Notes under the pieces: generated by a model | Seen by the model: the letters and a program-made list of their open reading frames with translations, nothing else | The model's database searches: none | Told to the model about the DNA's origin: nothing | In this document: positions 1 through 64,000 of the stretch, piece by piece | How the letters are laid out: every line of letters starts with the position of its first letter | Position numbering within the stretch: the first letter of the stretch is position 1 | Origin: an uncultured Coriobacteriaceae bacterium | GTDB lineage: Bacteria > Actinomycetota > Coriobacteriia > Coriobacteriales > Coriobacteriaceae | Reading direction: 5' to 3' | DNA: 64,000 bases | Assembly (NCBI GenBank): GCA_944319885.1 | Contig: CALUFC010000001.1 | Location: forward strand, 372,001 to 436,000 | Made by a program: the position numbers and the translations under genes

Positions 1-2
1 GC

Positions 3-1082
3 ACCGAGGGGCTTCCCGCGCCTGAGACGCTTCACGACCTGCCGGCGTTTTCCGACATACGCATCGATGACGCACAGCGCGCCGCATTCGAGGAGGCACG
101 TGCTGCTTCCGAGGTGCCCGACGAGATGCATCTGGGTGTGGTCATTCGCCTCGATCGCGGTTTCCCGCTCGTGACGTGCGAGGACGCATGCTTTCGTGCC
201 GAGCACGGTGTGGCGTTTGCCAAGCAGAACAAGGAGAAAGACGAGGGGCTGCTCCCCGCCGTTGGCGATGCGGTGATGGTTCGCCGCGCACCCGGTCACG
301 GCATGGGCGTGATCGAGCGCGTGCTGCCGCGCCGCACCTCGTTCGAGCGGTGGCGCGGCAAAAACCGCGGGCAGCGCCAAGTGCTGTGCGCGAATCTCGA
401 CACTGTGCTCATCGTGGCAGCGCTGGGTGCCGGCGAGGTGCTGCTCGATCGCATCGCGCGCTCGCTCATCCTGGCGCGTGATTGCGGGGCGGAGCCGGCG
501 GTCATTCTCACCAAGGCAGACCGCTGTACGCATGAGGAACGCGAGGTCGAGCTGGGGCGTGTGCGTGAATTGGTTGGCCCTGACGTGCGCGTGGTGGTGA
601 CTTCGTCGGTTGATAAGGACGGTCTTGAGGCGGCGCGCGCCTGTGTACCAGCGCAAACCTGTGCGCTCATTTTGGGCGAGTCGGGCGTGGGGAAGTCAAC
701 CCTGCTCAACGCGCTATTGGGATACGATGCGCTGGCAACCGGTGCGGTGCGCGAGCGCGACGACATGGGGCGGCACACCACGGTTGCCCGCGTGATGGTC
801 AAATTGCCGGGCGAAGCCGGTGTGATCGCCGATGCGCCGGGACTGCGCAGCTTGCCCTTGGTGGGGCACGAACGCGGGCTGGCACGGACATTTTCCGAGA
901 TTGTCGAGGCGTCGCGGGGTTGCCGCTTCAATGATTGCTCGCATACGCATGAACCGGGCTGCGCGGTGCGCGAAGCGCTTGAGGCGGGCGAAATCAACGC
1001 GGTGCGGCTCGATGAGTTTTTGCTGCTCGCCCGCGAGATGCGCGTGAGCGCGCAGTCGCTCGATCCTGATATCCATATCTAG
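3..1082 (+). CDS. rsgA: Ribosome small-subunit-dependent GTPase A, 5' partial
   Basis: Circularly permuted GTPase that helps mature the 30S ribosomal subunit. Counting residues from a GTG at 114, the motifs run in the permuted order: G4 TKAD (133-136), G5-like SS (164-165), the P-loop GESGVGKST (188-196), GRHTT (219-223) and G3 DAPG (240-243). The C-terminal zinc site is C270, C275, H277, C283. An OB-fold stretch precedes the G domain. The frame stays open from the window edge through 37 further codons that read as plausible protein, so the true start is probably to the left of the window; the GTG at 114 is only a fallback. G3 is DAPG rather than the usual DTPG, which is tolerated in this family. 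Identification is secure; the N-terminus is not. Confidence 0.93.
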   Translation, partial: TEGLPAPETLHDLPAFSDIRIDDAQRAAFEEARAASEVPDEMHLGVVIRLDRGFPLVTCEDACFRAEHGVAFAKQNKEKDEGLLPAVGDAVMVRRAPGHGMGVIERVLPRRTSFERWRGKNRGQRQVLCANLDTVLIVAALGAGEVLLDRIARSLILARDCGAEPAVILTKADRCTHEEREVELGRVRELVGPDVRVVVTSSVDKDGLEAARACVPAQTCALILGESGVGKSTLLNALLGYDALATGAVRERDDMGRHTTVARVMVKLPGEAGVIADAPGLRSLPLVGHERGLARTFSEIVEASRGCRFNDCSHTHEPGCAVREALEAGEINAVRLDEFLLLAREMRVSAQSLDPDIHI

Positions 1083-1235
1083 CGTCGATGCGCCTTGGGC
1101 GTCACGCTGCCGGCGCGATGCGGTGGCATAGTCTGGCGTGCTGGTTACTACCTCTTGTGAAGGGTACACCTGCGACCTGCTGGTTCTTTCCGCTCTAACG
1201 GCAAACAAACAAGATGCAACGCATATCTAACACGC

Positions 1236-1264
1236 TTGTGAGACGCGTGGACGCGTCCTGTAAG
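1236..1264 (+). promoter_or_regulatory. Candidate promoter of the Tad pilus operon with an inverted repeat in its spacer
   Basis: TTGTGA at 1236-1241 and TGTAAG at 1259-1264 are 17 bp apart and lie about 110 bp upstream of cpaB. A perfect 7-bp inverted repeat, GACGCGT-GG-ACGCGTC (1242-1257), fills the spacer, where a repressor could block polymerase. The -10 is only moderately like the consensus, so this is a prediction from sequence alone. Confidence 0.4.
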
Positions 1265-1373
1265 GTGCGTGTTCACTTTCTCACTTTCCTCGGCTGAGGG
1301 CGCGTTGGTGCTTCGACAATGGTCGCAGGGAGCACGTTCCGCGTTGCTGCGAAGCATGTTGGGAGGGCGGCGC

Positions 1374-2180
1374 ATGAAACGAACATCGAGATTGCTGCTG
1401 AGCGCCGGCACCGGTCTCATGGCTGCTGCGTTGGCATGGGGATATGGTTCCCTGATTCGCGCGGAGGCGGAGCAAGCGCAGCGGGAGGTGCTTGCCGCCT
1501 ATGGCGGCGATCTCGTTGTCGCATGCGTTGCCTCGCGTGATATCGAGCCGGGTGAGGTGCTCGATGAGGCCAACGTTCAAGAGGAGGAGTGGGTTGCTAG
1601 CCTGCTGCCCAAAGATGCGGCAACGTCGCTTGAAGAGGTTGTTGGCGAACGCGCCACATCGAGCATTCCCGCCCGCGCGGTGCTCAATCCGGTCTATTTC
1701 AAGCAAGACGACCGCGCCATCGAGGTTCCCGAGGGCATGGTCGCCGTCTCGGTTCCTTCCGACGACGAGCGTTCGGTGGGCGGTGCGGTAACGCCGGGAG
1801 ATCAGGTAGACGTGTATGTTTCGAATGCCGGTGTCGCCGATTTGCTGTGCCGGGCGCAGGTGATCGATACCAGCGCGCGTGCCGAGGAGGCAGATGGTGC
1901 CTCGATTGCCTGGGTGACGCTGGCAGTCGAACCGGAGCGCGTTGCAGAGGTGCTCGCCGCGACGGCCCAAGGGACGATCAGCCTCGTATTGCCCGGTGCG
2001 CTCGATGAGGGCGAGAAGCCGACGGGTGATGAGGCAGCAGCAGATGCCGAGGAGGCTGCGGGCGCTGGGGAAACAGCTGGTGGGCCTGATGGGGCGGATG
2101 CCAGCCCGGATGAGAGCGGTGCGCCGGCTGATGCCGCGGCTGCCGTCGAGGGGGCGGCGGCAACGGAGCAGGCGGGATAG
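1374..2180 (+). CDS. cpaB: Flp pilus assembly protein CpaB/RcpC
   Basis: Membrane-anchored assembly protein of the Tad (type IVc) pilus, proposed in this family to contact cell-wall material or the secretin or its equivalent. Start chosen at ATG 1374, which has GGGAGGG 7 bp upstream; the frame is open 35 codons further up but that stretch is not protein-like. The 268-residue product has one N-terminal membrane helix (about 7-24), a SAF domain with the ASRDIEPGEVL motif (about 48-105), then an RcpC-like region with the VTPGDQVDVYV motif. Residues from about 200 on are an acidic Ala/Glu/Gly-rich low-complexity tail of about 65 residues, which is unusual and probably disordered. First gene of the pilus operon. 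Confidence 0.88.
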   Translation: MKRTSRLLLSAGTGLMAAALAWGYGSLIRAEAEQAQREVLAAYGGDLVVACVASRDIEPGEVLDEANVQEEEWVASLLPKDAATSLEEVVGERATSSIPARAVLNPVYFKQDDRAIEVPEGMVAVSVPSDDERSVGGAVTPGDQVDVYVSNAGVADLLCRAQVIDTSARAEEADGASIAWVTLAVEPERVAEVLAATAQGTISLVLPGALDEGEKPTGDEAAADAEEAAGAGETAGGPDGADASPDESGAPADAAAAVEGAAATEQAG

Positions 2181-2206
2181 CCCGCAGACAGGGAACGGAG
2201 CAGACC

Positions 2207-3676
2207 ATGTCATCCACGCTTTGGTTTATACGGTGCTCGCAGGGACACTATGCTGCGCTGCAGGCGGAAGTTGAGGCGAGAGACGCTCACGCGCGGCTGC
2301 TGCGGCTGTGCAACGATGACGTGCTCATCCATATGGCGGGGGAGCTATCGCGGACAACGGAGGCGTTTGCTGCGTGTTTGCACGAAGACGCGGGCGAGAA
2401 TCTGGAGGAGCTCGTTGCGGGGCTTGCCCGCGCAGGGGCGTTCGAGCAAATCATATGCTTCGTTTCAAATCTCGATACCGAGCATATCGGGCGGCTCTTT
2501 CAATCTGGTGCCACCGAGGTCATCGCAACGAGCGGCGCCGAAGCGCCGCGGGTGCACGCGCAGGGGCGGCGCGTGGAGAGGACTTCCCAAGCGGATGCCA
2601 TGCAATGCAGCGACGTGCAAGATGACCCGGCATATGGAGGCGGGCGCTGCGATGCAAGCGCGGCGCCGGCCTCGAAACCAGCGGAGCGCGAGACGGTGGC
2701 GCACGCGCAGCCACCTGCTGCGACGGACGACCTCGACGAACCCGAGGCATATGGGGTGCGTGCGCGCGAGCGAGGCCGCGATTGGCAGGAACGCGCCGCC
2801 AGTGCATCTCCGAAGGAACCGCCTGCGAAGCGCCGTGCCCCTGTCGTAGTGGCAGTTGCGGGTTCGGGTGGGAGCGGAAAAACCACGGTGCTCGCCGCAC
2901 TTGCTGTTTGCGCCGCCCACGCGGGTCTGCGTACGGCGCTTATCGATCTCGACCTCATGTTTGGAGACGCCTGTTTGCTGCTGGGGTCGGAGGAGCCCGG
3001 AGATATCGGCGCGCTCATTGAACCAGCTCAGCACGGTGCATTGAGTGAGGACGATGTGGTGAGGGCATCGGCGCGCGTAGCGCCGGGTCTCACGGTGTGG
3101 GGGCCCATGGCGGCGCCCGAACGTGCGGAGCTCGCCACGCCGGGGGTCGAGCGCCTGATCGAGGTGCTGCGGCGGGAATCCGACATCATATTCGTCGACA
3201 CCTCCACCCATTGGAGCGATGCCGTTGCGTCAACCGTTTCCGCCTGCGACCGCTGTCTCGTTGTGGGCAATCATGCGGCGTCGTCCATTCCGTCTACGAA
3301 GCGTGTGATCGAGCTTGTGCAGCGCATGGGTGTTGCGCGCACGCGCATGGTGGGCGTGCTCAATCGGTTTGGTGCCGAGGGCTGCGATGAGGAGTATGCG
3401 CTGCGGTTCGAGATGTCCTGCGCGCTGAGCGCCAGGGTGCACATTGCCGAGGGCGGACGCGAGTTGAACGACCTTGCCGCCTTCGGACAGCTTTCCCAAG
3501 CGCTTGAGCGCCAGACACCCTTTGCGCGCAGCATGAGCGACTATGCGATGCGCCTGTTCAAGGAGCTCGGTTGTCCGGTGGTCGACGACGTCGCATCGTC
3601 TCATGCCGCCAAGAAGCCGGCGCCTCGCCGCCGGTTGCGGTTGCCATGGGATAAGCAAGCGGGTGATGCAGCATGA
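2207..3676 (+). CDS. tadZ: Pilus assembly ATPase-like protein TadZ/CpaE
   Basis: MinD/ParA-superfamily protein that places the Tad machinery at its assembly site in related systems. 489 residues. The N-terminal ~110 residues look like a degenerate receiver domain; about 90 low-complexity charged residues follow. The MinD-like domain starts near residue 212 with the deviant Walker A GSGGSGKTT (about 219-227), then LIDLDLMFGD. The signature lysine of a deviant Walker A is replaced by Gly at the second position, as in many TadZ proteins, so ATP turnover may be weak. The start has only a weak upstream purine run. The stop overlaps the tadA start (ATGA at 3673-3676), showing translational coupling. 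Confidence 0.88.
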   Translation: MSSTLWFIRCSQGHYAALQAEVEARDAHARLLRLCNDDVLIHMAGELSRTTEAFAACLHEDAGENLEELVAGLARAGAFEQIICFVSNLDTEHIGRLFQSGATEVIATSGAEAPRVHAQGRRVERTSQADAMQCSDVQDDPAYGGGRCDASAAPASKPAERETVAHAQPPAATDDLDEPEAYGVRARERGRDWQERAASASPKEPPAKRRAPVVVAVAGSGGSGKTTVLAALAVCAAHAGLRTALIDLDLMFGDACLLLGSEEPGDIGALIEPAQHGALSEDDVVRASARVAPGLTVWGPMAAPERAELATPGVERLIEVLRRESDIIFVDTSTHWSDAVASTVSACDRCLVVGNHAASSIPSTKRVIELVQRMGVARTRMVGVLNRFGAEGCDEEYALRFEMSCALSARVHIAEGGRELNDLAAFGQLSQALERQTPFARSMSDYAMRLFKELGCPVVDDVASSHAAKKPAPRRRLRLPWDKQAGDAA

Positions 3677-4998
3677 GCGTGCTGGAACGCGCCGAGCGGG
3701 CAACAAGGTCGATGCCGCGCCGCGGCCGGTCGACGAGCTTGCGCGAGGTTGCCCGGGCGGTCAAGCGCGATGCGATGGATCGCATCGGCTATGACGAGAT
3801 GGCGCGCATCGCCGATGCGGACGATCTCGAGCAGGCACGTGACGAGCTACGCGTCGCCGTCGAAGCGGTGTTGAATGCCGATGACGGCATCTCGATGGAA
3901 GCGGTGGATCGCAGCGAGCTCATCGAGAACGTAATCGATGACGTGGTGGGCCTGGGGCCGCTGCAGGCGCTGCTCGAGGACGATTCGGTGACGGAGATCA
4001 TGGTCAACGGTTGCAGTTCGACCTATTTCGAGCGCGGCGGCGTGCTCTATCCGCTTGAGCGCGTGTTCGAGGACGACGAGCAGATCAAGATTCTCATCGA
4101 TCGCATCATCTCGCCGCTGGGACGGCGTATCGATGAGCGGAGTCCCATCGTAAACGCTCGCCTCAAGCAGGGGTATCGCGTGAACGCTGTTATCCCGCCG
4201 GTGGCAATCGACGGGCCGCTGCTCACGATCCGCAAGTTTTCCGATCGCATCTCGACATTGCGCGAGCTCGTGCATTTGGGATCGCTGCCCGCATGGTACG
4301 CCGAGCTGTTGTCGTGTGCGGTTTCGCTGCGGCAGGATTTGGCGGTGGCGGGCGGCACCGGCTCGGGCAAAACGACGCTGCTCAATGCGCTGTCCTGCGA
4401 GATTCCCGTTGAGGAGCGCATTGTGACCATCGAGGATTCTGCCGAGCTCAAGTTCGGCCGCCATCCGCATGTGGTGCGGCTTGAGGCGCGCGAGGCGTCG
4501 ATTGAGGGCGAGGGCGCGGTGACCATCCGCGATCTGGTAACCAACGCGCTCCGCATGCGCCCCGATCGTATCGTGGTGGGCGAGGTGCGCGGTGCCGAGT
4601 GCATCGACATGCTGCAGGCCATGAATACCGGCCACGACGGGTCGCTCACCACGTTGCACGCGGGAACCGAAGAGGAGGCGATCGTACGCCTCACGCTGCT
4701 CGCCCGCTACGGTATCAACCTGCCTTCCGAGCTCATCGAAGAGCAGATCGCCATGGCGCTCGATGGCATCGTCATGTCCGAGCGTCATGCGGATGGCAGG
4801 CGGTTCGTGACGTCGTATGCTGGCGTGTCGCGAAGCGAGCGGGGCGGTGTGCACCTAACCCGCTATGTGACATTTGATCGCGCCGAGCGCACCTGGATAC
4901 TCGAGCAAGAGCCGCCGTTTATCGAGGAGGCGTTGCGCGCAGGCACGCTCACACAGAAGGAGGTGGCGCAATGGCGCAGCTCATGCCCATCCTCGTAG
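3673..4998 (+). CDS. tadA: Tad pilus secretion ATPase TadA/CpaF
   Basis: Hexameric ATPase of the VirB11/PilB superfamily that powers pilin assembly at the inner face of the membrane. 441 residues. Visible motifs: Walker A GGTGSGKTT (about 227-235), the Asp box VTIEDSAELK, the Walker B region RIVVGEVRG (about 298-306) and the His box SLTTLHAG. The N-terminal ~90 residues form the usual helical domain. It begins inside the tadZ stop codon and ends 28 bp inside tadB, so four consecutive genes here are translationally coupled. Length and motif order are normal for the family. Confidence 0.95.
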   Translation: MSVLERAERATRSMPRRGRSTSLREVARAVKRDAMDRIGYDEMARIADADDLEQARDELRVAVEAVLNADDGISMEAVDRSELIENVIDDVVGLGPLQALLEDDSVTEIMVNGCSSTYFERGGVLYPLERVFEDDEQIKILIDRIISPLGRRIDERSPIVNARLKQGYRVNAVIPPVAIDGPLLTIRKFSDRISTLRELVHLGSLPAWYAELLSCAVSLRQDLAVAGGTGSGKTTLLNALSCEIPVEERIVTIEDSAELKFGRHPHVVRLEAREASIEGEGAVTIRDLVTNALRMRPDRIVVGEVRGAECIDMLQAMNTGHDGSLTTLHAGTEEEAIVRLTLLARYGINLPSELIEEQIAMALDGIVMSERHADGRRFVTSYAGVSRSERGGVHLTRYVTFDRAERTWILEQEPPFIEEALRAGTLTQKEVAQWRSSCPSS

Positions 4999-5906
4999 GA
5001 GCCTGTACGTTCCTTGCATGCTGGGAAGCGCTTTGGTGTACGCAGCACCAGGCGGTGCCAGCGGTCGCGTCGGCGCATAGCCCGGCAGCGTGGGCGCAGG
5101 GGGCGCTCTCCGGTGTGGGCGCATTCGTGCTGCGACACGTGCCCGCTTCGAAGCTGCTTGGACGCTATGCACAGGAGTTTGCGGGCATGCTGCGCCTGCG
5201 CCGAGAGGTGGGCGGGAGCGAGGCGCAGCTCGGTTTGCTGATCGTAGCGTCTGGCGCATGCGCGGCTGCCGTGGCTTTTGTGGTCATGTCGCCCGTGGGG
5301 GCGATCGTGGGACTCGCCATGCCCACCGCGGTATGTGCGGGACGCATCTCGCGCGCGCGGCGAGAGCGGCAGCGGGCGCTCGAGACGGCCATGCCGGAGG
5401 CGTTCGGTGCGCTGGCGATCTCGCTGGGATCAGGGCATTCGCTTGCGCAGGCGCTGCGGTTTGTGGGCAATCATGCGCAAGAGCCGGTGAAAACGGAGTT
5501 CATAAAGGTGTCGTGCTCCATTGCGTGCGGCATGTCGGCGGCGGAAGCGCTCGACAGCATGATCGAGCGCCTCAAAGCACCGGGACTCGATCTCGTGGCA
5601 CTTGCCCTCAAGGTTTCCCAGCGCACCGGAGCGCCGCTCAAGGACATGCTGGGTGAGGCGTCGCGCATGGTGGGCGAGCGCATCGAGCTCGAGCGCCGCC
5701 TCGAGGTGAAGACCGCGCAGGCGCGCATGTCGGCTCGGATGGTTGCGCTCATGCCCGTTGCCATGATTGGCGTTCTCACGCTCATCTCGTCCGATTTTCG
5801 CGTTGGTCTCGCCTCGCCAACGGGCACCGTTTCGGTGGCTATTGCGCTTGTGCTCAACCTTATGGCGTGGGTGGCGATTCGAAGGATCATGGGGGTGAGG
5901 CTGTAA
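4971..5906 (+). CDS. tadB: Tad pilus inner-membrane platform protein TadB
   Basis: One of the paired polytopic platform proteins of the T2SS F family that couple TadA to the growing pilus. 311 residues: an N-terminal membrane anchor (about 3-17), two central helices (about 87-123), the T2SSF domain (about 135-260, including AMPEAFGALAISLGSGHSL) and two C-terminal helices. Start taken at ATG 4971 inside tadA because the hydrophobic N-terminus begins there and AGGAGG lies just upstream at 4960-4965. The stop codon TAA shares its last base with the tadC ATG. Confidence 0.9.
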   Translation: MAQLMPILVGACTFLACWEALWCTQHQAVPAVASAHSPAAWAQGALSGVGAFVLRHVPASKLLGRYAQEFAGMLRLRREVGGSEAQLGLLIVASGACAAAVAFVVMSPVGAIVGLAMPTAVCAGRISRARRERQRALETAMPEAFGALAISLGSGHSLAQALRFVGNHAQEPVKTEFIKVSCSIACGMSAAEALDSMIERLKAPGLDLVALALKVSQRTGAPLKDMLGEASRMVGERIELERRLEVKTAQARMSARMVALMPVAMIGVLTLISSDFRVGLASPTGTVSVAIALVLNLMAWVAIRRIMGVRL

Positions 5907-6556
5907 TGGCAGATTCAAAGTCGGCGTTGTTACTGACTGGTGCATGCTGTGCGGCGTTGTGTGCCTGGATGGCAACCTCGTGGGAGCCGTGGGAGCGTGC
6001 GTGGCTCGCGCGTGAGGTGCGCTCACTTCTTCGGCGGTTGCTGCGCGCGTGCGACCCCATCATACGGAAGGTGCAAAAGCGGATGGCCTCCCAGAGCTCG
6101 AACCATGTTGCCCACGTGTCGCTCGGTGAGGTGTCCGAGATGATCGACGTGGTGCGGCTTGGTCTCACAGCAGGGCTCTCATTCGATGCTGCACTTGCCA
6201 TGTACTGCTCATTCCGCACCTCGCGGCTCTCGAAGCTTCTGGGTGAGGCGGCGCTTGCGTGGCGCATTGGTGCTGCGACGCGTGGGGAGGCGCTGGGCGG
6301 GGTGGCGCGCGCGACGGGCGTTCGCCCGCTCGAATCGTTTGGCATTGCCGTGGCACAGGCGCTTGCCTTGGGCGCTCCGTTGGCGGAGACCCTGCAGGGG
6401 CAGGCGCGCGAGATTCGCGCTGCGCACCGAGCGGCTGTCGAACGCGAAATCGAACGTGCGCCGGTTAAGTTGCTCGTGCCGGTGGGAACGCTCATCTTGC
6501 CGGCGTTGCTGCTGTCCATAATGGGCCCGCTGCTTGCAGCAAGCGGGATGGTGTGA
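5906..6556 (+). CDS. tadC: Tad pilus inner-membrane platform protein TadC
   Basis: Second T2SS F-family platform protein, the usual partner of TadB. 216 residues from ATG 5906, which overlaps the tadB stop (TAATG). The T2SSF domain spans about 75-190, beginning SEMIDVVRLGLTAGLSF, and a strongly hydrophobic helix closes the protein (LLVPVGTLILPALLLSIMG). TadC proteins are often near 300 residues, so this one is short, with a reduced N-terminal membrane region. A GAGGAGG site after it serves the next gene. Confidence 0.87.
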   Translation: MADSKSALLLTGACCAALCAWMATSWEPWERAWLAREVRSLLRRLLRACDPIIRKVQKRMASQSSNHVAHVSLGEVSEMIDVVRLGLTAGLSFDAALAMYCSFRTSRLSKLLGEAALAWRIGAATRGEALGGVARATGVRPLESFGIAVAQALALGAPLAETLQGQAREIRAAHRAAVEREIERAPVKLLVPVGTLILPALLLSIMGPLLAASGMV

Positions 6557-6568
6557 GGAGGTTTATCC

Positions 6569-6793
6569 ATGAAGGACATGCGAATTACCTGCAGCGATGT
6601 TGCGCGCCGGATTGATAGGATGAGGCGGTTGGTACTGGCGCCCCTCGCGCGCGAGCAGCGGGCGCAGGGTACAACGGAGTATGCCATCTTGGTGGGCGTC
6701 TTGGTCGTTATCGCGATCTTGGCGATCATCGCGTTTCGCGATCGTGTGAGCGAGCTGTGGGAGGCCATCTCAAGCGGCATCAACAGCTTGTGA
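6569..6793 (+). CDS. flp: Flp-family type IVb pilin
   Basis: Small pilin subunit and probable main fibre component of the Tad pilus. 74 residues from ATG 6569, with GAGGAGG 9 bp upstream. The processing region is RAQGTTEYAILVG: the prepilin peptidase would cut in or after the short basic leader, leaving the Glu-Tyr pair typical of Flp pilins, followed by an unbroken hydrophobic helix and a short polar tail. The basic leader of ~30 residues is longer than usual. No TadV-like prepilin peptidase is in the window, so the enzyme must be encoded elsewhere. The stop overlaps the next start (TGATG). Confidence 0.9.
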   Translation: MKDMRITCSDVARRIDRMRRLVLAPLAREQRAQGTTEYAILVGVLVVIAILAIIAFRDRVSELWEAISSGINSL

Positions 6794-7401
6794 TGCGGAG
6801 GCGCACGACGAGAGGACTGCGTCGCGCTGCTGTTGCGCTTATGGTTGCCGTGGTGCTCGCGTTGACCGCGCTGTTTGCGGTCAACGCGCGTGCGCCCGAT
6901 ACGCATCGCGAACAGCCCGCCGCATCGCAGGGCGCGGAGGATGCAGCGGGCATCGACGGGCTCGAGGTATTCGACCGTGCCGCGCCGTCCTCAGCAGCGA
7001 CGTTTCTCGACGATCTCGAGCGCGCATCGCTCGAGCAGCGCGATGCGTCTGCGAAGGAGCAGGGCCGCGAGGGGGCATCGTCGGAAGATGCGGCGGAAGC
7101 AGGCGCTTCGGCGGGCGATGTGCCGGCGAGCACACTCGATGCGGCGTCCGCTCAGGGCGCTGTGGCGGTTGCCTGGACCACGCACGAGACGCTTCCTCAG
7201 GCGGCCGCCGCGCTGCTCGAAGCATATCGTGACACGGGCGGCTCCCGGCTTATGACCAGCGGGTACCTGGATGTGAGGGGCATGGTATGGGGCATGGTGG
7301 CAACCGGCGATGCGGGCTGGGTGGACATCGCGTTCGTGTATGCAGGGGAATCGGACAACGTGGCGACCGTGCGCGTGGCGCGGCTGCGTCCGCCGGCATG
7401 A
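6793..7401 (+). CDS. Unknown membrane-anchored protein of the Tad operon
   Basis: I do not recognise the family. 202 residues from ATG 6793, which overlaps the flp stop codon and so is coupled to it. There is a basic N-terminus, one membrane helix (about 12-29), a long acidic Ala/Glu/Ser-rich linker (about 35-115) and a compact C-terminal domain of about 80 residues ending in GYLDVRGMVWGMVATGDAGWVDI-type beta-rich sequence. Topology predicts an extracytoplasmic C-terminus. Its position between two pilins suggests a role in pilus assembly or at the pilus base, but that is inference from context only. Confidence 0.75.
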   Translation: MRRRTTRGLRRAAVALMVAVVLALTALFAVNARAPDTHREQPAASQGAEDAAGIDGLEVFDRAAPSSAATFLDDLERASLEQRDASAKEQGREGASSEDAAEAGASAGDVPASTLDAASAQGAVAVAWTTHETLPQAAAALLEAYRDTGGSRLMTSGYLDVRGMVWGMVATGDAGWVDIAFVYAGESDNVATVRVARLRPPA

Positions 7402-7622
7402 GGTTAGGCGGGAGGAAACCATATGGACGAGCGCTTTGCTGCGAGGAGCGCGCCCAGGGAACCGTTGAGTATGCCGTGGTCACCTCGGTGTTTGTTGTCG
7501 TTGTGGTCGCGTTGGCGCTGCTGGTGCGCGCGGGTCAGGAGGGTGTGCTGCTCTCGCTTGTCGAGGGAGCGGCCTCGCACGTGTTTTCCGCCGCCGGCGC
7601 TGTCGACATCGCACTGTATTAA
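7398..7622 (+). CDS. Second Flp/TadE-like pilin, start doubtful
   Basis: 74 residues if read from ATG 7398, which overlaps the previous stop (ATGA). The core ERAQGTVEYAVV followed by a ~20-residue hydrophobic helix matches the first Flp pilin, so the C-terminal 58 residues are certainly coding. The start is odd: the only strong ribosome site, GGGAGG at 7409-7414, sits before an ATG at 7423 that is in a different frame and would read MDERFAA. One added base near 7440 would join MDERFAA directly to the conserved EERAQGTVEY. Either the gene now uses the weak 7398 start or this copy has a one-base deletion. Confidence 0.65.
   Translation: MRLGGRKPYGRALCCEERAQGTVEYAVVTSVFVVVVVALALLVRAGQEGVLLSLVEGAASHVFSAAGAVDIALY
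7409..7425 (+). promoter_or_regulatory. Strong ribosome site leading to an out-of-frame ATG
   Basis: GGGAGG at 7409-7414 followed 8 bp later by ATG 7423. This is the best initiation signal for the second pilin, but its frame is not the frame of the conserved pilin core (which continues from 7398). It is the main evidence for a start-proximal frameshift. Confidence 0.55.
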
Positions 7623-7635
7623 GGCGCTGTCCCTG

Positions 7636-8109
7636 GTGCGCGCGGAGCGCCGCGCGCAGGCGACGGTTGAGGCGGCGTTGCTGCTTCCCAGCTTTCTCAC
7701 AGTGCTGTTGCTCGCACTGCAGCCGATGTGTCTGCTCTACACGCGTTCGGTCATGGAGTCTGCGGCCGCAGAGACCGCGCGCCTCATGATTACCACCTCG
7801 ACGCCGGAGGCCGATGGATATCGCTCCTTCGCCCAGCGCCGTCTGGCTGCCGTGCCCGATCTCGATATATTCCACGCGGGCGGCCCCTTGTCGTGGGATA
7901 TCGAGACGGTGGCGTCGTCGAGGGGGGATGCGGTGCGCGTGTCGATCGAGGGCACGGTTTCGCCGCTGCCCGTGCTGGGGGTGTTCGTGGGGATATGGGG
8001 CGAGCGGAACGCATCTGGTGATGTGGTGCTGCGCGCCGAGGCGTCTTACGCCGGGAGGCCAGATTGGTTGGAGGGTGACTATGCGTCGTGGATTTCGGCA
8101 TGGGGTTGA
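7636..8109 (+). CDS. tadE: TadE-like pseudopilin
   Basis: Minor pseudopilin of the Tad system. 157 residues from a GTG at 7636. The start is chosen because it places the signature RAQATVEAALLLPSFL directly after a short basic leader, as in TadE proteins; the prepilin peptidase recognises that region. The conserved Glu of the processing site is present. After the hydrophobic helix (about 12-33) the rest is an extracytoplasmic beta-rich domain. The ribosome site is weak (AAGG at 7621-7624). The frame runs further upstream through the preceding pilin gene, but that part is out of register with any recognisable protein. It overlaps the next gene by 29 bp. Confidence 0.8.
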   Translation: MRAERRAQATVEAALLLPSFLTVLLLALQPMCLLYTRSVMESAAAETARLMITTSTPEADGYRSFAQRRLAAVPDLDIFHAGGPLSWDIETVASSRGDAVRVSIEGTVSPLPVLGVFVGIWGERNASGDVVLRAEASYAGRPDWLEGDYASWISAWG

Positions 8110-10117
8110 TCTTTTCATCGAAGACGGTGCGTATACCACGGTGGCGTCTGCCGTATCGATCCTCGTAGTACTCACCCTGCTCTTCTCGACGGTGACGGCG
8201 GTGTGGAGCCTGTCGCGCGCCGGTGATGTGCAAGTGGCAGCCGATGCCACGGCGCTTGCCGGGTCGAACGTTGTGGGATCGTATTACACCGCCGCCACGG
8301 TGGTTGATGCGTCGGTGCTGAGCATGGGGCTCGCGGGCTTTTGCGTGACCGGCGTAGGGTTGGTGGGGTTGCTCATTCCCGGTGCCAACGCCATCGCCGC
8401 CGAAACCATCAGCACGGGCATCAAGTTGCTTGAAACGCGGAACAAGTTTGCCGCCTCTGCCTCGAAGGGGCTTGCTGCACTCGAGAAGGCGCTCCCGTAT
8501 CTCGTGGCAGCAAATGCGACGCGCACGTGTTCGGCGCAGGGATCGGAGCGCATCGCGTACACCGGAACCGCGCTTGCCGTGCCCGCGACCTCGGCTTCTG
8601 AGTTTCCGGCGCTTGAGGGCGAGGGCGTGCAGACCGAAGCGCTCGAAGCATCGGCTGAGGCGCTCGATGTTGCAGCGGACGAGCTCGAGCTCGCATCACA
8701 GAAGACCGAGGCGGAGAAACGCCGGGCGTGGATTGCCGATTGCGGGCGCGATGGGTTCAACATGCAGGAGCGCGCCGGGGCACTCTCGAGTATTGCGGCG
8801 GCCGAGAACCCCGATTATGCCTCGAGCGTGACCTGGGATCCTCAGGTGGGGATCGAGCGCACGCGTGCGTACTACCGCAGCAGGCTTGCGAGCGAGGCAC
8901 CGCAGGGCTCGGGCGCCGAAGCGCAGGCAGATTCCGCCGCGCGCCGGGTCTTCTACGCATATGCGCTCGAGCAGTTTGAGGGCGCATACGTGGTGGAGCA
9001 GGACGGGCGCGTGGACATGTCGGTACCGCTGCTGCCGCGCAACACGAGCGAAGTTCGCGGCACCTCGCTCTACACCGACGCCGTATGGCCAACAACCTAC
9101 GAGGATGACGGCTTGGTGATGCACTACGGTCTCGCGTGTCCAGGGGCAACCGGCGGCGCTGGGCCGTCCATCTCGCTCGCCGCGCAAGAGAGCGGTTCGG
9201 CGCACGAGTGCGATACCTGCCGGTTCGGCGTGGGAGATGTGGGCAAGACGCCCGCCGCATCGACATCGATCGACAACGGATACGAGTACCATCTACGTGA
9301 ATACACCCTCGCGTTGCAAGATTACGTGGCAGCCCGTAACAACGAGCTCGAGTTGGAACGGCGCGCCAAAGAGCAGGCGAGCGTCGCGGGCGAATCATTC
9401 GAGGACGCACTGGCCGCGCTTGCGAACAAGCGGCCCAGCATCGCGCCGCCCGGGCGCTATGGATGCTTGGCGCTTACGGTGACCGGCGAGCTTGCGGCAT
9501 CGGACGAGCTGCACAACCCGTTTGCGGCAACCGGATCGGTGGGCGCGCGCGGGGCGCTGTCGGCGTCGGTGCTTGCCCCGGATGGCGGGACGGAAGACAA
9601 CAACGTGCTCTCCGAGTTCTTTAACTCGATAGAAGCGCAATCGGGTGGACAGGGCGCTGTAGGTCTCATTGGCAGCGTGATGGATGTATGGGGCAAGCTG
9701 CTCGTAGCATATGGCGACATCGGCGATGGGCTCGCTTCGCTCTTCGACGAATTGGTAGGCGGTCTCTCTGCCTTCGGGCTCAATCCGCTGGCAACATGGC
9801 TTTCGGATACCCTCGATGCCACGGTACGCGCGCTCGGATTCGAACCGGCGGATCTGAGGCTCAAAAAGCCGGTGCTCACCGATAGCGCCAACGTGCTGGC
9901 GAAGACCGACCTTGGGAATGCGGCAGACGCGCAGGAGCTGCTGCGGTCGCTCCCGCTTGGCTCGAGCGATCCGGTGGCGGTGCTCCAGGCGCTGGGCTAC
10001 GAGGTTGAAGAGCGCATCAGTGAAACCACGTTTACGCTCGCCGAGATACCCATGCCAGGTGGCGGCACCATCCCGGTGACCATTCGCGTCAAGGATTTTA
10101 TGAAGGGAGCGGCATGA
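8081..10117 (+). CDS. Large TadG-like pilus-associated protein
   Basis: 678 residues from ATG 8081, with GGAGGG 6 bp upstream and lying inside the preceding tadE-like gene. The N-terminus has one membrane helix (about 17-42) followed by AGDVQVAADATALAGSN, the hallmark of TadG/TadE-like proteins with N-terminal anchors. The long exported part has no von Willebrand factor A motif that I can see. It contains a Glu/Ala-rich coiled-coil-prone stretch (about 185-215) and a few scattered cysteines. Its likely place is the cell-surface side of the pilus machine, perhaps as tip adhesin or anchor. Function beyond pilus association is unproven. Confidence 0.8.
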   Translation: MRRGFRHGVDLFIEDGAYTTVASAVSILVVLTLLFSTVTAVWSLSRAGDVQVAADATALAGSNVVGSYYTAATVVDASVLSMGLAGFCVTGVGLVGLLIPGANAIAAETISTGIKLLETRNKFAASASKGLAALEKALPYLVAANATRTCSAQGSERIAYTGTALAVPATSASEFPALEGEGVQTEALEASAEALDVAADELELASQKTEAEKRRAWIADCGRDGFNMQERAGALSSIAAAENPDYASSVTWDPQVGIERTRAYYRSRLASEAPQGSGAEAQADSAARRVFYAYALEQFEGAYVVEQDGRVDMSVPLLPRNTSEVRGTSLYTDAVWPTTYEDDGLVMHYGLACPGATGGAGPSISLAAQESGSAHECDTCRFGVGDVGKTPAASTSIDNGYEYHLREYTLALQDYVAARNNELELERRAKEQASVAGESFEDALAALANKRPSIAPPGRYGCLALTVTGELAASDELHNPFAATGSVGARGALSASVLAPDGGTEDNNVLSEFFNSIEAQSGGQGAVGLIGSVMDVWGKLLVAYGDIGDGLASLFDELVGGLSAFGLNPLATWLSDTLDATVRALGFEPADLRLKKPVLTDSANVLAKTDLGNAADAQELLRSLPLGSSDPVAVLQALGYEVEERISETTFTLAEIPMPGGGTIPVTIRVKDFMKGAA

Positions 10118-10596
10118 TGCACGTGCGCGACCTGCTTGACGAGCGCCGTGCGCAAGCGGTGGTGGAGATGGCAATCGTCACACCGGTCCTCATCGTGCTG
10201 GCGCTCATCTCCTGTAACCTCATGATCTTCGCGGCGGCGGTTGCGCGGTTCGACCGCGTGGTGCCCGATATCGTGCTGGCGCATGCGGTATCGCCCGCTG
10301 GCATGGCAAGTGCATCTGGCGAGCAGGATGTCACAGAGGTTGTTGCCGCCCAGATCGAGCAGGCCATGGCGGGCTACGACGTTGAGATCACGGTCGAGCG
10401 GAGCATCGGGGCGGGTGAGGATGGTGGCGGCATGCTCGCTCTGGTGGGAGCACTGCATACCTATCGTTGCACGATGTCGTACGCGCCGTGGCCCGGTGGC
10501 CTGTCCATTGCGGGGGTGGATACGGGGTCGCCGCTCGCGCTCAAGCACGTGCGCGAGACGGTGCTCGACCCCTGGCGTCCGGGAGTGGTGATGTGA
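10114..10596 (+). CDS. Second TadE-like pseudopilin
   Basis: 160 residues from ATG 10114 (ATGA overlap with the preceding stop); a second ATG at 10117 is equally possible. GAAGGGA at 10102-10108 supports either. RRAQAVVEMAIVTPVLIVLALI is a TadE-type processing site plus membrane helix, with the conserved Glu. The remainder is an exported domain with a single Cys. Its stop TGA shares its A with the next ATG. It is the second TadE-like protein in the operon, suggesting a multi-subunit minor-pilin complex. Confidence 0.82.
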   Translation: MMHVRDLLDERRAQAVVEMAIVTPVLIVLALISCNLMIFAAAVARFDRVVPDIVLAHAVSPAGMASASGEQDVTEVVAAQIEQAMAGYDVEITVERSIGAGEDGGGMLALVGALHTYRCTMSYAPWPGGLSIAGVDTGSPLALKHVRETVLDPWRPGVVM

Positions 10597-10949
10597 TGGC
10601 GCGCTCAGCGGAGATTGAAGCGATCGCGCGGGGGCTTGATGAACTGGGGTGGCAGGCTAACCGCGTTGTGGTGGCTACCGGCTTTTGGCGGCGTGCCCTA
10701 GGGCTCATAGGGCTCTCGTGGCGCATGCGGCACGTGCGTGGAACGGGCCGTACCGGAGAAGGCACACGGCGGGCACATGTCGTCATGGTCTTTCCACGCT
10801 GTTCCTCGGTGCACACCTTCTTCATGGGATGCTCGATCGATATCGCGTTTATTGGCAGAGATGGCGCGGTGCTACAGGTGCATGGCGAGGTAGGGCCGGG
10901 ACGGGTGCTCAGGGCGTCGGAGGCTTTGGCCGTTATCGAGCGCATATAG
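10596..10949 (+). CDS. DUF192 family protein
   Basis: 117 residues from ATG 10596, overlapping the previous stop by one base. The DUF192 core is visible as VMVFPRCSSVHTFFMGCSIDIAFIGRDG followed by a Gly/Arg strand and a conserved C-terminal helix; the TFFM element is the most typical feature. DUF192 proteins are small beta-rich proteins of unknown biochemical function, usually exported, but this one has no evident signal peptide. As last gene of the pilus operon it may help secretion or assembly; that is inference. Confidence 0.8.
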   Translation: MARSAEIEAIARGLDELGWQANRVVVATGFWRRALGLIGLSWRMRHVRGTGRTGEGTRRAHVVMVFPRCSSVHTFFMGCSIDIAFIGRDGAVLQVHGEVGPGRVLRASEALAVIERI

Positions 10950-11058
10950 GGCGCATGTCCCTGCTCGGCTGGCATTGAAGCGAGGAATCATGCTGGCTGC
11001 ATATCCTCGCTCATCGCTCGGCATGCTGCCTCCAAAAGGCATGCTTTGCATCAAAACG
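10950..11058. other. Intergenic tail of the Tad operon
   Basis: Holds an 8-bp inverted repeat, AGCGAGGA (10979-10986) and TCCTCGCT (11004-11011), with a 17-nt loop and no T run. It may be a weak terminator or processing hairpin for the pilus transcript. No gene is visible. Confidence 0.4.
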
Positions 11059-11115
11059 TCTAGAGTTAGGGGGTATTCACAGTATAATCTTCAATAAATA
11101 CCCCCTAACTCTAGA
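11059..11115. repeat. Perfect 19-bp inverted repeat enclosing a TATAAT box
   Basis: Arms tctagagttagggggtatt (11059-11077) and its exact reverse complement (11097-11115) enclose a 19-nt spacer that contains TATAAT (11083-11088). Both arms end with an XbaI-like TCTAGA. The segment lies 32 bp before the DUF4143 ATPase, so it is probably its promoter, with the arms as an operator or as a hairpin at the 5' end of the transcript. The local sequence is much richer in A+T than the flanking genes. Confidence 0.7.
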
Positions 11116-11146
11116 TAATTCTTAGATGGAACAGTATGGCTAAGAG

Positions 11147-12394
11147 ATGGAGTTGGAGATGCGGTTGTTCAAACGTGAGAACTACCTTAAGAACATCAGA
11201 GGGTTCTATCACGATGACGGGATGATAAAAGTTATTACCGGCGTGAGGCGCTGCGGGAAGTCTTGTTTCATGCAGACGATCTCCCAAGAGCTCGTCGAAA
11301 ACGGTGTCGATCCCATTTCTATTATCTATATCGATCTTGATGAACGGGGCTTCCGTTCGGTAAAGACCCCTGATGCCCTTGAAGCGGCTATCGACGCCCT
11401 GACGGACGATGCTTCGGAAGGACTTCGATACTTGTTTATCGATGAGATCCAGAACATTAAAGGCTACGAGGAGGTCGTGAACGCCTACCGCAATGAAGGT
11501 GGCTGGTCCATTTTCATCACCGGCTCCAATAGTTATCTACTCTCCGGTGAGCTTGCGACCAAGCTTACCGGTCGCTACATCGAGTTTGAGATGCAGACGC
11601 TTACTTTCAGGGAATACGAGGAGATGAAGGCATTTTTTGGCAAGCCAATCGATTCAAATCTTACTGCTGAATTCGATGCTTACATATTGGAAGGAGGTTT
11701 TCCTAAGGCTCTCGATTACGAGGTTCTTGCTGATAAGCGGACCTATGTGAAGTCTGTAGTTGAGGAGATCTTGGAGAAAGATGTTCGACGTAGGGTCCAA
11801 GTTCGAAATATGTCCGTGTTCGAGACGGTGAGGAAATACATTACGAACAACTTTGGGGCGACAACAAGTCTGACGAACATTCTCGCGGACCTTGCAAAGC
11901 AAGGAGTCAACCTCAAGCGCGAGACGCTGGCCCGCTACGTCAAAATTCTAGAGGACGCAAAGATTGTGAGAAAATGTGAGCGCTTTGATATGAAGTCTAG
12001 AAGGTCACTCCGTGGCGAGCAGAAGTTCTATCTCGCCGATTTGAGCTTCTATTTTGCGCTCAATACCGACAACCGCATCAACTACGGGCCGGTGCTCGAG
12101 AACATCGTTTACAGCTATGCGAGGAGCTTGGGTTACGAGGTGAGCGTGGGGCGCATCGGCAAACTCGAGTGCGACTTCGTCATGCGATCGCCCGAGATGG
12201 ATTACTCTTACATACAAGTCGCAATGACTATCATGGGCGACCGAGCAACGGAAGAACGTGAATATCGCTCGCTTGAGCAAATTCGCGATAACTACCCGAA
12301 GTACGTTATTACTCGAGCGGACCCCATTCAACACCGAAGCGGCATCAAACATGTGAACGCCCCGGATTTCATGATGGGAAACAGAATGTTCTAA
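11147..12394 (+). CDS. AAA ATPase with DUF4143 domain
   Basis: 415 residues from ATG 11147; ATG 11159 is an alternative and neither has a strong ribosome site. The N-terminal AAA domain has Walker A VRRCGKSCF (about 30-38), Walker B LFIDEIQN (about 99-106) and the sensor region FITGSNSYLLSGELATKLTGR. The C-terminal DUF4143 part carries a winged-helix segment and a nuclease-like ending (GKLECDFVMR). Such ATPases are common in gut bacteria and archaea; their role is unknown, with links to mobile DNA and defence suggested. The first two thirds use clearly more A/T-ending codons than neighbours, a sign of transfer. It stands alone between the Tad operon and tRNA-Phe, a typical insertion neighbourhood. 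Confidence 0.88.
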   Translation: MELEMRLFKRENYLKNIRGFYHDDGMIKVITGVRRCGKSCFMQTISQELVENGVDPISIIYIDLDERGFRSVKTPDALEAAIDALTDDASEGLRYLFIDEIQNIKGYEEVVNAYRNEGGWSIFITGSNSYLLSGELATKLTGRYIEFEMQTLTFREYEEMKAFFGKPIDSNLTAEFDAYILEGGFPKALDYEVLADKRTYVKSVVEEILEKDVRRRVQVRNMSVFETVRKYITNNFGATTSLTNILADLAKQGVNLKRETLARYVKILEDAKIVRKCERFDMKSRRSLRGEQKFYLADLSFYFALNTDNRINYGPVLENIVYSYARSLGYEVSVGRIGKLECDFVMRSPEMDYSYIQVAMTIMGDRATEEREYRSLEQIRDNYPKYVITRADPIQHRSGIKHVNAPDFMMGNRMF

Positions 12395-12400
12395 GTCATG

Positions 12401-12429
12401 AAAACAAAACCCAGGCCATAGGCCTGGGT
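12401..12429 (-). terminator. Intrinsic terminator of tRNA-Phe
   Basis: 9-bp stem ACCCAGGCC (12409-12417) with GGCCTGGGT (12421-12429) and a 3-nt loop. Read on the minus strand it is followed by TTTGTTTT (12408-12401), a proper U tract, 16 bp after the tRNA. It may also serve the convergent DUF4143 gene, which ends at 12394. Confidence 0.85.
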
Positions 12430-12444
12430 ATGGGGAACAAAGGG

Positions 12445-12517
<73 letters not shown>

Positions 12518-12664
12518 ACGTGCCGTCAAGCGACGAGTATCTACTATATCAAATCAAATGATTCGGTCAAGCACCCAAATGCGTCTTTTCAAAAAAGCTC
12601 GGCTGCAATGGTTTTCCATCGCAGATGGGGCAGGGTGCTATCGGGGCCATCTTTTTCACGCGAC

Positions 12665-12694
12665 TTGGACCGGTCTTTGCGGCTTGGGTATACT
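12665..12694 (+). promoter_or_regulatory. Promoter of the GH5-like gene
   Basis: TTGGAC (12665-12670), 18-bp spacer, TATACT (12689-12694); the start codon lies 34 bp downstream of the -10. This is one of the best sigma-70-type promoters in the window. Confidence 0.65.
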
Positions 12695-12727
12695 CAATGC
12701 ACAGTAATTCGAGTATGGGGAGGCGAT

Positions 12728-13792
12728 ATGGCGGAGCGGATTCGAGGGGTCAACCTGTCGGGTTGGTTTATTCCCGAGCCCTGGGTAACGCCATCGCTCT
12801 TTGCCGCCACGGGCGCGTCGAACGAGGCCGAGCTTCAAGACGCACTGGGCGCAGCCGAGTATAACGAGCGCATCAGGCATCACTACGAGACGTTTATCAC
12901 CGAAGATGATTTCAGGCGCATGGCAGCGATCGGGCTCAATGCCGTACGGCTGCCGGTGCCCTGGTATGCATTCGGCTCGCAGAGCGAGTCGGAGGTATAT
13001 ATCCCCGTGGTCGACTATATCGACCGCGCGTTTGAGTGGGGCGAGAAATACGAGGTTCGCGTGCTGCTGGACTTGGCAACGGTGCCTGGCGGCCAGGGTG
13101 ACTCCAATGCCACCTCCACCACGCCCGAGAGCACGGCGGCCTGGCATTCGTCGACCAATGGGCGCCATATCGCACTTAACGTGCTGGAGCGCTTGGCGGC
13201 GCGCTACGGGGCGCGTCCCAACCTGCTGGGTATCGAGCTGCTCGATTCTCCGGTCATGAGCACGCGCAAGGGGCTGTTCGCTACCTCGGAGGGTATTCCT
13301 CGGCACTACCTGCGCAACTTCTATCGCGACGCATATGAGCTCGTGCGCATGCACATGGCAAACGATAAGCTCGTGGTGTTCTCGGCATCGGGCAATCCCG
13401 CCGCGTGGAAGCACTTCATGAGCAGCTCCAAATACGTCAACGTGTGCATGGACATCCACCTCTACCACCATCGCGGCGAGCACGCGCAAGAGATCACGAG
13501 CCCGCACGGGCTCTCGGCGGCGCTTGCCCGCAATCGCAAACTCATTCGCGAGGCGCGTCTCGCGGGGTTCCCCGCTATCGTGGGCGAGTGGTCGGGCGCG
13601 GCGGTGTTCTCCAACGCCTCCATTACGCCCGAGGGCCGCACGGCGTATGAGCGCGTGTTCATTTCCAACCAGCTCGCTTCGTTTGCTGAGGCCCGCGGTT
13701 GGTTCTTTCAAACATGGAAGACCGAAAAGCGCATTCCCGCTTGGGACGCGCGCGCCGCGCTGGGCACGCTCGAGCGCGCGATGATCGACTAG
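12728..13792 (+). CDS. GH5 (exo-1,3-glucanase-like) protein with altered active site
   Basis: 354 residues from ATG 12728, with GGGGAGG 5 bp upstream; no signal peptide, so cytoplasmic. It is recognisable as the exo-beta-1,3-glucanase branch of glycoside hydrolase family 5 by GVNLSGWFIPEPWVTPSLF (7-25), GLNAVRLPVPW (69-79), DIHLYHH (242-248), the nucleophile motif GEWS (E287) and FFQTWKTE (326-333). Two catalytic-site changes stand out. The NEP motif that supplies the acid/base Glu reads DSP (173-175), so Ser174 replaces the Glu. The DLH motif reads DLA (115-117). A retaining glucanase with these changes should be inactive or use another mechanism. It may be a sugar-binding or regulatory protein. 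Only 35 bp separate it from rsmI. Confidence 0.82.
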   Translation: MAERIRGVNLSGWFIPEPWVTPSLFAATGASNEAELQDALGAAEYNERIRHHYETFITEDDFRRMAAIGLNAVRLPVPWYAFGSQSESEVYIPVVDYIDRAFEWGEKYEVRVLLDLATVPGGQGDSNATSTTPESTAAWHSSTNGRHIALNVLERLAARYGARPNLLGIELLDSPVMSTRKGLFATSEGIPRHYLRNFYRDAYELVRMHMANDKLVVFSASGNPAAWKHFMSSSKYVNVCMDIHLYHHRGEHAQEITSPHGLSAALARNRKLIREARLAGFPAIVGEWSGAAVFSNASITPEGRTAYERVFISNQLASFAEARGWFFQTWKTEKRIPAWDARAALGTLERAMID

Positions 13793-13827
13793 GCGGCCAG
13801 GCGTTGGGCGCGGAGCTTGAGGAACGC

Positions 13828-14769
13828 ATGCTGCATGGCGACGGTGCCCGGGACGGCGCGCCGCGCCATGGTGCCGTGCCGCGCACCGGCAAGCTTGTGA
13901 TCGTGGGGACGCCCATCGGCAACCTGGGCGATCTCTCGCCGCGTGCCGTTGCGGCGTTTCGTGCGACAGATGCCATCTGCTGCGAGGACACGCGCGTTAC
14001 CGCCAAGTTGCTGGCGCATGCCGGCATTTCCAAACCGCTCATGCGGTGCGACGAGAACGTGATCGCCGCGCGCTCGGAAGCCCTGGTAGCGCGTATGGAG
14101 GCGGGCGACGTGCTCGCCTTCGCCTCCGATGCGGGCATGCCGGGTGTTTCCGATCCCGGCCAGGTGCTCGTGGACGCTGCCCGTGCAGCGGGCGTGCCGG
14201 TGGAGGTGATTCCGGGGCCGGTGGCATGCATCACCGCGCTCGTTGCCTCGGGCATTCCCTGCGAGCACTTCTTCTTCGAGGGCTTCTTGCCGCGCAAGGC
14301 CGGCGAGCGCACGAGACGGCTGTCCCAGCTTGCCGCGGTGCCGGGGGCGCTGCTTTTCTATGAGTCGCCGCACCGCGTAGCCGCCACGCTCGCCTCAATC
14401 GCCGCGGTGTTCCCCGCGCGCGAGGTGGCGCTCTGCCGCGAGCTCACCAAGCTCCACGAGGAGGTGCTTCGTGCGCCCGCGCCGGAACTGGCGGCGCTCG
14501 TGGACGCCCGTGGCGAGCTCAAGGGCGAGATGGTGATCGTAGTTGCCCCGCCGAGCGTCGAAGACGAGCTCGCCGCCGTCTCCGCAGCGGCCGCGTCGGG
14601 TGCACCCGAAGACCGCGATGCCGCTCTGGCGCATGACATCGAAGAGGCGCTCGCACAGGGCAAGAGCGCTTCGGCCGTCGCCAAGGAGCTTTCGCAGCGC
14701 TATTCCCGTCGTCGTCGCGAGGTGTATGGGCTCGTGCTGGCCGCGCAAGAGCGGATAGGCGGGCGCTAG
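13828..14769 (+). CDS. rsmI: 16S rRNA 2'-O-methyltransferase RsmI
   Basis: SAM-dependent tetrapyrrole-methylase-fold enzyme that 2'-O-methylates C1402 of 16S rRNA. 313 residues from ATG 13828 with GAGGA 5 bp upstream. Motifs: LVIVGTPIGNLGDLSPRA near the N-terminus, CEDTRVTAKLL, ASDAGMPGVSDPG, VIPGPVACITAL, FFFEGFLPRK and LLFYESPHR. All are standard for RsmI. The C-terminal ~70 residues include the usual basic helical region ending SQRYSRRRREVYGL. A housekeeping gene; it ends 67 bp before metG, and TAGAAT near 14784 could be the -10 of a metG promoter. Confidence 0.95.
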   Translation: MLHGDGARDGAPRHGAVPRTGKLVIVGTPIGNLGDLSPRAVAAFRATDAICCEDTRVTAKLLAHAGISKPLMRCDENVIAARSEALVARMEAGDVLAFASDAGMPGVSDPGQVLVDAARAAGVPVEVIPGPVACITALVASGIPCEHFFFEGFLPRKAGERTRRLSQLAAVPGALLFYESPHRVAATLASIAAVFPAREVALCRELTKLHEEVLRAPAPELAALVDARGELKGEMVIVVAPPSVEDELAAVSAAAASGAPEDRDAALAHDIEEALAQGKSASAVAKELSQRYSRRRREVYGLVLAAQERIGGR

Positions 14770-14836
14770 ACCGCCCTATGCGGTAGAATCAACAATTGTC
14801 TGTATGCATTCGAATCGGTGGAAGGATCGCACCGCC

Positions 14837-16462
14837 ATGGACCACGCTCAGCCGTCGTACTACATCACCACACCCATCTACTATGTGAACGCCAAGCCCC
14901 ATCTGGGGACGGCGTACTGCACGGTGCTGGCCGACGTTCAGGCGCGGTTCCGCCGTTCGTGCGGGTACGATGTCAAGTTCCTCACCGGCATGGATGAGCA
15001 CGGTGAGAAGGTGGCCGAGGCCGCCGAGAAGAACGGCTTCGATACCCCCCAGGCATGGTGCGACCACATGGAGCCCGCTTTCCGCGACCTATGGGCCGAG
15101 CTCGAGGTCTCTAACGACGACTTCATTCGCACCACTCAGCCGCGCCACATCGCTGGCGTGCAGCAGTTTTTGAAGGTCCTGCTCGATCGCGGCTACATCT
15201 ACAAGGATGCCTACGACGGCTGGTACTGCCGCCCGGATGAGACCTACTTCACCGAGACGCAGGTACGCCATCACGAGGAGGAGCGCGTCGCCGCCGGCGA
15301 GGCCCCGGCCGATCCCGAGCATCCGCTCTGCCCCGATTGCGACCGTCCGCTCGAGCGCATCAAGGAGGAGAGCTGGTTCTTCAAGCTTTCCGCGTTTCAG
15401 CAGCCGCTGCTCGATTTCTATGAGGCGCATCCCGATTTCATCCAGCCCGAGACGCGCCGCAACGAGGTGCTCTCGTTTGTGAAGGGCGGCCTCAAGGACC
15501 TCTCCATCAGCCGCTCGACCTTCGACTGGGGCGTGCCGTTTCCGTTCGATGAGAGGCACGTTGCCTACGTGTGGGTCGATGCCCTCATCAACTACCTCTC
15601 GGCCGTGGGTTACGGTGCGGAGGGGCAGGACGCAGCCGATACACTTGCGTTCCGCTGGCCTGCGCAGGTGCACGTGGTGGGCAAGGACATCATCCGCTTC
15701 CACTGCGTGATCTGGCCTGCTCTGCTCATGGCGGCAGGGCTCCCGCTGCCCGAGAAAGTCTTTGTGCACGGCTTCCTCACGGTGCGCAACGAGGAAACGG
15801 GCAAGGTCGAGAAGATGAGCAAGAGCCGCGGCAACGTGATTGCTCCGCAGGAGGTCGTGGAGCTGTTGGGGGTCGACGCGTATCGCTACTATTTCATGAC
15901 CGACGTGACGCACGGCGCCGATTCGCCCATCTCGTGGGGCCGTATGCGCCAGGTGTACAACGCCGATCTCGCCAACAGCTGGGGCAACCTCGTGTCGCGC
16001 ACGCTCAACATGAGCGCGAAGTACTTCGACGGCTGCGCACCCGAGCGCCCGGCGACGTTTGATGAGCCGTCGCCCTTGCACGATGCGTGCGCGGGCATCT
16101 TCGAGCGCTACGCGGCGCGCATGGAGGCCATGGATTACGGCGGAGCGGCGGCCGAGGTGCTGGGGATCGTCTCGGCGGCAAACCACTATATCGAGGATAT
16201 GGCGCCGTGGGCGCTCGCGAAGGATCCCGCGCGTGCAAACGAGCTGGCGCAGGTGATCTGGAATCTGCTCGAGGTCATTCGCATCGCCGCCGAGCTCTAC
16301 GAGCCCTTCATGCCGAGCATCTCGGCCGAGGTGCGCCGCCGTCTGTCGTTCGACGCGGCACCCACGGCCGACCTTGCTGCCGCGTGCACGTGGGGCGGCC
16401 TTGCCGGCGGGAAGCCGGTGGAGAAGGGCGCGCCGCTCTTCCCGCGTCTCACCGACGAGTAG
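14837..16462 (+). CDS. metG: Methionyl-tRNA synthetase
   Basis: Class I synthetase that charges tRNA-Met and initiator tRNA. 541 residues from ATG 14837, with GGAAGGA upstream; ATG 14804 in the same frame is possible but less well placed. The HIGH-type motif is HLGT (22-25) and the KMSKS loop is intact (about 326-330). Only one CxxC pair (CPDC, about 167-170) remains in the connective peptide, so the zinc knuckle is of the reduced type seen in Thermus- or Bacillus-like enzymes. There is no C-terminal tRNA-binding (Trbp111-like) domain, and the protein stops soon after the anticodon-binding helices. Confidence 0.96.
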   Translation: MDHAQPSYYITTPIYYVNAKPHLGTAYCTVLADVQARFRRSCGYDVKFLTGMDEHGEKVAEAAEKNGFDTPQAWCDHMEPAFRDLWAELEVSNDDFIRTTQPRHIAGVQQFLKVLLDRGYIYKDAYDGWYCRPDETYFTETQVRHHEEERVAAGEAPADPEHPLCPDCDRPLERIKEESWFFKLSAFQQPLLDFYEAHPDFIQPETRRNEVLSFVKGGLKDLSISRSTFDWGVPFPFDERHVAYVWVDALINYLSAVGYGAEGQDAADTLAFRWPAQVHVVGKDIIRFHCVIWPALLMAAGLPLPEKVFVHGFLTVRNEETGKVEKMSKSRGNVIAPQEVVELLGVDAYRYYFMTDVTHGADSPISWGRMRQVYNADLANSWGNLVSRTLNMSAKYFDGCAPERPATFDEPSPLHDACAGIFERYAARMEAMDYGGAAAEVLGIVSAANHYIEDMAPWALAKDPARANELAQVIWNLLEVIRIAAELYEPFMPSISAEVRRRLSFDAAPTADLAAACTWGGLAGGKPVEKGAPLFPRLTDE

Positions 16463-16495
16463 GCGGTTCGCACTGCTCGGTTGCATACCAAGAGG

Positions 16496-16521
16496 GAAGC
16501 GCCGCCGGCCCGCGGCGCTTC
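16496..16521 (+). terminator. Hairpin between metG and rsmA
   Basis: GAAGCGCCGC (16496-16505) pairs with GCGGCGCTTC (16512-16521) around a 6-nt loop. There is no clear T run after it, so partial termination or mRNA processing is more likely than full stop. Confidence 0.5.
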
Positions 16522-16541
16522 TTGCACCTAAAGGGGATCGC

Positions 16542-17426
16542 ATGACCACCTCGCCACTTGCCAACCTCGCCGCCACGCGCGACCTGCTCGATGAGTTTGG
16601 GCTCGCCACCAAGCACCGGCTGGGGCAGAACTTCCTCATCGACAACCATGTGATCGAGCGCATCATGGCGCTTGCCGAGCTCACGGGTACCGAGCGCGTG
16701 CTCGAGGTGGGTCCGGGCATTGGCACGCTCACGTTGGCGCTTGTCCACGATGCGGGGCGCGTGGTTTCCATTGAGATGGACCGCGAGCTCGAGCCGGTGC
16801 TCGCGGCGCACGAGGCTGACTACGCGAACTTCCGCTACATCATGGGTGACGCCCTCAAGGTGCCGTGCGCGCAGATCGAGGAGGCGGCAGGCGGCGCGCC
16901 AACCGTGCTCGTGGCGAATCTGCCCTACAACGTTGCCGCAACGATCATCCTCGACTTCTTCGAGCGGATGCCCGCGCTCGAGCGCGCGGTGGTGATGGTG
17001 CAGAAAGAGGTCGCCGATCGCATTGCCGCGGCGCCGGGGAGCAAGGTGTACGGTGCCTACACGGTCAAGCTGGCGCTTCACACCCAGGTGACGGGACGCT
17101 TCGAGGTGCCGCCGCGCTGCTTCATGCCCGCGCCGCACGTAGATTCCGCCGTGGTGCGGCTCGATCGCCGTTCGCTCGCGCTGCCGGCGGGGCTTAGCAT
17201 CTCCGATGTGTGCCGCGTGGCCGATGCCGCCTTCGCGCAGCGGCGCAAGACCATTCGCAATTCCATGGGCGCGCGCGGCTTTGATAAGGCGGCGCTCGAT
17301 GCGGCGTTCGAGCGCTGCGGCATTGCGCCCACGGCGCGTGCGGAGACCCTGGCACTCGAGGATTTCGTGCAGCTCGCTGCCGCCTTGGCCGAAGAGGGGA
17401 GCGGGGAGGTGCTCCATGGGAACTAA
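16542..17426 (+). CDS. rsmA: 16S rRNA dimethyladenosine transferase RsmA (KsgA)
   Basis: Dimethylates A1518 and A1519 of 16S rRNA late in 30S maturation. 294 residues from ATG 16542, with AAAGGGGA upstream. Motifs: HRLGQNFL (28-35), SAM motif I LEVGPGIGTLT, the acidic end of strand 2 SIEMD, the catalytic NLPYN and the C-terminal RRKTIRNS. Everything typical of the family is present. The last 11 bp overlap the TatD gene, so the two are co-translated. Confidence 0.96.
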   Translation: MTTSPLANLAATRDLLDEFGLATKHRLGQNFLIDNHVIERIMALAELTGTERVLEVGPGIGTLTLALVHDAGRVVSIEMDRELEPVLAAHEADYANFRYIMGDALKVPCAQIEEAAGGAPTVLVANLPYNVAATIILDFFERMPALERAVVMVQKEVADRIAAAPGSKVYGAYTVKLALHTQVTGRFEVPPRCFMPAPHVDSAVVRLDRRSLALPAGLSISDVCRVADAAFAQRRKTIRNSMGARGFDKAALDAAFERCGIAPTARAETLALEDFVQLAAALAEEGSGEVLHGN

Positions 17427-18492
17427 AGGATCGGTTCTGGTGGCTCCTGCCGAGGAGCTGCCGGAGGATATTGCGCCCGGTACGCTCGTCTTTACCAAGC
17501 GCGTGAAGGGCAAGCTACGCATCTTTCCCGCTCCGGTGGTACCGGCGCCGCTCGCCGACACCCACGGGCACTTGATGAGCTTCTGGTCTGGCAAAGATCA
17601 GGTAGAGGTGCTCGTCAACGCTGCCCGCGCCGGCGTGCGCGCGCTTGCGGTGCCCTGGGACCCCCTGGGTGATCATATGCCGCTCGCAGTGTTTCAAGAG
17701 GCGTTGCGCGCCTGGATTGAGGAGGCGCGCAATCAGGTTCGCGCGGGCATGGCAGACGGCACCTTCGCCACCCAGCTCGACGGGCGCGCGGTTGGTCGGC
17801 GCTGTGCCGCCGCTGATCCCTTGAGCCTATTCGATCGCATTCGCTTCCTGGCGGGCGCCCACCCCTATGGCGCTCCGGATTATACCGACAAGACGCATGC
17901 GACCATCGCCGCCGCGCTCAACGATCCACGTTGCGCGGGCGTTGGCGAATTTGGGCTCGATTATCATTTCGATGCGGCAGACGACATCGAAGCCGCCCCG
18001 CATAGCGTGCAGATCGCGTGCATGGAGCGCCAGCTCGCCCTTGCGATTGAACGTAACGTGCCGGTTGAGCTGCACCTGCGCAACGACGACGCGGATGAGG
18101 CGCGAAGTGCTCACGCGGACGCCTGGCATGTGCTGAGCGAGCTCGGCGTGCCGGCGGCTGGCTGCATCCTGCACTGCTTTGGCGAAGATCGCGCCTGCAT
18201 GGAGCGCTTTTTGGAGCTGGGTTGCTCTATTGCATTTGGCGGTGCGGCCACCTTCAAGCGGAACGAGCACGTGCGCGAGGCCTTTGCCGCCTGCCCGCTC
18301 GACCGCGTGCTTCTGGAAACCGATTGCCCCTATATGGCGCCCGAGCCCATTCGCGGGGTGGAGTGCGAGCCCGCCATGATCGCGATCACCGCGACCGCCC
18401 TCGCTCAAGATCGTGCCGCGCGCACGGGGGAGGAGCCTGTCGAGGTGCTCGCCGCGGCATGGACAAACGCTCAGGGTATTTTGTTCAACTAG
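17416..18492 (+). CDS. tatD: TatD-family metal-dependent hydrolase
   Basis: Probable DNase or phosphohydrolase of the TatD family, two-metal amidohydrolase fold. 358 residues from ATG 17416 inside the end of rsmA. Metal ligands visible: DTHGH (48-52), GEFGLDYH, ELHLR, LHCFG and ETDCPYMAPEP. About 45 residues precede the first motif, whereas most TatD proteins begin within 5-10 residues of it, and there is an extra ~50-residue segment between the first motif and GEFGLDY. It is therefore longer than the ~260-residue norm. The pairing with metG and rsmA is common in Gram-positive bacteria. Confidence 0.9.
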   Translation: MGTKGSVLVAPAEELPEDIAPGTLVFTKRVKGKLRIFPAPVVPAPLADTHGHLMSFWSGKDQVEVLVNAARAGVRALAVPWDPLGDHMPLAVFQEALRAWIEEARNQVRAGMADGTFATQLDGRAVGRRCAAADPLSLFDRIRFLAGAHPYGAPDYTDKTHATIAAALNDPRCAGVGEFGLDYHFDAADDIEAAPHSVQIACMERQLALAIERNVPVELHLRNDDADEARSAHADAWHVLSELGVPAAGCILHCFGEDRACMERFLELGCSIAFGGAATFKRNEHVREAFAACPLDRVLLETDCPYMAPEPIRGVECEPAMIAITATALAQDRAARTGEEPVEVLAAAWTNAQGILFN

Positions 18493-18832
18493 GGAGCATG
18501 CGCAGGGCGCAGTTTGATGCGCGCTTTACGCATTTGATGCTGAGCAGACATCCACTGGGCGTTTTCTTACGCGCAGAGCGTATCCATTGCGCAGCAGTTA
18601 CGGGATCACGCGGCTACCCAAAGATTCATCGACCTTGTGAGCGCATTGTTAGCGTTGCCCTTGATGTTGCGTAAAACTTGGTAACCGCAGCGCAAGGCAT
18701 GGCGTACGAGGTGTTTGCGATGCGCTTTGCGCGTCTACCATCGTCTCCGGATTGAGGCGACCGCAAAGGGTGCGGCTCGCTTTCAGAGGTCTCGTCGTGC
18801 CCAAGGGGTGCGACGCGCGAAAGGAGACAAAG
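18493..18832. other. Leader region upstream of the phn operon
   Basis: 340 bp without a credible gene. Just before phnD a hairpin, GTCGTGCCC then GGGTGCGAC with two wobble pairs (around 18793-18815), stands close to the AAGGAG ribosome site. TTGCG and CGCAA flank about 20 bp around 18672. I see no convincing Pho box or known riboswitch. As the only sizeable gap before 13 co-directional genes, it must hold the operon promoter. Confidence 0.45.
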
Positions 18833-19939
18833 GTGAAGAGCATCACCGATATCCAGATTTCCCGTCGTTCCTTCCTCGGCCTGTTTGGCGTGAGCGCTGC
18901 TGTTGTCGGCCTTGGTCTGGCTGGTTGCGGCAATGACGCCGGCAAGGGTGGCGCCGCCACCGAGGGCGATGCCGCCGCAGCAGACACCGCCGCTCTCGAC
19001 AAGATCACCATGGTCTGGCTGCCCAACGAGTCCGCCGCCGAGTTCGACGCGGGCCGCGAGGAGTTCGGCCGCGTCCTCTCCGAGTATGCCGGCATCGAGG
19101 TCGAGCTCATGACCACCACCGACTACAACGTGGCCATCGAGGCCATCTCCTCCGGTAAGGCCCAGATGGCCAACCTGGGTGCCGAGGGCTACATCCAGGC
19201 TCAGGAGAAGAACGAGAACGTGCATGCGCTCTTCACCACGTCCGACACCGAGGGCACGCTCGATGGCGCTATGTACTACAGCCGCATCGCCGTGCCGGCC
19301 GACCAGATGTCCGAGTACGAGGATGCCGAGAGCGCAACCGGTTACTCCATCGCCAACATCAAGGGCAAGCGCATGAGCTTCGTGTCGCAGACCTCCACCT
19401 CCGGCTTCAAGGTTCCCTGCAACGCCATCATGGAGCAGTTCCCCGACGAGGTGACCTCCACCGACGAGCTCGCCCAGCCCGGTTTCTTCTCCCAGGTTCT
19501 CTTCGGTAACTCCCATCCCGGCTCCTGCGTGAACCTGCTGCAGGGCGACGCCGACGTGGCCGCCTTCGACGACATCGACGTCGACATGTATCTCGCCGTT
19601 CCCGAGGGCGAGCGCAACGCCGTGAACCAGCCCGGCGCCATCTATGGCGTTGCCGAGGGTGCGGCTCAGCCGTTCGACCGCGTTCAGGGCAAGGAGTTCG
19701 GCATCATCAGCTCCACGCCCGTTCTCAACGGCCCCATCGTCTACAACGCCGACGTGCTGCCCGAGGACATCAAGGACAAGATCCTCGAGGGCATGACCTC
19801 CGCCGATGTTGCCAACAACGAGCAGCTCTTTGCCCCGGAGGATGCCGAGGGCACCGGCGCCATCTGGAGCAAGGGTGACACCGCCGGCTTCATCGCTGTC
19901 GAGGACGAGTGGTACGACCCCATCCGCGAGCTTGCGTAA
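18833..19939 (+). CDS. phnD: Phosphonate ABC transporter substrate-binding lipoprotein
   Basis: Captures phosphonate outside the membrane for the PhnCE importer. 368 residues from a GTG at 18833, with AAGGAG 6 bp upstream. The start is chosen because it begins just before a signal peptide with SRRSFLG (10-16), a hydrophobic core and the lipobox LAGC (Cys32), i.e. an acylated, possibly Tat-exported lipoprotein. The mature part has the PhnD/SsuA-type fold: SAAEFDAGREEFGRVLSE, MTTTDYNVAIEAISSGKAQMANLGAEGY and TSTSGFKVPCN. First gene of the C-P lyase operon. Its codon use is strongly biased to the preferred set, consistent with high expression. Confidence 0.92.
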   Translation: MKSITDIQISRRSFLGLFGVSAAVVGLGLAGCGNDAGKGGAATEGDAAAADTAALDKITMVWLPNESAAEFDAGREEFGRVLSEYAGIEVELMTTTDYNVAIEAISSGKAQMANLGAEGYIQAQEKNENVHALFTTSDTEGTLDGAMYYSRIAVPADQMSEYEDAESATGYSIANIKGKRMSFVSQTSTSGFKVPCNAIMEQFPDEVTSTDELAQPGFFSQVLFGNSHPGSCVNLLQGDADVAAFDDIDVDMYLAVPEGERNAVNQPGAIYGVAEGAAQPFDRVQGKEFGIISSTPVLNGPIVYNADVLPEDIKDKILEGMTSADVANNEQLFAPEDAEGTGAIWSKGDTAGFIAVEDEWYDPIRELA

Positions 19940-19962
19940 GTCGCAAAGAGCGTAGGTTGCAT

Positions 19963-19989
19963 GCGGTCCGTCGTATCCCGGCGGACCGC
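19963..19989 (+). terminator. Hairpin between phnD and phnC
   Basis: GCGGTCCG (19963-19970) pairs with CGGACCGC (19982-19989) around an 11-nt loop, with no T run. Such a hairpin after a binding-protein gene usually protects or separates an abundant binding-protein message from the downstream transporter genes. Confidence 0.5.
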
Positions 19990-20015
19990 TTGTGTTCGAA
20001 GGGACACGATTTCGC

Positions 20016-20915
20016 ATGAGTGAGAATCAGATGCTGCTTGAGGTGCAAGACCTCGGCAAAAGCTACGATGCGCCGCGCCGCCGCAACAAGGCTGCCACCG
20101 ACGCCACGTCTGGCACGCCGCGCGCGCTTTCAGGCGTGAGCTTCACGGCGGGTCAGGGCGAGTTCATCACGGTGATCGGCCCCTCAGGCGCCGGCAAGTC
20201 AACCTTGCTGCGCTGCCTGAACCGCCTGATCGAGCCCACGGATGGCGTCATCAACTTCAACGGACGCGATATCACGCATCTGCCGAACGGCCGCCTGCGC
20301 AAGGTGCGCCGCGAGATTGCCATGATCTTCCAGAACTACAACCTCGTGTACCGTCTTACGGCCATCCAGAACGTGCTGCACGGGCGCCTTGGCTACAAAA
20401 ACGCGCTTGCCGGCAGCCTCGGTCTCTATACGGAAGACGAGAAGGCTCGCGCCTTCGAGCTTCTGGACGAGGTGGGCTTGGGCGAGTTTGCCTACCGTCG
20501 CGCCGACCAGCTCTCGGGTGGCCAGAAGCAGCGCGTTGGCATTGCCCGCTCGCTCATGCAGGATCCCAAGGTCATGCTTTGCGACGAGCCCATTGCAAGC
20601 CTTGACCCCAAGAGCTCGCGCATGGTCATGGAGACGCTCCGCCGTCTCACGCGCGAGCGCGGCATCACCTGCATCGTGAACCTTCATCAGGTTGATTTTG
20701 CACTCGAGTATTCCGATCGCATCATTGGCCTGCGCGCAGGCGAGAAGGTGTTCGAGGGCACGGCGGACGAGACAACCCCGGCGGTCATCCGAAGCATCTA
20801 CGAGGGCGATGCCGAGGTTATGGTCGATGTTCCGGTTGAGATGCCCGAAGCCGCCGGTTCGCCGATCGAGGCGGGTGCGTTCGCAGCCGAGCCTGCCACG
20901 GGAGGTGCCCAATGA
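20016..20915 (+). CDS. phnC: Phosphonate ABC transporter ATP-binding protein
   Basis: Energises phosphonate import through PhnE. 299 residues from ATG 20016; a GTG at 19992 in frame is less likely. Walker A GPSGAGKST (55-63), signature LSGGQKQRVGIARSL, Walker B VMLCDEPIASLD and the H-loop region NLHQVDFALEYSDR are all present. A 16-residue basic insertion (about 21-36) sits where most PhnC proteins have a tight turn before the first strands. The C-terminal ~35 residues are an acidic Ala/Glu tail. It overlaps phnE1 by 4 bp (ATGA). Confidence 0.93.
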   Translation: MSENQMLLEVQDLGKSYDAPRRRNKAATDATSGTPRALSGVSFTAGQGEFITVIGPSGAGKSTLLRCLNRLIEPTDGVINFNGRDITHLPNGRLRKVRREIAMIFQNYNLVYRLTAIQNVLHGRLGYKNALAGSLGLYTEDEKARAFELLDEVGLGEFAYRRADQLSGGQKQRVGIARSLMQDPKVMLCDEPIASLDPKSSRMVMETLRRLTRERGITCIVNLHQVDFALEYSDRIIGLRAGEKVFEGTADETTPAVIRSIYEGDAEVMVDVPVEMPEAAGSPIEAGAFAAEPATGGAQ

Positions 20916-21757
20916 GTGCGGAGGCACAGGCGCTGCAGGGCGCCCCGGGCAATGGGCGTGCGCGCACGGTCGATCTTGCATGGTTTCGCCGCCGCCAGAT
21001 CAGGACGATCTTAGGGGTAGTCGCTGTTGTTGTAGCGTTCCAGCTCTGCTCGATGGTATGCAATTTCAGTCTCACCTATGCTATCGGGTCGGTTCCGGCG
21101 GCCTTTGTTTGGATGTTCCAGAACTTCATCCCCACCGCCGAGTCGCTTGCCAACTTCTCTTTGGTACTCGAGCAGACCATCTCGACGGCGCTCGATTCCG
21201 TGGCAGCAACGGTAATTGCCGCGATCGTGGGCATTGTGCTTTCGGTGCTCGGCTCCTCAACGATCGGCGTATCGTTCGCGCCGGTGCGCGGGCTTATCCG
21301 CGCCATCGCGAGCATCTTCCGCAACATCCCCATGATCGCCTGGGCGCTGCTTTTGCTGCTCTCGTTCAAGCAGAACGAGTTCACGGGCTTCCTCGCGCTC
21401 TTCTTGACAACGTTCGGCCAGCTCACCCGGTTTTTCCTCGATACGTTCGATGAGATTCCAACCGGTCCCATCGAGGCGCTCAAGAGCTGCGGCGCAAGCT
21501 ACTGGCAGATCGTGTTCCAGGCGGGACTGCCGCTGGCGGTGGCCGACCTCATGAGCTGGATGCTTTACATGGTGGAGACCAACATCCGTTCGGCTACGCT
21601 CATTGGCCTGCTTACGGGCACGGGCATCGGCTTTGTCTTCAATCTGTACTACACGTCGTTCCGCTACGACACCGCCGGCCTTGTGATCGTGGTCACCATC
21701 GTGTTCGTACTCGTGATCGAAGCGGTTTCCAACGTGGCGAGGAGGTCGATGATCTAA
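20912..21757 (+). CDS. phnE1: Phosphonate ABC transporter permease, first copy
   Basis: Membrane channel half of the phosphonate importer. 281 residues with about six helices; the first is at about 33-52. The EAA loop contacting PhnC is visible as GPIEALKSCGASYWQIVFQAGLP. The start is ATG 20912 in the phnC stop, and the stop TAA shares its last base with the ATG of the second permease. The two permeases are similar but clearly diverged, so they most likely form a heterodimer. Confidence 0.92.
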   Translation: MSAEAQALQGAPGNGRARTVDLAWFRRRQIRTILGVVAVVVAFQLCSMVCNFSLTYAIGSVPAAFVWMFQNFIPTAESLANFSLVLEQTISTALDSVAATVIAAIVGIVLSVLGSSTIGVSFAPVRGLIRAIASIFRNIPMIAWALLLLLSFKQNEFTGFLALFLTTFGQLTRFFLDTFDEIPTGPIEALKSCGASYWQIVFQAGLPLAVADLMSWMLYMVETNIRSATLIGLLTGTGIGFVFNLYYTSFRYDTAGLVIVVTIVFVLVIEAVSNVARRSMI

Positions 21758-22635
21758 TGACGTCTGTCACGCTTTCCGAGCGCACCGCCGCGGTGCTCGA
21801 GCGCGATTTCGCAGGGCGCATCCGTGTGACGGGCCGCGCCGGGCGCAACATCTCCGTGCAGTTGACGCTGATCGTGCTCGTGGTGCTTACATTCGTGACG
21901 TTTGCCCGCATGGGGTATGGCACGGTTGATCTTATCCAGGCGGCGCGCCAGGCGCTCGCCGACTTCGGCGCCATGATGCTCCAGCCGGCGCTCGATCGGC
22001 CGCTTGGTGCGGGGCACTTCACATGGGCGACGGTGATGGAGAGCATGCTCATCACCATTGCCGTGACGGCGCTCTGCACGGTCATCTCGGCCATCGTGTC
22101 GTTTTTCCTCGCGCTCGCCGCATCGGAGAACCTTTCGAGCTCGGCGGTGTCGAACGTGGTGAAGGGCATCGTCGCCATCATCCGCTCCATTCCTACGATT
22201 TTGTGGGTCCTCGTCTTCACCGTTGCGATCGGTCTTGGTTCCGAGGCTGCCGTGCTTGGTATCTCGTTCCACTCCATCGCCTACCTCACCAAGAGCTACT
22301 CCGAGAGCTTTGAGGAAATTGACGAGGGCGTGATCGAGGCCCTGCGCGCGAGCGGCGCGAGCTTCTGGCAGATTGTGTTCCAGGCAATTGTGCCGGCAAC
22401 CATCACCAAACTGCTCTCGTGGACGTTCATCCGCCTCGAGATCAACTTCACGAACGCCGTCGCCGTGGGTGCCTTCGCCGGTGCGGGCGGTATTGGCTTC
22501 CAGCTCTACCAGGCGGGCAGCCGTTACTACAACCTGCACGAGGTGGGTGTCATCGTGTACGCATGCCTCGTCGCAGCCTTCGTGCTTGAGTACGTGAGCG
22601 TGCAGCTGCGCAAGAAATACATCCTGAACGACTAA
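21757..22635 (+). CDS. phnE2: Phosphonate ABC transporter permease, second copy
   Basis: 292 residues, partner of the preceding permease. Its EAA loop is GVIEALRASGASFWQIVFQAIVP, nearly the same as in the first copy. Helices are placed alike, with the first at about 30-50. The ~84-bp gap after it before phnG is the largest gap inside the operon apart from the phnD-phnC hairpin, and could hold a secondary promoter, but I see none that is convincing. Confidence 0.92.
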   Translation: MTSVTLSERTAAVLERDFAGRIRVTGRAGRNISVQLTLIVLVVLTFVTFARMGYGTVDLIQAARQALADFGAMMLQPALDRPLGAGHFTWATVMESMLITIAVTALCTVISAIVSFFLALAASENLSSSAVSNVVKGIVAIIRSIPTILWVLVFTVAIGLGSEAAVLGISFHSIAYLTKSYSESFEEIDEGVIEALRASGASFWQIVFQAIVPATITKLLSWTFIRLEINFTNAVAVGAFAGAGGIGFQLYQAGSRYYNLHEVGVIVYACLVAAFVLEYVSVQLRKKYILND

Positions 22636-22719
22636 CACCATAGATCTTGAGGCGGGCGGTCGGCACAAGGTCGCCTGCTCAGACAGTCATCCCGTTAGAG
22701 GTTGGTAGAAAGGATCGTT

Positions 22720-23181
22720 ATGTTGACACGGAGAGCGAGGACCGAGGTTCTCGTGGAGAGCGGGCCGGCGCTTGCGCATGAGCTTGCGGCGCTGGTCGAG
22801 GCGTCATGCCCGGTACGCGTTGCCGTGCCGCCTCGGCAGGGCCTTGTGATGAACCAGGTGCGCGAGACGGCCCGTATGAGCCGCTTCTATCTCGGCGAGG
22901 CGCTGATGAGCGAGTGCCGTGTGCGCATCGGAGATGCCGAGGGCATCGGTGTGGTGCTTGGGGCAGATGGCGACTTTGCCCGGAGCCTCGCCGTTGTCGA
23001 TGCCGCCTATGCGGCAAAGCCCGTGCCGGAGCCGCTCGCCGAGGTGGACGATCGCATCCAGGCGGCTGGGCGCGCGCTTGAGCGCAAGCGGGCGGCCGAG
23101 GCGGCGCGCATCCAGCGTTCACGCGTTGACTTTGACGAGATGGGCGGTCAGGACATGAGCGTGCAGGCGGTGGTCAAATGA
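22720..23181 (+). CDS. phnG: C-P lyase core subunit PhnG
   Basis: Subunit of the PhnGHIJ core complex; with PhnI, H and L it makes ribose-1-phosphonate triphosphate from ATP and phosphonate. 153 residues from ATG 22720, with GAAAGGAT 6 bp upstream. Family features: VRVAVPPRQGLVMNQVRETA and FYLGEALMSECRV. Length matches the E. coli protein (150). It ends in the phnH start (ATGA). Confidence 0.93.
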   Translation: MLTRRARTEVLVESGPALAHELAALVEASCPVRVAVPPRQGLVMNQVRETARMSRFYLGEALMSECRVRIGDAEGIGVVLGADGDFARSLAVVDAAYAAKPVPEPLAEVDDRIQAAGRALERKRAAEAARIQRSRVDFDEMGGQDMSVQAVVK

Positions 23182-23870
23182 CAGACGAGATCTTCGCGCG
23201 CGATGCCGAGGCCGACGCACGCGCGTTTTACCTGCAGCGCGCCTTCCGGGCGGTGCTCGACGCCATGGCGCGTCCCGGTGAGGTGACCGAGATCGAGCCG
23301 GTAGCGCAGGGCGATCCGGAAGATGCTGCAGCGGCGGGGCTCACGCGCGCGGCGCTTGTGGTGGGCGATGTCGTGCTCGACGCCGCCACGTCGGTTGCCG
23401 TTGCCGGTGCGGAGGGTGCCGCGGCGGCATCCGTCATGGCGCGCCGCACGCATGCCCAGCCACGTGCCCTTGCCGATACGGCATTTTGCTTCGTACCGGA
23501 GGATGTGCGCGGTGACGAGGCGGTTGCGGCCATCTCTGCGCTCAACCCGGGGACGCTGCTCGATCCGCAGCTCGGAGCCACGGCGATCGTGGAGTGCCGC
23601 ACGCTCATGGGTCTCGATCGCGCGGGCGTGCGCACCGGTGCCGTTGCGGGTGCCGATGCTGCCACCACCTGGGAGCTCACCGGCCCTGGCATCAAAGACC
23701 GCTCGTTCATCACGCTCGATCGCATCGATGTCATGGAGGCCCGCGCTGCTCGCGGCGATGAGTTCCCTTGCGGCATCGATTGCATCTTCGTAGACAGCGC
23801 GGGGCACGTGGTCGCCCTGCCGCGTACCACGCACGCGCGTCGGGAAGGGGGTCCCGCATGGGCTATGTAG
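23178..23870 (+). CDS. phnH: C-P lyase core subunit PhnH
   Basis: Core subunit related to the PLP-transferase fold but without cofactor. 230 residues, starting in the phnG stop codon. Typical features are AFRAVLDAMARPGEV near the N-terminus, TAFCFVP, NPGTLLDPQLGATAIVEC, ELTGPGI and EFPCGIDCIFVD. Slightly longer than the E. coli protein (194). It overlaps phnI by 13 bp. Confidence 0.92.
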   Translation: MTDEIFARDAEADARAFYLQRAFRAVLDAMARPGEVTEIEPVAQGDPEDAAAAGLTRAALVVGDVVLDAATSVAVAGAEGAAAASVMARRTHAQPRALADTAFCFVPEDVRGDEAVAAISALNPGTLLDPQLGATAIVECRTLMGLDRAGVRTGAVAGADAATTWELTGPGIKDRSFITLDRIDVMEARAARGDEFPCGIDCIFVDSAGHVVALPRTTHARREGGPAWAM

Positions 23871-24988
23871 CCGTTTCCGGCGGCGAGCAGGCCATCGCTG
23901 CCTCGCTTGACCTAACGGAGCTCAAGCGCGTTGGCGCCGGGCGCTCGGTTGATGTCGAGACGATCTTGGCCGCGCTGCCCGAGCTTGTGGCGCAGGTGGA
24001 GTCCGAGGGTTCGCTTTGGGCGCCCGAGGTGGCGGCGACGGCCGTCAAGCAGGCCCAGGGGTCGGTCGAGGAGGCCGTCTTCCTCATGCGCGCCTATCGC
24101 TCTACGCTTGAGCGCCTCTACACCTCGCGCGTGATCGACACCGATACCATGCGCGTCGACCGCCGCATCTCGGCCGCGTTCAAGGACATTGCAGGTGGCC
24201 AGATTCTCGGCGCCACGCGCGATTACTCGCACCGCTTGATTGAGTTCGAGCTGGTGGACGAGGCGCCCGCCGACGTGCGCGAGCGCGCCGCCGAGCTTGA
24301 GCACGCCCTTGCCGCCGAGCCGAGCGCAGACGCCGCGGAGGCTCAGACCCACGTGCCCCGCGTCCTCACCTACCTGCGCGAGATCAACATGGTGAAGGCG
24401 TATCCGCAAGACGATACCGAGCCGGTCGATATCACCAAGACCCCGCTCGCGTTTCCCGCGCCCCGCAGCGTCATCCTGCAGGCGCTCTCGCGCGGCCTCA
24501 CCCAGGCGGTCATCGCCATCGGGTATGCCGCCATTCGCGGCTTCGGCCTCAGCCACCCCACCGTGGGCGAGCTTCGTCGCGGCACCGTTGCCATCACCAT
24601 CGATGCGCCGGGTGCCGAGGCCGATGCCACGGAGGACGATGCCTATTACCTGGGCGCCATTCCCGTGACCGAGGTGGAGAGCCTGATCGTCTCCGACGAG
24701 GTGGACGACCGCGGCAACCATCGCAGTGCCCTCGATGTGGGTTACGGCCTCGTGGTGGGCAACGACGAGAGCAAAGCCATCGCCATGAGCGTGCTCGACC
24801 ACAGCCTGCGCGCAGACGATGTGCGCTACCCCACGCAGGACCAGGAGTTCGTGCTCTACCACATCGACGGCGTGGAGGCCACGGGCTTCATCAGCCATCT
24901 CAAGCTTCCGCACTACGTAACGTTCCAGAGCAAGCTCGATTCGGCGCTGCGCTCCATGGCCGAGGAGGGAGGCGAGGCAGATGCGTAA
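23858..24988 (+). CDS. phnI: C-P lyase core subunit PhnI
   Basis: Nucleosidase subunit of the C-P lyase core that, with G, H and L, attaches the phosphonate to ribose C1 of ATP with loss of adenine. 376 residues from ATG 23858, inside the end of phnH. Starts MGYVAVSGGEQAI, as PhnI proteins do. VLTYLREINMVKAY, PRSVILQALSRGLTQAV and GRGLSHPT-like GFGLSHPTVGELRRG are family features. The C-terminus ends EGGEADA and overlaps phnJ by 8 bp. Confidence 0.94.
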   Translation: MGYVAVSGGEQAIAASLDLTELKRVGAGRSVDVETILAALPELVAQVESEGSLWAPEVAATAVKQAQGSVEEAVFLMRAYRSTLERLYTSRVIDTDTMRVDRRISAAFKDIAGGQILGATRDYSHRLIEFELVDEAPADVRERAAELEHALAAEPSADAAEAQTHVPRVLTYLREINMVKAYPQDDTEPVDITKTPLAFPAPRSVILQALSRGLTQAVIAIGYAAIRGFGLSHPTVGELRRGTVAITIDAPGAEADATEDDAYYLGAIPVTEVESLIVSDEVDDRGNHRSALDVGYGLVVGNDESKAIAMSVLDHSLRADDVRYPTQDQEFVLYHIDGVEATGFISHLKLPHYVTFQSKLDSALRSMAEEGGEADA

Positions 24989-25853
24989 GAACTACAACTT
25001 CGCCTTCCTCGACGAAGGCTCTAAGCGCGAGATTCGCCGTGCCATCCTGAAGGGCGTTGCCATACCCGGCTATCAGGTTCCCTTCGCCAGTCGCGAGATG
25101 CCCATCGGCCGCGGCTGGGGTACGGGCGGACTCCAGCTCACGCTTTCGTGCATCGGCCCCGACGACACGCTCAAGGTCATCGATCAAGGTTCGGATGCAA
25201 GCGTCAACGCCGTGTCCATTCGCGGGCTTGTGCGCGAGACCACCGGCGTTGAGACCACAACCGCCACGCAGGAGGCCACACTCATCCAGAGCCGCCACCG
25301 CATTCCCGAGCGCCCCCTCACGCGCGACCAGCTGCTCGTGTTGCAGGTACCCACGCCGGAGCCCCTGCGCACGTACGAGGCACGCGAGACCGTGACGAAG
25401 CGCCTGCATGCCGAGGCGGAGTATACGGGCGCCTACCTCGAGCTCTTTGAGCAGATCGTGCGCTACGGCACCACCACCACGGGCGCCGACCACCCCGTTA
25501 TGGTGGAGGGCCGCTACGTCATGGCGCCGAGCCCCATCCCGCGTTACGACAACGCAAAGCTCGACATGGCGGAGAACCTCACGTTGCTCGGTGCCGGCCG
25601 CGAAAAGAAGATCTATGCTGTGCCGCCCTATACGCATGTCGAGTCGCTCGCCTTTGACGACTATCCGTTTGTGACCGAGGAATTCGAGGGCGCGCACTGC
25701 CACCGCTGCGGCGCTACGGGCGTGTACCTCACCCAGACGGTCGACCCCGCCACGGGCGAGCAGATTTGGATGTGCTCCGATACCGATTACTGCGACCAGC
25801 GCGTCGAGGCGGCTTCCTCTGCGTCCGCTGCGAAAGGAGGCGACGCCCGATGA
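24981..25853 (+). CDS. phnJ: C-P lyase PhnJ, radical SAM subunit
   Basis: Breaks the carbon-phosphorus bond of ribose-1-phosphonate 5-phosphate, giving the alkane (methane from methylphosphonate) and the 1,2-cyclic phosphate. 290 residues from ATG 24981. The four cysteines of the atypical cluster motif are C240, C243, C265 and C271, in the same pattern as C241/C244/C266/C272 of E. coli. The glycine-radical region is visible near the N-terminus as KGVAIPGYQVPFASREMPIGRGWG. All key residues are intact, so the pathway should be functional. The stop overlaps phnK (ATGA). Confidence 0.96.
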   Translation: MRKNYNFAFLDEGSKREIRRAILKGVAIPGYQVPFASREMPIGRGWGTGGLQLTLSCIGPDDTLKVIDQGSDASVNAVSIRGLVRETTGVETTTATQEATLIQSRHRIPERPLTRDQLLVLQVPTPEPLRTYEARETVTKRLHAEAEYTGAYLELFEQIVRYGTTTTGADHPVMVEGRYVMAPSPIPRYDNAKLDMAENLTLLGAGREKKIYAVPPYTHVESLAFDDYPFVTEEFEGAHCHRCGATGVYLTQTVDPATGEQIWMCSDTDYCDQRVEAASSASAAKGGDAR

Positions 25854-26746
25854 CCGATGCATCCGCAACCGTCCAGGCGACGCTGCCCCGTCCCGTCACG
25901 CATACCTATGTGGACGATGCGCCGGTGCTCAAGGTCACCGGTCTTTCCAAGCGCTTCGGCGCCGGCTGCTCTTATTGCTCGGATCCCGAAGCGAAGCTCG
26001 AGCGCAACATCTGCCCCGTCTGCGGCACGGTGCACGCCGTTCGCAACGTTTCGCTCGAGGTGCATCCCGGCGAGATTTTAGGCATTGTGGGCGAGTCCGG
26101 CTCCGGCAAGTCCACGCTCATGCAGTGCCTCTACTTCGACCAGGATCCCACCGAGGGCGACATGCGCGTCGCCGCCTTCGACGGTGGTGCCGAGAACTGC
26201 TTTCTCGTATCTCGCCAGCAGCAGCGCTACATTCGCGACCGCATCTTTGGCATGGTGTACCAGAATCCCTACCTGGGGCTGCGCATGAACTTCTCGAGTC
26301 TCTCCAACATCGCCGAGAAGCAGATCGCGGCAGGGGTCCGCAACGTGCACCAGATGGTCGACCGCGGCGAAGAGCTCTTGGAGCGCGTCAAGATTCCGCT
26401 TCGCCGCAAGCAAGATCCGCCGCGCGCGTTCTCGGGCGGTATGCAGCAGCGCGTGCAGATTGCCAAGGCCCTCTCCAACGAGCCACCTGTGCTCTTCTTG
26501 GACGAGGTCACCACGGGTCTTGATCTCTCGGTGCAGGCACGCGTGCTCGATCTCATCCTCTCGCTTCGGCGCGATCTGGGCGTATCGATGGTGGTCGTTT
26601 CCCATGACCTCGGCGTTATCCGCCTGCTCGCCGACCGCACCATCGTCATGCTCGACGGCCAGGTGATCGAGCACGGCCTCACCGATCAGATCATGCAAGA
26701 TCCGCAGCATGCCTACACCCAGGAACTGGTTTATTCCCTGCTGTAA
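25850..26746 (+). CDS. phnK: C-P lyase ABC protein PhnK with a four-cysteine insert
   Basis: ABC-type ATPase that binds the C-P lyase core at PhnJ and is required in vivo. 298 residues from ATG 25850, with AAAGGAGG at 25835-25842. Walker A GESGSGKST, signature FSGGMQQRVQIAKAL and Walker B VLFLDEVTTGLD are present. E. coli PhnK is 252 residues. The extra length lies in an N-terminal ~25 residues and in an insert between the first strands carrying C40, C43, C55 and C58 (CxxC-x11-CxxC), a likely zinc or iron-sulfur site. The other operon ATPases lack it. Confidence 0.93.
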   Translation: MTDASATVQATLPRPVTHTYVDDAPVLKVTGLSKRFGAGCSYCSDPEAKLERNICPVCGTVHAVRNVSLEVHPGEILGIVGESGSGKSTLMQCLYFDQDPTEGDMRVAAFDGGAENCFLVSRQQQRYIRDRIFGMVYQNPYLGLRMNFSSLSNIAEKQIAAGVRNVHQMVDRGEELLERVKIPLRRKQDPPRAFSGGMQQRVQIAKALSNEPPVLFLDEVTTGLDLSVQARVLDLILSLRRDLGVSMVVVSHDLGVIRLLADRTIVMLDGQVIEHGLTDQIMQDPQHAYTQELVYSLL

Positions 26747-26787
26747 CGCACCCTCCCACAGCGGGATCTTTGTTTGGAGGACCTATC

Positions 26788-28062
26788 TTGTACGTCATCA
26801 GAAACGGCATCATCGTTCAGCCTGATCGGCTGCTCTTTGGCTATGAGCTCGTGGTTGAAGGCGATCGCATTGCCGCCATTCAGCGCCAGGGGATGCTCGA
26901 TGCCGAGGCCCGCGGCTTTGGCATCATCGACGCTCACGGCGGTTACGTAACGCCCGGCCTCGTGGACATCCACTCCGATTACATCGAGACGGTCATCTCG
27001 CCGCGCCCGACTGTGCTCATGGATTTCCCTACGGCGCTCTTCGAGGCGGAGCGCGAGCTGCTCGCGCATGGCATTACCACCATGTTCCATTCGCTTTCGG
27101 TGTACGGCTGCGACAAGATGGATGTGAAGCCGGTGCGCCAGTGGGAACGCACCGAGCAGCTCATGGCGCTCATCTCAGCGAGCAAGCGGACCGAGGGGCG
27201 CAACGCCCACCTCATCCGCCATCGCCTGCACCTGCGCCTCGAAATCGACAACGTCCATCTGGTCGACCAGGTTGAGCATCATCTCCGCTCCGGCGAGATC
27301 GATGAGCTCTCCTTCATGGACCACACACCCGGCCAGGGGCAGTACCGCGATATGGAGGTGTGGCGCCGGTCGTTCCGCGGCAAGAAGCTCTCCGACGAGG
27401 AGGCGCGCGAGATGGCCGCGCAAGCTCAGGCGGCACCTAAGTTGGGCTACGAGCAGCTGGCTTATCTCGCGGGCATCGCTCGCGAGCGGGGCATCGCGCT
27501 GGCGAGCCATGATGACGATTCGCTCGAGAAGCTCGACCTCATGCGCGAGCTCGGTTGCACCATTTCGGAGTTCCCCATCTCGCAGGAGGTTGCCGCCGCA
27601 GCGGTTGAGCGCGGCATGGCAACCGTGATGGGCACGCCGAACATCCTGCTCGGCAAGAGCCATTCGGGCAACCTCTCCGCGCGCGACGCGGTGCGCGCCG
27701 GTGTGGCAACCTGCCTTTGCTCGGATTACTATCCCACCGCAATGCTGCAGAGCGCGTTCGTGTTGCATCACGATTTCAAGCTGCCGCTTGAGCAGGCCTT
27801 CGCCATGCTCACGGTGAACCCCGCCCGCGCGGTGAAGATCGACCACGAGCTCGGCAGCCTCGAGGAGGGCAAGAAAGCGGACATCCTCGTGGTTCGCGAG
27901 GTGGAGGAGGGGCAGCGAAGCTACCCTGTCATCACGGCGGCGCTGGTAGACGGGCGCGTGGTTTCCCGCATGTGGTACCCGGCGCTGCCGAGCATGTCGG
28001 CCCGCTTCGCAACCGACGCCGCAACCCTTGCCGAGACGCTTGCCGATGAGGAGGTGCGCTAA
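26788..28062 (+). CDS. phnM: Ribophosphonate triphosphate hydrolase PhnM
   Basis: Amidohydrolase-superfamily enzyme that releases pyrophosphate from ribose-1-phosphonate triphosphate. 424 residues from a TTG at 26788, chosen because GGAGG lies 7 bp upstream (26776-26780) and no ATG fits; the sequence then starts YVIRNGIIVQPDRL, as PhnM does. Metal-site motifs: GLVDIHSDYIE, FMDHTPGQGQY, ASHDDDS and CSDYYPTAML. A 41-bp gap separates it from phnK. phnM precedes phnL, whereas E. coli has K-L-M. Confidence 0.93.
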   Translation: MYVIRNGIIVQPDRLLFGYELVVEGDRIAAIQRQGMLDAEARGFGIIDAHGGYVTPGLVDIHSDYIETVISPRPTVLMDFPTALFEAERELLAHGITTMFHSLSVYGCDKMDVKPVRQWERTEQLMALISASKRTEGRNAHLIRHRLHLRLEIDNVHLVDQVEHHLRSGEIDELSFMDHTPGQGQYRDMEVWRRSFRGKKLSDEEAREMAAQAQAAPKLGYEQLAYLAGIARERGIALASHDDDSLEKLDLMRELGCTISEFPISQEVAAAAVERGMATVMGTPNILLGKSHSGNLSARDAVRAGVATCLCSDYYPTAMLQSAFVLHHDFKLPLEQAFAMLTVNPARAVKIDHELGSLEEGKKADILVVREVEEGQRSYPVITAALVDGRVVSRMWYPALPSMSARFATDAATLAETLADEEVR

Positions 28063-28063
28063 C

Positions 28064-28777
28064 ATGACCGAGACACAGCGTCCCTTGCTTGAGATTCGAG
28101 ACCTGAGCAAGGGCTTCACCCTGCATGCCGCGAACCGCCGCGTGCGCGGCTGCGAGCACATTTCGCTCTCGGTAATGCCGGGGGAGTTCGTGGGCATCAC
28201 CGGACGTTCCGGATCGGGCAAGTCCACCATTCTGAAGTGCCTCTACCGCACGAATCTGCCCGAATCCGGCGAGATCATCTACGATTCGGCTGCCTTTGGT
28301 CCGGTTGACCTTGCCACGCTTGATGAGCGCAGGGTCATTTATCTGCGCAACTACGAAATCGGGTACATCTCGCAGTTCCTGGATGTTGTTCCGCGTACCA
28401 CCGCGCGCGAGATCGTGCGCGCCAGCGCCGCCGAGGCGTTTGAGGACGAGGCCGATATCGAGGCCGAGACCACGCGCATGCTCGAGCATTTCGACTTCCC
28501 GCGCCCGCTGTGGGATCTGTATCCCAATACGTTCTCGGGTGGCGAGAAGCTCAGGCTGAACATCGCCCGCGCCATGGTGCGCCGTCCGCGTCTGCTTCTG
28601 CTCGACGAGCCCACGGCCTCGCTCGACAATGCGAGCAAGCTCAAGGTGCGCGACCTGATCGAGCAACTCAAGGCGGGCGGCACCACGATGCTCGGCATCT
28701 TCCATGACCTGGAGTTTATGGAAGGCGTGTGCGACCGTGAGTACAACATGCAAGCGGGTGGGTTCGTAGCGGAATGA
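28064..28777 (+). CDS. phnL: C-P lyase ABC protein PhnL
   Basis: ABC-type ATPase needed with PhnG, H and I for forming ribose-1-phosphonate triphosphate. 237 residues from ATG 28064. Walker A GRSGSGKST, signature FSGGEKLRLNIARAM and Walker B LLLLDEPTASLD are visible; the H-loop region reads LGIFHDLEFMEGVCDR. Length matches E. coli PhnL (226). It overlaps the acetyltransferase gene by 4 bp (ATGA). Confidence 0.93.
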   Translation: MTETQRPLLEIRDLSKGFTLHAANRRVRGCEHISLSVMPGEFVGITGRSGSGKSTILKCLYRTNLPESGEIIYDSAAFGPVDLATLDERRVIYLRNYEIGYISQFLDVVPRTTAREIVRASAAEAFEDEADIEAETTRMLEHFDFPRPLWDLYPNTFSGGEKLRLNIARAMVRRPRLLLLDEPTASLDNASKLKVRDLIEQLKAGGTTMLGIFHDLEFMEGVCDREYNMQAGGFVAE

Positions 28778-29244
28778 GCGAGTCGACCCTTGCCGTGCGG
28801 CGGGCTGCGCGCTCAGACGAGGACCTCGTCTACCGGCTGCTGTGCGATATGGAGAGCGCTGCGTTTAAGCGGGAAGCGTTTTCTCAACGGTTTAGCGCGT
28901 TGCTTGCAGACGGCCACCGGCCGTGCTATATCGTGGAGGTCGATGGGGTCGCTGCCGGCTATCTGTCCCTGCGCATCGAGTGCCCGCTGCATCATGAGCG
29001 CCCGGTGGCAGAGATCGTCGAGCTCGTTGTTGCTCCCGAGGTGCGAAACCGGGGCGTGGGGTCGGCGCTCTTTGCTCACGTGTGCCAATGCGCCCGGCAA
29101 AGCGGTTGCGAGCTCATCGAGGTCCATTCGAAGCTCGCGCGCGTTGCGGCGCATCGGTTCTACGAGCGGATGGGGATGGTGAAGACGCACGTGCACCTCA
29201 CCAAGTCGTTGCTGGCGGGTGAGGGGCAGGCGGGCGAGTCATAA
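28774..29244 (+). CDS. phnO: Aminoalkylphosphonate N-acetyltransferase (PhnO-like)
   Basis: GNAT enzyme that in E. coli acetylates aminomethyl- and aminoethylphosphonates before C-P lyase attack. 156 residues, starting in the phnL stop. Acetyl-CoA binding motif A is VVAPEVRNRGVGSALFAHV. The stretch ECPLHHERPVAEIVELVV matches the LHH...GEIQELVV region of E. coli PhnO, and AHRFYERMGM follows as there. Operon position and sequence agree, so this is more than a generic GNAT assignment; substrate range is inferred. Confidence 0.85.
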   Translation: MSESTLAVRRAARSDEDLVYRLLCDMESAAFKREAFSQRFSALLADGHRPCYIVEVDGVAAGYLSLRIECPLHHERPVAEIVELVVAPEVRNRGVGSALFAHVCQCARQSGCELIEVHSKLARVAAHRFYERMGMVKTHVHLTKSLLAGEGQAGES

Positions 29245-29255
29245 GAGGAGGCATC

Positions 29256-30194
29256 ATGCTGAACATGGTTCGTGATGGTCTGGCGGCAGGGCGAGGGCTC
29301 GATTTGCATATGCATTCGACGTTCTCGGATGGTTCGTGCTCGGTTGCCGAGTTGATCGAGATGGCGCGCGCCGCCAAGCTGGCAGGTATTGCCGTGACCG
29401 ATCACGACAGCCTGACGCAACTCGCGCAGGTTCGAGCCGTTGCGCGCGAGGCTGAGTTCCCCGTGCTCGCGGGCATCGAGGTCTCCGCTGCCGATGCTCG
29501 CACGGGCAGAAAGGTGCACATCTTGGGCCTCGGGCTCGAGGCAACGCAGGATGGCTCCGGTCCTATCGAGCGCGTCGTTGCCCAGACGCTCGCCAACCGC
29601 GCCGCGAATACGCTCTGGCAGGCGTGGCGCATCGAGCGTGCCGCGCGCGCGGGCGATCTTGGCGCGTTGGATACAGATGCAGCTGCCATCGATTCTGGCT
29701 TTTCGGTTGATGCGGCAATCGATGTTGCCGGCGCGAGCACGGCTGTCTACAAACAGCACGTTATGGAGGCGCTTTGCCGCCTTCCGTATACCGATGCCGG
29801 CTATCAGAAGCTCTATCGAAGCGTGTTTAAAGGCGATGGTATCGCTGTGCGCGATATCTCGTATCCTGAGGCCGCCTGTGCCGTGCGGGCGATCTGCGAG
29901 CAGGGCGGCGTTGCCGTGCTCGCGCATCCGGGGCAGATGAACTCCTGGTCGATCATCCCCGATCTGGTTGCCGCGGGCTTGCGCGGCATCGAGGCATATC
30001 ATCCCGATCACGCCCCTGCAGACGAGCGCCGCGCGTGCGAGGCGGCGGCCGCGCATGGCCTGTTCGTAACCGGCGGCAGCGATTATCACGGGCGCTTCGG
30101 CGCGCCCGAGGCCGTTGGATGCGTTCGTTTGCCTGCGCGCGAGGTGCAGGATGCCTGCCTTGCGCTCTTTGAGCGGGAGGCGCAGCTCGCCTGA
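29256..30194 (+). CDS. PHP-family cyclic phosphate hydrolase (PhnP/PhnN substitute)
   Basis: 312 residues from ATG 29256, with AGAGGAGG upstream. Polymerase-and-histidinol-phosphatase domain with three-metal ligands: DLHMHSTFSDGS (16-27), TDHDS, AGIEVSA, HILGLG, LAHPGQ and GGSDYHG. A PHP enzyme of Eggerthella lenta is known to hydrolyse both ester bonds of 5-phosphoribosyl 1,2-cyclic phosphate, the PhnJ product, to ribose 5-phosphate and phosphate. This protein closes a phn operon that lacks phnP and phnN, so the same role is very likely. The middle segment (about 100-175) is a helical insert typical of this subfamily. The gene converges on the carboxypeptidase gene with only 13 bp between stops. 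Confidence 0.85.
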   Translation: MLNMVRDGLAAGRGLDLHMHSTFSDGSCSVAELIEMARAAKLAGIAVTDHDSLTQLAQVRAVAREAEFPVLAGIEVSAADARTGRKVHILGLGLEATQDGSGPIERVVAQTLANRAANTLWQAWRIERAARAGDLGALDTDAAAIDSGFSVDAAIDVAGASTAVYKQHVMEALCRLPYTDAGYQKLYRSVFKGDGIAVRDISYPEAACAVRAICEQGGVAVLAHPGQMNSWSIIPDLVAAGLRGIEAYHPDHAPADERRACEAAAAHGLFVTGGSDYHGRFGAPEAVGCVRLPAREVQDACLALFEREAQLA

Positions 30195-30207
30195 TACGTG
30201 CGAGGCG

Positions 30208-31581
30208 CTACGCTGTTTCGGGCGCTTCCTGCGGAACCTCGGCAAAGACAGCCGAGGGCGCCTCGCTCGGCTCGCCCGTAAAGAAGCGCACGAGCCGGTC
30301 GAAGCCAACCATGATGCGCTCGAAGATGCCGGGTGCCGCGACATCTTCTGCCGCCACCACCTCGACGGTAGCAAGGGCGGTGCCGTCTTGCGTGAGCGTG
30401 AGCGTGCCCGCGGCGTCTCCCTCGTGCACCTCGCCCGAAAGCGTCTCAAGCGATGCCTCGATTTCAACAGGTCCGCGCAGATTGAAGAACGTCACCTGCT
30501 GTTCGGGATCGGCCGCAACGACATCGACGGTTTTATCCGTCCAGTCTGCGAGCGTGGCCTCGCCTGCGATAGCGCGGCCCGCCGCGTCGTGGCGCTCGCT
30601 CGTCACGGCATCAACGGTAACGGTGTGGTCGTAGTACCACGTTGCGAGCGCGAGAGAGTCAACGAAGCGCGGCTCCTGCGCGGTCTTCTCCTCTTCTTCA
30701 GAGGGCTCTGCACAGCCTAGGACGACGGTGTAGATCTCACCCTGATTACGTGAGAACGCGCCGGCGAAGCACGAGCCGGCGTCATCGGTGAGGCCGGTTT
30801 TGACGCCGATGTTCCCCTCGATGCCCACCAGCTGGTTCACATCGCGCAGGTGCAGCGTCTTGGGCGTGCCGTCTGCCGCTGTGACCGTGATGTCTGCATC
30901 GCCCTGGCCCACGATGGCGCGGAACGTGTCGTTGTGCATCGCCGCTGCCACCATGGTGGCCACATCGCGCGCAGTTGAGTGCATCGAGCCCGCCCATTCG
31001 TCGAAGTCGAGACCATGGGGGTTCTCGAACACGGAGTTTTCCATGCCAAGTTCGGCTGCCTTCTCGTTCATGGCATCAATAAACGTTTGATAGGGGTTGC
31101 TCGATGCGGGGTCGATGAGTGCGCCCACCGAGGTGGCGATGGCCATGGCGGCATCGTTGCCCGAGGGGATGAGGAGAGCCCGCAGGGCGTCCTCGACGCT
31201 TAAGGTATCGCCCTCTTTGAGGTTCGAGGTCGACTCGCCCACGGTTGCGGCAGCGTGGTCGACGGTGACGGTGTCGGTGAGCTCGGCATGGTCGAGCGCC
31301 ACAAGCGCCGTCATGACCTTGGTGATCGAGGCGATTTTCACCTGGTCATCAGCACCGCGCTCGTACAGGACGGTGCCGTCTGCGTCCACCATGATGGCAT
31401 GCGGCGCGGCGATGTCGGGCATCTCCTCCTGCGCGATGCCGCGTGCGTCGGCGGTCTGGCCCAGCACGATGTCGGTTCCGCGCACCTCAGCTGCTGCCGG
31501 ACATGGCGGTCCCAGCGCCATAACGAGGATGGCGAGCGCGCCCAGCGCGCGCATGATGCTGCAGATACGGTTGGTCTTCAT
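30208..31581 (-). CDS. dacA: D-alanyl-D-alanine carboxypeptidase (penicillin-binding protein)
   Basis: Trims the terminal D-Ala from peptidoglycan side chains outside the membrane. 457 residues with a signal peptide (about 1-32, ending AAA). Active-site motifs of S11 peptidases: SITK (S85, K88), SGN (140-142) and KTG (261-263). The C-terminal beta domain and an amphipathic helix (about 420-437) follow, then a short acidic tail. GAGGGATC lies before the ATG. It is divergent from the response regulator at 31767 and unrelated to the phn genes. Confidence 0.94.
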   Translation of the reverse strand: MKTNRICSIMRALGALAILVMALGPPCPAAAEVRGTDIVLGQTADARGIAQEEMPDIAAPHAIMVDADGTVLYERGADDQVKIASITKVMTALVALDHAELTDTVTVDHAAATVGESTSNLKEGDTLSVEDALRALLIPSGNDAAMAIATSVGALIDPASSNPYQTFIDAMNEKAAELGMENSVFENPHGLDFDEWAGSMHSTARDVATMVAAAMHNDTFRAIVGQGDADITVTAADGTPKTLHLRDVNQLVGIEGNIGVKTGLTDDAGSCFAGAFSRNQGEIYTVVLGCAEPSEEEEKTAQEPRFVDSLALATWYYDHTVTVDAVTSERHDAAGRAIAGEATLADWTDKTVDVVAADPEQQVTFFNLRGPVEIEASLETLSGEVHEGDAAGTLTLTQDGTALATVEVVAAEDVAAPGIFERIMVGFDRLVRFFTGEPSEAPSAVFAEVPQEAPETA

Positions 31582-31766
31582 GGTGATCCCTCGGGTGTGT
31601 TTGGGCTGTGTCGGGCGGGTACGCGTAAGTATACCGGTGCCCTGTGCGCTTGGCGAGGTTCATGGTGCATATGTGCGCTCCTTCTTAAGGCGAGGTTAAG
31701 CTCGCGGCGCGGAGCGGGGCGGTGCGCGCTGCCGGGCATAATGGGAAGACGGGAAGGAGACATATC

Positions 31767-32465
31767 GTGGAGCCACGTATCCTCGTCGTAGACGACGAAA
31801 AGACCATTACGGACCTCGTTGGCATCTACCTGCGCAACGAGGGCTATCAGGTAACGCTTGCCTATACCGGCGCCGATGCCGCCCGTGCGATCCTGTCACA
31901 GGAGTTCGATTTGGCGGTGCTTGACATCATGCTGCCCGATATCGATGGGTTCGAGCTGCTGCGCACCATTCGCGCCGATCACACCTATCCGGTTATCATG
32001 CTCACGGCGCGCGATTCCCAGGCCGACAAGATCGAGGGCCTCACGCTCGGTGCCGACGATTACGTGGTCAAGCCGTTCCGTCCCCTCGAGCTCGTGGCGC
32101 GCGTTAAGGCGCAGCTCAGGCGTTATACGAGCTATGGCAGCCGTGACCAGGCCGAGGAGTCGCAGCTGCTTTCGGTTAACGGCCTTACTATCAACCGGGA
32201 CTCGCGCGTGGTAACCGTTGACGAGAAGCCGGTGCGTACCACGCCGCTCGAATATGCGATCCTGCTTTATCTGGTTGAGCACCAGGGCAAGGTCGTGCCG
32301 GTAGAGGAGTTGTTCCAGGCGGTCTGGAAAGAGGAGTTCATGGCGAGCTCTAACAACACCGTGATGGTGCATATCCGGCACCTGCGCGAGAAGATTGGCG
32401 ACGACGCGGCCAACCCGCGGTTCATTAAGAATATCTGGGGCGTCGGCTACACCATCGAGGGGTAG
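31767..32465 (+). CDS. OmpR-family response regulator
   Basis: 232 residues from a GTG at 31767, with AAGGAG 8 bp upstream. The receiver domain has DD (9-10), the phospho-acceptor D53 in VLDIMLPD and the VKPF lysine (about 102). The winged-helix effector domain ends RFIKNIWGVGYTIEG. Together with the kinase 36 bp downstream it resembles VanRS-like systems of Gram-positive bacteria. Cell-wall stress is a plausible signal given the neighbouring carboxypeptidase gene; that is inference. Confidence 0.92.
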   Translation: MEPRILVVDDEKTITDLVGIYLRNEGYQVTLAYTGADAARAILSQEFDLAVLDIMLPDIDGFELLRTIRADHTYPVIMLTARDSQADKIEGLTLGADDYVVKPFRPLELVARVKAQLRRYTSYGSRDQAEESQLLSVNGLTINRDSRVVTVDEKPVRTTPLEYAILLYLVEHQGKVVPVEELFQAVWKEEFMASSNNTVMVHIRHLREKIGDDAANPRFIKNIWGVGYTIEG

Positions 32466-32501
32466 CTTCCAGCTTGGGTGCAGTGAGGCGAAAGGGGAGA
32501 C

Positions 32502-33977
32502 GTGGGACTGCGCGATATGGTGCCAAAACAAGCTCCGCATGCGCCGGTGAACCCGGCGACGGGGGTGCCGAACAACGTGGCGGCTGGGCAAGCATCGGCA
32601 GGTCCGGTGCCAACCGGTTCCTCTGCGCCCGATATGGCCGCTTTCAGCCAGCCTGCCTCGGGTGAATCCGGTGCCGCAACGCCTGCAAGCGCCACAACCG
32701 CGAGTGTCGAGACCGCGTCTACCGTCTCCATACCAGACGTGGAGGCAAGCGTCCCCTCGCCGTGGGACTATGATTCCACGTGGAGCTTCCTCGAGCGGGC
32801 GCGCATGATCCTGGACAACCGCATCCTTTCGATCGCGATGCTCTTCATCCTGCTGTTCGTGGTGGTGGGTATCCAGAACCTGTTCGTCTTCCTTATCCTG
32901 TTGTTCGCCGGATACATTCTGCTCGACCGCTTCGTCTCGGTGCGCCGCTGCATCGTGCTGGGCGGCACTGCGTGGCTGCTCGTGATCTTTTTCGGTCATG
33001 TGCTCGACGAGAACACGACCGGCCCCATCGTCTTCGGGCTCGATCACCTCTTCATGTTCTGCGGATTTTTGCTCGCGCTGGCGGTATGCAGCGCATTCTT
33101 TGCCGGGCGCGCCATGTTCCACTACGGGTTCGACCAAGGGCAGGCCCATGCCGACCACGTGATCGCGCAGCACATGATCGATCGCCTGATCACGCGGCCC
33201 GCCAACTGGGATCGGCTCGACGGCGACTTCCTCGAGGTGGAGAGCGCCCTCAACCGCGTGCGCGAGCGCGAGCGCCTCACCGAGAAGGCGGCGTCCGACG
33301 AAGCGGGCCGCAAGGACGATCTGGTCACCTATCTGGCGCACGACCTCAAGACGCCGCTCGCGAGCGTGGTGGGATACCTCTCGCTGCTCGAAGAGGCACC
33401 CGATCTGCCCCAAGAGCAGCGCGTACGCTTCACCGGCATCGCGCTCGACAAGGCGCATCGCCTCGACGCGCTCATCGAGGAATTCTTCGACATCACGCGG
33501 TTCGACTTCCACGACATCGTGCTCACGCGCGGCTACGTGGACCTCAACCTCATGCTCGCGCAGGTGGCCGACGAGTTCTATCCAACGCTTGCCGAACAGC
33601 ATAAAGAAGCAATTGTCGAAGTGCCGCCGAAGCTCACCGTGCTCATCGATGGCGACAAGATGGCGCGCGTGTTCAACAACGTCATGAAGAACGCCATCGC
33701 GTACAGCTATGAGGGATCGACGATCCGTGTGAGCGCCGAGGCTCACGATGATGCGGTGGAGATTCGCTTCGAGAACCACGGCGATCCCATCCCGGAGCCC
33801 AAGCTCAAGGTGATCTTCGAGAAGTTCTACCGCCTGGATGCGGCGCGTGCCACCAATCGCGGCGGCGCGGGGCTGGGGCTCGCCATCGCCAAGGAGATCG
33901 TGAGCGCGCACGGCGGCACCATCGAGTGCGCATCGTCGCCCGAGCGCACGGTGTTCACCATCAGGTTGCCGCGATAG
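32502..33977 (+). CDS. Sensor histidine kinase
   Basis: 491 residues from a GTG at 32502, with AAAGGGGAG 6 bp upstream. The first ~85 residues are a Pro/Ala-rich, probably cytoplasmic extension. About four membrane helices follow (about 100-205). The H box is YLAHDLKTPLAS with H280, the N box NNVMKNAIAYS, and the G2 region GGAGLGLAIAKEI. Short loops leave no sizeable extracellular sensor domain, so the signal is likely read in the membrane, as in intramembrane-sensing or VanS-like kinases. Partner of the response regulator just upstream. Confidence 0.92.
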   Translation: MGLRDMVPKQAPHAPVNPATGVPNNVAAGQASAGPVPTGSSAPDMAAFSQPASGESGAATPASATTASVETASTVSIPDVEASVPSPWDYDSTWSFLERARMILDNRILSIAMLFILLFVVVGIQNLFVFLILLFAGYILLDRFVSVRRCIVLGGTAWLLVIFFGHVLDENTTGPIVFGLDHLFMFCGFLLALAVCSAFFAGRAMFHYGFDQGQAHADHVIAQHMIDRLITRPANWDRLDGDFLEVESALNRVRERERLTEKAASDEAGRKDDLVTYLAHDLKTPLASVVGYLSLLEEAPDLPQEQRVRFTGIALDKAHRLDALIEEFFDITRFDFHDIVLTRGYVDLNLMLAQVADEFYPTLAEQHKEAIVEVPPKLTVLIDGDKMARVFNNVMKNAIAYSYEGSTIRVSAEAHDDAVEIRFENHGDPIPEPKLKVIFEKFYRLDAARATNRGGAGLGLAIAKEIVSAHGGTIECASSPERTVFTIRLPR

Positions 33978-34076
33978 GGTGCTTTACAGGGTCCTGACAA
34001 TGCGCTTTCAGCCGCATGAAACGCAGCGCGTACCATCTCTTACGCTATAGAGCTATCCCCAAGGGAGGTACCAAGG

Positions 34077-34928
34077 TTGGTTACAGGCGATCAGTCATGG
34101 GCGGACGCCGTGCAGGAAGCGACCGCTCGAGAGATGGGAGCCGTTGCGGCGCAGGACGCTACGCCGGAGGCCAGCCATCCGGTGCGTCTTTCGGTTAAGC
34201 ATCTCAACTTGTACTACGGCGACCATCATGCGCTCAAGGATGTGAATATCGACATCCCCGATCGCGAGGTCACCTCGTTCATCGGGCCGTCCGGCTGCGG
34301 CAAGTCCACGCTGCTGCGCTGCCTCAACCGCATGAACGATCTGGTGAAGGACTGCCGTATCGAGGGCACCATCACGCTTGACGGCGAGGATATCTACCAG
34401 GACTACAACGTGACGAGCCTGCGCCAGCAGGTGGGCATGGTGTTCCAGCGCCCCAACCCGTTCCCCATGAGCATCTTCGACAACGTTGCCTATGGCCCGC
34501 GCGGTCTTGGCATCAAGAGCCATTCCGAGCTCGAGGGGATTGTGGAGGAGTCGCTGCGCCGCGCCGCCCTCTGGGACGAGGTGAAGGACAAGCTCAAGAG
34601 CCCGGGCTTGGGGCTTTCTGGCGGTCAGCAGCAGCGTCTGTGCATTGCCCGCGCCATTGCGGTGAAGCCGCAGGTGCTGCTCATGGACGAGCCTACCTCG
34701 GCGCTCGATCCCATTTCCACGCAGATGGTCGAGCAGCTGTGCATCGAGCTCAAGCAGCACTACACGCTCGTCGTGGTGACGCATAACATGCAGCAGGCGT
34801 CGCGCATCTCCGATACCGTGGCATTTTTCCTGTTGGGCGAACTGGTTGAGCATGCACCTACCGGCCAGCTCTTCAGTGCGCCGCGCGATCAGCGCACGGC
34901 AGACTACCTCACCGGGCGCTTTGGCTGA
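34077..34928 (+). CDS. pstB: Phosphate ABC transporter ATPase PstB, without its partners
   Basis: ATPase of the high-affinity phosphate importer. 283 residues from a TTG at 34077, with AAGGGAGG 8 bp upstream; ATG 34134 is a fallback. Walker [10 protein letters not shown], signature [15 protein letters not shown], Walker [14 protein letters not shown], and the PstB-typical [20 protein letters not shown] are intact. pstS, pstC, pstA and phoU are not adjacent: a kinase gene precedes it and a PhoB-like regulator follows. The first ~30 residues are an extra N-terminal stretch not needed for the fold. Confidence 0.92.
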
Positions 34929-35054
34929 TACGTTTCCGGTTGATATCCTGTGCGTGTATGCTTCGCCCCGTGCTGCCCTTGATGCGCGCGGGGCGGTGTA
35001 TGATAACTACGACGTTGCCCGTGCGGCAGCCGGCTACGATCGGGAGACGCTTCG

Positions 35055-53563: not shown

Positions 53564-54664
53564 ATGGACACGCTTTGGTTTCTCTATACGTGTGCGCTCT
53601 CTGCCATTGCGCTTGTGTCGTGTTCGCTGCTGCTTGCCGTATGGATGGCAACGCGTCGGCGCGATTGCGTGGTTGCGGCTGCCGGGTTTCTCATCTACGC
53701 CTTTGAGCTCGCATTGATCTTTTTCGATGAATACGCGCGGACCAAGTATGCCTATCCATGGAATTTCGAGGCACCGCTCACGCATCCCATCGAAAGCGCG
53801 GTGTTGAGCATTCTGTTCACCGGGGCGCTCTGGATCTGGATGCTCATGCGGGTGCACAAGCGTCTGACATGGCAGCGAGCGGTGCTGCCGGTGGCGGTGT
53901 ATGCCGTTGCGGCGCTGCTGCTGGTGCCCAAATCGGGTATGTCGAGCACGTTGCAGCAGTGGGCGTATTGGATTGTGCGCGATGCAACGGTGATTGGCGC
54001 CCTTGGCTATGCCTACTGGTCGTACCGGCATGCCGCAACAGAGGGGGAGCGGCTCGATCTCGCTCGTTCGAAGCGCTTCTTTATCGTGGCATGTGTTCTG
54101 GCGCTCTGCATTGCGCTTGAAGACACCTACATGATTCTGCTTTATCGCCCCACGCTCGATAATTCGCTTGAGGCGCAGTTCTTCTGGCATATGTCCGAGC
54201 GCAATATATCCGAAAACCTGCTCATGGTTGCCTGTGCCGTCCAGCTGCTGCGCAAGAACCAGCAGGTGCTCTCGATGTATTTCAACCATCCGCCGGTGGG
54301 TACGAGTGCGCCGACGCTCGATGTCGCAGGAGGCGATGACCGGGAGCCGGGCGGCGAAGATGCTTCGTGTGCGGGCGGCCGTGTGCAACGGGGCCGCCGC
54401 ATGATCGAGGAGGCGCGCATCGAGCGGGAACGTCAGATCGCCGGCGAGCTCGATAGCCGCATTCTGCTGTATAGCGACGAGTATAAGCTGTCCGCGCGTG
54501 AACGCGACGTGCTCAAGCAGCTCATCCAGGGGAAGGACACGCGCAACATCGCGAGTTCGCTGGTGATTTCGGTGGGAACGGTGAAAGCGCACCTGTCGCG
54601 AATCTATAAGAAAGTGGGCGTTTCGGGGCGCGAGGAGCTGGCGCGCGATTTCTGGAGTAGCTAG
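53564..54664 (+). CDS. Membrane-anchored LuxR-type regulator, second copy
   Basis: 366 residues from ATG 53564, with a purine-rich GGGGAGA site upstream. Seven predicted membrane helices (about 4-235) align with the regulator at 45790: both have STLQQWAYW/GPLQQWLYY and MSERNISENLL/LSERNFSENLL. An extra linker rich in charged residues (about 245-300) precedes the LuxR helix-turn-helix (about 310-360: LSARERDVLKQLIQGKDTRNIA, VGTVKAHLSRI). It stands between the agmatine cluster and the MATE/amidohydrolase operon and could control either. Confidence 0.88.
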   Translation: MDTLWFLYTCALSAIALVSCSLLLAVWMATRRRDCVVAAAGFLIYAFELALIFFDEYARTKYAYPWNFEAPLTHPIESAVLSILFTGALWIWMLMRVHKRLTWQRAVLPVAVYAVAALLLVPKSGMSSTLQQWAYWIVRDATVIGALGYAYWSYRHAATEGERLDLARSKRFFIVACVLALCIALEDTYMILLYRPTLDNSLEAQFFWHMSERNISENLLMVACAVQLLRKNQQVLSMYFNHPPVGTSAPTLDVAGGDDREPGGEDASCAGGRVQRGRRMIEEARIERERQIAGELDSRILLYSDEYKLSARERDVLKQLIQGKDTRNIASSLVISVGTVKAHLSRIYKKVGVSGREELARDFWSS

Positions 54665-54723
54665 GGTTGCTGGACGGTTACCGGTCCATTTCGTCCCGGT
54701 TTCGGCAAACGGTCGCACGGTGC

Positions 54724-54753
54724 TGTAATCCTCGCAGGTAAACGATGTAATCC
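54724..54753. promoter_or_regulatory. 22-bp direct repeat upstream of the MATE operon
   Basis: TGTAATCC occurs at 54724-54731 and 54746-54753, exactly 22 bp apart, flanking TCGCAGGTAAACGA (54732-54745 with one base shared). The same 14-mer is at 45580-45593. Two boxes two helical turns apart suit a dimeric activator. It lies about 140 bp before the MATE start. Confidence 0.4.
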
Positions 54754-54889
54754 CCATTAAGCTTTCCGCCTGCGGAAGCGGAATGGAAACAAGGTCTTCC
54801 TATGCTTGACCATGGTAGCTGCAGAAGCTGCCGCGCGGATGCGAGCGCCGCATTCGCGGGTGTCGCCGTATCGACGAAGGGAGACCGAC

Positions 54890-56281
54890 ATGGCAGATAC
54901 GGATGTGGCCCAGGCCACGCAAGGGAGCCAAGAGGATCGAGAGCTCGGCACGCTCCCCATCCCCAAGCTCTTTATCAAGTACTCGGCGATTGCATTCGCC
55001 GGCATGATCGCCCAGATTATCATGGTGGTGCTCGAGGGCATCATCATGGGCAACGGACTCGGGGCGCACGGCCTTGCCTGCGTCTCCATCATCATGTCCG
55101 TTGAGCTGATGAACGTGGCGCTGGGCAGCGCGCTCGCCGTGGGCGTATCCACTGTTGCGGGCAACCGCCTCGGCGCGGGCGATGTCGAAGGCGCTAAGAC
55201 CGCGTTCTCGCAGGGGTTTTGGTTCACGGCGTTTCTCATCATCATCCTGATTGTGCTGGCGGAGATTTTTGTTGAGCCACTCGTCGCGTTCCTCGGCGCC
55301 ACGCCGGACATCTTCGATGATTCCGTGGGCGCCATTCGCGTTTTCTTGCTCGGCCTGCCGTTCTGCGTGATCGGCCAGATGCTCTGCGGCATGCTGCGCA
55401 TCGATGAGAAGCCCCATGCCGCCGCGACCATCCAGATCGTCTCGGCCATCATCGCCATCATCTGGCTGGCGCTTTCCACGTTCGTGCTCAACTTTGGCGT
55501 CACCGGTGCCGGCCTGTACTATGCGCTGTCCATCGGTATCTGGTTCGTGGTGATCTACTACTTCGTGGGTGGCAAGCGCTCCATCTTCCAGATTCGCGCC
55601 AAAGATATGAAGCTCGACCTGGGGCTCTGCTTCCAGATCGTGAAGATTGGCTTCCCGCTCTTCTTGCTGCAGGCTACGAGCTCGGTGTACACCACCGTGG
55701 TGAACAACCAGCTCGGCGTGCTCGGCTCCAGCCTCGATATCGCTGCCTTCGCGGTCATCAACGGATATGTGGTCTACATCATCATGATGGTGGTACAGGC
55801 CATCACCTACGGCGTCCAGCCCATCGCGGCGTACAACGCCGGTGCCAAGGCCTATGGTCGCATGAAGCAGCTGCTCACGACCTCCCTCGCTGCCGAGGTC
55901 ATCGTGATTGCCGTCGCGACGGTGGTCGTGTGGCTTGCCGCCTATCCCATCTGCCTGCTGTTCGCCGGCGACCCCGAGCTTGCGACCGTCTCCGCCGATG
56001 CTACCCGCATCGTTATTCTCTTCGGTGCGCTTGGATGGTCCTCGCAGGTCATTTCCAGCTACTTCGAGTGCGTGGAGAAGGTCGTGATCGCCACGATCCT
56101 GGGCATTGCCCGCTACATCTTCTTCACCATTCCCGCGGTTTACATCTTGGGTGGCATGATGGGCGTCCAGGGCGTTTGGATTGCCCAGCCGGTCGCCGAC
56201 GTAATCACCTTCGTGCTCGTGATGGTGTTCGTGGTGTACGAGATCAAGCGGCTCAGTGCGCTTGAGAAGAAGGAGGCGTAA
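54890..56281 (+). CDS. MATE-family efflux transporter
   Basis: Sodium- or proton-driven exporter of organic cations. 463 residues with about 12 helices from ATG 54890, with GAAGGGAGA 5 bp upstream. Typical MATE sequence: SVELMNVALGSALAVGVSTVAGNRLGAGD, and in the second half VQAITYGVQPIAAYNAGAKAYGRMK. Only 3 bp separate it from the amidohydrolase gene, so product export or substrate exchange by the same pathway is likely. Substrate unknown. Confidence 0.9.
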   Translation: MADTDVAQATQGSQEDRELGTLPIPKLFIKYSAIAFAGMIAQIIMVVLEGIIMGNGLGAHGLACVSIIMSVELMNVALGSALAVGVSTVAGNRLGAGDVEGAKTAFSQGFWFTAFLIIILIVLAEIFVEPLVAFLGATPDIFDDSVGAIRVFLLGLPFCVIGQMLCGMLRIDEKPHAAATIQIVSAIIAIIWLALSTFVLNFGVTGAGLYYALSIGIWFVVIYYFVGGKRSIFQIRAKDMKLDLGLCFQIVKIGFPLFLLQATSSVYTTVVNNQLGVLGSSLDIAAFAVINGYVVYIIMMVVQAITYGVQPIAAYNAGAKAYGRMKQLLTTSLAAEVIVIAVATVVVWLAAYPICLLFAGDPELATVSADATRIVILFGALGWSSQVISSYFECVEKVVIATILGIARYIFFTIPAVYILGGMMGVQGVWIAQPVADVITFVLVMVFVVYEIKRLSALEKKEA

Positions 56282-56284
56282 ACC

Positions 56285-57925
56285 ATGGCTACGGCAGAGT
56301 TGGTTCTGAAAAGCAGCGCGGTTTTCACCGGTGATGGCAGCCAGCCGTTCGCGGGCGGCGTGGCGATCGCCGATGGCAAGATCCTTGCGTGCGGCGATGA
56401 CACGGTGCTCGAGCCCTATATTGGCGAGGGTACCGAGGTGCGCGACTACGGCGACAAGCTCATCATGCCGGGCTTCAACGATTCGCACACGCACTTCACG
56501 CAGGGTGCGCTTGTCGACGACCCGGATTTCTGCATCCATATCGGTGGGACCGATACGCTCGACGAAGCGCTTGCCAATCTTAAGGCGTGGGCGGACGCGC
56601 ATCCCAACAACGAGTGGGTGTTTGGCAACGAGGTCATCCAGTTCAACTGGGAGACGCCGCTCATGCCCACCGCTGCCCAGATTGACGCGGTGATTCCCGA
56701 TCGCCCGGTCGTGCTGGCCCAGGTTGATATGCACACCTTCTCGGCCAATACGCGCGCCATGGAGAAAGCGGGCGTCACGCGTGACACGCCCGATCCGTAC
56801 GGTGGCGAGATCCTGCACGACGAGCAGGGCGAGCCCACGGGCGTGTTCTCCAACACCGCCACGGACATCTTCACAGCGCTGCTGTTCCATCCCGAGTGGG
56901 AAGATATGAAGGCGTCGTATCGCAAGGGATTCGAGAAGGCAAAGCGCCTCGGCCTCACCTCCGTGTGCGTGGTCTTCCCCGAGGGTGTTTCCTACGACGA
57001 CCCGTTCGAGGTGTTCCATGAGTTCGAGCAGGATGGCGAGCTGCCGTTCCGCATGCCGTACTACACGCAACTCTCGAGCAGTGAACATGAAGACCTCATT
57101 GCCAAGATCGAGCGCATGCAGGAGAAGTACAACAAACCCGGCTCGCTCATCACGTGCAACGGCTTCAAGATCTTGATCGACGGCGTATGCTCCGACCACA
57201 CCGCGTGGATGTCGTGGCCCTACGCAAACGACGCCACGACCAACGGCATGCCCGCCATGGACCTCGCCCAGGTGCGCGCCGATCTCTTGTGCGCGTGCGA
57301 GGCGGGCTATCCCGTGCGCATCCACACCATCGGCGATGCGGCGGTGCACTGGGCGCTCGATGCGTTCGACGAGGCGAAGCGCCGCTACGGCGACAAGGGC
57401 CTGCGCCACGTGCAGGAGCATGTCGAGACCATCCAGCCTGATGACATCAAGCGGTTTGCCGAGGTTGGCGTGGTTGCCTGCATGCAGCCCATGCACATGA
57501 TTCTCGACCTCGAGTTCCGCTCAAAGGACGACGCCGTTGGCCCAGAGCGACTGCCGTATTGCTGGCCCATGCGCTCGCTCATCGACGCCGGCAGCCATGT
57601 GGCGCTTTCAACCGATTTCCCCGTGGTGGGCATCGAGCCGCTTGAAGAGATCTACGCTGCGGTGACGCGTCAGCTGTTCGACGGCACGCCCGAAGAGGGC
57701 TGGGTGCCCGAGCAGCGCATCACCATGGCCGAGGCGCTCAAGGCCTATACCTACGGCTCGGCGTACTGCGAGGGTGTCGAGGACCAGGTTGGTACCCTCG
57801 AGGCGGGTAAGCTCGCCGACGTGATTGTGTTGTCGAAGAACCTCTTTGAGGTTGAGCCCGCCGAGATCCTGAAGACCACGGTCGATCTTACGGTCTTCAA
57901 CGGCAAGGTGGTCTACGAGGCATAA
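56285..57925 (+). CDS. YtcJ-type amidohydrolase, first copy
   Basis: Metal-dependent hydrolase of the amidohydrolase-3 (YtcJ/LAF3) family. 546 residues from ATG 56285, with AGGAGG 7 bp upstream at 56272-56277. Metal ligands: DSHTH (about 67-71), the later HTIGDAAV, QEHVE and the STDFPV Asp. No signal peptide. Substrate is unknown; relatives act on amides or N-acyl compounds. Co-operonic with a MATE exporter and a second paralogue (544 residues), about one third identical by eye. Confidence 0.87.
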   Translation: MATAELVLKSSAVFTGDGSQPFAGGVAIADGKILACGDDTVLEPYIGEGTEVRDYGDKLIMPGFNDSHTHFTQGALVDDPDFCIHIGGTDTLDEALANLKAWADAHPNNEWVFGNEVIQFNWETPLMPTAAQIDAVIPDRPVVLAQVDMHTFSANTRAMEKAGVTRDTPDPYGGEILHDEQGEPTGVFSNTATDIFTALLFHPEWEDMKASYRKGFEKAKRLGLTSVCVVFPEGVSYDDPFEVFHEFEQDGELPFRMPYYTQLSSSEHEDLIAKIERMQEKYNKPGSLITCNGFKILIDGVCSDHTAWMSWPYANDATTNGMPAMDLAQVRADLLCACEAGYPVRIHTIGDAAVHWALDAFDEAKRRYGDKGLRHVQEHVETIQPDDIKRFAEVGVVACMQPMHMILDLEFRSKDDAVGPERLPYCWPMRSLIDAGSHVALSTDFPVVGIEPLEEIYAAVTRQLFDGTPEEGWVPEQRITMAEALKAYTYGSAYCEGVEDQVGTLEAGKLADVIVLSKNLFEVEPAEILKTTVDLTVFNGKVVYEA

Positions 57926-57938
57926 AGGACTCCATGGA

Positions 57939-58016
57939 GAGCCTCCGGGATTTTCCTCGCTGCGTCCTCGCCGCGTTGCGGCTGCGGATTGCAGCTACGG
58001 AAAAACCCGGAGGCTC
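57939..58016. repeat. Large hairpin between the two amidohydrolase genes
   Basis: GAGCCTCCGGG (57939-57949) and CCCGGAGGCTC (58006-58016) are exact complements, and after one mismatch the stem goes on with TTTTCC/GGAAAA, 18 positions in all. The loop contains further GC-rich dyads. TTTT comes only 5 bp later, so it may be a terminator or a repeat of extragenic palindromic type. Confidence 0.65.
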
Positions 58017-58067
58017 TTCGGCTTTTCGTCTAGCTTAGGTGCGAGGAATTATGTGAAAGGGGCTTCG

Positions 58068-59702
58068 ATGTTTGCGGAACGTGTGCTCAAGACGACGAAG
58101 CTGTTCACGTCGACCGATGATTGGCCCTATGCGGGCGGAGTTGCCATGGCGGGCGACCGCATCTGCGCGGTGGGGCCGTGGGATGAGGTCGAATATTGGA
58201 TTGGTCCCGATACCGAGGTGCTCGACCTCGGCGATGCGTTCGTGTGCCCGGGTTTTCACGACAGTCATATGCATTTCTATTCCGCGGCGATCGATCGCTC
58301 GCGGTTTATGGCGTTTTGCGAGGGAACCTGCGCGCAGGACTGCGTCGATTCGCTGCGTACGGTGGAAGACGCGCGCCCACGCGAGAAGTTCATGCTTGGC
58401 TACGGGTGGTACCATCCGCTTTGGCGTGATCCCGTGCTGCCCACGAAGGAGATTCTGGACGAGGCATATCCTGATCGCCCCGTGGTGCTCACCTCGGGCG
58501 ATATGCATACGCTGTGGTGCAATTCGTGTGCGCTCGAGAAGTTTGGCCTCACCCGCGACTCCGTTGCTCCCGAGGGCGGAGCCTATCAGCGTGACGCGGC
58601 GGGCGAGCTCACGGGCATCATTCAGGAGGCGGCGGCAGACGCGCTGCTGGATATTGTCGAGGCTGAGTTCTCGCAGGAAGAATCGCTCGAGGCAATCCGT
58701 ACCTTTGTGGCGGACCTCAATGCGCAGGGCATCACGAGTGTTGGCGACGTTGCTCCCGGCAACGCGCCCGACCGTATTCGGCTGTACGAAGGGCTCGAGC
58801 ATGCGGGAGATCTGAATGTGCGCATGAACATCTTCCCGGTGCTCTCGGACGATCTTTCGGTCATGTTGTTGCTGCGCGATCGGTTTGCCGGTCATGACTT
58901 TATTCGTGTGCCCGGGCTCAAGCAGTTCTTCGACGGTGTATCCTCCACGCATACCGCGTGGCTTGCCGAGGATTACGCCAACGCGCGTTGCCTGGGCGAT
59001 TGCGGTGTTCCCACGACGAAGCCAGAAGATATGCGCCGCATGGTGCTTGCTGCGGCGGCCGAGGGCCTGCCTGTGCGCATTCACACGATCGGTGATCGCG
59101 CGATTCATGAGGCACTGGATATCTTCGAGGAGGCGCGCCGTGTGTACGGGCCGCTTCCCGATGGATTGAGAAACGGACTTGAGCATTTGGAGAATTTCCA
59201 GCCAGCGGATATCGAGCGCGTGCGTTCGGTGGGGGTGTGCGCGAATGTGCAGCCGCCGCACATGACGCTCGACCCCGATGGCATCGAGCGCGATCTTGGA
59301 CTTGAGCGTGCGAAGTACATGTGGCCGTTTGCCACGTATGAGCGCCTGGGGATTCCATATTCGTTGGGCACCGATGCACCGGTGGTAGATATCAATTCTC
59401 GCAGCGTGCTGTACGACGCCGTGACGCGCCGGTCTGCCGAGACAGGATATCCCGAGGGCGGCTGGCATCCAGAGGAGTGCATCACCGCCGCGCAGGCGGT
59501 GCGCGCCTACACGTTGGGTAGCGCTCTTGCGTGCGGGCGTGCGCGCGAGCTCGGTACGCTTGAGGTGGGGAAGTACGCCGACATCGCGGTGCTCGTACAT
59601 GACATCGTGGGCACGCCGGAGGCACCGGCCGATCCCGAGCTCATCAAGAGTGCCGATGTGCTCATGACCATCGTTGGCGGCAAGGTGGTGTATCAGAAGT
59701 AG
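58068..59702 (+). CDS. YtcJ-type amidohydrolase, second copy
   Basis: 544 residues from ATG 58068, with GAAAGGGG 6 bp upstream. Metal motifs DSHMH (about 65-69), RIHTIGDRAI, EHLENF and GTDAPV match the first copy, and SGDMHTLWCNSCAL aligns with its QVDMHTFSANTRAM. The 142-bp gap from the first copy contains a large hairpin, so the two may be transcribed at different levels. Codon use is less optimised than in the first copy. A 12-bp hairpin follows. Confidence 0.87.
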   Translation: MFAERVLKTTKLFTSTDDWPYAGGVAMAGDRICAVGPWDEVEYWIGPDTEVLDLGDAFVCPGFHDSHMHFYSAAIDRSRFMAFCEGTCAQDCVDSLRTVEDARPREKFMLGYGWYHPLWRDPVLPTKEILDEAYPDRPVVLTSGDMHTLWCNSCALEKFGLTRDSVAPEGGAYQRDAAGELTGIIQEAAADALLDIVEAEFSQEESLEAIRTFVADLNAQGITSVGDVAPGNAPDRIRLYEGLEHAGDLNVRMNIFPVLSDDLSVMLLLRDRFAGHDFIRVPGLKQFFDGVSSTHTAWLAEDYANARCLGDCGVPTTKPEDMRRMVLAAAAEGLPVRIHTIGDRAIHEALDIFEEARRVYGPLPDGLRNGLEHLENFQPADIERVRSVGVCANVQPPHMTLDPDGIERDLGLERAKYMWPFATYERLGIPYSLGTDAPVVDINSRSVLYDAVTRRSAETGYPEGGWHPEECITAAQAVRAYTLGSALACGRARELGTLEVGKYADIAVLVHDIVGTPEAPADPELIKSADVLMTIVGGKVVYQK

Positions 59703-59737
59703 CTCGATATGCGTTGGGTAAGACTTGCCATATAAGG

Positions 59738-59767
59738 GGACAGCCGCCTTGCGGGAGGCGGCTGTCC
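59738..59767 (+). terminator. Hairpin after the second amidohydrolase
   Basis: GGACAGCCGCCT (59738-59749) pairs with AGGCGGCTGTCC (59756-59767) around a 6-nt loop, 36 bp after the stop. There is no T run, so termination strength is uncertain. Confidence 0.6.
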
Positions 59768-60031
59768 GGCGGGTGTTACCCACCGCAATCCAAATCCACA
59801 GGAGGGCTTTAAACCTTCTGCTTGTTACGAGTATACCCGATTGTTTGCGCCGTCCGTTCGCGTCCACAAGCGCGTTGTGTGTGGTTGCCGAGCACGTTGT
59901 GTGTGGCGAAACGCTATCTTTCCGCCCGGAGATGCGGTTTTGCCACACACAACCGTCGAGTGCACCACACACAACCGTGTAGGGCGTTGTATGGACCGGC
60001 TAAGGCGCGACTACGGACGGGCAGCGCGCTG
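59768..60031. other. Intergenic region between convergent genes
   Basis: No gene. It holds structured element B (59874-59975) between the end of the amidohydrolase operon and the 3' end of the minus-strand YitT gene, so promoter functions are not expected here. Confidence 0.55.
59874..59975. repeat. Structured intergenic element B (same geometry as element A)
   Basis: The 11-bp unit GTTGTGTGTGG is found at 59874-59884 and 59896-59906, exactly 22 bp apart. Its exact reverse complement is at 59943-59953 and 59965-59975, again 22 bp apart. Total 102 bp against 105 bp in element A; central gap 36 versus 39 bp. The parts after the inner units also pair (CGAAACGC-like against GCGGTTTTG). The centre has a small GC hairpin, CCGCCCGGAGATGCGG. 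Confidence 0.85.
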
Positions 60032-61042
60032 TTATACGTGCGGCATGCGCTGGCGCACGTGGCGGGGGAGGTCGAGTACGGGGTCCTCGGAGGGCGTTTC
60101 GGGCACCTCGGTGGGTAGCGGTTCGTCTACCGCCTCGCGGTGGAAGTTGCCAATGAAGTTCTCGGTTTTCATGACGTTGATGACCGCGCGCGGATCGACG
60201 CTGCGTATCAGCTTGATGATCTCGCCTGCCTCGTAGGAGGAAACCACGGTGTTGAGCAGGCTCATGGGCTTGCCGCTGTAGCCGCCCACACCGTCTGCGC
60301 GAAAGACGCCGTGTTTGAACGCGCTCGTGTAGGCGCGGCAGACCTCGTTGGGATACGCGGTGGTGATCTGCAGCGTTACGCGCTCGTAGCGGTGGTAGAA
60401 CGAGTCGATGGTCTTGGTGGAGATGAACTGGAAGACAATCGAGTACGCCGCGTGCTCCCAGCCAAAGATGAACCCGAAGATGGCAAGCACCAAGCAATTG
60501 CCAGCAAACACATATCCCCAGATGGTGCGGCCTGTTTTGTTGGACACCATGAGGGCGATGAAGTCGGTGCCGGCGGTGGAGGCGCCGCTCTTGAGCGCGA
60601 TTGAGATGGCCAGACCATATAGGACGCCGCCAAACAGCACCATGAGCACGGTGCTGTCGAGCAGGGGAGCAAAGTCGCAGAACTGCAAGAAGGCGGCGGA
60701 GAGGACCACCTGCAGCATGGAGAAGATCACAAAGCGCTTGCTGATGGAGCGCCAGCACACAAGCGCGACAGGGATGTTGAGGGCCAGCATGCCGAGCTGC
60801 GTGGGAAACGAGAAGCCAACGAGCGAGGTGATGCGGTCGATGAGAATGGCGACGCCGGTGAAGCCGGAGGAAAGCAGGCCTGCCGGGTTGATGAACACTT
60901 GGATGACAAAGGCCTGCAGCAAGGCGGAGATGAAGACGCTGCACAGGGTGATGAGGCGCCGCACGAAGACGTAGCGACCCAGTCGCTTCACGCGGTCGAT
61001 GCCCGCGGTGGGCGTGGTGCGTGTCGGTATCTCTTCTGACAT
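60032..61042 (-). CDS. YitT-family membrane protein with DUF2179 domain
   Basis: 336 residues from ATG 61042, with GGAGG 5 bp upstream on the minus strand. About six helices (37-215, beginning ITLCSVFISALLQAFVIQVF) with FINPAGLLSSGFTGVAILI, FGGVLYGLAISIALKSGASTAGTDFIALMVS typical of YitT. The cytoplasmic DUF2179 domain (about 225-310) contains RVTLQITTAYPNEVC and INVMKTENFIGNF. Transport role is suspected in the family, with no proven substrate. The C-terminal ~30 residues are an acidic, Pro-rich tail. Confidence 0.88.
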   Translation of the reverse strand: MSEEIPTRTTPTAGIDRVKRLGRYVFVRRLITLCSVFISALLQAFVIQVFINPAGLLSSGFTGVAILIDRITSLVGFSFPTQLGMLALNIPVALVCWRSISKRFVIFSMLQVVLSAAFLQFCDFAPLLDSTVLMVLFGGVLYGLAISIALKSGASTAGTDFIALMVSNKTGRTIWGYVFAGNCLVLAIFGFIFGWEHAAYSIVFQFISTKTIDSFYHRYERVTLQITTAYPNEVCRAYTSAFKHGVFRADGVGGYSGKPMSLLNTVVSSYEAGEIIKLIRSVDPRAVINVMKTENFIGNFHREAVDEPLPTEVPETPSEDPVLDLPRHVRQRMPHV

Positions 61043-61139
61043 GGTGCCTCCGTTGCTCGGTTGCGCATGCCACCACCATACCGCGCTCGCTGTGCGGTGC
61101 ACGTGGCATGTGGGAAGTTTTACGGGGGCATGACAAGGC

Positions 61140-61179
61140 AACGCCCGCGTGCTCGAGATGTTCCAAGCACGCGGGCGTT
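61140..61179 (-). terminator. Hairpin after the ribbon-helix-helix gene
   Basis: Perfect 14-bp stem AACGCCCGCGTGCT (61140-61153) with AGCACGCGGGCGTT (61166-61179), 12-nt loop. It lies between the RHH stop and the YitT start, both read leftward. The U tract is poor. Confidence 0.65.
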
Positions 61180-61201
61180 CGCATGATATGTGTGAGCGGC
61201 A

Positions 61202-61384
61202 TCAGCCCTCTTTGGGCTGCTTGTCGTTCGAACCTTTCTTGGGGAGGCGGTCGGCGCGCTTCAAAGCGTCCCGCAAAATCCATTCCACCTGGCCGTTGGC
61301 GCTGCGCATCTCATCATCGGCCCAGCGCTGAATGGCCTCCCAGACGGCGGGATCGATGCGAAGGGGATATTGCTTACGGGCCAT
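61202..61384 (-). CDS. Ribbon-helix-helix (Arc/CopG-like) DNA-binding protein
   Basis: 60 residues from ATG 61384, with TAGGTGA 7 bp upstream; a GTG at 61393 is a less likely start. MARKQYPLRIDPAVWEAIQRWA gives the beta strand and first helix of a ribbon-helix-helix fold, and GQVEWILRDALKRA the second helix. The basic tail ends PKKGSNDKQPKEG. Small RHH proteins usually act as repressors or antitoxins. It lies downstream of the SPFH gene in the same direction, and the perfect palindrome in that gene's promoter is its likely target. Confidence 0.85.
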   Translation of the reverse strand: MARKQYPLRIDPAVWEAIQRWADDEMRSANGQVEWILRDALKRADRLPKKGSNDKQPKEG

Positions 61385-61437
61385 GTCGGTCACCTACAAG
61401 ACTAGTATCTCGGCCGGATTCGCTTTACTGCCATGTG

Positions 61438-61513
61438 CCCTCCGGATCATCCCGAAGCGCGTTTCCCGCAGCCCGAAGGGCGAGGACCATGCGCGAAGGG
61501 AAGATCCGGAGGG
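61438..61513. repeat. Inverted repeat between SPFH and RHH genes
   Basis: CCCTCCGGATC (61438-61448) and GATCCGGAGGG (61503-61513) are exact complements, and TCCCGAAGCGCG- against GCGCGAAGGGA continue the arms imperfectly inside. It starts 9 bp beyond the SPFH stop codon, so it probably ends part of the transcripts. The 130-bp gap also separates the two genes. Confidence 0.65.
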
Positions 61514-61522
61514 ACTTGTGTG

Positions 61523-62554
61523 CTAGTAGAGCGAGCCGGTGTTCACGATGGGCTTCGCCTCAGATTCGCCGCAGAGCACAACCATGAGGTTCGAGGCCAT
61601 CTGAGCCTTGCGCTCCTCGTCAAGCTCGATCTTGCCATGCTGGCCAAGCTCGTCGACGGCCATCTCCACCATGGTGACAGCGCCTTCGACGATCTTCTTG
61701 CGGGCGGCGATCACGGCCTCGGCCTGCTGACGGCGCAGCATCGCCTGAGCGATCTCGGGTGCGTAGGCGAGATGCGTGAGGCGCGCATCGTCAACGGCAA
61801 CGCCGGCGGGGGCAAGGCGCTGGGTGAGCTCGTGCTTGAGCGCCGTGGAGACCTCCTCGATGTTGGAGCGCAGCGTGATGGCGTCCATGGAGTCGCTCGA
61901 GTCCTCGGCGTGGTCGTAGGCGTAGATGCTCGCCACGTGGCGTAGTGCCGTCTCGGCCTGGGTCGCCACGAACTGCTCATAGTTATCGACGTCGAAGAGG
62001 GCCTTTGCGGTGTCCTTGACGTGCCACACCACGACGTTCGCGATCTCGATGGGGTTGCCCATCTTGTCGTTGACCTTCAGGATCTCGCCGTTGAGCGTGC
62101 GGGCGCGGACCGAGACCTTGCACGAAAGGCCTTTAGCGGCGTTTGCCGCGGTCTCGATGCTCTTGGAAAGCGAAAGGCCGCTCTTGCCCACGGCGCTTGC
62201 CACGGCATCTTCGGTGGCGGAGTTGGTGCCCATGCTGCGGCTATAGAAGGGGTTCGCCCAGCGGAAGCCCTCGTCGCGGACGGTGCCCTTATAGTCGCCG
62301 AAGAGGATGCACACGCGCGCCTGGCCGGGCTGCAGCGTGAAGAAGCCGGAGACGAGGATGCACCAGGCGACGAAGAGGATGACGCTTGAGATGACCATGA
62401 CAACCGGAAGCGTGACGGACTCGCCGGAATTCTCGGTCGCGACGGCGAGCGTGATGCCGCCGGCGAATAGCGCGATGATAACGACAAACGCCACGAGGAC
62501 AACGGCGAGCATAGCCCAACCGGAGGCAGCATGGAGTTTCTTCTCGGCACTCAT
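61523..62554 (-). CDS. SPFH-domain (stomatin/flotillin-like) membrane protein
   Basis: 343 residues from ATG 62554, with AAAGGAA 6 bp upstream. Two N-terminal membrane helices (about 14-38 and 47-74) anchor a cytoplasmic or surface SPFH domain (about 76-290): [65 protein letters not shown] and [47 protein letters not shown]. It resembles prohibitin-type actinobacterial SPFH proteins, which gather in membrane microdomains. Coupled by position to the small RHH gene downstream. Confidence 0.9.
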
Positions 62555-62805
62555 GTGAGTTCCTTTCTCGCGTATGGCCGCGTACGGCCCGCGCACCGCG
62601 GCGCGACATCTCTCCGTGCGCCGGTGCTTCCCCTGATTTGGTGGCGGGGAGGGGTGTTCCCCGGACAGGCGGCTGTCCCGTCTGTTGATTGCATTGTGAT
62701 ATCACTTTGAAACCAAGTCAACAGCCGCTCACCGAAATACCGCTCAGCGACGCGCGGATACCGTTTGCGTGTTTAGCCGCAGCGGGCCGCCGCAGGGAGG
62801 CCCAT
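62555..62805. other. Divergent control region upstream of the SPFH gene
   Basis: No gene. Holds the SPFH promoter and palindrome (62693-62721) and a GGACAG/CTGTCC dyad (62662-62679), plus the ribosome site of the decayed gene. Confidence 0.55.
62693..62721 (-). promoter_or_regulatory. SPFH promoter overlapped by a 10-bp palindrome
   Basis: On the minus strand TTGACT (62721-62716), 17-bp spacer, CACAAT (62698-62693). The perfect palindrome GTGATATCAC (62696-62705) overlaps spacer and -10, as an RHH repressor operator would. About 140 bp of leader follow before the ATG. Confidence 0.6.
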
Positions 62806-63042
62806 ATGACTGTTTTCTTCTCCCATGAGGCATTCTAGTCATGGATTAGCTACGAGGTAGGATCGTTTGAACGTAGACTCGATCCACCCGAAGAGAAGTC
62901 GCAGTTCAACGCCGTCTGCTGCTAATTGAACGCCATTAAGGAGATGTTCCCCGACAAGCCGGTCACCGACATCGACATGCGTTCCTATGGCATGATGGAC
63001 GCGCCCACAGTGCTCGACAAGGCACTTTCGCTCATCGGGTAG
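62806..63042 (+). pseudogene. Decayed small gene with two in-frame stops
   Basis: Reading in one frame from ATG 62806 (GGGAGG 7 bp upstream) gives MTVFFSHEAF, a TAG (62836-62838), 28 codons, a TAA (62923-62925), then 38 codons of good protein (EMFPDKPVTDIDMRSYGMMDA) to TAG 63042. The intact ribosome site, common frame and terminator-like hairpin after it mark a former gene of about 78 codons or the remains of a larger one. The product family is not recognised. Confidence 0.65.
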
Positions 63043-63074
63043 CCCAGACGCGCTGAGATCATAACGCGGAGATG

Positions 63075-63109
63075 GCCGCGTCGGGACCTCCGGGTCTCGG
63101 CGCGGCTTT
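63075..63109 (+). terminator. Terminator-like hairpin after the decayed gene
   Basis: GCCGCG (63075-63080) pairs with CGCGGC (63101-63106), continued imperfectly by CGGGAC/GTCTCG, and is followed by TTT. It may also be used by the convergent acetyltransferase gene. Confidence 0.5.
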
Positions 63110-63153
63110 CGTACGCGGGGGAGAGGCATGCCTTCCTGCGCGGCGCTGCCGCC

Positions 63154-63798
63154 CTACGCTTCGCCCCCGTACATGTAGACAGTGAAGCCGTCGCCGGTGT
63201 CTTGGCTATGGTCTTCGGCGATGCGCGTCATGCCCAGGTGGTCGTAGAACGCGTAATCGGATTGATTGTCGGTCATGAGGAAGAACTTCGTGCGTCCCGC
63301 CTCGCGCATGGCGGCGCGGGCGCGTTCGATGAGGAGTCGCCCCAAGCCGTGCCCCTGCCACGCAGGCAGAATGATGATGAGGTTGATCTGCGCCTGGGCG
63401 TAGTCGGTGCCGCTCGCGGCAAAGCGATCGGCGGTCTCCTTCTCGCGGCTGTCACCGAAAAGGGACCCTTCGAGGTCTTCGTCGGCGGTTTCGGCGCGCT
63501 TTGTGGCCTGGGCAAGGAGGTCGCGGTAGCAGTCCTGCCAGAGCGGGTTGCTCTGCGGGACGCCATCATCGAAGAAGCCCACGAAGCATGCGGCGACGAT
63601 CTCGCCCTCATGTTCGGCTACCAGGGTGATGGGCGAGCGCTCGAGCTGCATGCATACATTGAAGCGGGAAGCGAGCAGGGCGTCCTCCTCGTCGCCGCGG
63701 TTGCGGAGGTAGTTGCACCACAGGGAGCTATAGATATGGGCGATCCCATCAAGATCGGTGAGTTCGGCCGGCCGGATCGTGGGCGTGTCGGTGGTCAT
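63154..63798 (-). CDS. GNAT-family N-acetyltransferase
   Basis: 214 residues from ATG 63798, with TTGGAGC 5 bp upstream; the frame is open further up but without a good start. The acetyl-CoA site is LIIILPAWQGHGLGRLLIERARAAM, followed by TDNQSDYAFYDHLGM. A ~90-residue stretch between strands (about 80-145) is longer than usual and acidic (KRAETADEDLEGSLFGDSREKETADRF). Substrate unknown: small amine, peptide or protein N-terminus. It stands alone. Confidence 0.88.
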   Translation of the reverse strand: MTTDTPTIRPAELTDLDGIAHIYSSLWCNYLRNRGDEEDALLASRFNVCMQLERSPITLVAEHEGEIVAACFVGFFDDGVPQSNPLWQDCYRDLLAQATKRAETADEDLEGSLFGDSREKETADRFAASGTDYAQAQINLIIILPAWQGHGLGRLLIERARAAMREAGRTKFFLMTDNQSDYAFYDHLGMTRIAEDHSQDTGDGFTVYMYGGEA

Positions 63799-64000
63799 GA
63801 TGCTCCAATCGGATGTGGATGATGCGTGCGACGCCGCCGTGATGCGGCGCGCCTCATAGCAAGATGTACCACAGCCAGCGCGTTTCCATGCGCCGCATTC
63901 GGTCTGCGGAATACCGGCGGGCAACGAGTAGGAATCTTACGTAAAAAACTGCCAAAAACAGCTCGCTACCATAACGGATGGCGAGTTAGCTATGGTATCC
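63799..64000. other. Right edge of the window
   Basis: No gene. The last 60 bases are A+T-richer and contain the dyad TACCATA (63968-63974) with TATGGTA (63991-63997), which may belong to a promoter or terminator of a gene beyond the window. Confidence 0.35.

Follow-up and report, generated by a model that had tools for sequence, protein, structure and literature searches.

A conserved, probably inactive glycoside hydrolase family 5 barrel encoded beside rsmI in Coriobacteriaceae and Atopobiaceae

Results

Fold and active-site residues

The locus analyzed here raises the question of what role a protein with the fold of an exo-beta-1,3-glucanase can play once part of its catalytic machinery has been replaced and its gene stands directly ahead of one for an rRNA methyltransferase. 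The gene, hereafter pseudo-GH5, was found in a 64,000-nucleotide stretch (the window) of a contig from an uncultured Coriobacteriaceae bacterium. It occupies positions 12728-13792 of the forward strand, with an ATG at 12728 and a TAG stop at 13790-13792 in the translation of the window, and encodes a protein of 354 aa that was assigned through its reading frame, profile searches, and sequence and fold comparisons. It is a single copy gene in its own genome, and among the matches listed its nearest named relatives by identity belong to Enorma and Collinsella, so that the genome is probably one of Enorma or of a genus close to it.

The protein matches the Pfam profile PF00150 at 30.3 bits (cut-off 23.5), and phmmer related it to exo-beta-1,3-glucanases (6zb9, E = 5e-40; 8z2w, E = 1.8e-39), enzymes that, along with 1eqp, presumably belong to subfamily GH5_9. 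Its predicted structure (pLDDT 89.7) superposes on 6zb9 with a Z score of 39.7 and an rmsd of 2.5 A over 334 residues, with Candida Exg entries following at Z 36-38. The likeness to the moose-rumen enzyme (6zb9), Aspergillus oryzae AoBgl (8z2w) and Candida albicans Exg (1eqp) extends over the full-length fold (Z 36-40, rmsd 2.4-2.6 A, 27-31% identity), and includes the N-terminal GVNL-GW-EPW-TPSLF block and the Arg/His/Tyr/Glu/Trp half of the pocket. A profile score above the curated cut-off and a predicted (beta/alpha)8 fold thus place the protein in the GH5 fold family, whereas NCBIfam offered no convincing family for it or for two of its relatives.

Eight residues, which we take to be Arg, His, Asn, the acid/base Glu, His, Tyr, the nucleophile Glu and Trp, make up the GH5 catalytic set. 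The window protein retains Arg74, His244, Tyr246, the nucleophile Glu287 and Trp330, and differs from the aligned enzymes at three positions, with Ala117 in place of the His, Asp173 in place of the Asn and Ser174 where they have the acid/base Glu, so its signature reads RADSHYEW, which is not that of a catalytically competent GH5 enzyme. The DLA (115-117) and DSP (173-175) motifs face DLH and NEP in the alignments with 6zb9 and 1eqp, and GEWS lies at 286-289. A preliminary description of this DNA had reported Ser174 in DSP, Ala117 in DLA and the retained E287 of GEWS, naming every one of these residues correctly, and had overlooked both the replacement of Asn173 by Asp, which is a third loss, and the disappearance of the pocket loop SQNGFDNxG, which connects strand 3 to helix 3 in intact relatives, is absent from the window protein, and is replaced or deleted throughout its clade. 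Its placement of the protein in the cytoplasm agrees with our analysis, as no signal peptide is visible and the first barrel strand begins at residue 5 of the predicted structure. Unlike exo-beta-1,3-glucanases, pseudo-GH5 therefore lacks the DLH His, the Asn-Glu pair and the SQNGFDNxG loop, appears to be cytoplasmic, is linked to rsmI, and has many relatives in which the nucleophile is absent as well.

Conservation of the losses among orthologues

A single genome-contig scan, in which relatives outside Actinomycetota were also covered, yielded 79 distinct loci (best 80 of 87), to which whole-genome searches added others. Among 102 distinct orthologous sequences, the DLH His was kept in none, the Asn of the Asn-Glu pair in two, the acid/base Glu in 29 and the nucleophile Glu in 70, and no sequence held all eight residues together; Arg74 and Trp330, on the other hand, were present in all 102. 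Both glutamates were found in 15 sequences, all of them Atopobiaceae-type, which may therefore still be active. The Coriobacteriaceae pattern consists of Ala117, D(S/T)P and GEWS, the sole exception being locus L123, with Ala at both glutamates and Phe in place of Tyr. Most Atopobiaceae-type orthologues carry Lys, Ala or Ser for the nucleophile, and the structure predicted for one with Lys is still a barrel of high confidence (pLDDT 88.1). The residues of the pocket are not the same in the two families, and 52 columns are invariant across 29 representatives.

Intact NEP and DLH motifs in orthologues, which according to the preliminary description would have pointed to a recent loss or a sequence error, were thus searched for among these sequences and not found, and conservation of the changes in 102 distinct sequences rules out both explanations. 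The change of function proposed from the window alone gains support from losses conserved clade-wide. A sugar-binding or regulatory function, also suggested there, is possible. The third suggestion, that of an unusual hydrolase, loses ground, since the nucleophile has disappeared as well from other lineages of this orthologue.

A tree was built from 72 proteins, comprising 61 rows of the clade and 11 intact paralogues from the same two families (L127, L129-L136, L138 and L139; 27-34% identity to the window protein). The pseudo-GH5 clade was split from the intact paralogues at 100/100 support; the program cautioned that L130, a long row among the intact ones, leaves the connection between the two halves of the tree uncertain. 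Coriobacteriaceae and Atopobiaceae were sisters in this tree, the arrangement that vertical descent would be expected to produce. The rows without nucleophile form one Atopobiaceae clade of 25 rows (100/97) plus the separate L123, implying at least two losses of this residue. The intact paralogues share the fold family with pseudo-GH5 and differ from it in that RHNEHYE is always complete where the columns are covered, and in that rsmI was found on none of their 17 short loci. One intact-type paralogue (L137/L142; G291:C1:107038-107957) extends over two overlapping frames, reflecting a frameshift or an assembly error. In the phylum beyond the two families, 13 genomes gave weak matches (E 7e-21 to 5e-15; 396-genome draw), and the seven of these that were fetched have the Arg, His, Asn and acid/base Glu, the other residues being unaligned in most.

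Distribution and selection

The two families that carry the gene are bacteria of gut and mouth. It is present in 65/65 Coriobacteriaceae genomes (family f1). In family f2, which comprises the Atopobiaceae records plus Kribbibacterium, 133 of 140 genomes gave a match (99/101 among good assemblies); by score, three of these matches (G389, G783 and G772) are another protein, and two are fragments, one cut by a contig end (G264) and one adjoining rsmI (G769), with about 130/140 genomes holding a true member of the clade. Those lacking it are all five genomes of genus g41, G760 (57% complete) and G776. In a draw of 396 Coriobacteriia genomes, the 169 with a match all belonged to f1 or f2. Frames are full-length and stop-free also in reduced genomes, and a genome of 1.0 Mb (G253) still carries the gene. 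One Coriobacteriaceae assembly contains, on a contig of 3.8 kb (L128, G192:C124), a second pseudo-GH5-rsmI pair that is of the Atopobiaceae type and probably a contaminant.

Comparison of the window with six close relatives gave NG86 omega values of 0.017-0.111 for pseudo-GH5, 0.115-0.214 for rsmI, 0.040-0.130 for metG and 0.090-0.201 for rsmA, values that are rough in the five more distant comparisons because synonymous divergence exceeds 1; pseudo-GH5 thus ranks below rsmI, mostly below rsmA, and about level with metG. Across the divide between the families, the protein has changed faster than its neighbors, with 41-46% identity compared to 52-57% for RsmI. Loss of catalytic residues, conservation of the gene and strong purifying selection, as read from sequence, make it very probable that pseudo-GH5 is a pseudoenzyme without hydrolase activity. 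Because PF00150 matches occur in every Coriobacteriaceae genome and in nearly all Atopobiaceae-type ones, and a search with this profile assigns the protein to the cellulase family of glycoside hydrolases, tallies of carbohydrate-active enzymes in the gut that rely on such matches would include a probable non-hydrolase.

Linkage to rsmI

The strongest clue to a function, which the preliminary description did not see, is an invariant link with rsmI. In the window, the gene for the 16S rRNA (cytidine(1402)-2'-O)-methyltransferase (rsmI, 13831-14769, forward strand) starts 38 nt past the pseudo-GH5 stop, and is followed on the same strand by metG, encoding methionine-tRNA ligase (14840-16462), and by the 16S rRNA dimethyltransferase gene rsmA/ksgA (16536-17426; TIGR00755, 240.8 bits, cut-off 171), the starts of all three having been placed by eye. 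Pseudo-GH5, rsmI, metG and rsmA, in this order, constitute a translation and rRNA-modification cluster. The RsmI encoded downstream is an ordinary one by the curated model TIGR00096 (215.6 bits, cut-off 167.9), and also matches PF00590. The metG gene of Collinsella exists in two versions, with about 84-90% or about 65-67% identity to that of the window (L025, L033, L046, L056 and L058), which do not track the other genes and look like gene replacement.

Same-strand adjacency is conserved without exception, rsmI being the next gene in 103 of 103 distinct orthologues, with 11-272 nt (median 40) separating the end of the pseudo-GH5 match from the point where RsmI homology begins. Gene order of this kind suggests co-transcription of the two genes and, in several species, translational coupling, as stop and start overlap in a TGATG at L183, L151, L154 and L071. 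The third gene is less constant: of the 81 loci with room for it, 54 have metG no more than 500 nt behind rsmI, and in the others it is in part 600-1000 nt away and in part beyond the fetched stretch. At L012 and L016, where metG and rsmA sit upstream in inverted orientation, pseudo-GH5 and rsmI are still paired. No fusion of pseudo-GH5 with rsmI was found among 158 loci (duplicates included).

In contrast with the pseudo-GH5 clade, 15 rsmI loci of Eggerthellaceae-type and f12 genomes show no GH5 companion. A scan for a GH5 relic near rsmI in Eggerthellaceae-type, f12 and g41 genomes gave nothing above noise in 19 of 20 loci, the one real match being a gene truncated at its contig end in an f2 genome (L199), and searches with seven frames upstream of rsmI in Eggerthellaceae-type genomes returned nothing informative.

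Natural loss in genus g41

Genus g41, the one genus to have lost pseudo-GH5, which all five of its genomes lack, is a natural test case for dependence of one gene on the other. The rsmI gene is present in four of the five, so that RsmI occurs here without the GH5-type protein. At these loci (L200-L203), it lies behind a 6-pyruvoyl-tetrahydropterin synthase-like (PTPS/QueD-like) gene and ahead of a HAD hydrolase gene; by eye, a PSP1-like gene is also found upstream. As the pair is kept in 103/103 orthologues, and in g41 rsmI is relocated and pseudo-GH5 gone, either the pair stays whole or the pseudo-glycosidase is lost. The g41 RsmI carries only two clade-wide changes at conserved columns, a weak comparison given that g41 itself is outside the set that defines conservation. 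Acquisition of a foreign RsmI as the cause of the loss was ruled out, since the g41 protein groups with L070 inside Atopobiaceae (96/94).

Discussion

Possible role of the pseudo-glycosidase

We propose that loss of the hydrolase residues of the GH5 barrel started in the ancestor shared by Coriobacteriaceae and Atopobiaceae, and that the protein was inherited vertically and may have been recruited to a non-catalytic, cytoplasmic role, co-expressed with RsmI. As a scaffold or a binding protein, it would then take part in the step catalyzed by RsmI, in which C1402 of assembled 30S subunits is 2'-O-methylated, either by binding RsmI or the 30S particle, or by sensing a ligand in its remodelled pocket and tuning methylation. 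Taken as a whole, this reading of a conserved pseudo-glycosidase recruited to RsmI-dependent 30S maturation is a plausible one that we hold tentatively. A role linked to RsmI or to the 30S subunit in some form, to which gene order points, is possible and likewise tentative, and direct partnership with RsmI is doubtful. Comparably unlikely is the most far-reaching version, in which a whole bacterial lineage would have made a beta-glucanase barrel into a dedicated cytoplasmic cofactor of 16S rRNA methylation, forming a near-obligate bicistron with RsmI, its former sugar pocket reshaped into a new interaction site. That the protein is inactive, touches RsmI or the 30S subunit, or binds a ligand is in each case inferred, whereas the lost residues and loop, the conservation, the strong purifying selection and the fixed place beside rsmI are seen in the sequences themselves.

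The RsmI-linked role is favored because rsmI is the only constant partner gene. Residues conserved only within the clade lean to the catalytic face (25/36, odds ratio 2.4, p-value 0.02, with segment borders drawn by hand), mostly in loops and strand ends (Gly12, Trp79, Arg146, Arg180, His193, Gly222, Thr300-Gly303 and the FQTWKT strand), which suggests that the old barrel mouth is a conserved binding surface. Counting against this role, g41 and Eggerthellaceae have RsmI without pseudo-GH5, and adjacency of genes is evidence of likely co-expression rather than of contact. Recombinant RsmI from elsewhere methylates assembled 30S subunits, in passages of PMC5053481 that name no partner of this kind, so pseudo-GH5 would be a lineage-specific addition. 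Distances between pseudo-GH5 sequences correlate with those of RsmI overall (partial r 0.70), but within families they follow rsmA (0.53 vs 0.30 for rsmI) or metG (0.62 vs 0.17 for rsmI) more closely, a result that lends no support to direct contact. The idea that the pocket binds RNA or phosphates through positive charge was also considered and is unsupported: the net charge of the catalytic face is -10.5, the same as in intact relatives, which gives no indication of RNA binding at this face.

The absence of special co-evolution with RsmI within families suits a different explanation, in which the protein would be a cytoplasmic regulator or bind a sugar, a sugar phosphate or another metabolite, and merely share an old, stable operon with rsmI. 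This account, a serious possibility that we consider almost as likely as the RsmI-linked role, draws further on the fact that Coriobacteriaceae still have half of the -1 subsite (Arg74, His244, Tyr246, Glu287 and Trp330) and on the same lean of clade-specific residues to the catalytic face. It fits less well with the persistence of the rsmI link in the 27/81 loci where metG is not close behind, and the loss of the SQNGFDNxG loop together with pockets that differ between families argues against one conserved sugar ligand. A remnant of catalysis is improbable: Glu287, found in all Coriobacteriaceae sequences examined except L123, might work with another acid, or on a substrate that needs no acid help, as an unusual hydrolase or transglycosidase, and 15 Atopobiaceae-type sequences even have both glutamates; yet the His, the Asn and the pocket loop are also gone, and the 25-row Atopobiaceae clade and L123 lost the nucleophile while keeping their place beside rsmI. 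That the gene is a decaying passenger, kept only since rsmI uses its promoter, would agree with its loss in g41, whose rsmI has come to lie behind a different gene, but is very improbable in view of omega values as low as those of metG, 52 invariant columns over 29 representatives, and stop-free, full-length frames even in reduced genomes.

Non-catalytic relatives of glycosidases include the GH18 chi-lectins, narbonin, xylanase-inhibitor proteins and heparanase-2, which are mostly eukaryotic and secreted, and belong to other GH families. As in pseudo-GH5, their barrel has outlived the catalytic residues, in their case being used for binding; unlike them, pseudo-GH5 is encoded by a bacterial core gene for a predicted cytoplasmic protein, tied to an rRNA methyltransferase gene. 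If the link with rsmI is functional, this would be, to our knowledge, the first glycosidase fold in ribosome maturation, as we know of no earlier one. A literature search over titles and the beginnings of abstracts found no description of the protein. The link can be tested directly, because intact paralogues, orthologues without nucleophile and a natural loss in g41 are all available.

Upstream region and wider window

Upstream of pseudo-GH5, a promoter-like site (TGGACC-17-TATACT, 12666-12694, forward strand) matches 9 of 12 positions, and a search of both strands of the region found two sites compared to a shuffle mean of 0.4. By eye, TATACT could also be spotted in the roughly 140 nt surrounding the start codon in nine of the 11 sequences aligned, among them that of the window. 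The preliminary description had credited the gene with a good promoter of its own; such a site does exist, although by itself it is no evidence of function. A Shine-Dalgarno-like GGGGAGG (12717-12723, forward strand) precedes the ATG. The divergent upstream neighbor is a tRNA-Phe (gaa) gene (12442-12518, reverse strand), and a tRNA-Phe was located near pseudo-GH5, on either strand, in 16 of 27 related loci scanned.

Between this tRNA gene and a cluster that by eye is pilus-like lies an AAA_14/DUF4143 ATPase gene (11147-12394), which was not found at the same place in the compared loci. The end of the pilus-like cluster (10467-10946) has a weak DUF192 match (23.3 bits, cut-off 27). Beyond rsmA, positions 18752-22635 encode a substrate-binding protein, an ATPase and two permeases that by eye resemble a phosphonate (phnDCE) transporter.
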